From the NCBI RefSeq assembly GCF_030867095.1, contig NC_081828.1, positions 208,512,978 to 208,576,977 of the forward strand: DNA of 64,000 nucleotides. Direction: 5' to 3'. The position numbers were made by a program, and so were the translations under genes. Position 1 is the first letter of the stretch. Each line of letters begins with the position of its first letter. This document shows, piece after piece, positions 1 to 64,000 of the stretch. The DNA comes from Alligator mississippiensis (lineage: Eukaryota; Chordata; Crocodylia; Alligatoridae). Below the pieces are notes generated by a model. That model worked only from the letters and a program-made list of their open reading frames with translations. It was not told where the DNA came from and did no database searches.

Positions 1-425
1 GTACCCGGTTCGCCGAGCTAAGCAGCAAATGCGTACCCGTACACGAGAGGCAGCTCAGACCCTGCGTGCAACACAATAGATTAAGGTTATGGAAGTAATT
101 TTCGCTTGTGAAGACTCTTAATAAACAACATCAAGTCCAGACGTTGCAGTGTGTAGCGGGGATGGGTTTATTACATTGGCAGGTCGCAGGATTGCCAGAA
201 GGCAACAGCAGCTACCTCAATAGGCTAGAGAACAGCCAAAACACAAGGGACCATATGATACCAGGCCTAAAATCTTCCACAAGTGGCTTTAAATTTTAAG
301 TGCCAAGCTTGATGTTTTTCAGAAGCCCATTTCCAGAGAGTGCAGGACTGGCACTTTCGGGGGAAGAAAAAAAGAAGTAAAATAAAAAATAAATCACCCT
401 CTCCCACTTTAAAGGTTCTTGCACC

Positions 426-589
426 TGTTGGCTCTGGATTTAGGACCCAGATGCCTTGTTTTGGGGTGAGGGGTGGACTCAATGCTCAGACCTAAATTTG
501 CCTATTATTGAATAGAAAGGTCACGGTCTGTCTGAGGGTTGGGTCCACCCCAGAACAAGGCATCCGAGTCCAAAATCAAGAGCCAACAG
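426..589. repeat. Inverted repeat with about 43-base arms
   Basis: TGTTGGCTCTGGATTTAGGA and onwards (426-468) is the imperfect reverse complement of 547-589. The shared core is GATGCCTTGTT(T/C)TGGGGTG. The spacer is about 78 bases. This may be the end of a DNA transposon or a snap-back duplication. Confidence 0.7.
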
Positions 590-644
590 CACCCATGTCC
601 AAAAACCCATGGTTGTACACAGCTCCAACTTCCTTCCAGCAGCA

Positions 645-795
645 GAACCCTGGAGGCAGACAGACACCTTCCCCTCGGGACTAGAGAAATGCACCCTCTC
701 GCAGCCTGTTTCCTCCACCTGTGCAAGCTTTTTTGTCTTGGCTGGCATACGTGCAAATCAGGAATCCAGTCCTGGCTTGAGAACTGTACACATCA
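645..795 (+). repeat. Unassigned interspersed repeat, copy 1
   Basis: About 150 bases here match 3045-3200 on the opposite strand: shared blocks include GAAATGCACCC, CAGCCTG(G/T)TTCC, GCAAATCA(G/T)GAATCCA and CTTGAGAA(C/T)TG. Two copies within 2.5 kb in inverted orientation indicate an interspersed repeat, which I cannot name. Confidence 0.7.
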
Positions 796-1697
796 CACAC
801 GAGGTTGCTAAGATGTTTCTATATAAAATGACCTTGCTTCAAGAATGATATTGTCCTCCCCACATGTACTTCCAGGACATCTTTTCCTGGGTGAATCTCA
901 AAGCTTTTAGTTTAATGGAGATCACGGCTCTATTTACTATGTTGGAAACAAACATTAATAGAAATTTCACTTTCATCAAGGTCAACAGATATTAAGTTGC
1001 TGACTTTCTAAGGAATTTTAAGTTACTGGGGCTCTTAGGCACCGTGGTAATACAAATCAGTAGTAATATTTTGATACATATGTCATCTCTACCTTACTCA
1101 AATGACTCTTAAAGAGCAGTTGCCAGAAAAGACAAATCTTTTAAAAGCAGTCCCATTTCAAGAGGCATCTAAATTATATCACCACAGCGCAGAGCAGCAG
1201 GCCCGGAAAGAATAAGCCATTGAAATGGAAGCTCCCTCTTCCATGGCTGCCAGCAAAGACATTACTGCAGCAGGACAACATTGCACAGGCTTTTCTTAGC
1301 CTAACAAAACAACCTCTTTAAGACTTAGCAGCACTTAAAAAGGCTGTCAAATTAGGGCAAAACAAATTGCAACTGCATCATTTAGAGCCTTCTGGAAAGT
1401 GATGGGAAGTGTCATATGTTTTGGTCATGCTTGCATCAGTTGACATCTAGCATACGACTGGCCACAGTTTACAACATCCTTCCTTTTACAGATACAAAGG
1501 AAAGAGAAAACACGTCTCTCTTAATCTGTTGGGCTTTGGGGCAAATCCCGTCAGCACTTCGTTTAAAGCACCGCTGTTTTCCCCATCAACCTTCACATAA
1601 AGTCCATAGAGAGGCTTGTAGGAGATGAGGTTTAGCTATGCGTTGAAATCTGTATGTTCATCTCCAGAAAGAGGGTTCAGCTGCCACTGTAACCTAG

Positions 1698-2655
1698 GCC
1701 TGTGCGAAGTGGCTAGTATTCACTTTGGATTTGGCCGATTTGGGGCACAGTGAGTCAAATCACTGTCCTGAATCAATTCGGCCAAATCTGATCCAGAGAT
1801 TCGGCTGCTGCCAAATCTCCGAATCAGTCGGACCCATCCCCCACCCATCCCGGCAATGGCTGCCCTGCCCGCCCCAGCACCTGGCACTTGGAAAAGAAAA
1901 AAGCCCCAACTCAGCGGGTGCTGCTGTGCGGGGAGCAATCCCCACTGCCCCCCACTGCATAGGGGGCTCTGCATGAGCCCCCTGACCCCCCAGCCCCACC
2001 ATGGTGCCCCATCCACCATGACTTTGGCCCTTTAAGAAAAAAAAACAAACAAACCAAAAAACAACCCCCCCCCCCCCCAAGAACGAAAAATGAGAAAAAC
2101 CCCACATCACTGTTCCTGCCTGGTGGGGGACGATCCCCGCTGCCCTGCGCCATGTTGGGGGCTCTGCAAGAGCCCCACAAAGCTCCGAGGGTGCTGCAGG
2201 AGCTGGCAAGTCCCAGGGCTTTTCTCTGTTTTTTTTTCCCCCGCCCCCTTAAAAAGGGCTGGAGCCGTGGCAGGCAGGGCAGCTGGGATCACTCCCCACC
2301 TGGCACCATGTGGTGAGCACCAGGGCTTTTCTTTAAAGGGCTAGGAGCTGGAGCAGGCAGGGCAGCCATGGAGGGGGGGGACCTGGCAGGGGTCCCCCCA
2401 TGGTCCCCTCCCCCAGCCCCCCCCTTCCCCAACCCCTTACTTACCAGCTCCGAGTCTGGTTGCAGCTCCCTGCTGCAGTCACCGGGGACTGCCTGAATCA
2501 AAGCTCTCCGAATCTTTTCTGAACATTTTGAGAGCCTTGAATCAATTTGCAACTTTTAATTGGTCCCCTGATTCCATGCCGATCCAGAGATTCGGCCACC
2601 AAATTGAGCCAAATCTCCTCCAAGTTGAATGACCACCCAAAGCTTTGCACAGCTG
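1698..2655. mobile_element. Fold-back DNA element with long degenerate inverted ends
   Basis: The left 110 bases (CTGTGCGAAGTGG..., ATTTGGCCGATTTG, GATCCAGAGATTCGGC) and the right 140 bases read in reverse complement (CTGTGCAAAGCTTTGG, GATTTGGCTCAATTTG, GCCGAATCTCTGGATCGGC) align in the same order, giving long imperfect inverted repeats. The centre is GC-rich with a C-tract at 2066-2079. No transposase is visible. Family unassigned. Confidence 0.65.
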
Positions 2656-3044
2656 TACTGCACCCCAGCTTTTTAAATGGAAATGAATCTCCCACATCAA
2701 GTGGTAGCAATTCATGGAGTAAGTATTTAATGGAGACTGAGAAGAAGTGTGCATCTTCACTTAATAACTAGAAGAGGGGTGTAACCAAGTTGGCTGAGAA
2801 TTTTCTGCAAACAAGTCTTCTGATGCAACCACCAGATTAGTACCGAGGGCAAGGATGCCACTGTATAATCCCACTGGCTGTCCCTTAGGATTGGCTGTGC
2901 CAGGTTATGATAACTGAGACAGAATAAGGGATATTCCATTAGATTTATAATTATGGATCTAATTAATTAAATAATGTAAGATGGCTAATTTCTAGTTAAG
3001 AAACTAAAAAGACTTTAACCCAAGATGTAGATATTAGGTACATC

Positions 3045-3200
3045 TCCCTGCAATTCTCAAACCAGGATTGGATTCATGATTTGCGGTGTGCCAGCCAAAT
3101 GAGAGCCAGGTCAAAAAGCGTCCACAGCTAAGGGAAACCAGGCTGTAAAGGGGGTGCATTTCTGTCCTAAACCCAGTGCCTGCCTGGAGGAGGTTGGTGG
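3045..3200 (-). repeat. Unassigned interspersed repeat, copy 2
   Basis: This is the reverse-complement partner of 645-795. Further 5' sequence (to about 3300) has no partner in copy 1. No coding potential was recognised. Confidence 0.7.
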
Positions 3201-4394
3201 AGTTCCCTTTCTCCGAATCTCCTGCCAAATGAGGTGTCGAATCTAGTCTGAGAGCCACCTCTCCCTTGGAAGGACAGATCAAATTACCTGATGTTTGCCA
3301 GATATCCACAAACTCAATTTGTTATAAACAAAGTGGCCAATAAACCCAGCAATGAAAGGACAGTAATAACATACGTCACCATTTACAGCCCATGGCTACC
3401 CACAGGGCAGTAGGGGTTAATGCAGTTTAGTGTATTCCAGCCCGTAGTGCTTGGCTGCTTTTAATTAAAAAGAAAAAATAAAAGGATTTATGTTGGGATT
3501 AAATGGGATAATTATTGATTGATCTCTGCCTTGTAAATTGAAAAGCATTTTGGATTAATCAGCTTTTAAGTAGGAAATCACTCTTTGCTCTGGACAGGAA
3601 ACTAGGTTTAGGTGCTCCACTTTGCCTCCAGTCGTTATTTGTTATGCTTTCTTCGCCCACTGAAAAGAAAATATTTGTTTCTGCTTTTTTTCCCCCTGGC
3701 TATTTAATCATCCACACATGAGCTATTGTGAAAATAGGCTGCGCTTCACAAGTACCAAGACCACATTGTGCAATTTGGACACTGCCTGGAGCCAGACTGG
3801 CTTGCACTGCTCTCCCGGAAAGATCGGAGGCTCTGCAGATCTCCTTGAGGATGCTGCAGGGGGATCTCTTCCAGTCGAGGCAAGGCTGAAATATCCAGTG
3901 TGGCAACAGTGGGGACGGCTGGTAAACATCTTTGGACAAGATGGAGCAGGTGACCTGGCTACTCATGCTTTTGAGAGGTCCCCAAGGCTTTGAGCATCAG
4001 GTGTAAAACCCTGCCCCTAGTTCCAAGCAGGGAAAAGGCCACATATTCCCTTCTGCTAGATGAAGATACAAGAAGAGAAGTGAGCTGCTGGTTCAGAGCT
4101 CAGCAACTGTGTTGAAGGGGAAGTAGTGGGCTAGAATGGCAATTCTGACTTCTCATGGAAGAGAAACATTGGCCAAAAACGACAGGAACTCCAAATATTC
4201 CCCATTGAAATCATCCCTTTTTGCATATTTCAAAAGGGGAAAAAAAACAAACATAGTTCCCAAGCAGCAAGACAACACTGTACACATCCAGTCAGTCTGG
4301 AGCTAGAGAATGGAAATCTGTAAATCCCAGAATGAAGTGGCGAATGGGCAGCACAATGACAGATGAGATTCCTTTACAGATGCAAAGCAATTTC

Positions 4395-4620
4395 TATTAA
4401 TAGAAATCCTAGAGAAGCAGGGCTGGAAGGGACCTCCATTGGTCATCTAGTCCAGGCCCAGAGGCAGATCATCCCTATCCAAACTGTCCTATCCCACTGT
4501 ACCATAATCTTACCTCTGAGTAAGACTACCATCATGAACCCTGACACAAGACATAACACCCTAACCTGCCACAGTTAAAGCAGGAGGACCATATGAACAA
4601 CACAGTCAAAAATCCGCGGC
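4395..4620 (-). mobile_element. CR1 3' end fragment
   Basis: AGCAGGGCTGGAAGGGACCT followed by GGTCATCTAGTCCAGGCCC is the reverse complement of a CR1 3' end. The remainder parallels the copy at 26.2 kb over at least 150 bases, including AAGACTACCATCATGAACCC. Confidence 0.8.
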
Positions 4621-4669
4621 CTTGGCTTGAGCCAACATCCAGTGCTTCTAAGGAAAGCTTAAAAGCAAG

Positions 4670-4803
4670 GGTGTTTGTGCCCAAAAGCTTGCAAAGAGCA
4701 TTTTTTCTACCTATTTAGTTGGTCTAATAAAAGACATCACATTTACCTAAAGATCCTTGCCTGCCTACGTCCTTAGATCAACACGGCTACAACTAACAAA
4801 CGT
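4670..4803 (+). repeat. Interspersed repeat with GTTGGTCTAATAAAAG core, copy 1
   Basis: Blocks AAAAGCTTGCAAAGAGCA, AGTTGGTCTAATAAAAGACA, ATCCTTGCCTGCCTACGTCC and AGATCAACACGGCTACAAC form a repeat common in sauropsid genomes. The copy at 63520-63640 has the same blocks. I do not assign a class. Confidence 0.75.
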
Positions 4804-7800
4804 TAAAAGCACCCTGGCACACGTGGCAATAAGGTGGGGAGGACAGAACGAGAAAAGCCAAGCAGCATGGGAATCACCCATAGATCACAGGCATTGCTAT
4901 GCCTACTATCTCATCCCCAACCAGTGGCTGTCCAAATGGAGTGTTCAAGAAGAGGTTGGAGTGATGAGATTTCAGATGTAGTTATATATTTAACCAATAG
5001 GTATTGGTCCCTTCTCAGCTGTAGTCAGTTAAAGGCTAGTGATTTTGGGATCCCCATCTTAAAAGAGCCTAATAGAGTGCTGAGCATAAGCCTTCTGAAT
5101 ATTAGCCCCTTCCAAGATATCTTCTAGAGAGCACCCATAAATATAATCCCTAATCTTTTTATATACACATTAGTGAAGAGACTAGTATGCAACAAGGCAG
5201 GGGTTTAAGAAAGTGAGTGGTTTACAGAAGGTAAGTTGGAAACTCTCATTATAAAACGTCTCTATAAAAAAAGCTAAGAAGAGCACAGATCTGAGTCTTG
5301 AATTAGAAAATTCTAAATAAGCAACTTATTAAAACACAACGCCTCCCCAACTCATGCTTATACTTATTGCAGAACTCACTGCTATAAAAGAACTACTGAA
5401 GAAATTACTGATAGGATTGAAGTATACATAGCTTAAGATAACATGCAGAGTTATGTTAGCTAGGATAAATATTTTGCTAAGGCATATTGCAAGGCATGCA
5501 CCAACTGCTCACTGTCTGGTTCTAGACGGAGGCTCTCTATCACACTTCTCTATTGGAGCAATTTTTCACCTTCTGAGGAACCTGCTGCTGTTGAAACCTC
5601 ACCCTGCAAGTCATTTAGGAATAAACGTCAGGGATGCCAAAGTAAGAGGATCATTGGCATAGCAGACTAGATCTACTCATATGAACATGGGCACGAAGTT
5701 CCTGCTCCAGCTGTCTCCTGGTTCCTTCTTAAAGGCAGGAACCTTGAATAAAAACTATGAGATCAAATGGAAAACACTCAGTTTCTGTAGTTGGTCAGAG
5801 AAGTGGAGTGGATAGCTGGCCAGGTATTACGTCAACAACCCTTCACTTCTGTCTCAGCTTTTGGCTCCTCATCTGCAAAAGCTAAATATTTCTGTAGACT
5901 TCCTTAACTCACCTGTACAATCAAGAATTTAGTGTTAGGAGTCCTACTGAAGTCAATGGAACAACTAAAACGCTTGTCTTTATTCAGACAGGACTCTAAC
6001 TGATGTTATAGAGATGCATTGGAGACCCCTTAGGAAGGCCAAGAGGGTTGAATGAAGGCTGTTGTACTAGACCCAGTGGAAGAAGTAATGCATGCTTTTC
6101 TAGGAGTCCAAATGTTTAAGAGCTTGTAAGATATCTGCAGTGTAGAACTGAAACCTAGGAGACCAGGACAGGGCCAAGGAAAAAACAAAACCAACCCCCC
6201 CGCCAAGGGACGTAGGATGTCCCTGTTTGGTAGAAGTTCTCAGACAATAGCTGTTGCTGTACTATGAGTGCCTTCTACATATAGGTTATGTAGTGTAGTT
6301 AACAGCTATCGCATGTTGGTTCTCTCATCCTGTCCACAGGAGAAAAAGTGTTCAGCGGGGCATTTTAATTATTATTTTTATTATAAACACACACACACAG
6401 TTTTTTCTTTGTTCAGGGAACCAAGGTCAAGACGTACCTTGCACCTAAAGCAGGTGATGGTGATGTTTGCAGTGGCCCTTAGTTCTTGGTGAAGCTTACT
6501 CCATAGCTGTGGCCTGGATCCAAAGAAATCTGTTACCCCTGGGAATTTTTTACCCTTTTCATAGGAGGTCCACTGAAGCAAAGGAGTGATTGTAGACTGT
6601 GGTCTTCATCCGACTATGGCACGTTATTTTGGATATGTACATGTTTGTCCAAGGTCAGGGCTACCAGCTTTGGTGTGGCAGGGACCACATGGTGCCTGCA
6701 GCTGGCTTCTGGGCACAGTGCAGCAGGTGGCCTTCCCTGGGAGGGCCTGATCTGGAAGATGTGCTTAAAGCAGACCCAACATCAATTGCCAGCACTGGGA
6801 GCATTATAGCCTTGATATTAGAGCACTGGCCCAGGAAGAGGGAGACTTTCTTAGGGCTGAGAGGGGTTCAAAACCACATCTCTCATGTACAGCACCCATC
6901 ATAATTAAATTTCCATAGTTAGGGTTCCCTGACCCCTTCATAAAGGAAATGATCAACTGTTAAGGTCTGATCTTGTTCCAAGTAAAGATATTCAATGTTC
7001 AGAACTAGAATATGCAAGTAAAAATAAAAACTATTGATAAAAGAGAAGATAAAAATATTCACAAGAGATGCTTCTTGCATTGAGATCCAAAACAAACAAT
7101 TCAGGAATCCATTCCATCCCAGAAGTCAACCTGTTTCTTCAACAAGGCACCACGACGACTCCATCAGATACGCGCTGGTGAAGAAGGTGGAACAGTGCAT
7201 CACATCTAGGAAATTTGGTTGCTTTACAGTCCATATAAAATTGGTTCAGGATACAGAACTGGAGCCTAAATATTAACCCTAAGGAAGATGCTAATGTTGG
7301 TGAAGGTTAGGTGTAGAGATCTTTTGAGGAGGTCCCCATGAACATCTGCAAAGCTAACTCACCTCTTCTCCAAATTCCTACCGTGCCAGGATGTTAAAAA
7401 AAACAAACCCCTCCCCTCCCCAAACTCCTGAGCAAAGTATTGACCACTACCTATCAACATGGTCTCTTCTGTGCCTCAGAAGTGGTAGCACAATGGAAGT
7501 GTGGCACCTAGGTGGATCCAAGCCACAACCAAGTCCTTTTTGCACCTTCCTTTTCTCTGGGTTTCCCTATTCTTTTGCTCTTTTCTCCAGCCCCCCAATC
7601 CATTTAAATATAAAGCAGCCATGAGCTACTCTACAGTTTGAGCTCTACAGCATACTTATGCCAGGCAACAACATCCTCAAACATGCTGCGCTGCTCCACA
7701 CAGGTTGCCTCCCACCCCAGAAGCAGCATAGCCATGATGTTGCAGCGCTGCAGGCGAGTGAGTTGGCAGTAACGCAGAGTGCTAATTAACTGCATCCATA

Positions 7801-10800
7801 GCATACTTCATGCAGGCTACCCTGCTTTAGGAGGTGGCCTACATGGACTAATGGAGCATGTCCAAGGATGCCACCATGGTAAGTTCCCCATGTAAGCATG
7901 GCCAAAGTTATGGCATCTCTTTTCGATGCCATACCTTCTGCTCTGCAGTCTTTGGTGACTGGGAAACCACATGATTGCCTATGCTATAGGGACCCTCTTC
8001 CTTCCTACCCTCCCATGAGCCCTGCTCCAGGCGCACACTCAAGCAAGGAATGTGGCCAGCTGTCCTCCACAGCGCTGGTCCGAGGGCAACGCTCCCTGGC
8101 AGGAACCGTATCAGGGTTCAGACTGCGGGGCAGAAGTCTAATGAGGAATATTCCACCGCAGAAGTGCAGGTCTCTGCTCCTGGCCAGTCTTAACAGTCTA
8201 ACTGGCATTTCTCCCAGCAAGCAAGAGAGCTGCCTGTGTAGTTTTTTTATGCCAAGGGAAGAAAGAAAAAACAATGGCAACAGAACAGATTCTATAAGAA
8301 AAACAGGGCTGTATTCACATAGCAATGGCACCTGAGCTTTGTACAAGCTTCTGCCCAACAGAAAACCCTGGCCAGGAGGCAGTCTTACTTTAATGAGATT
8401 GTCTACTTTCTCCCCTCTTCTCTTCTCCACTCCCCAGTCCAGTTTGCATAACCCTTTTCTCATTCTTCTCTTCCCTTGTGTTCCCCCCACCCCACTTAAA
8501 ACCTCTGTTCAGTCATCCTCAGTCTCAACACCCTAATTGACCCTGTCCCTCATTCAGGCCTACCGAGATCCTTCTGGGGCAGACCCCCTGGCTACACCAG
8601 CATAACGGAACAGCACCAATTTATGCCAGCTGAGAGATTGCCCCTTCATCCCCTTCCTTCTCCTTCAGTCCCCTGGGTCTTCCTCACCCCCAATTCTCTG
8701 CAGTGACCTTTGCACTTGGCACTCTTCTTTCCTATGCTTCAAGTTTCTAAAGACTCCACCTGTGTGATGAAAACAGCCATTTTATTTCCAGGAACGCTGA
8801 AGCCCAGCCGAGAAAAGGCACACTGTAGTCACCTGGAGATTTTGCTTCTGCCACTTAATGCAAATTTAAGAGTCATTTACACTGCAAATGGTAGGTATTT
8901 CCTACCAAGGAGGCATAGCGGCACCGTTCTCTTTGCAAGGGTTTTAAGGCTGTGTAGTTTCTCTATCTAAACCCAAGTCCCCAGAACTGCACATAAAGAT
9001 CTCTAAGTTGCAGAAGACATTGGGACAGAGGTGTGCGTGTTGCAGGAGGAGAATAAGATGCTCTTAAAGCCAACCCATACCAATGTTTTAGTGATGCACA
9101 ACAGGAGATTTTGGCACCTCTTGCCTGGAACTGTTATACCACCATATTTCCCAGACACTCCTCTGGGGCTTGGAGTTATGCATTTCTTTACAGGTCAAAT
9201 TAATCCTGGACATCACTTCAGCATCGTTGGTGGAGTTCTACCAGAATAGCTGAATTATTCACAGTTGCAAATCAAAGTCTCACCCACAGTTCAGCATGCT
9301 GCTTCCCAGCAACTTACAAACAGTGAACAGCTCCTACGCATCTGATTCAAAAGGCAGCAATAAAACAAATTCCACAATTTGAAGTGAGTTCCTTTATAAA
9401 CCCTCTTCAGACAGTCTCAGTGTAATATTGCTCACCATTTATTTAAAAAGACCTGTTTTAACCTCACAACAAATCTGGCACATAGGAGTTTCCTGCATTT
9501 CATCCCACTGTCTCCTCTCTCTCCCCCTTTTTATTTTGCAAATTCCTAAGTCAGGTCTCTTAAATAATTAAAAAAAAAAAAAATACTGACGCACGAGTTG
9601 AACTATCAATTTAATAGTTGACACAAAGCAGAACTATAGCAGAGGTATTCCTGGAGAATATCAGCATTCATGGGGATATGCTTAGTAAGGAGGGGTGAGG
9701 GTAGGAAGAGAGATGGGGCAAAAAAAAAAAGTTCTCCTGCTGTGACAATGGGTTTTTTTGTTGTTTTTTTAACCCGTACTTTTAACATGTTCCATGCAAG
9801 CCAATTGTGCTTATATAATATTGGCTCCGAAATAAATGCTACCATGTTAGGGCTGGGAGATTATAACTGGAATGCACAACTAATGGAAGCTCTCCGACAA
9901 ATGCAATCTTCCCTGCCAGCCGGAAGAAAGCAGAGACGGTCCTGAAGTGCCTCACTCAGTGTGCCTTTCCAGAAGCTGTGAGATGACTTGTTCACTCTTC
10001 TCAGCATAGACTTTACGCCCCCCTCCCCTCCACCCACCTCTCGGCATCTCTGTTAACTGAACAATTTTTTTAACTCATGTGGATCAACGACGGGATTTTT
10101 CAGCAGAAAACAATCCTACAGAAAATGTTGCGTGTGGCTGGGGAAAAGCAGCCAGGCATTATTCTCATCACAAAATCTACATCATGAATGCCAATGAGTG
10201 CGTTCAGTGACAGACAGAGGCATGCAAGTTGTGTTTGGCAAGTAATGGACTGTAACAGTTGTCAGGCATGGGCGTATCACTCAGAGGAAGATTGTTCATG
10301 CGCGTTCACGTGGTCAAGTATCCAATTGAATATTTGCTCGTGTTCCTTTGTGTTTCACCACATGTTTGGTGTATCAAGTGTCCCGTTAGGTTTTTCAGGT
10401 TCATGAGTTTGCTGTGTGGCATGTGCAGCATAATGCCATCATAAAAATGGAATGGGCCTTCACCACCGAGGACAGCTAAGAGATGCTTCTCAAAACACTT
10501 AGATATTGAAATGTTATCTTAATAGGACTTAATCTACTCCAACTATGCCTCAGAAAATACCACACTTTGGAATGGTCCGCATAGGTATTAGGTTTTCCAC
10601 TTGCACTTATTTGTATTATGTAGCTGTTAGATGCCAACCAAGCTCAGAGACTCAGTGTGGTCGGCATGCATGCATTAAGAGACCTACGCAACCTAAAAAA
10701 GTTAAACCATGTAGATATGACAGGTACAGGACAGGACAGTAGAAGTACAGCAAGGCGAGGGAACTATCACTTACATCACACAACGGGTTGCTGTGCAAGT

Positions 10801-12448
10801 CAGGACTAAACCACAGGACTTGGGTCCCAGTCCAATGTCCTGTCTGCAAGGCTATGCCTCTATATGAGCATAATAAGCCAGTGATAAGTGGCCAAAACCC
10901 TTGCTTACTGAAGAGAGGAAGGACAGGATCTGCCCGAATTGCCGTCATCCCTGCAGCACGTTGAGAATATACTTGTTCCAACATCTGATTTTATATCACT
11001 ATAAAGATGAGCCCAAGAAGATTGCCGAGGTCCTGTGTCTACACCCAACAAGGCTCTGTGAATGCACACTGGACATCAGTGGCTTTAAACCCATAAGAAA
11101 GACACCCCACAAAGAAACAAACCAGAAAAACCCAACACCTTATTACACACATCTAGATACCAGCTCTGTCTGAGAAGACAAATATCAGCTGGAAGCGAGC
11201 AGTTACCAAAAACACTTGGAAAGCTTATTAGCAATATTACTTATTTGAGCAAATGTGTCCCATCCCTAAAGGACAAAAGATATTAGGGGGGAGAGAACCG
11301 AACCCTGAAGGATCAGGCCTTGCACAAGTCAAATGCAGACTGAGTCAGAGCAGTGAGTGTGCAAATTCCCTAAAGGGTATCCTACCTGCCTGTACCTATT
11401 AATACCCATCTAGGAGTTACTGGGAGCCTCCTTCCATTTGACTTATACACTCCACACTCTCCCCTTATTTCAGTTTGTGTCAAGAGTCATTCAAATTTAT
11501 CTAGTTCTTTAGATGCTTCCACAAGCAGATACCAACCCTCTTCCATACAGCCAGAAAGTTAGCTAGTAGTCCAGCCTCCCCACTGCCTCCATGAAGACCT
11601 GCTGGGCTCTACATGGAGGCCAGACAGACTACTTGTATATCAAGAGTGTTTATTATTCCCACTAGACCCGCTTGTGCTTCGTTGACTTGAGATGGATTAG
11701 GTTTTCCATGGGTATTGGGGAAACTCATTGACAAGTGACTCAGTCCATGCTATAATTATTCAAATCTCAAATTCTTTCAACACCGTTCAGCAAAACTTAA
11801 GCAGAGATGGCTAAATATAAAATGATAGGCTTCGTACGTGGCCAAGTCTCTTGCCAGGGCAACTGAAAGGCGAAACAATCCACGTGGTGATGTTAAGGTA
11901 TCTTCCGCACAGCCAGTACATATGCTTGCTTACTCCTTTTACCTTAGCTACTATGTGAATGCGAGTCCGTGAGGCACCTCTCCCACTGTTTCTCTTTCCT
12001 CTCAGGGGAATCAGTCCAGGATGCCAGGACAACTGTTTAGGGGTTACAAGGAAATGCAAGAAACCCCCATTTTTCTGCTGTGCTTACATGGAAGGAGAGA
12101 AGTGGGATTCTCGAGCTTTGCTTATTGCTTGCATAAGCACACAAGTCAGGGGGGCCTTTCTATAGTACTCCATTTAATGCCTGCTGTGCTATGCTGTGGC
12201 CTTGCACACGGCAGTATAACTACAAGTGAAAAGACTTATGAATTCTTTGCCTTGTATTTAAGGGGCCATCTTTCCAGAGCCCCTCTCAGCAACATGAATA
12301 TCTGCACCTTCCTGGCAGACTGTCTGATCCCATTAGCTTCAGACAGATGAGTGTTTTGAATGCAAGTGCTCACTTTTCTCCATGCAGGCCAAGAAGATGG
12401 TATCATAAAGGGAGCAACCCAGGTGCCAAGACCAGGGAGTGAGCAAAG
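4804..12448. other. Non-genic sequence, no feature recognised
   Basis: Short open frames occur (longest 161 codons on the minus strand near 8005-8490 and 145 on the plus strand near 7898-8335), but they overlap each other, show no family resemblance and no splice context, and look like chance. A/T tracts at about 9570 and 9720 and a (CA)n run near 6390 are the only structured sequences seen. Confidence 0.5.
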
Positions 12449-12529
12449 GACAGTCTATGTCCCATGGTAGGTCTCACACATGCCTTGATACTATCAAGGC
12501 ATGTGTGAGACAGTCTATGTCCCATGGTA
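12449..12529. repeat. Perfect 41-base palindrome inside a 21-base direct repeat
   Basis: Arms 12471-12490 and 12492-12511 are exact reverse complements of 20 bases around a single C. They are bracketed by identical copies of GACAGTCTATGTCCCATGGTA at 12449-12469 and 12509-12529; the last three bases of the right arm overlap the right copy. No mismatch exists in either repeat, so the event is recent or an artefact. Confidence 0.95.
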
Positions 12530-13162
12530 TTTAAAAATGTCAGGATGGATCTGAAAGCTCAGTAGATGGAGAAAGACTAGGCCTCCTTGGAAAATGGGCA
12601 GCCTCCAAGACCTTGGTGCTCATCTGCCAAGTAGGTTAGAACAGTAACTCAACACCCCTGGAGACACAAGTGAAAATCTTGAATTGGGACACTAGTTGCA
12701 TTAGCATGTTTTGGACACCAGCAACCAAAGCATTTACATCTCCGTAGGTGCAACATTCAAAGCTCCTTAGTGCTGGGTCAGGCCATGGCCTAGGCTTGAA
12801 GCTTGAGGGATTTGGACAAGGCTGATACCTAAACATCTGCTGTTTGCTCGTGAATGGCAACTGCCAAGAACAGGGGTTGGAAGTGAGGAGACAGCTAAAA
12901 GACAGCCAGCCATCTTGACGTTATTCCAGTCTCCTGCTGAATTCAGTCGGTCGGTGCTTCCTCCAAGAAGCTTCCACTGGCTTTGTTTGGAGGTTGCCTG
13001 AATAGATATCAAGTAAGAATTGGATTCAGGCAACTGGAGGGTTTAGCCCTGACTGAGCTCCAGTCTGACAGGTTAGATCTCAAGATCTCCCATTATACCC
13101 CCTACACAGACTTCCTTGCCCAAAGAGTGGTTTTGCGCATCAAATTGATCCCACAGTCTTGG

Positions 13163-13330
13163 GCTAGGGACAGAAGTTACATGTAAACCAGTTTAAATGA
13201 TTTAAAACCTGTAACAGAACAGACATTCAGTGCATATAAATCTGTTTCAAAATGGCTGAAACTGGTTTAAGATAAACCTGGTTGAATGTAGTATCAGACT
13301 CAACTGTTTTGGGTCAAACCAGTTGTGTAT
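13163..13330 (+). mobile_element. DNA transposon fragment (AACCAGTTTAA family), copy 1
   Basis: It begins GCTAGGGACAGAAGTTAC and contains AAACCAGTTTAAATGAT, CCTGTAACAGAACAGACATT and GAAACTGGTTTAAGATAAAC. The same blocks occur at 50973 and 54011. This is the left terminal part of a non-autonomous element whose fuller copy is at 54011-55233. Confidence 0.75.
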
Positions 13331-16300
13331 AGTAGAAAGAAGATAAAAAATTATGAACTATCAGAGTAATGAGTTCACAATTTGGCCCCAAAACACCAAG
13401 AGGGAACTGCTAAGGAGCATTTCACTGCTCTAGCAGCTCAAAAGACTCAAGATGCCATAGGCATCCATTAAGTTAATGGCACTTCTTATGGGGGCTAGGG
13501 GTGGAGGAGGAGGGGAATGTGGATGCACGTTAATAACCAACACATTAGCCCTTAATATTCGAGTCATGCTGTCATAAAGCTGACTGTTGGTTTCACTCTG
13601 AAAACCCAATTCCTTCTTCTGTCTCTGCTTTAAAAGGATAAGAGCTCTACTTCAGCTGAGCCGAGAGGATTTGATAATCAGTTGTGAAATGGGGAAAATT
13701 GGGATCACCTGATCCTAAGCCTGGTCCATAGCCCATTTGTTCAAACCTTCATTAAGGGCTTGCAACAAAGCACAGAAAGCCTCTTGTCAAACAGGCTGTA
13801 GGATGTGAGAAACTACTTGATTTTACTGTGAACCTGCAGTACCAGCTCAGAAATGGACAGACTTGCACGTTTTGCTCTGCATGACAGTCTGAGAGTTCAC
13901 GGTGAGGAAGGTGGGCACAAACTGCAGCCCTGCTCCTACTCCAGGGGCAAACTCTTGTTGTCTCTAGTTTAATGGCAACAGAACTGGGTCTTGGAGTACA
14001 TGACACCCGGCCTTTCTGGCGACACTGAAATTTATCTTGTTAGCCGTGGGAAGCTCCCCGTTATACAACCGTATCAAAGTCATGGTACAACACTACCATT
14101 GACCATTACTAGCTTGTTTTGGTGGCTGAGCGCAAAATGCTGCAGGAATTGAACAATGTTATTCCATCTCCCCTTTCCCTTAAGGATGAAAGGTAAATGC
14201 ATGAGGGTTGACTTGAAACCGAGCCCTTTGGCTGTATCCAGAGTTAAAAAACCAAAAATAAGACCCCCCCCTAAAAAAAACCCTCCAACAGGATGTGACT
14301 GCCTATCTGGACTTGTCAAACTCAGCTCCCTCTGTATTTCTAACTTATTCCCACTGTTTACTGATGCAGCTCTCTGGGGAGAGTATCCCCATTGCTAGCT
14401 GAAGTCTAGAGGGCAGGGCATAGACAGAAGTTTGCCTTTTCCAGATACATGCCAGGAAGCAAGTCTCATGGTGGGAATGGGTGCAGCCTTACACAGTCAA
14501 ACCTGCAGTGGCTGGCTTGCCCATCTGAACAGTAAGGCACGTCTATATTTCAGGTCTGTATCACAGCAACAGCTGTACTGATACACAGCACTTTACACCG
14601 TTGAGTGCCCATGGAGACAGGTGCTGCAGCATAGCAGACAAGAGTCGGGGAGCTCCAGAGCACATTGATGCCATTATTTTAAACTGCTTATTTCCAGGGG
14701 CATGGGACTACCAGCCGTTCTCTTCTCTCCTCTCCTCATTTACACAGCTATGGCATAGCAGAGGTACTCTAGCTCCTAGTTTGGGAGCGCGCTTACTTAT
14801 CCTCGCACCCAGCCAATACAGCCTTCACAATTTAGCCTTACAACACAGAAATGTCTTTGTAACCTTGACTTTAACTCAGTTTCCCCACCTTTAAGGATTC
14901 AAATAATAGCCTTTTGCCACAGCGGGTGGGAATTAGCTTACCTTTAAAGCATGCAGCTGTCCCAGGTTTTCTGCTGAGGGTCACATCCAGGCTGATAACA
15001 TCATTGGGCTTTCCAGCTAAGTCTGCCTCTTGCAGGAGTCCATAAGCCCTTTTGGGGCCTCTTCCTAGGGACTATTGAATTCCTCCCTGCTTGTATCAGA
15101 AGAGAAGCCTTGAGGTCCCAAATCTTTCCTATCCTCCCCAAGGTTTGCACATCACCTCTATTGGGTACACCACAGAAAGAGGCCTCCAGTTCACTTCTCC
15201 ACAAGCATCAATCACAAAAGCATAGAGTTGCTTTTTGCCAGGGTCACTGCAAATAGCATTCATGGCTTTAGAGCCTTTCAGCCTGTCCTTGGCACCTTTG
15301 CAACACAGCAAGCCAAGCCATTGTGCTCTCTAGATCTCCTAATGAGCATAGGAAACAGGCTCTTCCCTTTCTTGCTTCAGCTGAACAGAGTTACTTGAAA
15401 TGAGAGGAAAATCAAGCACAGGTGAGAACAGGGCTTGCAGTTCAATTAAAGGCCTAGCTCACTCTGTGATAGCAGGATCATATCCTTGTAGTTGTGCCAT
15501 GGCCTCTGTGCAAATAACTAAGTTATAGTTTCCAGCAAACAGAGGCTCAGCAGCATGACCCTAAACATTGTAGGTGCATCCTTGAGCATTAGTGCCTGTT
15601 GCCACCTACCCAGGGACATCCCATGAGTTCCCAAAGGACACTTACCTATCAGCCCTTCCAATTTGCCACAGCTACAAAAGATCTGTGGGTTTCCAAACCC
15701 TTTCAGAAGTCAATGTTGGAAATGCAGTCTGATCGTTGCCTTCCCACTAACAACCATGTACTTGGGGAAGGTGCAGTCTACGGGAACATGCTACAGGGTA
15801 AGACTCTGAGCAAAGCACTTCTGCTGCCCTAGCCCTGAGGTTGCGTGGACATATTCACCGCCCTATCCTTAAAGGAAGGAGATAGCCTTCCCACCTCTCC
15901 CACATACAGCGAGATGCTTGGCTCAAGGGGTCTCAACTGATGTCAGCTCTGGGAAGGAGCTAGATCTTAGCAGTGCAAAAAAGCCCTCTTCAACACCTGC
16001 CTGTGTTTTGCCCTGACCCTGGCATTGTCCCAGCTGGCACTGACCCTCTTGGCCCCTTTCAAAGGAAGGCCCCTTCCTCCAATTCCAGTTTCCTGTAGCT
16101 GAAAAGAAATAGAAAAGAGACATTTCTGGCAGGTCTCTTCAGTGGCCAGCAAGCTGATAAGCCAGGTCCTTGCACACGTGTTCAGGACAGCTTGGGGAAT
16201 GGGAAGGAGAAGAGGGCAGAAGCAGGTCGGTGCACCTGGTGCTATGCAGGCAGGCTCTGCCCCTGCAAGAGTCCTTCCCGAAACCAAATACCAGTCTGTG

Positions 16301-19300
16301 GGCACTCCTGGGTGCCTGCAGCCTCCATCCAGCTTTGCTCCTTTTTGAGTCCCTCATAGCTCCAACAATAACCCTTGCTTCAAACAAACAAGGAAGCAAA
16401 CCTTCAGGCTTTCTCCAAGCAGCAGGAAAATGGCATTTAATACCAGCTCTTCCTAGAAGCAATTGCCTCTGGATATCAGTCTGCTTTCAACCCAATGCAA
16501 GCTCCTTGTTCTTTCTCCCCCTTGGACTTTTAACTGCCTGCTAATCACCCACAGCTGGCTTCCTACCCCAGGGTTATCTGCCTCCCGTGAAGGGCCAGAT
16601 TGCTCTTACACCATCATTGTAACTTTGTGATGTTGGTACCTTTGCAATCCCAAACATGACTTAGAGCAACCTCAGTGTTTCTCTGCATTATGACAGCTGT
16701 CCAGAGATACAATGAAACCGTCCACAGCAAATTCCCATTAGGGATTGCCAGAAACAGCACGAAGCAGCCACGCAGAGGGCAGAATTTCCCTCCGAGGTTA
16801 CCTATCAGCCCTTTTTTATTTCATTTTCAAATCTGCAGGAGAGAACACGAGAAGGACCTGCTTGTTTCTGTCCTTCCTGAACAACCAGAACAACTTCAGC
16901 ATCTAATTCAACGGCAGGAGTGCTTGTGGGTGTGACTTAGGAGTGAATGCCACCGTTCTGGCTGGCTTACCTTGACTGAATGAGGAACCTCCAAACAGAT
17001 GGCAGCTACTCCAGTTCTTCGGCTGGGCCCTCGGCAGATTCACGTGTACTAGGGATCAGGAACACGTGGCCTGTAGTACATGTTCACTTCGGAGTTGGCA
17101 CTGAAATGGATTTGCATTTAAAATAGGGCTTTGTTCTGCAAAGTGGCTCTACATATGGGACAGTGAGGGTCCCGATGCTTGTCTGTTGATTCCAGGTGAC
17201 AAAGGAAACCAGCCCCATGCAGCGTACCTGGCATCAAACATCATCAATCATAAAGGTTTTGCAGGCCAAACGACGCTCTTTATTTACTTCTGCTCTGACC
17301 TAGTTGCCTTCAAAATGTGTTGCTGTGAAGGGGTTTGCACACTGAGGGTGTGAATAGAGCTTTATAACCAAAGTTGCTGATGGTGCACAAACTTTGAATT
17401 CTCATAAAGGCAGCGATGGTGATCAAACGTCCCAAACAGGGGGAGAGGAGAACAAGCACTGTGCTACCTCCTGCTGGCTCTGGGCACTGTGGACAGATGG
17501 GCTGACACCTCAGCATAGCGGTAACCTCTCTCCTGAGTAGGTTGGACTAAATTTTGACAGACATCTCTGGGCTTTGTAACTCCTTAACTTTGACCATATT
17601 TTTACTAATGCATACCTCATCCCAGACCAATGGAGCTCTTCCAAAAAACCTCCCTTCATACCGTACTCATAGCAGTGAAAATAACCCTCATTGTGTTCAA
17701 TTAAAATACCATCACTCTTTCTTAAACTGAATGAATTCTGCAAGGTTAGGGAAATAAAGGCAAGTACAATATATTTTTGTCATTAAGGTAAGCAGGTAGA
17801 CCTGTGCATACAGACACAAGGGATCATGCTTTGACATGGCCAACTTTCATTGATACCTGTGGAGCCAGGATTTCACCGCAGAAGATCTCCTGAATAAGTA
17901 CGTGACAGTGTTCATACAATAGCATTGTAGTGTTGTATCCACGAGGATCCAGGGAAACAGCGAGAAGCAAGATCTGTTTAGTAATATCGTTTATCAAAAT
18001 AAGAGTTAGACATGCTTTCAGGCACAAAATGCACTTCTTTAGGCCACAAAGCGAGAACCTCGCACTGTCATTCTCCTTTTTTCCAGCTCTCAATTTACTG
18101 TAGGCATTGAAATACTCAGTCTTTTACTTAAAGCCCCAGCTCCTGAAATCACTGTCTGTCCTTGTATCTCAATTTTCCTTTAGGGGAGAAAAAAATCTAC
18201 CCCCCATGGCTGCAAAGGGAGACTGGAAAAAAACATGACCCAAGGATGTCCTAAGGGTTTTGAAAGCAGTCGACAAATAAAATGTACAACAAAAAGTGAT
18301 TGCTTAAAAAAAAAGGAAACTGGTTTTGGGCTAATCCCGTGATATCTGAATTCAGACTCATAATTTTTTTTTTAAAGGCCCAGGATGATGCACTACCGTG
18401 TGGTCATTTTTCAGAAGAAAATGACACACTAATGAAATCCCAGGTTCCTACTAAAAGGCAATATAATTTGGACACCATAACAATTTCTACCATGACTGCG
18501 AGAATCCCACTAACCAGGAAAGTGGTTTCAAGAGCTCCGCTGCGGTAGGAGTCCATGGCATGTAAACTGACTGAAAAGGCTGGGTTGTCAGCTTGCTAAA
18601 ATAGCTCGTACGGAGGTGCTGACAAAAACATCCTGGCATTGCAGTCCAACACCTCCAGTCCTCACAGGGTTATCAGTGACGTTTGACTCCGAAACATTTT
18701 TCTCTTGCTGCCAACAGCCATGCCACTTGAACTATTTGCTTTCACATGCTTTCCCTTTGACACGGGTGCTATTTCTTTGTAATATGTAAACACTCAGGAG
18801 GATTTCCATGTTTGTTCTTTGGGGAGATAGGGGGGGAGGCCCTTCTTTTCCAATGATACGTAGAAAATGACATGAAGAAACTGCCTCTTTCACTTCCAGT
18901 TTCAGCGTGATTTGTGGGTGACGTTTTCCTGCCAGCCTTCTCTCCTTTTTACCCCCCTTTCCCAGCATGCTGCTTATAGCAGGGAAATTCATTGCTCTTC
19001 TCAGGAATACAACACGCTTATTGTCACTGCGCACGGAGTCGTATGATACCAGAGCTTGATGGCCGCCTGCTTCTGATTACAAAGACACGGACATTTCTTT
19101 TCTTTCTTTGTGTGCTCCTACGCCTGCAGCTGTTGATGATTATGAAAACTCCCCCTAAGAGCAAAGCAAATGGCCATAGCATCCTGTAATAGATCTCCTT
19201 GGGCTGACCTACACTCATGTAACATTAAGAATTGAACCCAAGTCCTGGATTTTCAAAGCTGCTCAGAGATTTGGTCACGCAACTACCACGGAGGAGCAAA

Positions 19301-21869
19301 ACAATGGAAAGTTCCCGATCAAAACCCTGATATAATTCTGAGCATGCTGGTCTGGTCTCGCACTGATTTTACTCAAGTGTGACAATCCCGTCAGATTCTC
19401 CAGTGCTTTGTGCCATGGCTAATCAGTTCTGCATGATCAGAACAGGCCAGGTCCTCAGGTTGTGGAAATTAACACAGCTTCATTAACTTCAATTAAGCAC
19501 CAGCTCCTTACAAGGAGGATCTGCCTCACCAGCTTCTTTTCTGGAGCTAGCCAGAAAACAGGAACTTTGTTTTACCCAAAATGCCAAGGTTTCAAAATGT
19601 TCATTCAGCACTGAAACAAAACTGAGACCTTTTCAACATTTCCACCAAGAGACTCGCGCTCAATAGTCAATACCCCAGTATTTAGTCAGGTGAATGGGAC
19701 AGGGAAGACCCAGGCCAAAGCCCATGCTCTGAACTCTGCAAAGAGGATGATGTGCATGGGTCGCTCACCAGCGAAGGAGCTTAGTCCTGGCTGTTCCTTC
19801 TCGGAGCTAAGACATTTTCACTGGAATTGATACCGTTTCTCCAAATGTTTCCGTTTCAACGAACAGCCATTGGGATAATGAAAAACAGTCTGTCAAAAAA
19901 CCACTCCACTCACTCTCCTCTCTAAACCTGGCTGCTTGGATGTTACCTATTTTAGTCAGCTGAACTAGGGTAAGTTAGGATCTTGCAGAAGGCAAGGCAA
20001 GATGGTACTTTTTAGAGTAACTGGTTATGTGTAGGTAAACTGCCCATTAAAGGTGGAATAGGACCTGTTTACATGTCAAACTGCACCAGTTTAAGGTAAA
20101 GGGAGAAGTTAAACTGATGTTCTTAAACTAACACAAAATACTGCCTGTACCCAACCCAACCTTATTGAAGATGATTAGGAGCAAGATAATCTTATGTAGA
20201 AATAAGAGTGCCCAGACAGGGATTGCATTAGTTTAACTAAACTGGTGAAAATCTATTGATAGATAAGAATTGATTCAGTCAAACCAGATACAAGCTAAGG
20301 CCCTGATCCTGGACTTCACTCTATGTATGCAAACCCCGAGTCCATGCAGAGCCTTACTGAGGCCAGTGGGACTCTTTACAGTGCTCTGGACTGTTGAAGT
20401 GGAGCTTATCCCTTGGGCAGGATCTCCAGCACCATGCTCAGTGGGAAATGTCTTGCTTTCTGTTTTGCGCCCATTTTACTGTATGACTGAATAACAACAC
20501 CAACATGACTTAGCAATCTGATGAAACAGGAAAGAAACCTGCATTATGATTAGTGAGGTCTTATTACCTCTTGCTTGCCAAAAATAGTTTTGATCACTTA
20601 GGCTTGATGCCTGGTTAACAGCATCTCCCATTCCCCCCCCAAGCTTACTGGGAAGGAAAGGCAGAACTAGTCATGCCAAATTGGTCCTGTACATAACTCA
20701 TTTCAGAGAGAAGCTTTTAGGTCTGATCCAAATCCTCCTTAAGTTAATGGGACTCTTTCAATTGATCACAACCAGCTTTGGATCAAGGCTTTAATCTGTA
20801 GCAGTTAGCCTTACAATAAAAGAACCACTTGAGTGGATTTCATTGATTCTTCACCTCCTAATATACGTGAAGTTAGATGCCCTCTACTTCCAAAGCCTAA
20901 TTTGCCTGCTGTACAAGAGCTGGAGGAATCACATCAATGTTGGTACAGGAACAAAAAAGATAATGTGCCACAGAAAATATTTGTTATCCTTATTTATTTA
21001 ATAAAGAAACATAATAAACTCGACTTTTTCCAGGTACAAAGAGCTTCATATGTCCTGTGATATTGGCTATCTTTCCCTTGCTCTTTTTATAGTTTGAATG
21101 ATTCCTGCTGTACTCTTTATTGAACAGATCAACAGAAAACGACAGCGCCCATCATGCTTATAGTCAGTATGCGCCATCTATCCAGTCAATAGCTTTAAAC
21201 AATATCACTACATTGGGAGGTTGTAGCATTGCTATATTGCAATCGATATCTCTGTTAGCAAAGACTTGCCGATAAGGTTACCTGAAGTTTTGAAGGGAGA
21301 TCTGCATATAATACAAATATAGCAATTATGCTTCAGTGCTAAAGAAATGCTCCAGAAAACAATAGAAAACCCAATAGAAAAACCAACATTCCATTTACAA
21401 AGCTTTGGAAACTAATTTACAATTTATTTTTTAGAAAGTTGTCCTGTAAACAGCTACAGTTAAGACCCTCTTTCAGATTCACTTTACAGCTTTGGGGTAG
21501 GACACAGTACAGTTTGTAATTACATTGATACTATAGGGTCTCACAACAACGAAAATAGATATTTAGCTCAGGGATGATATGACTGGTGGAAGAGCTCTCT
21601 TGCAGTAATGTTATCGATGGCCAGCTAATTTTCCTATTACATCCCTCTCGTTATTTGGTTTCAATGATTTTTTTATTATATTAGGAAGTTACAATTTAAT
21701 ATACTATCTGCTAAGTAAAGTAACAAATAATTAAAATAGCAGTAAAAGAATGTGATCAACTTATCACTGCAACATGTAGGCTAGCAATTTTTTTGTTCCT
21801 TGATATGGTTTTTGTGTATGGAAAAATAAGATGAGAAATACCCATTCACTTAGCATTTTTCCTTCTTCA
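13331..21869. other. Intergenic sequence downstream of SCN5A
   Basis: No exon of a known gene could be recognised. In mammals the neighbour on this side is EXOG, transcribed toward SCN5A, and its last exon was not identified here. At 15880-16560 a GC-richer stretch has overlapping short frames without homology. Near 14860-14920 TTTAACTCAGTTTCCCCACC may be a minus-strand MIR relic. Confidence 0.4.
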
Positions 21870-22389
21870 TTTTATTCTGAAACTTTGAAAAGCAAATAAT
21901 CCTCCTACTAGTTGTCAGCCAACAAATGTTGCTTTGTTCAGCATGTACTAGTTTCTGATTAAACTTTCTGCAGTTAGAGGCAGCAGCTCATTTCTAATGA
22001 CCAAATTTCTCTCGGAGAAGAAAACATTTTTACCAGTTAATCATGTCATTTGAGTGCCAGCCACTCTTAAAAAATTCATATGATACATACATATAAATAT
22101 AAAACTTGCATACTCTTTATGGGTGTTATGTACAATCAGAATAAAATTACAACATAAATACACATAGATTCTGCTCCTCTAATTTGAGATGGCTTGAGCA
22201 AAATTTAGTAAGGGATAGGAGAAAAGAACATTTTTACTCCAAAGAACACGTGTGGAGTAGTTCCCTTAACTTAGAATCTGATTATGTACAAAATTCAAAG
22301 GCAACAAAATCCTCAAAGGAAAAGCCATATGGAATATGCAATAAATACAGGGTTAAGAGGACAAGAGAGGATGTTTATAATAATACTTA

Positions 22390-22580
22390 TTAGAGTGCCT
22401 TCCATGCCCTCATAGCACTTTGTAATCATTCAGTCTTACAACACCTTTGTGAGGTAGGTAAGTATTATTATCCCCATTTCATAGATGGGTAAACTGAGGC
22501 ACAGAGAGGTTAAATTATTTGCCTAAAACTCACATAGCAAGAACCACGAATAGACTCCAGGAATCCTGACAGCAAGTCAC
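22390..22580 (+). repeat. MIR SINE (plus orientation)
   Basis: The stretch TGTGAGGTAGGTAAGTATTA, followed by a run matching TTATCCCCATTTCATAGATG, then AAACTGAGGCACAGAGAGG and TTAAATTATTTGCC, is the core and 3' part of a MIR. MIRs are old tRNA-derived SINEs shared by amniotes. The copy is well preserved for its age. It is antisense to SCN5A and may lie inside the 3' UTR. Confidence 0.9.
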
Positions 22581-22682
22581 CTGGATTAACCGATAGACTA
22601 GTCTCACAATTGAATGCTCCTCTCACTGGATGAAGATAATGGACTTATATATTATATTTATATCTATGTATATATCTATGTG

Positions 22683-22742
22683 TATATATATATATATACA
22701 TACATACATACATACATATATACATACACACACACACACACA
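22683..22742. repeat. Compound (TA)n(CATA)n(CA)n microsatellite
   Basis: An uninterrupted compound microsatellite passes from TA dinucleotides through CATA tetranucleotides to CA dinucleotides. It lies close to the MIR within the presumed 3' UTR or just downstream of it. Confidence 0.95.
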
Positions 22743-24128
22743 ATTATTTTTTAAACATATTCTGATTCACTTTGTCAATAGATCATATGGTGACAAGAAC
22801 ATTTCGTTGCAACACTGTCTTGTTTTTGGATATCTTGAATTCTTGTGTACAACTCCATGTGCATTTTGACTCCTTTGTAAGCTGGGAAGTAACTAAATGT
22901 TAGCTCTGGTATACATTAAATACATTCTTTGTAATTTGTTTCTCCAAGGTGAAAAACATGGCTGCTCTCCCTTGTAGTGCAATGACTCATTACTGACTTC
23001 TCAGCCAAGATCTTCCACGAAGGCCAACCAAACCCCAGTGCCATGAACTTAAAGATCTCAAATAGAAGACACGCCCGTAACCATGAACTTGTCTCTTTAT
23101 ATTCTGCAGACACTTCCACGTATTCTACCAAGACTGAAAGGTTGATCTTTTTTTTAGAGCACAAACCATTACAAATGTCCTGAAGCACTTATAATGGGAC
23201 CCTGTTGCTGTTCCGTCTTTGACCTGGAGCCAACTGACATGTCAGCTACAAATATTTCTTTGCTTGTCTTCCCCGGCAAAGATCTTGTTGCTTTCTTGAT
23301 CCATTAGATTTCTATTGCTAATTTTTATACTGTTAGCCCTTCTCCAGTAACCTAAGCGCACTCTCTAATACAATGAAGGATAGAAAGCAAATAGAATTCT
23401 AAATCTCAGAACATTTGTGCAGACCCTTAGGCAATTCCCCTCCCACCGCACCGATAGCATGGCAAGAAGCTTTCTGCATTGAACAACCCGCGTCAAAGCA
23501 TTTTGGAGTAATATTGATGCATACAGCTCGCAAGCAAGCATGCTTGGCTCAGTGTCACTGAGGAAAATGTCCCACTCGCTCAACAAAACTCTATCTGCAT
23601 AGACAGGGCTTTGGCACCCTGTCCACCCAATTACCATGTGATACACTATGACTATGAGACTTTGATTGCAGTGTGCAAAGCAAATTCTTGAAACGTACTA
23701 AAAAATTAGTGCTTTTATTAATAATTTTACAAGCAGAATCCATTACTGTCTAATTTCCTGTAAGATAGAACAAGCCATTTCTTTTTTTTTTTTTTTTTAT
23801 TTAACATTACTTTCTTCCTCCAATGTTTTAATTACTGCTGACCAGCAGTTACATGTCCCAAATGGGAGGTCATATTTTAATAAACACTTGAAATGTTGTT
23901 GATTCAATATTTTACTTTGCAACAACTTTCCTCAATGTCTGATGGGAGTCTCACCAATTCCTGTTACCTTGATTCTGAGTTTATGATGTAGAATGTAAGG
24001 ATGATCTATCTCCATGGAAAAAGAGACAATTATTTGATTTAAGTAAAAAAATATCAAATATAATAAATTTATGAAAGACCATTCACAACATATACAATAA
24101 GTGTTACAGTTTGCTACAGCAGCTGTGA

Positions 24129-24177
24129 TATATCTTTTTAGATATATATCTTTTTAGATATACATATATCTTTTTAG
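24129..24177. repeat. Short tandem repeat, three copies of ATATCTTTTTAGA
   Basis: Three near-identical copies of a roughly 16-20 base unit based on ATATCTTTTTAGAT lie in the presumed 3' UTR of SCN5A. The copies differ only in the TA-rich spacer. On the transcribed strand the unit reads TCTAAAAAGATAT, which is partly self-complementary and could form short hairpins. Confidence 0.85.
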
Positions 24178-24550
24178 AATGCAAGGTCATACATTGCCAT
24201 AAGTAAACACACTAATATAAGTAAGACCTTAAATGAATGTATACAGCCAGGCTTTATCTGTGGATAGATATACACAGTGTTTACTGTTTTACAGTCTAGC
24301 ATGTTCATGATCACACCACTGATATAACAGCTGTGACCCTGCACAGACTCTTCCTGTGCATATATAAACATTGAGCAAAGTTGAAAAGAGCAGGGCCAAT
24401 GGTTATATAATGTATTGACTCCCATCGTTAAGGGTAAAAACTCTATTGTTTCTTTTGCAACTAACGTTTAATAAGAAGGCTGCTTCCATTGTTGTGTAGT
24501 TACAGCGTTACATTCTGTAAACGGTATTTTAAAGCGTTCTAAACAAATAT

Positions 24551-25785
24551 TTAAACAATGGATTCTTTATCTCTGTCCGGAGATAACAGACAATCTATAG
24601 CTTCCTCACTCTTGCTAGAGTCTGTCATTTTTAGCTGGAGGTTGTCACTGGTGGCTCTTGTGACACTGTCATAGGATGGAGGGAAAGATGTTGAGGAAAC
24701 AGAGTTTGATTTGTCTATGGGCCTACCATAATTTTCATTCATCATAAAGGCAATAAGACCTTCCTTCTCGGGGGCACCTTCGTCAATGATGTTGCCATCA
24801 CAAGTTCTGTGACGGTATAAGTATGAAGCCTGTTTCAGAGAACGTAGAAACAAATGCCTTCGATACGCCCGCTGGATAATAATGGCAGAAACCTCCTCTT
24901 GTTTCCGCCTGAGCGTGGTTGTGATTGGTTCATAGGAAATCTTAGATGGGTTGGCAGCCATAAACTTTTCCTCCATCTGTATTTTAAGGGCATCCATCTC
25001 TCCAGATTCTCCTAGCACCTTTTTGGTAAAAGCAAACAAAATATCCAAGCAGTGGATCCTATCTCCACTGACCATGGGAAGGTCCATTGCTATGAGCTTA
25101 ATTTTGTTTGGTTTTGGTATGCGTAAAGGTTCGGACAGTGCATCTGCAAAGTCTGAAAGTGCAGAATACTCAATAAACTGAGTTGCTTCAGGATCAAACT
25201 TCTCCCAGATTTCATAAAACATATCAAAGTCATCCTCGCTTAGAGGCTCTGTGCTTTCCTCAGTGGCCACACTGAAGTTCTCTAAAATAATGGCTATATA
25301 CATGTTTACAACAATGAGAAATGATATAATGATATACGTAACAAAGAATAAAATCCCTATGGCAGGGATTCCACAATCTCCTTTCGAACCATTTGCATTT
25401 AAGATGTTTGGATCACAATATGGTGGTCCAGTGTTTAAAATAGGATTGAGAAGCCCATCCCAGCCAGCTGACGTTGTGATTTGGAAGAGACAGAGCATGC
25501 TGTTACCAAAGGTTTGGAAGTTGAACATGTCATCAATCCCATGCTCCATCTTAACGTAGGCAAAGTTAGCCATGCCAAAAATGGCATAAATAAACATGAC
25601 TAGAAAAAGTAGAAGACCAATGTTGAACAGAGCAGGAAGTGACATCATTAAGGCAAAAAGGAGAGTTCTAATTCCTTTGGCTCCCCGTATAAGTCTTAGG
25701 ACCCGGCCGATCCGAGCCAAGCGAATGACTCTGAAGAGTGTAGGAGAGAAAAAATATTTTTGAATGATGTCAGAAAGGACAGTGC
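24551..25785 (-). CDS. SCN5A: SCN5A last exon: domain IV S4-S6 and C-terminal tail
   Basis: The exon starts after CTTAAAG, completes a glycine codon, and encodes 410 residues to a TAA stop. In order: [18 protein letters not shown]4 ([17 protein letters not shown]); S5; the pore loop TTSAGWDG with the alanine of the DEKA ring; S6 ([21 protein letters not shown]); an EF-hand-like domain ([19 protein letters not shown]); the IQ motif [11 protein letters not shown] that binds calmodulin; the PPSYDSV motif, a Nedd4-type ubiquitin-ligase docking site; and the ESIV C-terminus, a PDZ ligand for syntrophin/SAP97-type partners in Nav1.5. The upstream ATG-initiated reading frame that continues above 25785 is intron read-through. 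The tail is the part most diverged from human but keeps every motif. Confidence 0.97.
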
Positions 25786-26194
25786 CTTTAAGAAAAGAAA
25801 GAAAAAAAAAACAATTAATACCCAAGCCATGATTCCAGATGTATCTTAAAGTGATCATCTTAAGTTATCAAGAAGAACAGAAGCTCCTCCACACTGCTCT
25901 GCTAACAGCTATCTTGGCTGCCTTCTGTGGGGAACAGTCTGCAGGGGTGATGGCTTGGTTGGATAGTCAAGCCCATTCAATTCGCAGGCTCTTTGCTGAT
26001 TCTACAGAAAGGTATCCCTACCACTGACATTTTGTTGGAAAAGAGGAAGCCGGCTATTATGAGTTTGGAACAGGGATTAATTAATGCAAATCACAAACTG
26101 CCACTTCTCCACTGTACTCAGTGGGTTCCCCTGAGCTGCTAAAGGTACACAGATATTTGTACTATTTTCATGTTATGCAATGATACTTCTATAT

Positions 26195-26660
26195 AGAATC
26201 ATAGAGCATCAGGGAGAAGTAGGGCTGGAAGGGCCACCACAGGTTATCTAGTCCAACCCCCCTACCTTCGGATCATCCCTATCCAATCCATAACCTGAAC
26301 TCTGTGTAAGACTACCATCAACCCTGACACAAGACAGACATAACATCCTAACCCCTGTCACAGGTTAAGTAGGCCATGGCAGCTAATGTCCCGTTTCCAT
26401 AAAATGTTGTCAGGATACACTCGAGACATCCTGAGAAGAGGGCCACGGCCCCACTAGAGGAAGGCAAAACTCCTCTGAGTTGGTGCTAATTTAAGCATGG
26501 GGTAAAATTCCTTCCTGACCCCCAAATACAGCAATCAGTCTGCCCTCGAGTGGAGGGGCAAGACCCTCCAGTGAGGAACCTCTGGCTTTGGTTCCAGCAG
26601 GAGCATTGGCACACCTGAGTCAAAACCCCCAGCCTGATCTAAATTATGATGATTTATATG
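26195..26660 (-). mobile_element. CR1 3' end fragment in intron 27
   Basis: Plus-strand AGAATCATAGAGCATCAGGG, then GTAGGGCTGGAAGGG and TTATCTAGTCCAACCCCCCT is the reverse complement of a CR1 3' terminus. GGTAAAATTCCTTCCTGACC and following text belong to its 3' UTR. The fragment is sense-oriented with SCN5A. A related, shorter relic with the same TAAGACTACCATCA and CCCTGACACAAGACA segments is at 4395-4620. Confidence 0.85.
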
Positions 26661-26855
26661 ATGTATATGTCACTATTTAAGACCCAACCCTACAGTTTGG
26701 TCTCCCACTATGGCGCTGAGGATGACCATCGCTTAACGGGAAGTCCTCCACACTATGTCGTATGAAGAATTTTACTCTGGCCAAACAATTCTCTATTTCC
26801 TCCCTTTTATTGGTTTGATTTTGGTCAAAATTTTCTGTTTTTCAGGTTTACCTAC

Positions 26856-27126
26856 CCACAATGGATAGAATCACAACAACAAAGTCAAAGATATTCCAGC
26901 CGTTGGTGAAGTAGTAGTGTCTTAAAGCCAACATTTTAATCATGCACTCTCCAGTGAAGATAGCAACAAAGACCATGTTGATTATATGAAGGATATGGAC
27001 TTTTTCATGACTTTGGTCATCTGTTTCTACCATCATGGTGATCATGTTAAGGCAGATGAGAATCATGATGGTGACATCAAAGGCTTGCTTTGTGACTATG
27101 TCGAAAATAAAACCTTGGTATTTGTT
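26856..27126 (-). CDS. SCN5A: SCN5A exon 27: domain IV S1-S3
   Basis: This 271-base exon begins [17 protein letters not shown] and encodes S1 ([16 protein letters not shown]), S2 ([17 protein letters not shown]) and S3 ([15 protein letters not shown]) of domain IV. It contains the acidic charge-transfer residues of S2 and S3 in GEC and FDF. The acceptor is TTATTTCAG. The donor GTAGGT follows the first base of a glycine codon, which the next exon completes with GC. The S1-S2 loop ([13 protein letters not shown]) differs from human (SPEKINILAKINL), while S2 and S3 are almost identical. Confidence 0.95.
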
Positions 27127-27510
27127 CTGAAATAAAGTAAAAGATCATTACTATTGCACTCATCACTTAATGACAATTTAGTTCCCTTCCTCTCACAAAA
27201 GGACTCTAGAGGATAATGTGTGCCACTGTTTATATAGACTCGCATCAATGCAAAGGAGGTGGCAGACTGGCTAGATTTTCATTTAATGCTAAGGCTTTTT
27301 TTGGTCTAACAAGAAAGGTAACAATTATAGAGACAGTCTACACATTGTGAAGAACTGTGCATTATGGACTGGGATTTGAGGTCTTAAGTTCATTTAATAG
27401 TGGCCACAATAGGTAACTCCAAAAAAAAATTTTAGCTGCAAATCATCACTGTAATTCAGTGACAGTTACAAGACACGCAATTTACTGTATTGAAACACTG
27501 GCTAAATCTA

Positions 27511-29721
<2,211 letters not shown>

Positions 29722-29859
29722 CTTTTTCTTTTGTTGGTTGAAATTGTCAATAATGACACCTATGAAGAGGTTCAATGTGAAGAAAGACCCAAAGATGATG
29801 AAAATCACAAAGTAGAGGTACATGTATAAACTACTTTCCCATTCAGGCTGCTCCTCACT
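29722..29859 (-). CDS. SCN5A: SCN5A exon 25: domain III S6 and start of III-IV linker
   Basis: This 138-base exon begins [17 protein letters not shown] and runs through the S6 helix ([20 protein letters not shown]) to DNFNQQKKK, the start of the cytoplasmic linker that carries the fast-inactivation gate. S6 lines the inner pore and forms part of the local-anaesthetic binding region. The acceptor is ATCTGTGCAG. The donor is not GT: the exon ends at AAG and the intron starts ATAAGTACT. A GT-AG reading would not give the conserved KKKLGGQD junction, whereas AT-AC boundaries give it exactly and give an exon of the standard length. Confidence 0.94.
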
Positions 29860-30919
29860 CTGCACAGATAAAAGGCAAACATAAAAAGAAAAGGGAGAAA
29901 AACTGCATCATCATCACATGTATCAAAATATTTTTGCTGTTAAAATAATCTGTCATTCAGTTGCAAATAATAGAAAAGTTGGTCCCCCTTAAAGGTTCAC
30001 TTCTGGTGTCCAAAATGCCACAATAATTTCTGTTACACTTTACAGTGCTGTCACTATGATAACACCATCATTACACACTAATAGCAGCTTATCAAAATGT
30101 ACACCTTTAGGATGCGTCCACTGTACTGTATGAAGTAGGAGCCCAAAAGGGGTAGCAAATTAAAGTTCTGATTAGCCGCCTTCTTATACGAACTAGAAGT
30201 ACTCTTGGATATCAATGGCAGAGCCACAGTGTAATTATATGCTAATAGATGTCACTGTATTAAAAGCTATAGGATAGTTAGAAAGTACCGATTGTTAATT
30301 ATAAGTTTTCTTTCTTGCATTAAGAATATGAACTAATGTGATCCCTGTTTGAAGTCTATTGGCAAATGTTAATTTCTTAATGGTGACCACTCAGAGCTAA
30401 TTGCAACTGCCTCTTGATATCCTGTAATGAAAAAAAAATGGAAAATCGAAAGATCTATTCAGTCTCAAGTTTGATGCCAGCAGCTCCAGGGTTTTGAGTT
30501 TTCTGTCTGGCTTAGGCACTGTGGGGAATAGAATCCAATGTGGTATTTCCAAAAGTCATTTTAACATGTAATGTAAGGTGCTGTAGCTCCATTCAACCTA
30601 TTTATACCAGGCCTGTATCTGGCCTTTCAAATCCTATTCTCCTGTTTGTGTGACAGACATCAGTGCGAGTGTGTTGCCCCTTCAGGTGAGGGTGTCGATC
30701 CCATGTTTCAATACTTTAATATGCTTATACCTTTTTGGTTACATTTCCAAGGTAACTTTGAAAACAGTATGAACCCCGCTACACAAATGATATGCCAGTA
30801 CCTACATCTATTCAAAACAATGGTAAAACTACCATAGATATCAATGGATATATGATGAGGTGCAATATATCGTATTCACTTGTCTACCACCTGCTACATT
30901 TCGTTCTGAACTTCTATTG

Positions 30920-31423
30920 CAGTGGTTCTGAATGTTTTTACCCTCAAGGAAACCTCCATAGCTTTTTGGACTTTAGAGACACTCCAGTTGAGAGCCACTG
31001 AACTAGACTCTAGCTGGTGCCAGGTCAAGGCAGTGGGGGTAGGATGCCACCCTACCACGCCCTGCTTTTTCACCATCTGCCCCCTCCCTGCCTCTGCTCT
31101 GGGCCTGAAGGGCCCCACTGCGATAGCTGACTTCCAGCGACCCTCACACTAGCGACCAGAGACGCATGCTCCCACATCCTGTCCTATCTGCTCCAGGGGC
31201 ATGGGAGGAGTGGGAAGGATGAGCTGGGCTGAAAAGTGCAGCTTTGTGGCCCTGCATTCACTCAACTGCCCGCGTGGGTGCCACTTGTCTGCAGGATGCT
31301 GGGGCACCCAGTGGGAAGAGGATCAATTACTTATCTCCTGGCACAGGGGCTGGGTGCTGCAGCCCCCCTGAAAGGATCTCATGGCACCCCAGGGTGCTGC
31401 ACCACCCTGGTTGAGAATCACTG
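30920..31423. mobile_element. hAT-type non-autonomous transposon with 8-base target duplication
   Basis: The element starts CAGTGGTTCTGAAT and ends TTGAGAATCACTG, the classical hAT-like inverted ends CAGTGGTTCTCAA. It is flanked by TTCTATTG on the left (30912-30919) and TTCTAGTG on the right (31424-31431), an 8-base target duplication with one mismatch, as expected for hAT. The interior is GC-rich and carries no transposase. It lies in intron 24. Confidence 0.88.
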
Positions 31424-31767
31424 TTCTAGTGAGTGATAACATTCATTAACACACGGGGACACAATTCCTTAAGTTAAACCTAGCGCATCACCAAGGAAGA
31501 CAAGTTGCGCAAGCACAACTAGGGCCACCGTTATGGTCATTCATTCTAATAACTGACTGGTGACACAGATGACTCCAAGTTACCAAGCATTGGAAATCAA
31601 AGTCTGCAAGCGATATCAGAAGCAAAAGTAGTTAAGGAACATTGTGAAGAGAGAAGAAATAACGGGGCGGCAATATTTTGGGCTGCTAATCACCCTGACT
31701 GGAGCAAAACTCAAGTAAGACAGGAAAGAAGGAAGCAAAAGGAAAGCATTTCGTTTTATTAACTTAC

Positions 31768-31821
31768 CCCTCGTGAATCGACTGCTGCATACATAATTTC
31801 CATCCAACCTTTAAATGTTGC
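31768..31821 (-). CDS. SCN5A: SCN5A exon 24: domain III selectivity filter
   Basis: This is an 18-codon micro-exon reading ATFKGWMEIMYAAVDSRG. The lysine in FKGWM is the domain III residue of the DEKA ring that makes sodium channels select sodium over calcium. The acceptor is TTTCTCAG and the donor is GTAAGT. Both boundaries fall between codons, joining ...LALLQV to the exon at 29722-29859. It is too short to be found by ORF length and was recovered from family knowledge. The 54-base length is typical of this exon in vertebrate sodium channels. Confidence 0.95.
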
Positions 31822-31999
31822 CTGAGAAAGAAAAAAACCCAAAATACATCATTCTGAAAAATATAAGCACGTTTCAATTGGTTACATCATCACTTTCTAG
31901 TGCCCTTCTGAAAAAAATTATGCAAAGCAGGCTCTTCACTGTTAATAAATTGCTTTTTCCTTTCAATCCATAGGTACTCATGGGTATTTGTTCACACCA

Positions 32000-32384
32000 G
32001 GTGTGTCTACACGTGCATTTAGGTATGCCTAAATTTAATGTATACTAGCTTAATGCTCATTAAGGTGATTTAGGCTCTCATCTACACGTGCATGCAATAA
32101 AGCACATTAATGCTGAGTGCACGGACTGACGTGGGACTAAAGTTAGTTCCAAGTCCATCCGTATGCAGTGTTAATGCACCTTAATACATCTACACATGCA
32201 TTAATGTGCTTTAGCTATTCGTGCCTAAATTTGATATTTGCCTTTGCAGGTATCAAATTTAGGTGTGAATAGCCTAAAATCACCAATTTTAAGGCACATT
32301 AAGGGTGTGCATGTGTAGATGCGCACCCCTAATGCAGCTTAAATCAGGCTAAAGAGACTTAAATCAGTACGTGTAGATGTGCCC
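32000..32384. mobile_element. DNA transposon (GTGTCTACAC-end family), MITE
   Basis: The element begins GGTGTGTCTACACGTGCA and ends TACGTGTAGATGTGCCC, which are inverted repeats of each other. Internal TTAATGC/GCATTAA and ATTTAGG/CCTAAAT blocks make most of it fold back. It is non-coding and lies in SCN5A intron 23, about 180 bases upstream (in gene orientation) of exon 24. No convincing target duplication is visible. Confidence 0.75.
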
Positions 32385-32799
32385 ACAAATAACTGAAATC
32401 AGGCTGAGGCGGTTTCCCTTTCTGGATTCTCTTATCCATGTGGCTTCCTAATTGTTGCAATGTTTAGTGGTAAAAATAATGACTTTCTTGCAGGACTTTT
32501 TTTTTTTAAACAATTAAGCAATTTAAGCAATGGTCCACAGCTGTAGGGAGCAAACTAGGAAAGCCAAGGCTGCAACTGAACTCCAACTGGCTACATGAAT
32601 CAAGCACAATAAAAGGACAATAAAAATCAAGGGCAATAAAAAGTCCTTCAGATATGTGGGGAGTTGAAACAAAAACAAGGGCAACATTGGACCCCTGATA
32701 AAACAGTTGGGGCAGCCAACACCCACAAAAAAGCTAATCTGCTTACTTAATGTTGGTTTTTCACCAGCCCAAAGGGACCACCCTGCCTAACATGATGTG

Positions 32800-34400
32800 G
32801 GATGACCAGGGTGGGATGAATTATGCCCACCATTGGTGTGGATCGTGTGAGGGAGCATCTTGAGAGGCTGGACCCTCACAAATCAGTTGTTCCACATAGT
32901 TTGCACCCAAGAGCGCTTAAAGAACTGGCAGAAATCATAGCATAGCTGCTGGCAAGGATATTCGAGAACATGTAGTGCTCGGGCAAAGTACCTGAAGATT
33001 GGAAGAGGGCCAATGTGGTGCCTATCTTCAAGAAAGGAAGGAAAGAAGACCCAGGAAACTACAGGCCAATTAGTTTGACTTCAATCCCTCAGAAGATCTT
33101 GGAAAAAATATAAAAGAAACCATTCTAACAAAAGGCAACATCCTGATGGACAGCCAGCACGGGTTGGTTGCGGGTAGGTCTTGCCTGACCAACCTCATTT
33201 CCTTCTATGACCAGGTGATGTATCACCTGGACAAAAGTGAAGAAGTTGATATCATATATTTGGACTTCAAAAATGCCTTTGACCTAGTATCCCATGATGT
33301 CCTCATGGAAAAATTGGGCAACTGAGGCCTTGACTACTCCACAGTCCCACGGCTGGGGAACTGGCCCTGAGGTAGGACGCAGAGGGTGGTAGTTGACAGA
33401 ACCGAATCAACGTGGCACTCGGTGACTAGTTGTACCCCACAAGACTTCATTCCTGGACCTGTACTCTTTAATGTCTTCATAAACAATCCGGACACTGGTG
33501 TCAGAAGCAGACTGGCTGAGTTCACTGAGGACACCAAACTTTGGGGAAGAGTGTCCACACTTGAGGATAGGCTGGTTACCCAGGCTGACCTCAATAGGCT
33601 TGCAAGGTGGGCGGATGAAAACCTGATGGCATTCAATGCAGAGAAATGCAAGGTGCTCCACCTCGGGGGAAAAAAAAACCTGCATCACACTTATAGGCTC
33701 AGCAATGCTACACTCAATAGCACCATGACCGAAAGAGACTTGGGGGTTATGACTGACCACAACATGAACATGAGCCATCAGTGCAATATGGCAGCTGGCA
33801 AAGTGAGCAAAACTCTGGCTTGCATCTACTGATGCATCTCAAGCAAGACCCAGGATGTCATCCTCCCGGTGTACTCAGCCTTGGTGAGGATGCAGCTGGA
33901 GTACTGCATCCAATTCTGGGCTCCACAATTCAGGAAGGATGTGGAGAAGCTTGAAAGAGTCCAGAGGAGAGCCATGCTCATGATCAGAGGGCCTTATAAA
34001 GAGAGGCTGTGAGCTATGGGACTCTTCAGCCTGGAGAAGCGCAGGCTCAGGGGTGACTTGGTGGCAGCCTATGAGTACATAGGGGGTGTGCATCAGGATC
34101 TGGGGGAACGCCTGCTCACCAGAGCAGCCCAAGGGATGACAAGGTCCAATGGTCACAAACTCCTGCAGGACTGTTTTAGGCTGGACATAAGGAAAAACAT
34201 CTTTACTGTCTGAGCCCCCAAGGCCTGGAACAGACTCACCCCAGAGGTGGTGCAAGCACCTACTCTGGACACTTTTAAGAAACATTTGGATACTTATCTT
34301 GCTGGGATCCTTTGACCCCAGCTGACTTCCTACCCCTGGGGCAGGGGGCTGGACCTGATGATCTTACGAGGTTCCTTCCAGCCCTAATGCCTCTGAAATC
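32800..34400 (+). mobile_element. CR1 LINE, 5'-truncated, RT to 3' end
   Basis: A plus-strand CR1 retroposon begins inside the reverse-transcriptase region (DWKRANVVPIFKKGRKEDPG, then NYRPISLTSIPQ) and continues through VLFNVFINNPDTG, the thumb and C-terminal region (ADENLMAFNAEKCKVLHLGG, TERDLGVMTDHNMNMS, FSLEKRRLRGDLVAAYEY) to the 3' UTR ending near TACGAGGTTCCTTCCAGCCC. The frame is interrupted several times by stops and indels, so it cannot be active. It lies in SCN5A intron 23, antisense to the gene. Truncation at the 5' end is usual for CR1. Confidence 0.95.
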
Positions 34401-36825
34401 AATTCAGTCTCCAGAATTTGGAAGTCTTCCTTTCTGCACACATACAATTCAAGTACACAAGAAATATCAATGTGCCCAACTGTTTGCATCTCTCTGTGCT
34501 AAGTTTGGTGCAGGACTTGGAGGAAGGAAAAGGAAAAGGGGGCTTCGTGACACCTTTGCTGCTCTTTACCAAGTTTCTTTTATATGATAGACATTTCTTT
34601 TTAAACCAAAGACTCTATCAGGGTTCAAGTCTTTTATGTTTAAAGATTTTTCAGGTGTGAAAGGGTGACAGCATCAACTACTAAGGTGCTTAGAAGTGGT
34701 TTTTAGTATTCTGCATCAAGAATATCGCCCTCTGTTTCCAGTATATGCTTTCCACAGTTCCAAGACTGATGATAAATTACACAGCCTTAAACCTGCCTCT
34801 GCTCTAAATCACTCTCACTTTATCAGATTCTCATTGGAGTTGCAAGGATGCAAATAAGAAGTAAATCGATGGTTGTATTTTGATTTTATAATTGTTATGA
34901 CAAAAGAATCAGCTACATTTCCTTTCATTGAGCTACCCTGATTTATACTAGTATGCTAGGAGGCAGAATCATGTCCAATATTCCTGCTGACACTTGGGGT
35001 TGAGTTTTCATTGTAGTGTCTCGGCACCTAATTCCAGATAATGCTAACTGGAATTTTGTGCAGGACTCCCAGAGGGAATTCAGCCCTTTGTGTGTAGCTA
35101 GGTATGCCTAAAATACTTTGTGAAAAGTTCCATTATATACCCTCTGCTATTAAATTAAGTCCTTTGGGTAGTGCTTGCAGTCTATTCTCTCTTTTAAATA
35201 CTACTTAACCAATACAAATTTTATCCAAGAGGTCAGCCCTATTTATTTTTCATGAATTCATATAAAACTATTCAAAATCTCATACACGTTTCCACTATGG
35301 GCTAAAATAGGCAGTCCCTGAAAATCAGTACTTTGGGAAAAAAAATCTATACATACATGAGTGTTCAGAGGGTCAGAAAAGAGTTTAGAGGTCAGGTGAC
35401 ATTTTATTGAAACAAATGAATATTTAACCCTGCCATGCTGATCTCGCTCAACCCTGCCGTGCTGAACCCTCTCAGCTACTCTGATAGTTTCCTTTTTGCT
35501 GCTTTATTTCTAATCCTGTAAAAGGCTTTCCCATTTTATTATAGACGCATACAGTTCAGTCTTCTGTTTAGAAAGGCTGGATGGAGGAAATAAGAGGTCG
35601 CATTGTCTGTGCCAGCAGAAATTGATATGCTCCCAACTTGTACTTTCCTCCTTTTTTTAAGAGAAGTCTTTTCACTAGACATTTTATCTCTGGATATTCC
35701 AGCACATGTCATAAAAAGGCATTTAGCAAAATACAGGGCAGTACTTGGTGACAGTGATTGGTGAACTGTTCTGAGAAAAATATCACAGGAATGCAGAGCT
35801 TTGATTTTGTATTTTCCCAAGACGTCCAGAAATAAGAGCATTAAAAATCCCATCTGGCTTCTGGAAGGCTTCCCTAGACACTTCTGCAGAGAGGAGCAGA
35901 TATCAGGAATGAGAGAAACATAACACTGGGACAAGACATGACGTATCTGGAATTAGTAGCCACTTATACCCTGGATCTAGAAGTGACAAAATCTTCATGG
36001 GGGTGTTTGTGATATTATCCTTCCTGGAAGCTATCCAAAGGAACACCATATTCAGCAGAAATTGTCACATGATGAGATTATCTTCTGATAAACACATTTT
36101 GGAGCATGATTGTATTTCACGATTTGACTGTGGGTAAATTAGGGCAGGTGTGGATCGGTGGACCATGGCAAACTGTCCCTCACCTTTGCATGACCAAAAG
36201 GCATCTTGAAATAAAACAAACATTTTGTTTTTACATTCAGAGGTTTTCTTTTCAAATGAAAATATAGACATCACAATATGGACAGACATCACAATTAATT
36301 TTCAGTGGCTGCTTTTTAAAGGCAGAAATGAGTCATTTTTGTATCTTTGAAAATACTTTGAATGGAACGCCCGCTCAGAGAAGCATTTTAAAACTAAAAC
36401 AAAACACTGTGCACCACAAGAGTTACCCTTCTCTAAGGAACAAAGGTAAGATATCATCCACAAACAACTGCAAGTTTCTTCCTCTTCTGTGTTAACCCTG
36501 TTATCTTCCGGTTTCACTATTGCTCATCTCCAATCCATTTTATTCTATAGCTAATACTAATTTAATGTATGCCGCTGTGCTGATTAGCATGATTTTGGTT
36601 CCCAGAAAGACCCAATTCAGGGTTTGTGAGCACTTTGTGAGAGAAAAGCTGATGCTATCTATGCTGCTTCTATCTAACAGGCTCATAAATCCTATCATAT
36701 TGCGATCGCTTCTCCCAAGTTTCCCATCATTTTCACATTTTCCACCAGTTCTTTCCTACTGATCAGTGCAAGAGCCAAGATAAGAGTATCCCCTGCTTGT
36801 ATCCACAGCTTTCTGGATCAGAAAT

Positions 36826-36955
36826 AGATTCATAGATTGTAAGGCTGGAAGGGACCTTGGAAGATCATCGGGTCCAGCCCCCTGCACTAAGCAGGAAAGA
36901 CAACTGGGGTCAGGTGACCCCAGCAAGGTGCCCGTACAAGTTAGGTGGTTCATCT
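36826..36955 (-). mobile_element. CR1 3' end fragment
   Basis: ATTCATAGATTGTAAGGCTG then GAAGGGACCTTGGAAGATCA and GTCCAGCCCCCTGCACTAAG is a reverse-complemented CR1 3' terminus. GTCAGGTGACCCCAGCAAGG matches the end of the plus-strand CR1 at 34.3 kb in inverted form, so these two belong to one subfamily. It is in intron 23. Confidence 0.85.
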
Positions 36956-38200
36956 TAAACTCCTTAACTACTGATCTATGCTATATCACTTTGCATAAAA
37001 AAATCATTTTTATATTCTCAGATGGGCAAGAGGTGGGGATGCTGCTTGCCGTTCCGTCTTGAAGCAACAGGCAGTAAGAAGGAACTAGGGCTCGGGTGGC
37101 CTTGTTCATATGGGCGCGATGCACTGTCTAGTAATGGGGTGGAGGGAACTTGTTGTACAGGTGTGGCCCCAATAGACACTGCTGGCATCCCAAGAGCAGA
37201 GTACATGTGGACAAGCACTCGAAGAAGAAAGGCGAGCCGGCCTAACGGAGAGAACTAAACCTTCAGTCAGCTGGGGGAGAGAAAAGGTACAGTCTTCAAA
37301 AAAGAAGAAATTCAAATGATAGAAAGCGCTAGAAGCAACCTAGTGGGCTCAGTCACTTACCAACAGTAAAAAAAAAAGGCAGAGGAAGACTTGTAAAAGA
37401 TACTTCCTATTTTAGTACTCCCTATTTTAGAGCCATCTTCTACCTGAGAAGAAGCTACGCTTAGTCTGGATGTGCAGTGTGTTGAGAGGGATGAGGCTCA
37501 GGTTACCAGCCTAAGGAGGTGAGGAGTATTGTCAGCACTGATAGAAGGGGGAGACAAGGCAGGTTTTAATCTTACAGATGCTTCTTTAACAAGTTTTTTT
37601 TTCCTATCTACCCAGACAAGAATAATAACAGGGCATGAACACTACCACACTTCACCTTTATGGGTAAGCTGGCCATGGCTGCACCATGAATGGGGCTTAA
37701 GCATAAAGGTGAATATGACTGATTGTCTGATAGAGAAAAAATGGATGTCTCTCTTTGCTTCTGGTTGAATTTTCCAAATGCGTGTGTCATTTTAACTAAT
37801 TTTAGACTGAATGTAGAATATGCATTGATTGTCAGAGCCTTAAAACAGACCTTAATCAGAGACCCAAAGTGTTTCATTTTTCAAAATCAATTCTCATGCC
37901 AGCATTAACACGGTACAGAATATGTTCTCTACATTTCATCTAGATTAACTCATTTTGAAGAGAGAGAAATTTATTATGAATAGAAAATGTGTGGGCTCTC
38001 ATGTCTGAATAGCTGTTTTACTAATAACTACCAGAGGTCTCTACCACTTAATGTACAGTAGCCTCTGAAATTATTGGGACATTACTCATTGAGATTATCA
38101 CACAGGAAACTGCCAGCTCTGTAGGCAAAACTTGTACATGATCACTCCAGAATATATTGGATAGCTAGGACATTAAGAGGATGTCAAGCTTCTTTATGCT

Positions 38201-38605
38201 GGGGACATCTACATGTGCGCTTTACTGTGGAGTTGACTAAAGCATCACATTCTACATGTGCACTAGTATTAGGGCACAGTACATTAATTAACTCTGCCAT
38301 AGGATAGTACTGTCAGGAACAGTACTATCCTGTGGCAGAGCAATTTACTCTGCTAAAACACATGTGTAGACGATGACGGGGCTGGCTGGGGCACGAGGGT
38401 GCTAAAGTGCTGGGGTCCCCAGCCAGCCCCTCTGCCACCCGGGGCTGACCCCTCGGGCCCCCTGCCGGCACAGGGCTGCTCTGCCCTGGCTCAATGCTGT
38501 GGGCCTGGGTGCACAAGTAAACGCTGCACCCGGGAGCAGCTGAGTCCAGTGCAAACTGTGCAGGAGTTTATTTCATTGCACTAATAGCATGTGTAGATAC
38601 ACCAC
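38201..38605. mobile_element. DNA transposon (GTGTCTACAC-end family) with internal hairpin
   Basis: The ends GGGGACATCTACATGTGC and GCATGTGTAGATACACC are inverted. An extra internal copy of the end motif (ACACATGTGTAGACGATG near 38360) suggests a composite or nested structure. A 22-base inverted repeat with one mismatch and a 5-base loop lies at 38292-38340. The remainder is GC-rich and non-coding. Confidence 0.7.
38292..38340. repeat. Near-perfect 22-base hairpin
   Basis: Arms 38292-38313 and 38319-38340 are reverse complements with one mismatch, separated by CAGGA. It is part of the fold-back structure of the surrounding DNA transposon. Confidence 0.9.
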
Positions 38606-39467
38606 TGTGCATCATCTTTTAATAGAGAGGTCGTCTAATTACACCCTCATCTCCCGCATTGTATGGATTGCTTTCCAACCCATTTTTTATCATACAATCA
38701 CATCAAGTAAACCGATAAAGCATTTTGCAGAGGACATAAAGGGTGCAATCCTCAGTTTCTACAAATTGACAAAGCTCTCTTTTTCAGTGAAGCAACATAG
38801 ATTGATGGTGGGTGAGAATCTGGGCCCGGAGGCCTTGATGCTGCCTATTAAAGAAACTCAGCAGCTGGAAATGGGGAGTAGGAGGAGCCAGGATGACACT
38901 GGTATGAAAGAAAGGAGAGTCATATCTTCATTTTCCATATCGGCCATAACTGGAGTACTGGCGAGTTAAAATGGGTTCAGTACAGCCAAAACACCATATC
39001 TTGACACAAATTCCTTCTTAAAGAGCTACTTTCTCTTTTGGAATCTCTGATTCAATTTTGCTTTGAATTACAAGCACAAAAAACAACTACAAAGACGACT
39101 TCAAATAGAGGATCCTGGTGAGCTTGGAAGTCCCCTGCAATCCTGTTTCCTAGGGTTTTGAGTGCCTCCTACAAGACAGTATTTTCGCGGTGCATAAAAT
39201 TTGTCTTGGGAATCTCAGCATAAAACCAAAAGCTACTCTAAACACCTATATGATAGTTTCATCAGCTCAAATATAAATAACTGCCATCAGCTAAAATTTA
39301 TGCTTTGCTGCCAAGATAAAGAAAGGAAAGTATAGCTGTTAACTTGGTATTTGATCCTGCAGTATGCTGATTTCAATGGGAGTTGGCCATACCTAGCACC
39401 ATCAAGGTTTTGACTGTTGGACTTCTACCTAGCAAGAAAAAATGTTGTTGGTAGAACTAGAACTTAC

Positions 39468-39749
39468 CACCTGTAGAAGAGCCAGGTAACCAGCACCAAC
39501 GTTATCAAAGTTGACTTTAACTTTTGTCCAGAAAAAAGTGCCAGTCGTATTAGACTCTGCGCAGTCGGTCATGTTGTTAATAATTCTGTAATCTAACGGC
39601 ATATCCCCCTCAGTCTTGTTAATGCATTTTCCAAACTTTCCTGCAAATAGGTTCACTCCCATGATGCTAAAAATGAGCCAAAATATAAGGCAGACGAGCA
39701 GCACATTCATGATGGAAGGGATGGCACCCACCAGGGCATTCACAACCAC
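39468..39749 (-). CDS. SCN5A: SCN5A exon 23: domain III S5 and start of pore loop
   Basis: This 282-base exon encodes the S4-S5 linker, S5 and the long extracellular turret leading into the domain III pore loop. Visible landmarks are [18 protein letters not shown], the S5 helix around [18 protein letters not shown], potential N-glycosylation sites (NKT, NMT, NTT) in the turret, and the re-entrant helix start [13 protein letters not shown]. The acceptor is CTTCTTTAAG and the donor is GTAAGT, both in phase 0. The length equals the human SCN5A exon as I remember it. The turret diverges from human while S5 and the pore helix are almost unchanged, as expected for this family. Confidence 0.95.
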
Positions 39750-41606
39750 CTTAAAGAAGTGAAATGAAAGAAAAACATACAGTTATTGTGGGCACTCACA
39801 TGAACTCATCCCTGAAGAGTTGTTTTGGACACTGAAGTAATGGGGCCAAGATCTCAACTGGCAAAAACTGGATTAACATGATCTGAGGATCTGTTTCACT
39901 GCTTTGAAAGATTTAGTAACACATATTAAACTTCTTTTCCATTGTAGCTTTAAGGAACCATCTATCAGCATCTCACTCATGCAAAGAGGATTTGCCAGGT
40001 GGGATCTCTTAAGTCCAGGGAACAAATCTACCCCTGACCATTGCAGACTGTTATTGTGACACCTCCAACTTCATACTGGATAACATATCTTAATCAACTC
40101 ACCCCTGCTTACTAGTGCATTTAGGTGATAATCGGAAATCATTGAGTTATAGCAAGTATTCTCAATGTGTTTAATGGATCAGGAAGAGAGGGAGAGTAGC
40201 TTTCTTCTAAGCAGCAGAGCATCTAAATCTCTTTCTGAACTCAGGTCTTCTATGAAGTTTCTGGAGCTTTATGAAGCATTTTGATTAACTAAGTAAGAAT
40301 TGATCCAAAGCTGTTTCAGTTGAAAGTAATATTCCTGTCTGCATGTTATCTAGAAATAATACAACAACCCAAACAAACATAGATTTAACGTGTAACTAGC
40401 TTTTTCTCTCCCACTATAAACTGCACCCAATTCTGCATCTTTTTATTTGCTGAAGATTTCCATTGGTTCCAGGTAGGACTGATGAGCAAACTTGTATAAA
40501 ATCATGCATTAAAACATGGCATAGGAAAGGAACTGGTTATTTAAAATACTTATAAATAATACTCATGGCGGTATTGGCATAGGAACAAATGTCAACGTTT
40601 GCAATATGGTTCTCAAGCAATGCAAAGGGAATGTACAATATGCAAAATATGGACCTCAAACTCACATTTTCAGTAATATCAACATGCACATCAAAGTATA
40701 ACACTGATATGACAACCGAGCAATACACATGCTATTCAACGTTCTACACCACCATACAAAATAGGAAGGCCTTTGATGCATGCAAAGCATAACATTAAAG
40801 ACAGTTTCCAAAAAAAATAAAAGCAAAACCCTGCCACAAAATGTAACGTTCTTCTTACTATATTAATGGCTTGTACACGCTTTACATGTCCACAGCTGCT
40901 GTAGCTGCTGCTACTACTTTACAGAATCTATACAAAGGACCTGACAGCCTTTATACAGATTCCAACTGTTAACAGGAATTTCTCTCCTTGTTTGTTCATA
41001 CTTTCAAGATTAGAATCTGCTTTGCAGACACAAAGCCATTCCCCTTTTCTGCTTACATTTCTGAAAATGAGACAAAGTGATATTGATCCACAAAAATGAA
41101 ATTTTATTCAATTCTAAATCCGATTATGGAAAATATGAGTTCTTGTTTTCTATCATATTAGCGTCCATTTTTTGACAAGCCAATAATATAAAATTCACTT
41201 CATTATTATTTATGTCGTTCTGCATGGGGGGAAAAAAAGAGCACAGTAAAATGATTTGACCCATTTATAGTGGCAGTTTATTTTGGTACATTGAAGAAAA
41301 CTCACAATTAGCATACTCTTTCAAAGCCAAAACTACATTTTGCCCATTTCTAAAAGAAGCATTTTTTTGGCAATGAAAGGCTTCACCTGTTCTTGTGATT
41401 GGCTATTTACAACGACTATTCTTTTAGGGGTCTGACAGAGGTTACACTTAAGAAGCAATTCCCCTATTAATCGCACCACAAATAGCAAACCAGCCATATG
41501 TTCAAGGAATTTATGGCATAAAAAAACAAACAACCAGCCACAAAAATGGCCCACAAAATATATGGAACATTTTTGTGGCTGTTTCCCATCTTGCCTTAAA
41601 TTGAAT

Positions 41607-41928
41607 GTGTGGCAGGGTAGCCTACATGGTGGGGTTGCACCTCACAGCTTTAAATGCCAACCTAGGAGCCCATGTAGGGTCATCATAACTTCACACAGTG
41701 TTTGCCTTGCCATGTGGCTCCCATGACAGACAGTCAAGCAGTCAGGCTTGTCTGTGCCTGGCTGGATTGATGGGTATGGGGGAGGGTTAAACTCCCCAGC
41801 AAGGGGAATTCCTGCGGTCTTATGGACAGGAACCTTACTAACTCCAAGTGGTTTGCAAGGTTCCTGTTAAAATAATGGTGCAACTGGGATCAGTCCCCAA
41901 TTCCAACAATCATTCATCCTGCCACACA
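41607..41928. mobile_element. Short inverted-end DNA element
   Basis: Left GTGTGGCAGGGT and right ATCCTGCCACAC are inverted repeats about 320 bases apart. Between them lies non-coding sequence. Flanks show no clear target duplication, so the superfamily is not assigned. It is in SCN5A intron 22. Confidence 0.5.
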
Positions 41929-42453
41929 CATTTGGCACAGTAGGACCTACGATTTTGGGGATTGGAGATCAGATCCCATCTTACCATTATTTTAACTGCC
42001 AGGGGCCTTTGTTTTTATTTTTAGATGTAGTGCTGCTTTTACAGCATAGCTTTGGTATTTCTTTATTTTGCATTTATTGGGTAAACCCAAATGAAAAATA
42101 AATGAAGAGACAAATGATTGCTCAAGTGCTGCCAGAGCTTGTATCTTAGCTTTCACTGGCTTTTTAGTGTGTTGATGCTTTTATTCAATGCCCATCACTG
42201 CCTACTCAGAACTACTGCAGTTAGAGAGTGTGACAGAGGGAGAAAAAAAACAGGATCATAAGAGAGGGCAATCACAGTGCAAACATTCGTGCACAGGGAC
42301 ACGATCATGCAAGTTAAACATGGTGCAAATGATGGTCGCCCATGCATGCTCCCTTTTAACCTCTGCTGATTTATGTTCCATGGCTTGTAAATAACAAAAT
42401 GTGACACAAGACTTAAAGCAAATCATGTAGCACCTCTGTGAATTAATTATTCA

Positions 42454-42556
42454 TAAAGGGTCTAATTCTCCTTCCACTTGCACTGATTTGACACCAGAGT
42501 AATTGTACCATTTGTTTAAATGGAGCTATTCCTGATTTACACCAGTACAAAGAAGA
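42454..42556. repeat. Old amniote repeat relic (TTTACACCAGTA motif)
   Basis: AATTCTCCTTCCACTTGCAC, CCAGAGTAATTGTACC and CTGATTTACACCAGTAC follow a widespread sauropsid repeat in which these blocks form a loose inverted repeat. It is highly decayed and the class is uncertain. Similar relics with a GAAGTCAATG motif lie near 20718-20790 and 55310-55370. Confidence 0.45.
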
Positions 42557-42939
42557 ACCGGTGAAAGAGCTGAATACTTAAAGACAAGTACTTTTCATTA
42601 ATTCATGTTAAAGTTGAGACTTAAAACCTCATGAAAGGAAGAACACGTTACTTCTGTGTCTCAGAGCTGTAACATTGCACAGTCATCTACAAGAGATGGT
42701 AGATGACAAGGAACGGTTCATTCCATTGCAGGCGAGACCCGAGACCTCTTTTCCCAGACCTTTTGCTGTCCGTCCTGCTAGCTTCCAACTGGAGCTGCTC
42801 TAAATCCTTAGCATTTCCCCTCTGATATTTATAGTGGAGCAGATCCTTAGTTGCTGTAAACTGTTATAGCTTCACTGATTTCACGGACCATTACATGAGC
42901 TAAAATCTAGGCAGGTATATGTTTAAGGCTAGAAAAAAG

Positions 42940-43525
42940 CATTCTGATCAGTTAGCCTGTTCTTTTGTATAGTACAGGCCATAACATTTTACCCAGTATT
43001 TTCTCTCTCTGGACAATAAACCTCTGGGATAGCTTTGAGCACATCTCTTAAAAAGATATAATTTAATAATTTCCAGTGATGGTAAATCTGCCACATTGTT
43101 AGGCAGGTCGTTCCAGCCATTAACTACCTTCACTGTTAGAAACACATGCCAGATTTCCAGTTTAATTTGTTATATTTGAACTTCCAGCCATTGTATTACC
43201 TTATACCTTTTTCTGCTGGGTTCAGAAAATCTATCCGTCAGAAATTGTCTCCCTATGTCCATACTTAGTATATATAAATAGATGAACCTGCTTAAATCTC
43301 TCACTGTCAGGTGGTTTTAGGACCTTGTAGTTCTTTGTCAATCCTTCTGAATGTTTTCAATACTCATTTTACGTGTGAATACTAGACTTCCAATACCAAC
43401 CTCAGTGATGTTATATAGGAGGTGGTATTACCTCTCAATTGTCAAGTAAAAGTCCCCTGCTTATACACTGAAGGCTTGCATTAGCCCTCTGAGCTACTGC
43501 ATCATACTGGGAGCTTGTGTTCTCT
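42940..43525 (-). mobile_element. Old CR1-type LINE, 3' part (half of a split element)
   Basis: The minus-strand sequence carries old CR1-family 3' sequence, seen on the plus strand as GGCAGGTCGTTCCAGCCATT, TTGAACTTCCAGCCATTGTA and GCATTAGCCCTCTGAGCTAC. It continues past an inserted DNA transposon (43527-44375) into 44380-44900. No frame survives; it is highly diverged and clearly older than the two plus-strand CR1 copies. Confidence 0.75.
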
Positions 43526-43526
43526 T

Positions 43527-44375
43527 GGGGTACATCTACATATGCTATTAATATTATAAATGCTTACTGCATAGTAAAATAGTGTGCAGTAAGTCTTCCC
43601 TGTTGAGAGCAAATCTGCTCCCAAAGGGAGCAATCTGATACAGGGCTGCTCCTATCCTGTGCTTGCCCCCTGCACCAGCCAGGGGGAGCTCCAGGCTCTC
43701 CGGGGGGTGGTAGCGTGGGGGCTGGCAGGGAGCAGGGGGCCAGGAGAGCTCTGCCACCTGCAGCAGCAACTGTCTCCTGACCTCGTGCACATCGGGAAGG
43801 GTCCTGATGTGCACGGGGCCTGGAGACAGCTGCAGCTGCAAAGCTCTCCCAGCCCCATGCACATGGGACAAGTCTCATGACCAGCATGCCTTCCCCACCC
43901 TCTCAGAGCCTGGCAGGGAACTGTCCTGTTTCTGGGGCATCTATACATAAAATTTGCTCCCAGTCAGCCCCAACACCAGGGGGCCACAAGGGATGGGAAA
44001 CTCCCCTGGGCCTGGCACTGCTCATTTCCCAGGTCCCTGCAGGAGGTGGGAGCCGAGTAGTGCTGGAATGGGATAGCTTTCTGCCTCTCCCCTGTACTGG
44101 TGCTGCTCAGCTTTCTGCTCCTCCCCTGTACCCACCCTGTCCACAGGAGCTGGGAGCTGAGCAGGGCCAGGACTGGGGGGGAGCCAGAAACAGAGAGCTC
44201 CCCCCCTCCCCCATCCTGGTGCTACAGGACAGAGTCTACTGCATAGTTGGTTTGCTACCTGTATTTACAGGTAGTAGCTAACTGCACACTAGGCTAATTT
44301 ACTGTGCAGTAAGTGATATGTATGTGTAGACAGTGATGCTTTATTGCACAGTAGATTAGTTTTGTGTAGACACAC
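43527..44375. mobile_element. DNA transposon (GTGTCTACAC-end family) inserted in CR1
   Basis: The left end GGGGTACATCTACATATGCT and the right end ending TTTTGTGTAGACACACA are inverted relatives. The interior is GC-rich with no transposase. The CR1 sequence resumes on the far side, so this is a nested insertion. Subterminal blocks TACTGCATAGTAAAAT and TTTACTGTGCAGTAAGT are also inverted copies. It is a non-autonomous element. The superfamily is probably hAT, but I did not find a clear target duplication. Confidence 0.7.
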
Positions 44376-44379
44376 ATAT

Positions 44380-44900
44380 TAACATGCATGTTTGTTCAAC
44401 TGAGTCCAGATAACTATCTGATCCAGGTCACTCTGTGTAAGTGAACTATCCCTAACATTATTTACTATTCCACAATTTTTGTGTCACCCGTAAATTTTAT
44501 CAGCAAAGATTTTATATTTTTTTTCACATCATTGATTAAGTTTTTGAACAGCTCTGGGTCAAGGCTATCCCCGCTGAGGGACTCTACTAGAAACATATTA
44601 TCACTGGGCAATCCCCCATGTACAATTACGTTTTGAGATTCATCAGCCAGTTCTTAATGCATTTGAGATATGCTGTATTGATTTTGCATAGTGCTAGCTT
44701 ATAAATCAAAGTGTCTTGTGGGACTAAGTCAAAAGTCCAATCATAAAACAATATGAAATGTGCTTGATAAGACTAATTTCCCTGAAATCCTTCTACATAG
44801 GACTAATTCTGTTGTCCTTCTTTAATTCTTTGTGGATGTGTCTCATATTAACCTTACCATAATTTTGCCTGGCATCATTGGCCAGGCTAAATGGACTATT
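44380..44900 (-). mobile_element. Old CR1-type LINE, RT part (other half of split element)
   Basis: This is the 5' part of the same minus-strand LINE. Plus-strand text such as TTTGTGTCACCCGTAAATTT, GGTCAAGGCTATCCCCGCTG and TTTTGCCTGGCATCATTGGC is the reverse complement of degenerate CR1 reverse-transcriptase sequence, including a relic of the GVPQGS motif near 44575. It is too decayed to translate. Confidence 0.7.
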
Positions 44901-45282
44901 ATTATAACGGGGGTAGAGAGGTCATCACATGTGATCTTTTTAAGATACGCATGGGCACAGTTACAGGTGCCATCCTGAGGGAAGAGGCGGCATTTGGCTG
45001 ATGAGTATGTACCAGCAGGCTTTAATGTCACAGAGAAGGGCCTTGGAAACAGGTAGAAGCTTGAAGTCTAGTGATGACAGTCCCCTGCCAAGCAGAAAAC
45101 TCATGTGTAGGTGGGACCTGCCTGACACCCCCCCTACACATCTATTGAGTTCTCTGATTCATTGGCTTCAAACCTCCTCTGCCCTTTCCCACACAACCTC
45201 ATCGTCTAGCCAGGACTCCAAAGCCTATGCACAGCACAGTTTAGCGAAGCATATTCTAGCAGGCCTAGAGGATGATTTTCTT

Positions 45283-45365
45283 GTTCCCCTCTTAGTCCTG
45301 CAAAGTGCTTTGAGATCATCAAATGAAAAACATTATACTAGTTCAACTTATTATCTTCTTCCTCT
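45283..45365 (-). repeat. MIR-like fragment
   Basis: CAAAGTGCTTTGAGATCATC followed by AAATGAAAAACATTATACTA matches the tail typical of amniote MIR-like repeats (AAAGCGCTTTGAGATCCTC...). It is short and its family assignment is tentative. Confidence 0.5.
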
Positions 45366-46778
45366 GTGTGTTTTTGTCTCAACATTAACATTATTTAATC
45401 CATCTGTGTGCTGGTAATTTTCCTTGCGTTCTGGAGCGTATGAGCTCCTGATAATGAAAGGTCTTACTGTCCCTAGTCATGTTAAGTATGGTTAGACATT
45501 ACTAAAAATAAAATGATTTGATTTTCCAGTAGCACGTAGTCTCAATTACACTTTATCATAAATTACAAGCTCATTCAGTACCTCCAACAGCTCAGAAAAG
45601 AGGAGCCACAAGGACTAAATATGTTCCAACTATGCCAGTGGTGCACAGAAAAGAAACCCCTTGTATCAGGAAGTGTCTTTAATTACAGGGGCATTAGGAT
45701 TCGAACTCTTGGGGGTGATGTAACAGAAAATGGCTCATTTTATGCCACACCACCACCAAGCCAAACTCTATTCCAGAACTAGCCCAGTAACCTTAATTCT
45801 TCTCCATTTCCTCAGCATTTCAGTCTCCCAATTCCCCCCACATTTTGGGCTACAAAATATTGCAAACTTTAAGTCAATTTAGTTATGCTGATACAAACCC
45901 ATGCCTACACACTCATGCTATTTTAAAATATGCTGTTTTAATTTGGGTGTGCAAAACCAATAAGAGCCAATATTAAGTTTAAATCCATTTAAGTTCTCAC
46001 ACAATTTGCTCCTGTAGCAGAACTGGAGCCACTCTGTGTTAACACCAGCTTTTATTGGTGGGGTTGGGTGGCTAGTTATCGGTGGGGCTGGGTGTATTTC
46101 ACCATCTTTTCCTTGTAAAGACACAGAGTCAGTTCCTCAGCTGATATATATCTACAGATCTCCATTAACTTCACTAATGCAACATCACTTTCTATCAGCT
46201 GAGGATCTGGCCGCTTTTGCCTATGCACTGCTGCTTTTATTACATTTTTGTGAACACTCTTTCAAATATTTTATTCTCTAGGTTCACTGAAAAGAATGGA
46301 GGTGAATCAGGAGAGTTCAGATCTGAAGACCTATCTGAATACAGCTCCTTGAACCTTTTGTATTTCTTATCATCAACATGGATAATAATACTGTGACAAC
46401 ATTTTGCTGTATTTTATTAGTGATATCAATGCCTTCAAAAATGCCAGTGATAGCTCTGTGGAACAATATATCCACAGAGCAAAACTGGCATGGAAGAAGC
46501 ATGCCAGCTCCTCCCACACTACTCCACCCCTGTGCTTCTATTACTTCTAGTCTTAGTTCAGCTTCTGGGCCCTTTCTGCTCTTGGGTTGTCTTACCAGGA
46601 TTGCGATGTGGGCACATGATTGGCAGAGATCAACAACTTATTGCACAAGAACTTCATACTTTGTGGCCTAGAGTGAAAGTAGCTGTACCCCAACATCTTT
46701 TCACTGTTTGTTTGCCATATTTTAGGGATTTTTGCATCTCCAGGCAGAACATGTCATTTTATATACATCTGCACCAGA

Positions 46779-47500
46779 GGGTGCATCTACACGAGAAGTG
46801 TTAGCCTAATTTAATATGCATTTCAGGCATGCATCTACACATGTGCGCCCCCAATGCGCATTAAAAATGCTAAAATGAGGCTAATCAGGCACTTACACAC
46901 ATACAGGGAGCCTGCTTGAATGTGCTAGAAATCCAGCACATTACAACAGACTTTATTAATTGAGTCTGCTGGAACATGTAAATTGATGTGCGCTGGCAGC
47001 CTCATGCATCGCGTGTATCAGCAGCGTAGCACACCTCCGCATTGAGGAAACGGAGGCAGCATGCTTTGAACTAAAACACGTTCAATGTGCTTTAGTTCAA
47101 AGAGTGCACTACCATCATTTTCACAGCGCGGGAATGTGCTGCACCGCTGATGCATGTGATGCATGGGCGCTTTTAATTAGCATGGCTTACTAATTAAAAG
47201 TTCCTGGCACTGCATTGGGAGCACATGTAAAAATGGCCATCATGCCTAAATTGTATCATGCTCATGCAAATGCAGGTATCAAATTTAGGCCCAATTAGTT
47301 AAAGCATATTAACGCACATGTAGACACAACCCAGCACTAACGTCAGTGCCAGGTCTGCCCAGCCACTAGGGGCACATGGCAGGGCTGCAGGGACTTGGCA
47401 TGAACTTGAATGCCAAGTGTCTGCACATGAAGACACCTGCCAAAAATTGCTTAATACACATTAAATTTAGTTGCACTTAAATGCACGCGTAGACACGCCC
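46779..47500. mobile_element. DNA transposon (GTGTCTACAC-end family)
   Basis: The left end GGGTGCATCTACACGAG is the inverse of the right end ATGCACGCGTAGACACGCCC. Subterminal TAATTTAATATGCA and AAATTTAGTTGCAC also pair. Internal motifs (CTAATTAAAAG, CATCTACACATGTGCGC) repeat the end sequence, suggesting nested or rearranged copies. It is non-coding and lies about 800 bases downstream (in gene orientation) of canonical exon 22. Confidence 0.7.
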
Positions 47501-48315
47501 AGAGATCTTAAAAATAGTGCTAAGTTATGCCCTATGTTCTCCCCCAAAGTTATAGTTTGCACCATATTCTAACCTTGCCATTGGATTTACATAATCAGTA
47601 TTAACTTTGGCTAGTACAGAAGGCAGTTCACATCATTTGCTAGTCAAGCATGATAGAATAGTTAAGTAAAGAAAACACAGATCTACATTGTTAAACATAC
47701 TTGCTATGCTAAACATGCACAAACAGGTGCTCATGCAAGAAAATGTGAAAGGAAGAAGACAGGCATACAAACAAAATACAACAAGAAGCGTTAAGTCACT
47801 TGGTTACGATGCTAATCCTGGCATTCCATGGTGAGATTGAAATGTATCAAAGGAAAAAAAAAATGTTGCATTTGCTCATTTGTTTTCCATGTGTCTAATG
47901 CCTTTAATCTTCATTTTTATTATGAGTGAAAAAGTCCTTGAGAACTTTCCCACCCTCTCTAATTTTAATACAATTTGAAAACAGGGAGCAAACCCATAGC
48001 AGAATCATTTCCCCTGATGTGCTTCATAATTGAGAGGTCACTGTTAGCCAGATGTTCCCTCAGTCAAAAAGCAGGGTTTTAAACACAGCAGGATAAGTTA
48101 TGCAGCGGGATTAGCTTATCAGGACATCCACCAGAGAGTAAAAGCTGTAGCTATGCTACTGCAGTCAAGACAACAGAGGGATTTTTTTTTTGACACAGCA
48201 TTTTCATTCGTGTCCTTTTGCAGTCTCAATGAAAACAAAACCAAATGAAATATTGCCCTTTGACATGCTTGATGGTCACACAAGGGGCTTCGATGGTTGC
48301 TTTATTTCCTCTTAC

Positions 48316-48438
48316 CCTCATCCCTTCAAATCGTGACAATGCTCTTAATGGTCTCAGAGCCCGGAGGGTCCTAAGGGATTTAATGGGACCCATTTCGGAG
48401 TATCCAAGTGTATTAGCTATGAGGCTTATTAAAGAGAC
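48316..48438 (-). CDS. SCN5A: SCN5A canonical exon 22: domain III S3-S4 voltage sensor
   Basis: This 41-codon exon encodes the end of S3, the short S3-S4 loop and the S4 voltage sensor of domain III. It begins [20 protein letters not shown] and ends SRFEGMR, with the regular positively charged residues of S4 in [17 protein letters not shown]. The loop residues EMGPIK match mammalian Nav1.5 more closely than other paralogues (human has AEMGPIK as I remember it), so this is the constitutive cardiac-type copy. The acceptor is CCATTCAG and the donor is GTAAGA. Reading frame is phase 0 on both sides, so the next residues VVVNALVGA come from the exon at 39468-39749. The competing copy lies 786 bases upstream in the gene. 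Confidence 0.95.
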
Positions 48439-49224
48439 CTGAATGGAGACACAAAGCAAAAGTCCAAACTATTAGCACATTCCTGCCATTTGGCTTCTCT
48501 TCTGCCTCTCCTACCTGCAAAGAAAAAACCTGTTAATGGAAAGATGAAGAAAAGCTGTAGTCAGAACCTGTAGTATTAGAATAATGAAGGAAAAAAACAG
48601 TGTTTTAGCATTCACATATATCCACAGTTCCTTCCAGAGAGCAGAGCCTTTGTTTCCAGCTTAATGCCAACTCATTGAAAAGGTACCTAAATGGTTTCTA
48701 AGGGTATCTTTTTTCCTCCAGCCAAGAACACAGTGCTCCTAGGAATAGCAGCGGGTGTTAAGCAGGCAGGAAGAAAAAAAAAAAAGATCATGGCTGCTTA
48801 ATGGCATCAACGTTTTAGTTTATTTTACAACTTATGGAAGAGTGGGCGCATTTCCCACGATGGAAAATATGATGTTATATACATGCTGTATTTATTGCTG
48901 TCCAGGTGGATCGTTCTGCAAGATCCTATCATCTACCAAAAGGGTAAAAAATCTTAACGTTGCCATGATAAACATTTTAAATGGATAAAACTATTACCAA
49001 TTTAAAATTTCCTTCTGAATTGCCATTGGCTCTGAGGATATTAGGCTCTTTAAAGGAACTGAGTATATGCTTTTTGTTTAATTCATTGTTTGTTTTTTGC
49101 TGTGGTCCAGCTCTCTGGGCAGCTCCTAAAAGAGAAGACTCAATATTATTTCCCTGTAAAGGAAAGTGATCAGGTATTTGGCATTAAAACTGAACACTTC
49201 ATAGACACTAAAAGATACCCTTAC

Positions 49225-49347
49225 CCTTATGCTTTCAAATCTGGATAAGGCTCGGAGAGGCCGCAAAGCCCTCAGTGTTCTGAGAGATTTCATAGCGCCC
49301 AGCTCGTCATAATCAAGAACTGATGCTATCAGGCAAACAACTGAAAT
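49225..49347 (-). CDS. SCN5A: Alternative SCN5A exon: domain III S3-S4 voltage sensor (DYDE form)
   Basis: This is a second, intact copy of the domain III S3-S4 exon, lying first in transcription order. It is 123 bases (41 codons), open in phase 0, with a CTGCACAG acceptor and a GTAAGG donor. It reads [20 protein letters not shown] and then the full S4 repeat from KSLRTLR to SRFESIR. Compared with the canonical exon at 48316-48438, 28 of 41 residues match. The S4 block from K20 to E38 is identical in protein, yet 15 of its 19 codons differ silently. The changes cluster in S3 and the extracellular S3-S4 loop, which gains two aspartates (GYSE becomes DYDE). Equal length and phase suggest it substitutes for the canonical exon, as exons 18N/18A do at this position in SCN8A. 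That is inference: the sequence does not show when or whether it is used. No stop or splice defect is visible. Confidence 0.88.
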
Positions 49348-49671
49348 CTGTGCAGATTGAATGGAATTTGAGATTACTGGTCAGAGGAAAAATACATGGA
49401 GTAAATGGTTATACATGCCACAGTCAGTAGTCACAGCTTCAATTCTTACTGACCACTGTGTGAAAAGGAAATTGTTCCCTGACACTGTGAGTGTCTCTCT
49501 GACTTTGATGGATTCATTTCCATCCCATCTTTTGTAATCTTTTCTCTACTGCATTCCTGTGCATACTGTTTCTCCCAACAAATCCCTTGCTCCCACCTGT
49601 CCGGAGGTATTTGTATGCTCCTCCCCCTCATTATCATAGGATTTGAGAGCTTCCCAGTCTTGAACGGATTC

Positions 49672-49840
49672 ATCTATCTTTGCAACAAACCTGTGATGTA
49701 GGGAAGTGCTGTCCAGAGGATTGAGGCTCGCAGAGATTAAGGCTCAGTCTCACAAAGGTATTTAGGCTCTAAGCAGGGCAGAAATTTCACCCCAGGTCTC
49801 TCAGACCCCAAACTATTGTCCTAATCACTGGATAGTCCAT
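49672..49840 (+). repeat. Diverged MIR-like SINE
   Basis: CAACAAACCTGTGATGTAGG, GCAGAGATTAAGGCTCAGTC and a later CACCCCAGGTCTCTCAGACC with CCTAATCACTGG follow the order of MIR blocks. It is more diverged than the 22.4 kb copy and lies about 330 bases upstream (in gene orientation) of the alternative voltage-sensor exon. Confidence 0.55.
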
Positions 49841-50717
49841 TCTTCTCAAAGTATATTCATTTAACTATGCAAACTGGAGTAGGCAGTACTGACGTCTAAA
49901 CATCTGTGTGCAACATGCTCAATATTTTTAATGATTTATACATTTTTGGCCCTTTCATGACATTTTAGTGACAGCCAGCATTATGGCAGCAGCTCCTGGA
50001 GTCATTATGCCCAGGACAAACACAACAGACTGGATCCTTAGTTGGTATATTTGGGGTAGCTCTCTTAGAAGAAACTCTGGAATAGACCATGGAGCACTGA
50101 CTACTGATGCACTTTTTAACATGGTGCAACATGCTAACGCAAATCACTGGCCCAGGGACTGATCCAGGGACTGATGAGTAGTGATGAGTACATTATAAAA
50201 TGTTAATAGACTGGACAGCTAGCCTGGGTTAAAGGTCTGACACCCAGGGAATTTTAGACAAGTGAGATTTCTAATTTACCACTGGGGCACCCCATTTGTC
50301 CTCCCCCTGAAATATCCCTGAGACTTTAAACTATGACAGTATTGTGCAGAGAAAAGCTATTTTACGATAGACTATTTTTATCGGTTTCACATGCATAAAG
50401 AGATATTTCAGTGATATATTTCTGCTGCTACTTGCAATTAAATACGGCAACCAGGCTATTACAGGTGGAAGGTAAGTGAAAAACAGCATTGCTAAAACAT
50501 TTTCAAACCTCTCTAACATTTCTGAAATGGATTAGCGGTAACATGACACCAAGCTTTTACTGATGCATCTTTGAAATGCTGTGTACAGCCTGGTAGCCTT
50601 GTTACCATTTGTTACTCTTGTGGTCAAGAAAATCTCAGACTACACCATGTTACCAAGCATTCTTTCTTTTCTTACACCTAGATATATGCACACAGACAGG
50701 TACATGTGCACACACAC

Positions 50718-50718
<1 letters not shown>

Positions 50719-50770
<52 letters not shown>
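50719..50770. repeat. (ATCT)n microsatellite, about 13 units
   Basis: An uninterrupted TATC tetranucleotide array of about 52 bases is preceded by a short CACA run. Such long pure arrays are usually length-variable. Confidence 0.97.
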
Positions 50771-50972
50771 GTTCTGTATACACTACTAGTTTTACAGCAT
50801 CTCTTATTCTTGTAAATAAAATCTGTGTATTTAGGCTGCATTACTGTGCAAGCAAAATGCACAATCTTTGTTTGTCCCTCCTAGTGACTGTAAGGAGAAA
50901 ACTGCCTAAATAAGGAGAAAGGGCTGTGGGGTTTGGCCCATAGCACTGGCTGTACATGCACTGTACATATAG

Positions 50973-51098
50973 GTCAGGTACAGACATTGCACTTATACGG
51001 AGGTCAGTGATCAGAAACCAGTCTATACCTGTAACAGAACAGAAGTTCAGTACACGTAGACTGGTTTTAAAATGGCAGAATCCAGTCTAAGATTTGCT
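50973..51098 (+). mobile_element. DNA transposon fragment (AACCAGTTTAA family), copy 2
   Basis: GTCAGGTACAGACATTGCAC, CCTGTAACAGAACAGAAGTT and AATCCAGTCTAAGAT match the left terminal parts of the copies at 13163 and 54011. Only about 125 bases remain. Confidence 0.7.
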
Positions 51099-52289
51099 CC
51101 CCCCAAAAAGTGTGCCCTGTTTACTATGGCTCTAAACTATGCCACTTACAGAAAGCCATGCAACTTAGATCAGTTCTGCCTTGGGCTTTTTCTATGTCCT
51201 TACCTAGCCATACACTGTAGTTATTTAATTGCTCTCCCTTTGAATTGTAACATGACATGATGGACATATTCCTTATATAAAAGGTTCCATTATGATATAT
51301 ATTCCTTTTACCTATGGAGAGTTTAATGCTGATAATGACACTCGCCCTGCAGAGTCCTTTTCTCTATCAGCCAAGGCCCCCTGGGAAGAAGGGTGGCTGC
51401 AGGTGGGTGCCAAAATACCAAAACACTTTCACAGGTCAGCCCTTTGCATTTTTTAAGTCAAATGATTCAAATGCCATACAATGAAGGCCCTTCTTCCTAT
51501 TATCTTTTACCCTGCATGATTTAAAGACAGCACTTCTGACAGGGCTTCCGGCTTTCCAGACATGTGCTTTACACACTTCCTCCTCTGGTCCCTGATTTAT
51601 ATGCCACAGCTCAACCTCCGCTCAGAGCAGAAGGTGCCTCGTTCAAATCCTGTAAGACCGGTCTTCAATTCAGAGCGGGTTACCATTTTCTCTTGAGTCC
51701 CATAAATGTCACCCTGAAATACATCACAGGTGCTACTGTCCTCCTGACACAGATTTACACAGTATTAGATATCTATTCAGAGGATTAAGCTGTGAAGCCG
51801 TGTGATATTTGGCAATGATTTACAAGGCTGGAGTCAGTCCTTAGTTTGAGACAACTTGTCTAAATACTCTACTGTTGATTTCAAAGGTATTTGATTTCTT
51901 CCTGTCAAACTTTATTTATAGGAAAATCACTACAACAGAGACTTTGCTGTTTGGACTTGATTAAATGTGACCTGGAAAACTATTTAAAAAAAAAAATCAA
52001 GCAGCTTTCAAAATCAGTACTGACTGCCCCACATAGCCGTGGCAAAAGGGCAAGTCAGCATATTCTTAATGTTATGTTTTTTGTCGCAAGCTTGTGAAGT
52101 CCAAAGCCTCGATAGCACGTTGCTTTATGTTCTGTGTTATGTCAGACTCATTGCCATATCCTGATTGAATCCAGAAACCTCCTTTAGAAAGCATGTAAGT
52201 CCCAATTTTAACAATATTGTACGTCTTTCTTAGTCCTGTGATATTTCCCCTATATGCTTTTCTAGGGAAAAATACAGTTGGAAACCACA

Positions 52290-52680
52290 CAATGCTGTAA
52301 CAATAGGAAACTTGTTTGAATCCTGTGGAGCTATTATAGCCCTGTGACTGTTTTATATAAAATACATAAGCTGCCCAGGTCTTCTCTGCCCAGATGAGTG
52401 CTTTACCCACTAGGCTAGGGAGTCAGGCACTCTCTTTCTGGAAGTGAATGCTAAATTCTACCTTTACTTCCAGCAGGAGGGGTAGAGAGTATCCCATCCC
52501 AGAATAGCTTAATGAATGATCATTACAACCATCTTCAAGGAAGACAGAGAGTTTCTCACAGTCTGGGTAAGAGTCTAACCACCACTCCTGGCTACCCTTC
52601 AAAAGAAAGCTGTGACTGCCATTGTATCCTGATCCTGATCCTTTCAATGGGCATCAGGCTTTCTCAGCAAATGTCCACTA
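52290..52680. repeat. Possible old SINE relic
   Basis: AGTGCTTTACCCACTAGGCTA followed by TATCCCATCCCAGAATAGC resembles phrases common in old tRNA-derived or CR1-linked repeats of reptiles. The resemblance is short and I could not confirm boundaries or family. Confidence 0.3.
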
Positions 52681-54010
52681 GAATAAGCTGCTCACGGGAT
52701 TCAGGCAAATGAATGACTGGATCCCAGTGAGGTCTAGGCCTGAGGTAGGTGCTCAGTCCTGTGAGGACCAAAGAGCTTATGGGAATGTGAAGAGGCAGAA
52801 TTGTAGGTGCTCAGGGGACTTTGAATGACAAAACTAAGGCACGTATGGAGCATAAGTACCTACAGAGTCAGGTGACAGCCAAGCAGGGGTTTTCAGGATC
52901 ATAATTTGGGACTTTGGCTTCTGAATCCTGCCTAAGTCCCAATGTAGTGTTTAGTTTTGTTTGGAAAAGACAATGATCTTATTTTTCCAGGGCTTCAGTT
53001 TCCCAGCTGCAGTGTTGCGAGGGTACATACAGAACACACGTCAAGGCATTCAGATATTACAGGAGATTTTAAAGGTATCCAAGGTAGCTAGTCTGTAGCA
53101 TCTGACAATGCAGGCTTGCCTTCTGCTATGTAGACTGTGGAGTTTTGTCTAGTCTTTTTTCTTTCTTTAATCATTTTAATCTGCAAAGCATTTTTGCTTC
53201 TGGGATTTCCAACAGGTATTTTTCCAGAACCTAACTGATCTTGAGCTTAGGACATTTATCCAGATAGTCAGTCTAAAGTTTCTTTTACTTAATTTAATTC
53301 AGTTGCTCTTTGTTATGTTATGTCCTGCAGCACACCCCTCCTCTCCCTCATTGGTGGTCACACCATTTATCACCTGTTTTCACATTCCCGTTTACCTGTT
53401 GCTTCAACCTCATCCCACACCTCCCCTCCTACTCAGATTTTACTTAGGCAACATATGTCTCTTAATGTAGGCTATTTAGGTGCTTTCCCTAAGTAGATAT
53501 GATGTAAAAATTGAAGAAGGATGTCAGCATTTTTTATGAAGCAGTTTAGTTCTTTTTCCAGGATGTCTTCATTTTTCTAGGCTCCATTTTCATTGCTCTT
53601 CCCTGAATCCCATTCAGTTAATACAGATACAGTCAGATAGAGGGACATGGAAGGGAAGAAATCCTACTTAGGATGCTGCCACACTCTTACATGATGCTAG
53701 AAGTATGCTGCATATTCCAGGTGTAAAACAATGGTGAATTATAAAAATGGATGCGTGGGATGATGAAGCAGCTGAACAAGAAAAGCGGCATCAGGTTAAT
53801 GCTTCTGCTCCCTCAAATGTACATTATCTTCACTGGAATTTCCTGTTCCTTCTGGCAACCAGTGCCCCCTCTTTTTTCCTCTCTCCTTCCCTACCCTTTC
53901 TAGTCTCATCGGTGCCTTCAATTTAGTAGCTCTGCTTACTGCAGACCCTTTGCAGATCTAATGAAGTAAGTCCTCTGCTTACAAAACATCTCTGATTTAG
54001 TTAGTCTATA

Positions 54011-55233
54011 AGGCTAGGAACAGAAGTTATACTTAAACCAGTTTAAGTGATCAGAAACAGGTTTAAACCTGTAACGGAACAGAAGTTCAGTGCACTTAAA
54101 CCGCTTTCAAAATCGCTGAAACTGGTTTAAGATAAACCTGGAGGGATGGAGTATCAGACTTAACTGATTTAGGTCAAACCAGTTTCTGGAACTTTTGTCC
54201 CTGATCCCTTCCTGGTTCAAGTTTGCTCACAGGCCCCCAGTATCCCAAGATGCTTTGTAGCCCTGGGCTGTGCTGTCTGCTCCAGCAGAGCAGGATCTGC
54301 CCCACCCCTCTGTTTCCTAGCTGGAGCACTATCACTCCTCTGGCTGGCTGAGGAGGAGGGGGGGGAAGCCATCCCTCCAACCTGGCACTGGTCCCCTAGC
54401 CACGTGCAGCCTGGTGTGGGGACGGGGAGGGAAGGGAAGGGAAAGATTTGGCTCTATCCCCCAGCCATGCCCTTTGCGCAGCCTCCTGGTCAGCTGGAGG
54501 CAGGGAAGCCTGTACTGGGGCTTAGCTCCACCCCACAGAGCTGGAAGCAAGAAGAGGGATTGGAGTCCCCCAGCCACACCTCCTCCTCGGCCTCCAGCCT
54601 GGCTTTGGTGGGGTGGAGGGGAAGGGAAACCTGCACTGGGACTTGGCTCTGCCCCTGAGAGCCAGGAACCAGAAGCAACACTGGAGCCCTCCTTCCACAA
54701 CCCCTCCTGGACCACCTGAGGGGGGTGGTAGGGGAGAGAAGCCTGCACCAGGGCTTGGCGCCCCCACTTCAGCCAACCTGGAGGCTGAGGAGGGTGTGTG
54801 GACGGGGGAGTCTAGCCCCACTCCTGGCTCCTGGCTCTCAACTCTGGGAGGGCAGAGTAAAGCCCCCAGTTCAGGCTTCCTCTTCCCACCCCTGTGCCGG
54901 GCTACTCCCAACTCGGGGTCTGCTGCCGCACCATGGGGGTGGGTTTTTCTCCCACAGCCCTTCCTTAGCCAGCCTGGAGGCTGAGGAGTAGGTGTGGCTG
55001 GGGGGGGGCGGAAATCACCCAGTTCCTGGCTGTCTGCAATGGCCTGCAATCTGGGAGGCGTGCTCTAGGGCCCCCAGCTACTGGTATGGGCCACTGCAGG
55101 GGCCTGGCTGCCTTTCCTGTTTGAAAAGTGAACATCAGTTCACTTGCTTATTGGTTCAATCTACACAGTTTAGAGAAACCTGAAAAGATTAAATCGATTC
55201 AGCCTCAGACTCTTTGATTGTCTGTACTTAGCC
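54011..55233. mobile_element. DNA transposon (AACCAGTTTAA family), both ends present
   Basis: The left end AGGCTAGGAACAGAAGTTA and the right end, reverse-complemented, AGGCTAAGTACAGACAATC, form inverted termini. Left-side blocks recur at 13163 and 50973. The interior (about 54380-55080) is GC-rich and contains a diverged tandem array. No transposase was recognised, so it is non-autonomous. Confidence 0.72.
54430..54990. repeat. Diverged minisatellite inside the DNA transposon
   Basis: The phrase GGGAAGCCTGTACTGGGGCT with its variants starts at about 54503, 54624 and 54734, giving periods near 121 and 110 bases. Weaker copies lie on both sides. Each unit also has a CCAGCC...CTGGAGGC segment. 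Units are about 70-75 percent alike by eye. Confidence 0.65.
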
Positions 55234-56104
55234 TAAAAGTAGATGCTTATCCTGCCTTCTGCCTAACTTCAGACTAACACGGCTAACTTCCTCTGTCTAC
55301 TAATGAAATCCCAGTGCTACAGAAGTCAATGAAAAGACCTGCCATTGACTTCAGCAGGGCCAGGTCTTCACACAGGGAGATTCTAGGTACGTTGCTCTGC
55401 ATGAGTAAGGCTGTGGACTGAGTTTCTATGCAAAGGAGACTCTTCCTTTCTTTATCTGGTTCAGGCCTCAGTTCATCTCAGTACAGACAAACCAAAGGTC
55501 AGAGCAAGCACTGTTAAAGTTTTCCAAACATTTGTTCCATGGATACTGCTCCTGAAATGGGCAGCATGAAGTATCCGGCTCAAAGTCACTGGTAAGTTTT
55601 CCAACAACGCTCCAGGGCTTCAGACAAAAATATGCCCAAAGTCGCCTGCTCCACCTTGACTTCTTTCATGTTGTTTAGAAAGGCCGTTGTTGTTGAGCTC
55701 CCTCTAATCCTAGCATTTAGGGAAGTTTGTTGCACCTGCTTCTTGTGTTCATTGACCATGGACAGTTTTATCTCTATACATTTCCCCCGCTGAGCAGGAT
55801 GACATAACTCAAAGTGAGAGGAAGTCAGTTTCAGATGTCAACCCTATCAGGGCTCAAAATCCCCTAGAGTCAGGTAAATACATAGATGCTCTAACCCCAT
55901 CACTGTGCCATCAGCAGCTGTTTAACAAAACCTTCATTTTCTTTTCTTCCAATCCAAACAAAATACTCTATACTTTTTAAATCTTGTTTCTCAATTAACC
56001 ACTTAAAGTGCCCGCTCTTGAAATCCCCAGTGATTATCATGCTCATGTAATGTGTTTTTAAAGGAAAAGATATGTCATTTCTTGGGGTCTGCTAAATGAA
56101 CAGC

Positions 56105-57405
56105 ATGTATCCAGAACATCTGCAGGGGAGATCATGCTCAGGGGCAATCAGCATGGGTTCATCAAAGGCAGGGCCTGCCAGACCAACCTGATTGCCTTTT
56201 ATGACCAAGTAACTAAATCCCTGAATGATGGTGTCGCTGTGGACGTAGTCTTTCTAGACTTTAAGAAGGCCTTTGACACTGTCTCTCACCCCATCCTCAT
56301 CAATAAATTAAGCAACTGAGGCATTGATGCCTGAACAGTTGGATGGGTAAAAAATTGGCTGATGGGGTGCACCGAGAGAGTAGTGGTGAATGGGCTGTAC
56401 TCAACCTGGTGAGATGTGAGCAGTGGGGTCCCCCAGGGCTTGGTCCTTGGGCCTGCACTGTTTAACATCTTCATCAGCGACTTGGATGAGGGGGTGGAAA
56501 GCACGCTGTCCAAGTTTGCTGATGACAGCAAGATGTGGGGCGAGGTGGACACACTTGAAGGGAGAGAGAGGCTGCAACTAGATTTAGACAGACTACAGAA
56601 GCGGGCAGATGAGAATAGGATGGGGTTCAATGTAGACAAATGCAGGGTGCTGCACCTTGGGAGAAGGACTCCACAGCACACATACAGGCTGGGGAGTTCC
56701 CTTCTTGAAAGCACAGAGGTGGAAAGGGATCTCGGAGTCATTATTGACTCCAAGATGAACATGAGCCGCCAATGCCAGACCACAGGCAGCAAGGCCAGCC
56801 ATACCTTGTCATGCATCCAAAGGCGCATCTCAAGCCGGTCCAGAGAGGTGATCCTCCCCCTCTATGTGACACTGGTCAGGCTGCAGTTGGAGTACTGCGT
56901 CCAGTACTGGGCGCCGCACTTCAAAGGGATGTGGCCAGCCTGGAGAGGGTCCAGAGGAGGGCCACCCGCTTGGTGAGAGGGCAGCAGGACAGGCCCTACG
57001 AGAAGAGACTGAAGGACCTGAACCTGTTCAGCCTCAGCAAGAGGAGGCTGAGGGGGGACCTGGTGGCTGCCTACAAACTCATCAGGGGAGATCAACAGCA
57101 AATAGGTAAAGCCCTTTTCTCCCCAGCATCACCTGGGGTGATGAGGAACAATGGTAATAAGCTGATGGAGAATAGGTTTAGGTTGGAGATCAGAAGGCAA
57201 TATTTTACAGTCAGGGTGGCCAAAATCTGGAACCAACTTCGCAGGGAAGTGGTGCTTGCCCCTATCTTGGGCAAAGTCAAGAGGAGGTTGGATGATCACC
57301 TGTCTGGGGTCTTGTGAACCCAGCATTTATTCCAGCCTGGGGCAGGGGGTCAGGCTAGATGATCTGTTCAGGTTCCTCCTGACCCTAGCTACTATGAAAC
57401 TATCT
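56105..57405 (+). mobile_element. CR1 LINE, 5'-truncated, relatively well preserved
   Basis: This plus-strand CR1 starts within the reverse transcriptase (GNQHGFIKGRACQTNLIAFY, then FLDFKKAFDTVSHPILINKL) and includes GVPQGLVLGPALFNIFISDL, the YADD-equivalent region FADDSKMWGEVD, and C-terminal LFSLSKRRLRGDLVAAYKLI, ending in CAGGTTCCTCCTGACCC. A 186-codon stretch (56416-56976) is still open, so it is less decayed than the copy at 32.8 kb. It has at least one stop upstream and a frameshift near 56.9 kb. It sits in the intron upstream of the alternative voltage-sensor exon. Confidence 0.95.
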
Positions 57406-58364
57406 CTCTGTAAAATATCTGCACATCTTTCCAGGACAACAGCAAGAAGGATCAATGAATTAAAGATTGGTACCAGGCTCTGAAAAATAAGTAGCTTGAC
57501 TAACGAATTTTTAAAGTTAGCACCAAACTGCTTCTGGTGAGGTGAATGTCTGAGTTAAATCAGTGTGAGAGTCCAGTAATAATGGATATTTGACTGGAAA
57601 ATATTTATTGCCTTGGAGTCAATTAATTAAACTTTCTTTCATTGCTTGCCACAGCTTTCCAATTCAGTATTTAAAAGGCTATTGTAGTGTTCATTAGATG
57701 ACAAATACAGCTTCTTAGTTGCATCCCACTGAACAATAACGGGGTCCCCACGGTGGTAGGTGCTGTATATGCATTTTGTCCAACACAAACCCTGCATCAT
57801 CATCACAATTAACGTTAGAGTAACATTAGGTAAGCTGAATTTATTTCCTTAATTATTTAGCCAGTAATTTTAAGGAGTGCACTTCATGGACCCATGCTGC
57901 ATATGTTTATGTTACACTCTTTAGGAAAAAAAAAAAAGACCCTGCAAAGCAAGGAAGTTGCAAAGTGAAGCCCTCAAGTTTGTAAACGCTTGAATTAAGG
58001 CTTCCTATGTCAACTTAATGGGCCCACTTTCTGTGTATATCTGCTAATACAGTCTTCAATTACATAATCTCATACTATTTTAAACAAGGACCCATGACAA
58101 TTTATATCAGCTGAGGGATTGCCTTCTAATCCTTAGTGCTCACAGACACTTTAGATTTTTTAACAACACATTAGTAACGTGTACACATAGGTCTTGGTCA
58201 TGGCATCTTGCTGCACTCCAGTAATCAGATGGGCAGCTTTTACAGGAGTGATAAGCAGTTATTAATTTGACATCAACTGAAGTCAAGGGTGTTTAATGAA
58301 CAGGTGGATCCAGCCTTCAGGGCTTCTCTATCTAGCCCGCTGGGCTACTGGCAGACTACTGGAT

Positions 58365-58699
58365 GTTGGGGGTGTGACCCACCACTTTGGTCCTGTTGGC
58401 CATGGGCATTGATGGCAAGTTAGTTTGCTTGCTGCTGTGGCTGCTCCCAAACCCTTGTTGCATCCCTGGGCCTACTGATGCCCCCAGACTCCTGTGGCTG
58501 CCAGACCCCTTCCACCATTGCTGGACCCCCTCCTTGGACTCCTCGCCACCTCTGCGTCTACCACAGGTCCCCTCTGAATCCCTTGCTGCCTCCAGACCTG
58601 CTGTTGCCAGTGGCCATGGAAGCTGCCCCCATCTCCCAGGCTGGATCTGGCCTGTGGTCCAGATCCAGTTTGCAGCCCCATGTGAGTTTGACACCCCTG
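58365..58699. mobile_element. hAT-like element with CAGGGGTGTCAAACT terminus
   Basis: The right end GAGTTTGACACCCCTG is the reverse complement of CAGGGGTGTCAAACTC, a terminus typical of certain hAT-family elements. TGGCCTGTGGTCCAGATCCA is its usual subterminal text. The left end near 58365 (TGGGGGTGTGACC) is degenerate, so that boundary is approximate. It is non-coding. Confidence 0.6.
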
Positions 58700-59471
58700 A
58701 TTTAAGCTAAAGGGCAAAGTTGGTACCAGAATAAATGGATATAAATTCAAATTCTAACTGGAGATTACTTAAAGGCTCCTAATCATAAGAGAAGTGAAGT
58801 TCTGGAACAGGCTTCCAATAGGAGTAGTGGGAGCAGAAAAATCTATCTCGTTTTAAGATGAAGCTTGATACCTTTACGTAAGAGTTTCTAGGACCTGATA
58901 CCCACAATAGTGGGGAGAGGGAGCGGGCTGGATTCAGTGACCCAAGAAGTACCTCCAGCCCCTACAGGCAGATTTGAATGGAGGGTCATTTACTTTTGTT
59001 TAGAACTGCCTTTCAGGGATCAAAAAATGTATCACTTCATAGTTATGGATGAAGGCTCATTAGATGTGATGTTTAAGAACAAGTCTTTCAACAAATTCAA
59101 GTAAATCATAACAGACCAATGCACTGAAAGGGAGAGCCCAAGCAATGGGTTTTGGTCTTTCTGTTTGCCTAGGTGAACTTCAACTGATGGGCCAGACATG
59201 GGTTGGTACCAAGCATGGGCTATGCCTAACTCCAGATGCTTGAGATAACTCTCTTTGTGCCTCTTTTACCTTGTGGTGAGAACTAAACTAAGACAATGTA
59301 ACCTGAAATGAAACAGGCATAAGTTGCCACAGTTTAGTTTTCCTTTGCTCGAGAAATGGGGACAGTCATCGTGCAGGCTCTGAGCCATGGTAAAACCCCG
59401 CCCTCTTAATTGTGGGCACATGGGGTAATTGCAAAGTTGGGGGAAACAGGGGCTCTGTTAGGTTCACTTGG

Positions 59472-59680
59472 GGTTGGTCTCCCTTCTTATGTGACATTAG
59501 TTAAATTACCTAGCTCCTGCCTGTGCTTCAATTTTCTCAGCTATGATGCTGAGACGATTAATTATCTCACAGGCACATAATGCAACTTAATTCATTAAAG
59601 ATTGTAAGGTACTTTCAGATTGTCAAATGGCAAGGACTGTACAAGTGTCAATTACTAGCGTAATATTCTTTTCAAAATTG
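59472..59680 (-). repeat. MIR SINE (minus orientation)
   Basis: Read on the minus strand it gives the MIR order. On the plus strand this appears as TAGTTAAATTACCTAG, CTTCAATTTTCTCAGCTATG, ATCTCACAGGCACATAATGC and TTGTAAGGTACTTTCAGA. It is an old, moderately diverged copy in the upstream intron. Confidence 0.75.
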
Positions 59681-60374
59681 GAAAGAGCCTGCTTCTCATT
59701 GAGATGCCCTGAGTGGGCTAAAAAATTCAAGGGTTGAATTTTTTAAACCCCACCTTCCTTTACATAACTACTGTTTGTACCCAGAAATAACTGCAGGCAC
59801 AATGCTGTTCCTTCAGTTTGCCTAAGTTTAATTAGTCTCACTTGTATATCTCATATACCTTACCCAGGCAGTCAGATGTCTAAATGACAAAGTGTACCCA
59901 CAAATAATTGCAGGTGCAAAAGTGCACCTGGTATTAATTGTGCATAGAGAAAAGGATGGCTGGATTGAATTCAAGCACCTAAAGTCATCATTTCTGAGTT
60001 GTTCTTGAAACTTCAGTTTATGTGGGAAAAGCACTTTTTTGTTGTTGCAAATCAAAAATGGCTAAATGTATTTTACCTACAAGATCTCTATACATTTAGC
60101 CTGTAGGCTGAATCCCAGGAGAGAAAAGCTTCAGGGTAGACTTTCAAAGGCACAAATAGGAGGCTAAGGATAAAGCCTCATGAATAATTTACTGTGGTAT
60201 AGAAAGGGCAAGGTTTTATTGCTTTTGATCTGATCTGTGCTAACTACCCATGTGTCTGCTCTTACCTTGTGGTAGTGAAAGCTAAAATGCAGGAGCTTAG
60301 CCTTGCATAAAAGAAGGGTAAGTAACAAAGGTTTACCTTCCACATACCATGGGGTAAGAGTGTTCATGCCAATA

Positions 60375-61215
60375 GTTACCATATTTACTAGAATCCAAGA
60401 CAAAGGTTTTTCCCCATTCAGCATGCAGGGGAGGGGGAGCCCCTTATCTTAGGTATGAGTACAAGTTGGGGGAGGGCTGGGGAGGGCAGTGCTTGTGGCT
60501 CCAGCCCTGAGCCTGGGCTCATAACAGTGGTGGCACCTCTGGCCCCAGCTCCAGGGCCAGGGCTGAAGCTGCCAAACCTGCAACACCTGCTGCATGTCCT
60601 GGCTGAGGCCAGAGCCAGCATGTGCTCTGTGCATCTTGCCCCTGTGTAAAGTGGTACCCACCCAGGAGCTGGAGCTACAAGGGGAAGGTAAGTGGCAGTA
60701 GGGAGGACTGTGCGGGGCAAGTAGCAGGGGGACCACACAGGGGGCAGGTGGGGGGGGGTGCAGGCAGTGAGGGAGGGTAAGTAATGGACGGGATAAGTGC
60801 CCAAGGGTGCAGGCACTGTGGGGAGTGGGAAATATCAGGGGGTACAGGAATGGACGGGGTAGGTGGAGCAGGGGATATAGACACCGTGGGAGCAGGCACG
60901 GGACACATATGCACTGGGAAGGGTAGGCAGCCGGAGAGCGAGAGGTGGGAACAGGAGGCAAAGCGCAGGGGTCAAGCTACTTGACTCTCCTGATGCCTAT
61001 CCCACCACCACTTGCCCCACCTCCTCCCCACCCCCACTGCTTATCCCACTTCCCAGTGGGGAGAACAAATGTAATTAGATGCTAGACATGGAACAAGAAT
61101 TAGATTCTAGACATGGAAAATTATAACAAATTAATCATTTTTCCATGTCTAGATTCTAGTTCCTGGGGTGTTGTCTTAAATTCAGAGTAGTCTTGGATTA
61201 GGGTAAATGTAGTAC
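60375..61215. mobile_element. Inverted-end DNA transposon (ATCCAAGAC termini)
   Basis: Left ACCATATTTACTAGAATCCA plus AGACAA is the imperfect inverse of the right end GTCTTGGATTAGGGTAAATGT. A second, inner inverted pair (61107-61129 with 61139-61161, core TCTAGACATGGAAAA) lies beside the right end, with an extra direct copy at 61076-61099. The interior is GC-rich, with no transposase recognised. Confidence 0.65.
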
Positions 61216-62940
61216 TTGAGAAATGTGGAAAAGCTCCCCCCATATTATACGTCAGTATGTTGTTCATATGTCTGTACTCTAATCATCATTTGTTCATGAG
61301 TCCTGGTCCTGCTCCCATTGCTTTAAGCATGAGAAAGATTATACCCAAAAGAAGTGTTTAAGAAAATCATCAGTGAGGTAAAACTAGGGAGTACAATGGG
61401 GAAAATTTGTGGAATCTTAACTGCAACAGCCATAATATCCTTATGTTGAAAACTTAAAGCTCTTTAGCCTAGTTAGTATTTCTTCCAGTGTCCAGCCTTC
61501 AGGAGCATCAGTGCAGCATCCCAGATTTAAAGAAAAGCTATCAATCTATTTTGATTTTTCCAGAGCCATTCTTACCACTTAGAAATTTCAGGCTAGATCC
61601 TATTCTACCTATTAGGCGCCCAAGCGAAATCATATCCCACCATGCTCACATCCCTGAAAAATGTAGATGGATTCTCCCTCTATTTCCTATTTTTGTAAGT
61701 TAGTTTGAAGGCTAGGAAGATGGTATGCTACAAAAGTAGATGTGTTAAAGTTCTGCCAATGTGCTAATGTTCAGCAGGGTAGAAAAGGATCATACTTAGA
61801 AATGTAAGTCTACTTAGACTGGTGGGATAGGATTTGGCTCAGGCACCTAATAGGTAGAATAGGATCTAGCCTGAAATTTTTAAGTGGTAAGAATGGCTTG
61901 ATTATACCTGCTAACCAGGTAATTATGGGCATAAAAGAGATCCCAGTGTAAAAAACCCCACGCAGTGAACATGTGCATGGGCAGCGCGTGAGGTTTGCGG
62001 CACTGCAGATGGGTTTGTGGCACCGCGGACTGCCTGGGTGCTTTCATCTGGACGTGCCTTCTGTGTCTCAGCAAAAAAACTTGCAGCTGTTTATTGCAAT
62101 TATTATGTCTTTTGTGTTTGCACAGCACCAAGCACAAGAGGGCCTCTCCTATGATGGAGGAGGTAAAGCACAACACCAGAAACAACAATACTCACTTTCC
62201 TACTGCCCAGAAGTCCCATCTCAAGAACTGGAACCAAAGCATTTTGAATAAAAGGATTCAATGAGGCATTCCTATGGGGTTTTTTAAAATCTGAGGTTTC
62301 CCCTCCCTTCACCCCTCAGTAATACTCAGGCTAAGGCCATGAACTTTCTCATCACTCCATGTTCTCAGTTACTTCATTATTTAACATGCCCATGCCTTTC
62401 AAGGCAACATTTGCTGATCAGAGAGCAGCCCTGTTGTAAACAGCATGTGCCACTCTTGTTGGATGAAGTGCTTTTAAATAAATCAGTTCTGCACTCTAAT
62501 TGTTTCCCGCTGTTTGCCAGAAGATGCTTTCTGTGTCTAGCTGTTCTCTTAATCTTTGTCACCTCCTTTACACCTGCTCAGGCTTTTCTAACAGCGACAG
62601 CGAATTCCCAAGGCAGATGGCCTGAGAATCAAACAATAAAGCTCAACTCATTTGTGAGGGCAGGCCTAGTGATCATTCCCTGGGAGCTCACACAGCATCA
62701 CAGCAGGGAAGGCACAGCCACCTTATTGATATTCAGTTCTCCCTCATAACCAATTTTCAAAGTTTAGGTCAGCCCCTCCCAAGCCACCTTTTCACTTTGA
62801 AACACGTCTTCTCACAGCATGTAATGGAGCGATATGTTATATAAAACCAGCTCTGGCTGGGGGGGAGAGTGAGCATCCGGAAATGTTCAGAACCATGGGG
62901 TTGGACCTTTTTTGGTTTTTCTGTTGGAATAAAAAGTTAA

Positions 62941-63004
62941 AAGAAAGTCCTCACTTTAAAATAAGGTTGAGTAAGAAAGTCCTCACTTTAAAATAAGGTT
63001 GAGT
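62941..63004. repeat. Perfect tandem duplication, 32 bases x 2
   Basis: Positions 62941-62972 and 62973-63004 are identical, both starting AAGAAAGTCCTCAC. The duplication is directly adjacent and unmutated, thus recent or polymorphic. Confidence 0.97.
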
Positions 63005-63519
63005 ATTCAGCTCCGCTCCGTACAGCGACAGCCTTGTCGTGTAATCATAGGGCTAGAAGGACCCTCAAAGGTCATGTCATCCACTAAAGCTTCCCCTGCT
63101 CACCCACTCCCACTCTCTTCCACCCGACTGAGTCTCTGTTGACTGGCCAAGCTATTAGCCATGCTTGTGCTCAAAGCCAGGGTGTTCTTGATAGGTAGGA
63201 AGAGTAACTTCAGGATAATTTGCCAAGGTGACACCTTATCTTCATTAAATCCTTTGTCAAACCTACTTCTACTATGATACCTGCAAATCACTACTATTTG
63301 GCACTGTGCTGGCAAGTGGGGAGCTGTGCCTTCTCCTTTAACGTTCTCATCTCTTTGTTTATCCTCCCTCTAAACTTCCTGACCACAATTTATGTGTCTG
63401 CTTAGTCCACCTGCTAAGCCTCAGCTAATTCCTAGGCCGTGTCCTCTTTCAGGAAAAAGCAGTGTTCTGACTTCACGGTAGCAACCACGTGGTATCTAAC
63501 AAGAGGTGAAAAACTATGC

Positions 63520-63640
63520 ATTGTATTCATAAGCTTGTGTAAGTCTATCCCGACTGTGCAGTCGGTCCAATAAAAGGTATCACCCATGCAAATCCTTGCC
63601 TTTCGCCTGGTTCCTGGACCGATCACAGCTACAACATCCC
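63520..63640 (+). repeat. Interspersed repeat with GTTGGTCTAATAAAAG core, copy 2
   Basis: CATAAGCTTGTGTAAG, AGTCGGTCCAATAAAAGGTA, AATCCTTGCCTTTCGCC and GACCGATCACAGCTACAAC parallel the copy at 4670-4803 over its whole length. Confidence 0.75.
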
Positions 63641-64000
63641 TTTAATACTAGAGAAGACAAGGTCATTTGTAGCGTTCATCCAGTTTAACAGGTTGAGCCA
63701 AACATTGGAGGGCAAATCTTGCATTTTACTTTGGCCTGCTAACATAAGTTAAAACTACGGCTGCCTTGTCAGTGCTAGCTTTTTACCTTATTTATTACAA
63801 CACGTTAGCTAACACATGGTAAGAACGTGCCTTTTCTCCTATTAAAGACAAGGCTCCAGACTGTATGCTCTCCGGGGCAGGTTTTTATTAGTCAGCTTGG
63901 ACCGGTCTGAGAAGAGTTAAAGCAGAACTGGAATGTAAAAAGATTGCTAATTTTGCTCTGAAGTAACAATGTTTCGTTATAACCTGCAGATTTGCAATAA

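Follow-up and report, generated by a model that had tools for sequence, protein, structure and literature searches.

The question raised by this locus is whether the SCN5A gene of the American alligator can complete the voltage sensor of domain III (DIII) with either of two exons. In the 64,000-nt stretch of DNA that was analysed (here termed the window), two neighbouring minus-strand exons, which we call N and A, each encode an S3-S4 segment of DIII. The reading that we favor, with a probability of about 0.7, is that N and A form a tandem pair of long standing, that each supplies the S3b-S4 half of sensor III of Nav1.5, and that they are used one at a time.

The host gene is clearly the SCN5A orthologue, the 3′ part of which lies in the window. 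Translated together, exon A and the six coding exons downstream of it give 735 aa, the whole of which aligns to residues 1281-2016 of a Nav1.5 chain (8vyj), and the gene was identified as SCN5A because this was the best whole-length match, with 1517.6 bits vs. 1295.2 bits for the best other paralogue, Nav1.4. All six downstream exons are on the minus strand. They comprise the next constitutive exon, which starts in phase 0 and spans DIII S4-S5 to the pore loop (39468..39749), a 54-nt exon of the DIII pore loop (31768..31821), an exon of the DIII S6 region with the donor ATAAGT (29722..29859), an exon of the DIII-DIV linker with an acceptor ending in AC (27616..27720), an exon for DIV S1-S3 (26856..27126) and the last coding exon, from DIV S3 to the C terminus (24551..25785). 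The intron running from 29721 to 27721 on the minus strand starts with ATAAGT and ends with AC, making it an AT-AC intron, a kind known in SCN genes. A tblastn search of the window with a hand-typed probe for DIII S1-S3 did not detect the corresponding exon, which places exon 21 outside it (exon numbers follow the first-pass annotation) and indicates that over 14.6 kb of the intron lies upstream of N. A comparison of the last SCN5A exon with a prokaryote contig collection returned 25 pattern matches and no confirmed relatives, as expected there.

Exon A (48316..48438) is the canonical DIII S3-S4 exon of SCN5A, corresponding to Nav1.5 residues 1281-1321, and exon N (49225..49347), its putative alternative, lies upstream across an intron of 786 nt (48439..49224). 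The two exons are neighbours of the same length (123 nt, or 41 codons), both open and both in phase 0, and they are homologous, with identity at 28 of the 41 residues and at 76 of the 123 bases; an alignment to chain residues 1281-1321 puts both at DIII S3-S4. N is bordered by an acceptor ending in CTGCACAG and by the donor GTAAGG, A by an acceptor ending in CCATTCAG and by the donor GTAAGA, and the AG and GT dinucleotides are intact in each case. The constitutive exon at 39749-39468 follows in frame from N or from A; the in-frame join on the upstream side is taken from homology for both, exon 21 being outside the window. As a protein domain, N matched Ion_trans with an E-value of 4.5e-5 and 23.2 bits, slightly below the Pfam cut-off of 25, and A gave the same score. 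The first-pass annotation had proposed two open, phase 0 exons of 123 nt at these coordinates with these splice sites, and all of this was confirmed; its further claim that both are coding-grade DIII S3-S4 exons of SCN5A is well supported by homology, codon bias, frame and splice sites. It had also called the splice sites sound, which holds for the AG and GT of N and A and needs qualifying for the strength of the N acceptor, as described below.

The openness of N by itself proves nothing, since open frames of 123 nt begin at 18,360 of 127,754 positions on both strands of the window (14%). More informative is the manner in which N differs from A. The 47 differences comprise 16 at first, 4 at second and 27 at third codon positions (chi-square p = 2e-4), and 21 of the 28 residues common to the two exons are encoded by different codons. 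From the first S4 charge onward (position 20 on), 20 of 22 residues agree, with 15 of these 20 codons differing, and residues 20 to 38 are identical throughout (19/19). In 20,000 neutral simulations, no copy kept an identity of 28/41 (highest 27, mean 16.5) and none retained 20 of the 22 S4 residues, while 35% were still open; 62 substitutions were used, trial runs with 60 and 70 having given 43 and 48 differences, respectively. The ungapped flanks, both upstream and downstream past the donor, matched at 1-8 of 20 bases per block, approximately the level of chance, indicating that only the exon was held. With N as the tblastn query, A was recovered at an E-value of 2e-15; the next-best match elsewhere in the window had an E-value of 1.7, and no third copy of the exon was found there. 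By the NG86 method, dN between N and A was 0.25 and dS was undefined; LWL85 and YN00 returned no value. A chance open frame was accordingly rejected as the source of N, as homology and codon-position bias far exceed chance. Together, the identity to A, the codon bias and the absence of any comparable copy among 20,000 simulations indicate that N was kept as a protein-coding exon long after duplication.

Long maintenance in the past is also what would be seen if N had been coding for most of its history, had recently gone out of use in this lineage and were open by chance. Simulated copies of N were still open in 79% of cases after 10 neutral substitutions and in 66% after 20, so a lineage in which N was recently abandoned would look alike. 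The weaker acceptor of N and two of its replacements, which fall on otherwise invariant positions, are in keeping with such a history. We nevertheless consider it unlikely, given that both splice sites of N are intact and that residues 20 to 38 have remained the same as in A without exception. Our reading of the sequence is that N is a genuine second DIII S3-S4 exon, of long standing and of coding grade, and most likely a used alternative; it is from sequence that we infer its present use in place of A.

The residues of N also bear on where it came from. We compared it with eight A-type exons, namely those of Nav1.1/1.2, Nav1.3, Nav1.4, Nav1.5 (6uz0 construct), Nav1.6, Nav1.7, and Nav1.8, together with A of the window. 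N was closest to Nav1.6 (31/41), followed by Nav1.1/1.2 and Nav1.3 (30/41 each), then Nav1.7, Nav1.4 and its own partner A (28/41 each), and finally Nav1.5 (27/41) and Nav1.8 (26/41); likewise, the top phmmer match was Nav1.6 for N and Nav1.5 for A. These affinities fit a duplication that predates the changes special to the A exon of Nav1.5, 41 residues being too few for a tree. A recent copying of A was held unlikely as the origin of N, because synonymous differences are saturated and N is nearer to the A exon of Nav1.6. The same nearness is what might be expected of an assembly artefact, or of a stray DIII exon from another Nav gene that was misplaced into the SCN5A intron. Such an accident is highly improbable, since 9 of the 41 residues of N occur in none of the eight A-type exons, arguing against its being a displaced copy of any of them. 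In Nav1.5 numbering, these are L1283V, S1285C, N1289S, T1290V, G1292D, A1294D, I1299M, G1319S, and M1320I.

The replacements are distributed in a manner suggestive of a functional sensor. Aligned to residues 1281-1321 of the chain, N has the S4 charges in place (K1300, R1303, R1306, R1309, R1312, and R1316). The S3b helix is altered, the S3-S4 loop gains two aspartates (1292 and 1294), and G1319S and M1320I lie at the end of S4. Fifteen positions vary among the eight A-type exons, and these take up 10 of the 13 replacements relative to A (Fisher p = 5e-4, in a test made slightly circular by the inclusion of the window's own A). G1319S and M1320I occur at sites that are invariant in all eight and could represent early decay of N. 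Among human variants, E1295K, P1298L, and G1319V, at or beside the altered positions, disturb cardiac gating. Under the preferred reading, either N or A would complete the DIII voltage sensor, and the form with N would be a working channel that has the same gating charges and a shifted movement of sensor III, affecting activation, inactivation or recovery.

Tandem exons at voltage-sensor S3-S4 segments have precedents. In SCN8A the N exon precedes the A exon, and the order in the alligator gene is the same. The SCN8A exons 18N and 18A, which the first-pass annotation had correctly placed at DIII S3-S4, are described as mutually exclusive in PMC3809569, where 18N is reported to contain an in-frame stop. 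The likeness to the present pair thus extends to protein position and to the tandem arrangement of homologous exons, whereas 18N carries a stop and yields no full-length channel and the N exon of the alligator is open and joins in frame. For this reason, N as a poison exon of the 18N type was rejected. It is also rather improbable that N acts mainly as a switch of expression in the manner of mammalian 18N and 20N, its inclusion alone or along with A giving a misfolded or unproductive product and less channel output. The SCN8A 18N exon, by its in-frame stop, and the SCN1A 20N exon, by a frameshift, act in this way during brain development (PMC3809569 and PMC7790302), and a transcript with N and A together would presumably add 41 residues and repeat S3-S4. 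However, decay by premature stop is impossible for an exon that lacks a stop and is in frame with the next one, and the kept S4 residues suggest that the protein would fold and respond to voltage. The best reading of the sequence is that the pair is the counterpart of SCN8A 18N/18A, with an N exon that is open. At the same protein position, the para gene of insects has alternative exons that are coding, as is proposed here, in a different lineage.

Exon 20 of SCN1A is presumably the canonical S3-S4 exon of that gene, by codon arithmetic with an assumed isoform offset. Like the alligator gene, SCN1A has an extra exon at domain III; 20N is a frameshifting poison exon of 64 bp that its authors compared with 18N and aligned across 77 vertebrates, and the variant name c.3969+2451 places it downstream of exon 20 (PMC7790302). 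The exon described here differs from it in being 123 nt long, in frame and upstream. In mouse cortex, 20N is included in ~70% of transcripts at E14.5 and in <10% after birth, and variants in or near it are linked to Dravet syndrome (PMC7790302).

Within SCN5A itself, the recognised alternative voltage-sensor exons are in domain I. The first-pass annotation had pointed to exon 6 as an alternative DI pair, and this is borne out by PMC3084281, the available part of which describes exons 6a/6b (Nav1.5e) at DI S3-S4. That same text counts nine Nav1.5 splice variants as known in 2011 and lists as functional variants the skipping of exon 18, Q1077, partial loss of exon 17, and exon 6a. A DIII S3-S4 pair of SCN5A is named neither there nor in the available part of PMC7773603, a statement confined to these two texts, and the part of PMC4465641 at hand makes no mention of SCN genes. 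A record of the pair, for example as predicted isoforms, could well exist in genome annotation. The DI and DIII pairs are alike in belonging to the same gene, in covering the S3-S4 half of a sensor, in their tandem arrangement with the alternative exon first, and in a change of linker charge; they differ in that the alternative exon of 6a/6b has a lysine in place of an aspartate at position 211 of domain I, whereas N adds two negative charges (1292 and 1294) in domain III (PMC3084281 for 6a/6b). The neonatal form of the DI pair activates 10.1 mV more positive, and its kinetic change is due largely to the single S3-S4 linker charge at position 211 (PMC3084281). Since one such charge drives most of the change there, by analogy N should shift the movement of sensor III; we make no prediction of the direction.

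From sequence comparison, N and A are probably mutually exclusive. No built-in exclusion device (a short intron, a clash of U2 and U12 splice sites, or a frameshift on joint inclusion) is present at the locus, and none is required for membership of the class; the survey of human mutually exclusive exons in PMC5740500 includes many pairs that have no such device, and it excluded candidates with in-frame stops, among them those of SCN8A. Exclusion by a short intron and crowding is ruled out by the 786 nt between N and A. Transcripts with both exons or with neither would stay in frame, 123 being a multiple of three, and exclusion would therefore need to be enforced by splicing control. By an approximate scoring matrix, the donors of N and A score 4.9 and 4.5, both at about the 99th percentile of GTs in rank, and the acceptors score 2.0 vs. 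5.8, at the 93rd and 99th percentiles of AGs, respectively. The N acceptor region (49348..49390, minus strand) reads TTTTTCCTCTGAC. It holds a branch-point-like CTGAC (49384-49380) after a pyrimidine run, with 32 nt between this motif and N, and an extra AG immediately 3′ of CTGAC, between the likely branch point and the exon. Under the favored reading, splicing factors would choose between N, with the weaker acceptor, and A, with the stronger one, and the N form would be used in some tissue, stage or condition.

One candidate for such control is RBFOX, whose effect on an exon follows a position rule. Its core motif GCATG occurs on the minus strand at 49418, 48886, and 48268, so that one copy precedes N by ~70 nt, one lies between the exons, and one follows A at a distance of 48 nt. 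The placement of the outer two is a layout that was noticed post hoc and arises at 1.3% of window placements; the count of three in 2.1 kb equals the average density of the window. The longer motif TGCATG was absent from the minus strand within 47800-49900. By the position rule, this layout would repress N and favor A. Such an effect would resemble that in SCN8A, where RBFOX favors 18A (PMC3809569). A search of 47500-50500 for known RNA families gave none at the gathering score. Separately, a sequence resembling a U12 donor (GTATCTTTT) was observed at 49218 on the minus strand, where six intronic bases separate it from the end of N. Splicing there would lengthen the exon in frame by two codons, and no match to a U12 branch point was found within 47800-49900.

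Inactivation and drug block of Nav1.5 are shaped by the movement of the domain III sensor, and a coding alternative at this site would represent changes already tried by evolution, useful for reading how sensor III works. The pair may also provide a means for the heart or another tissue of the animal to tune excitability by stage or condition. In addition, it suggests an origin for the poison exons 18N and 20N. We tentatively propose, at somewhat less than even odds, that the common ancestor of the vertebrate Nav genes already had a coding DIII S3-S4 pair, and that SCN5A here retains a working second form of the sensor, whereas in mammalian SCN8A and SCN1A all that is left of N is a ruined exon put to new use as a poison exon. 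Nav1.5 of this lineage would in that case be switchable at two sensors, in DI through exon 6 and in DIII.

The remaining observations concern the SCN5A introns. Two broken remnants of RVT_1 lie on the plus strand at 33074-33829 and 56062-56973 (best E-value 3.3e-10, three of the four pieces being under the Pfam cut-off); these reverse-transcriptase remnants presumably derive from CR1-like LINEs, and a search of solved structures with one of them gave no match. Upstream of N, a perfect 32-bp tandem repeat is present in two copies at 62941-63005, and a pure ATCT repeat of 13 copies occupies 50718-50770, ~1.4 kb from the exon.
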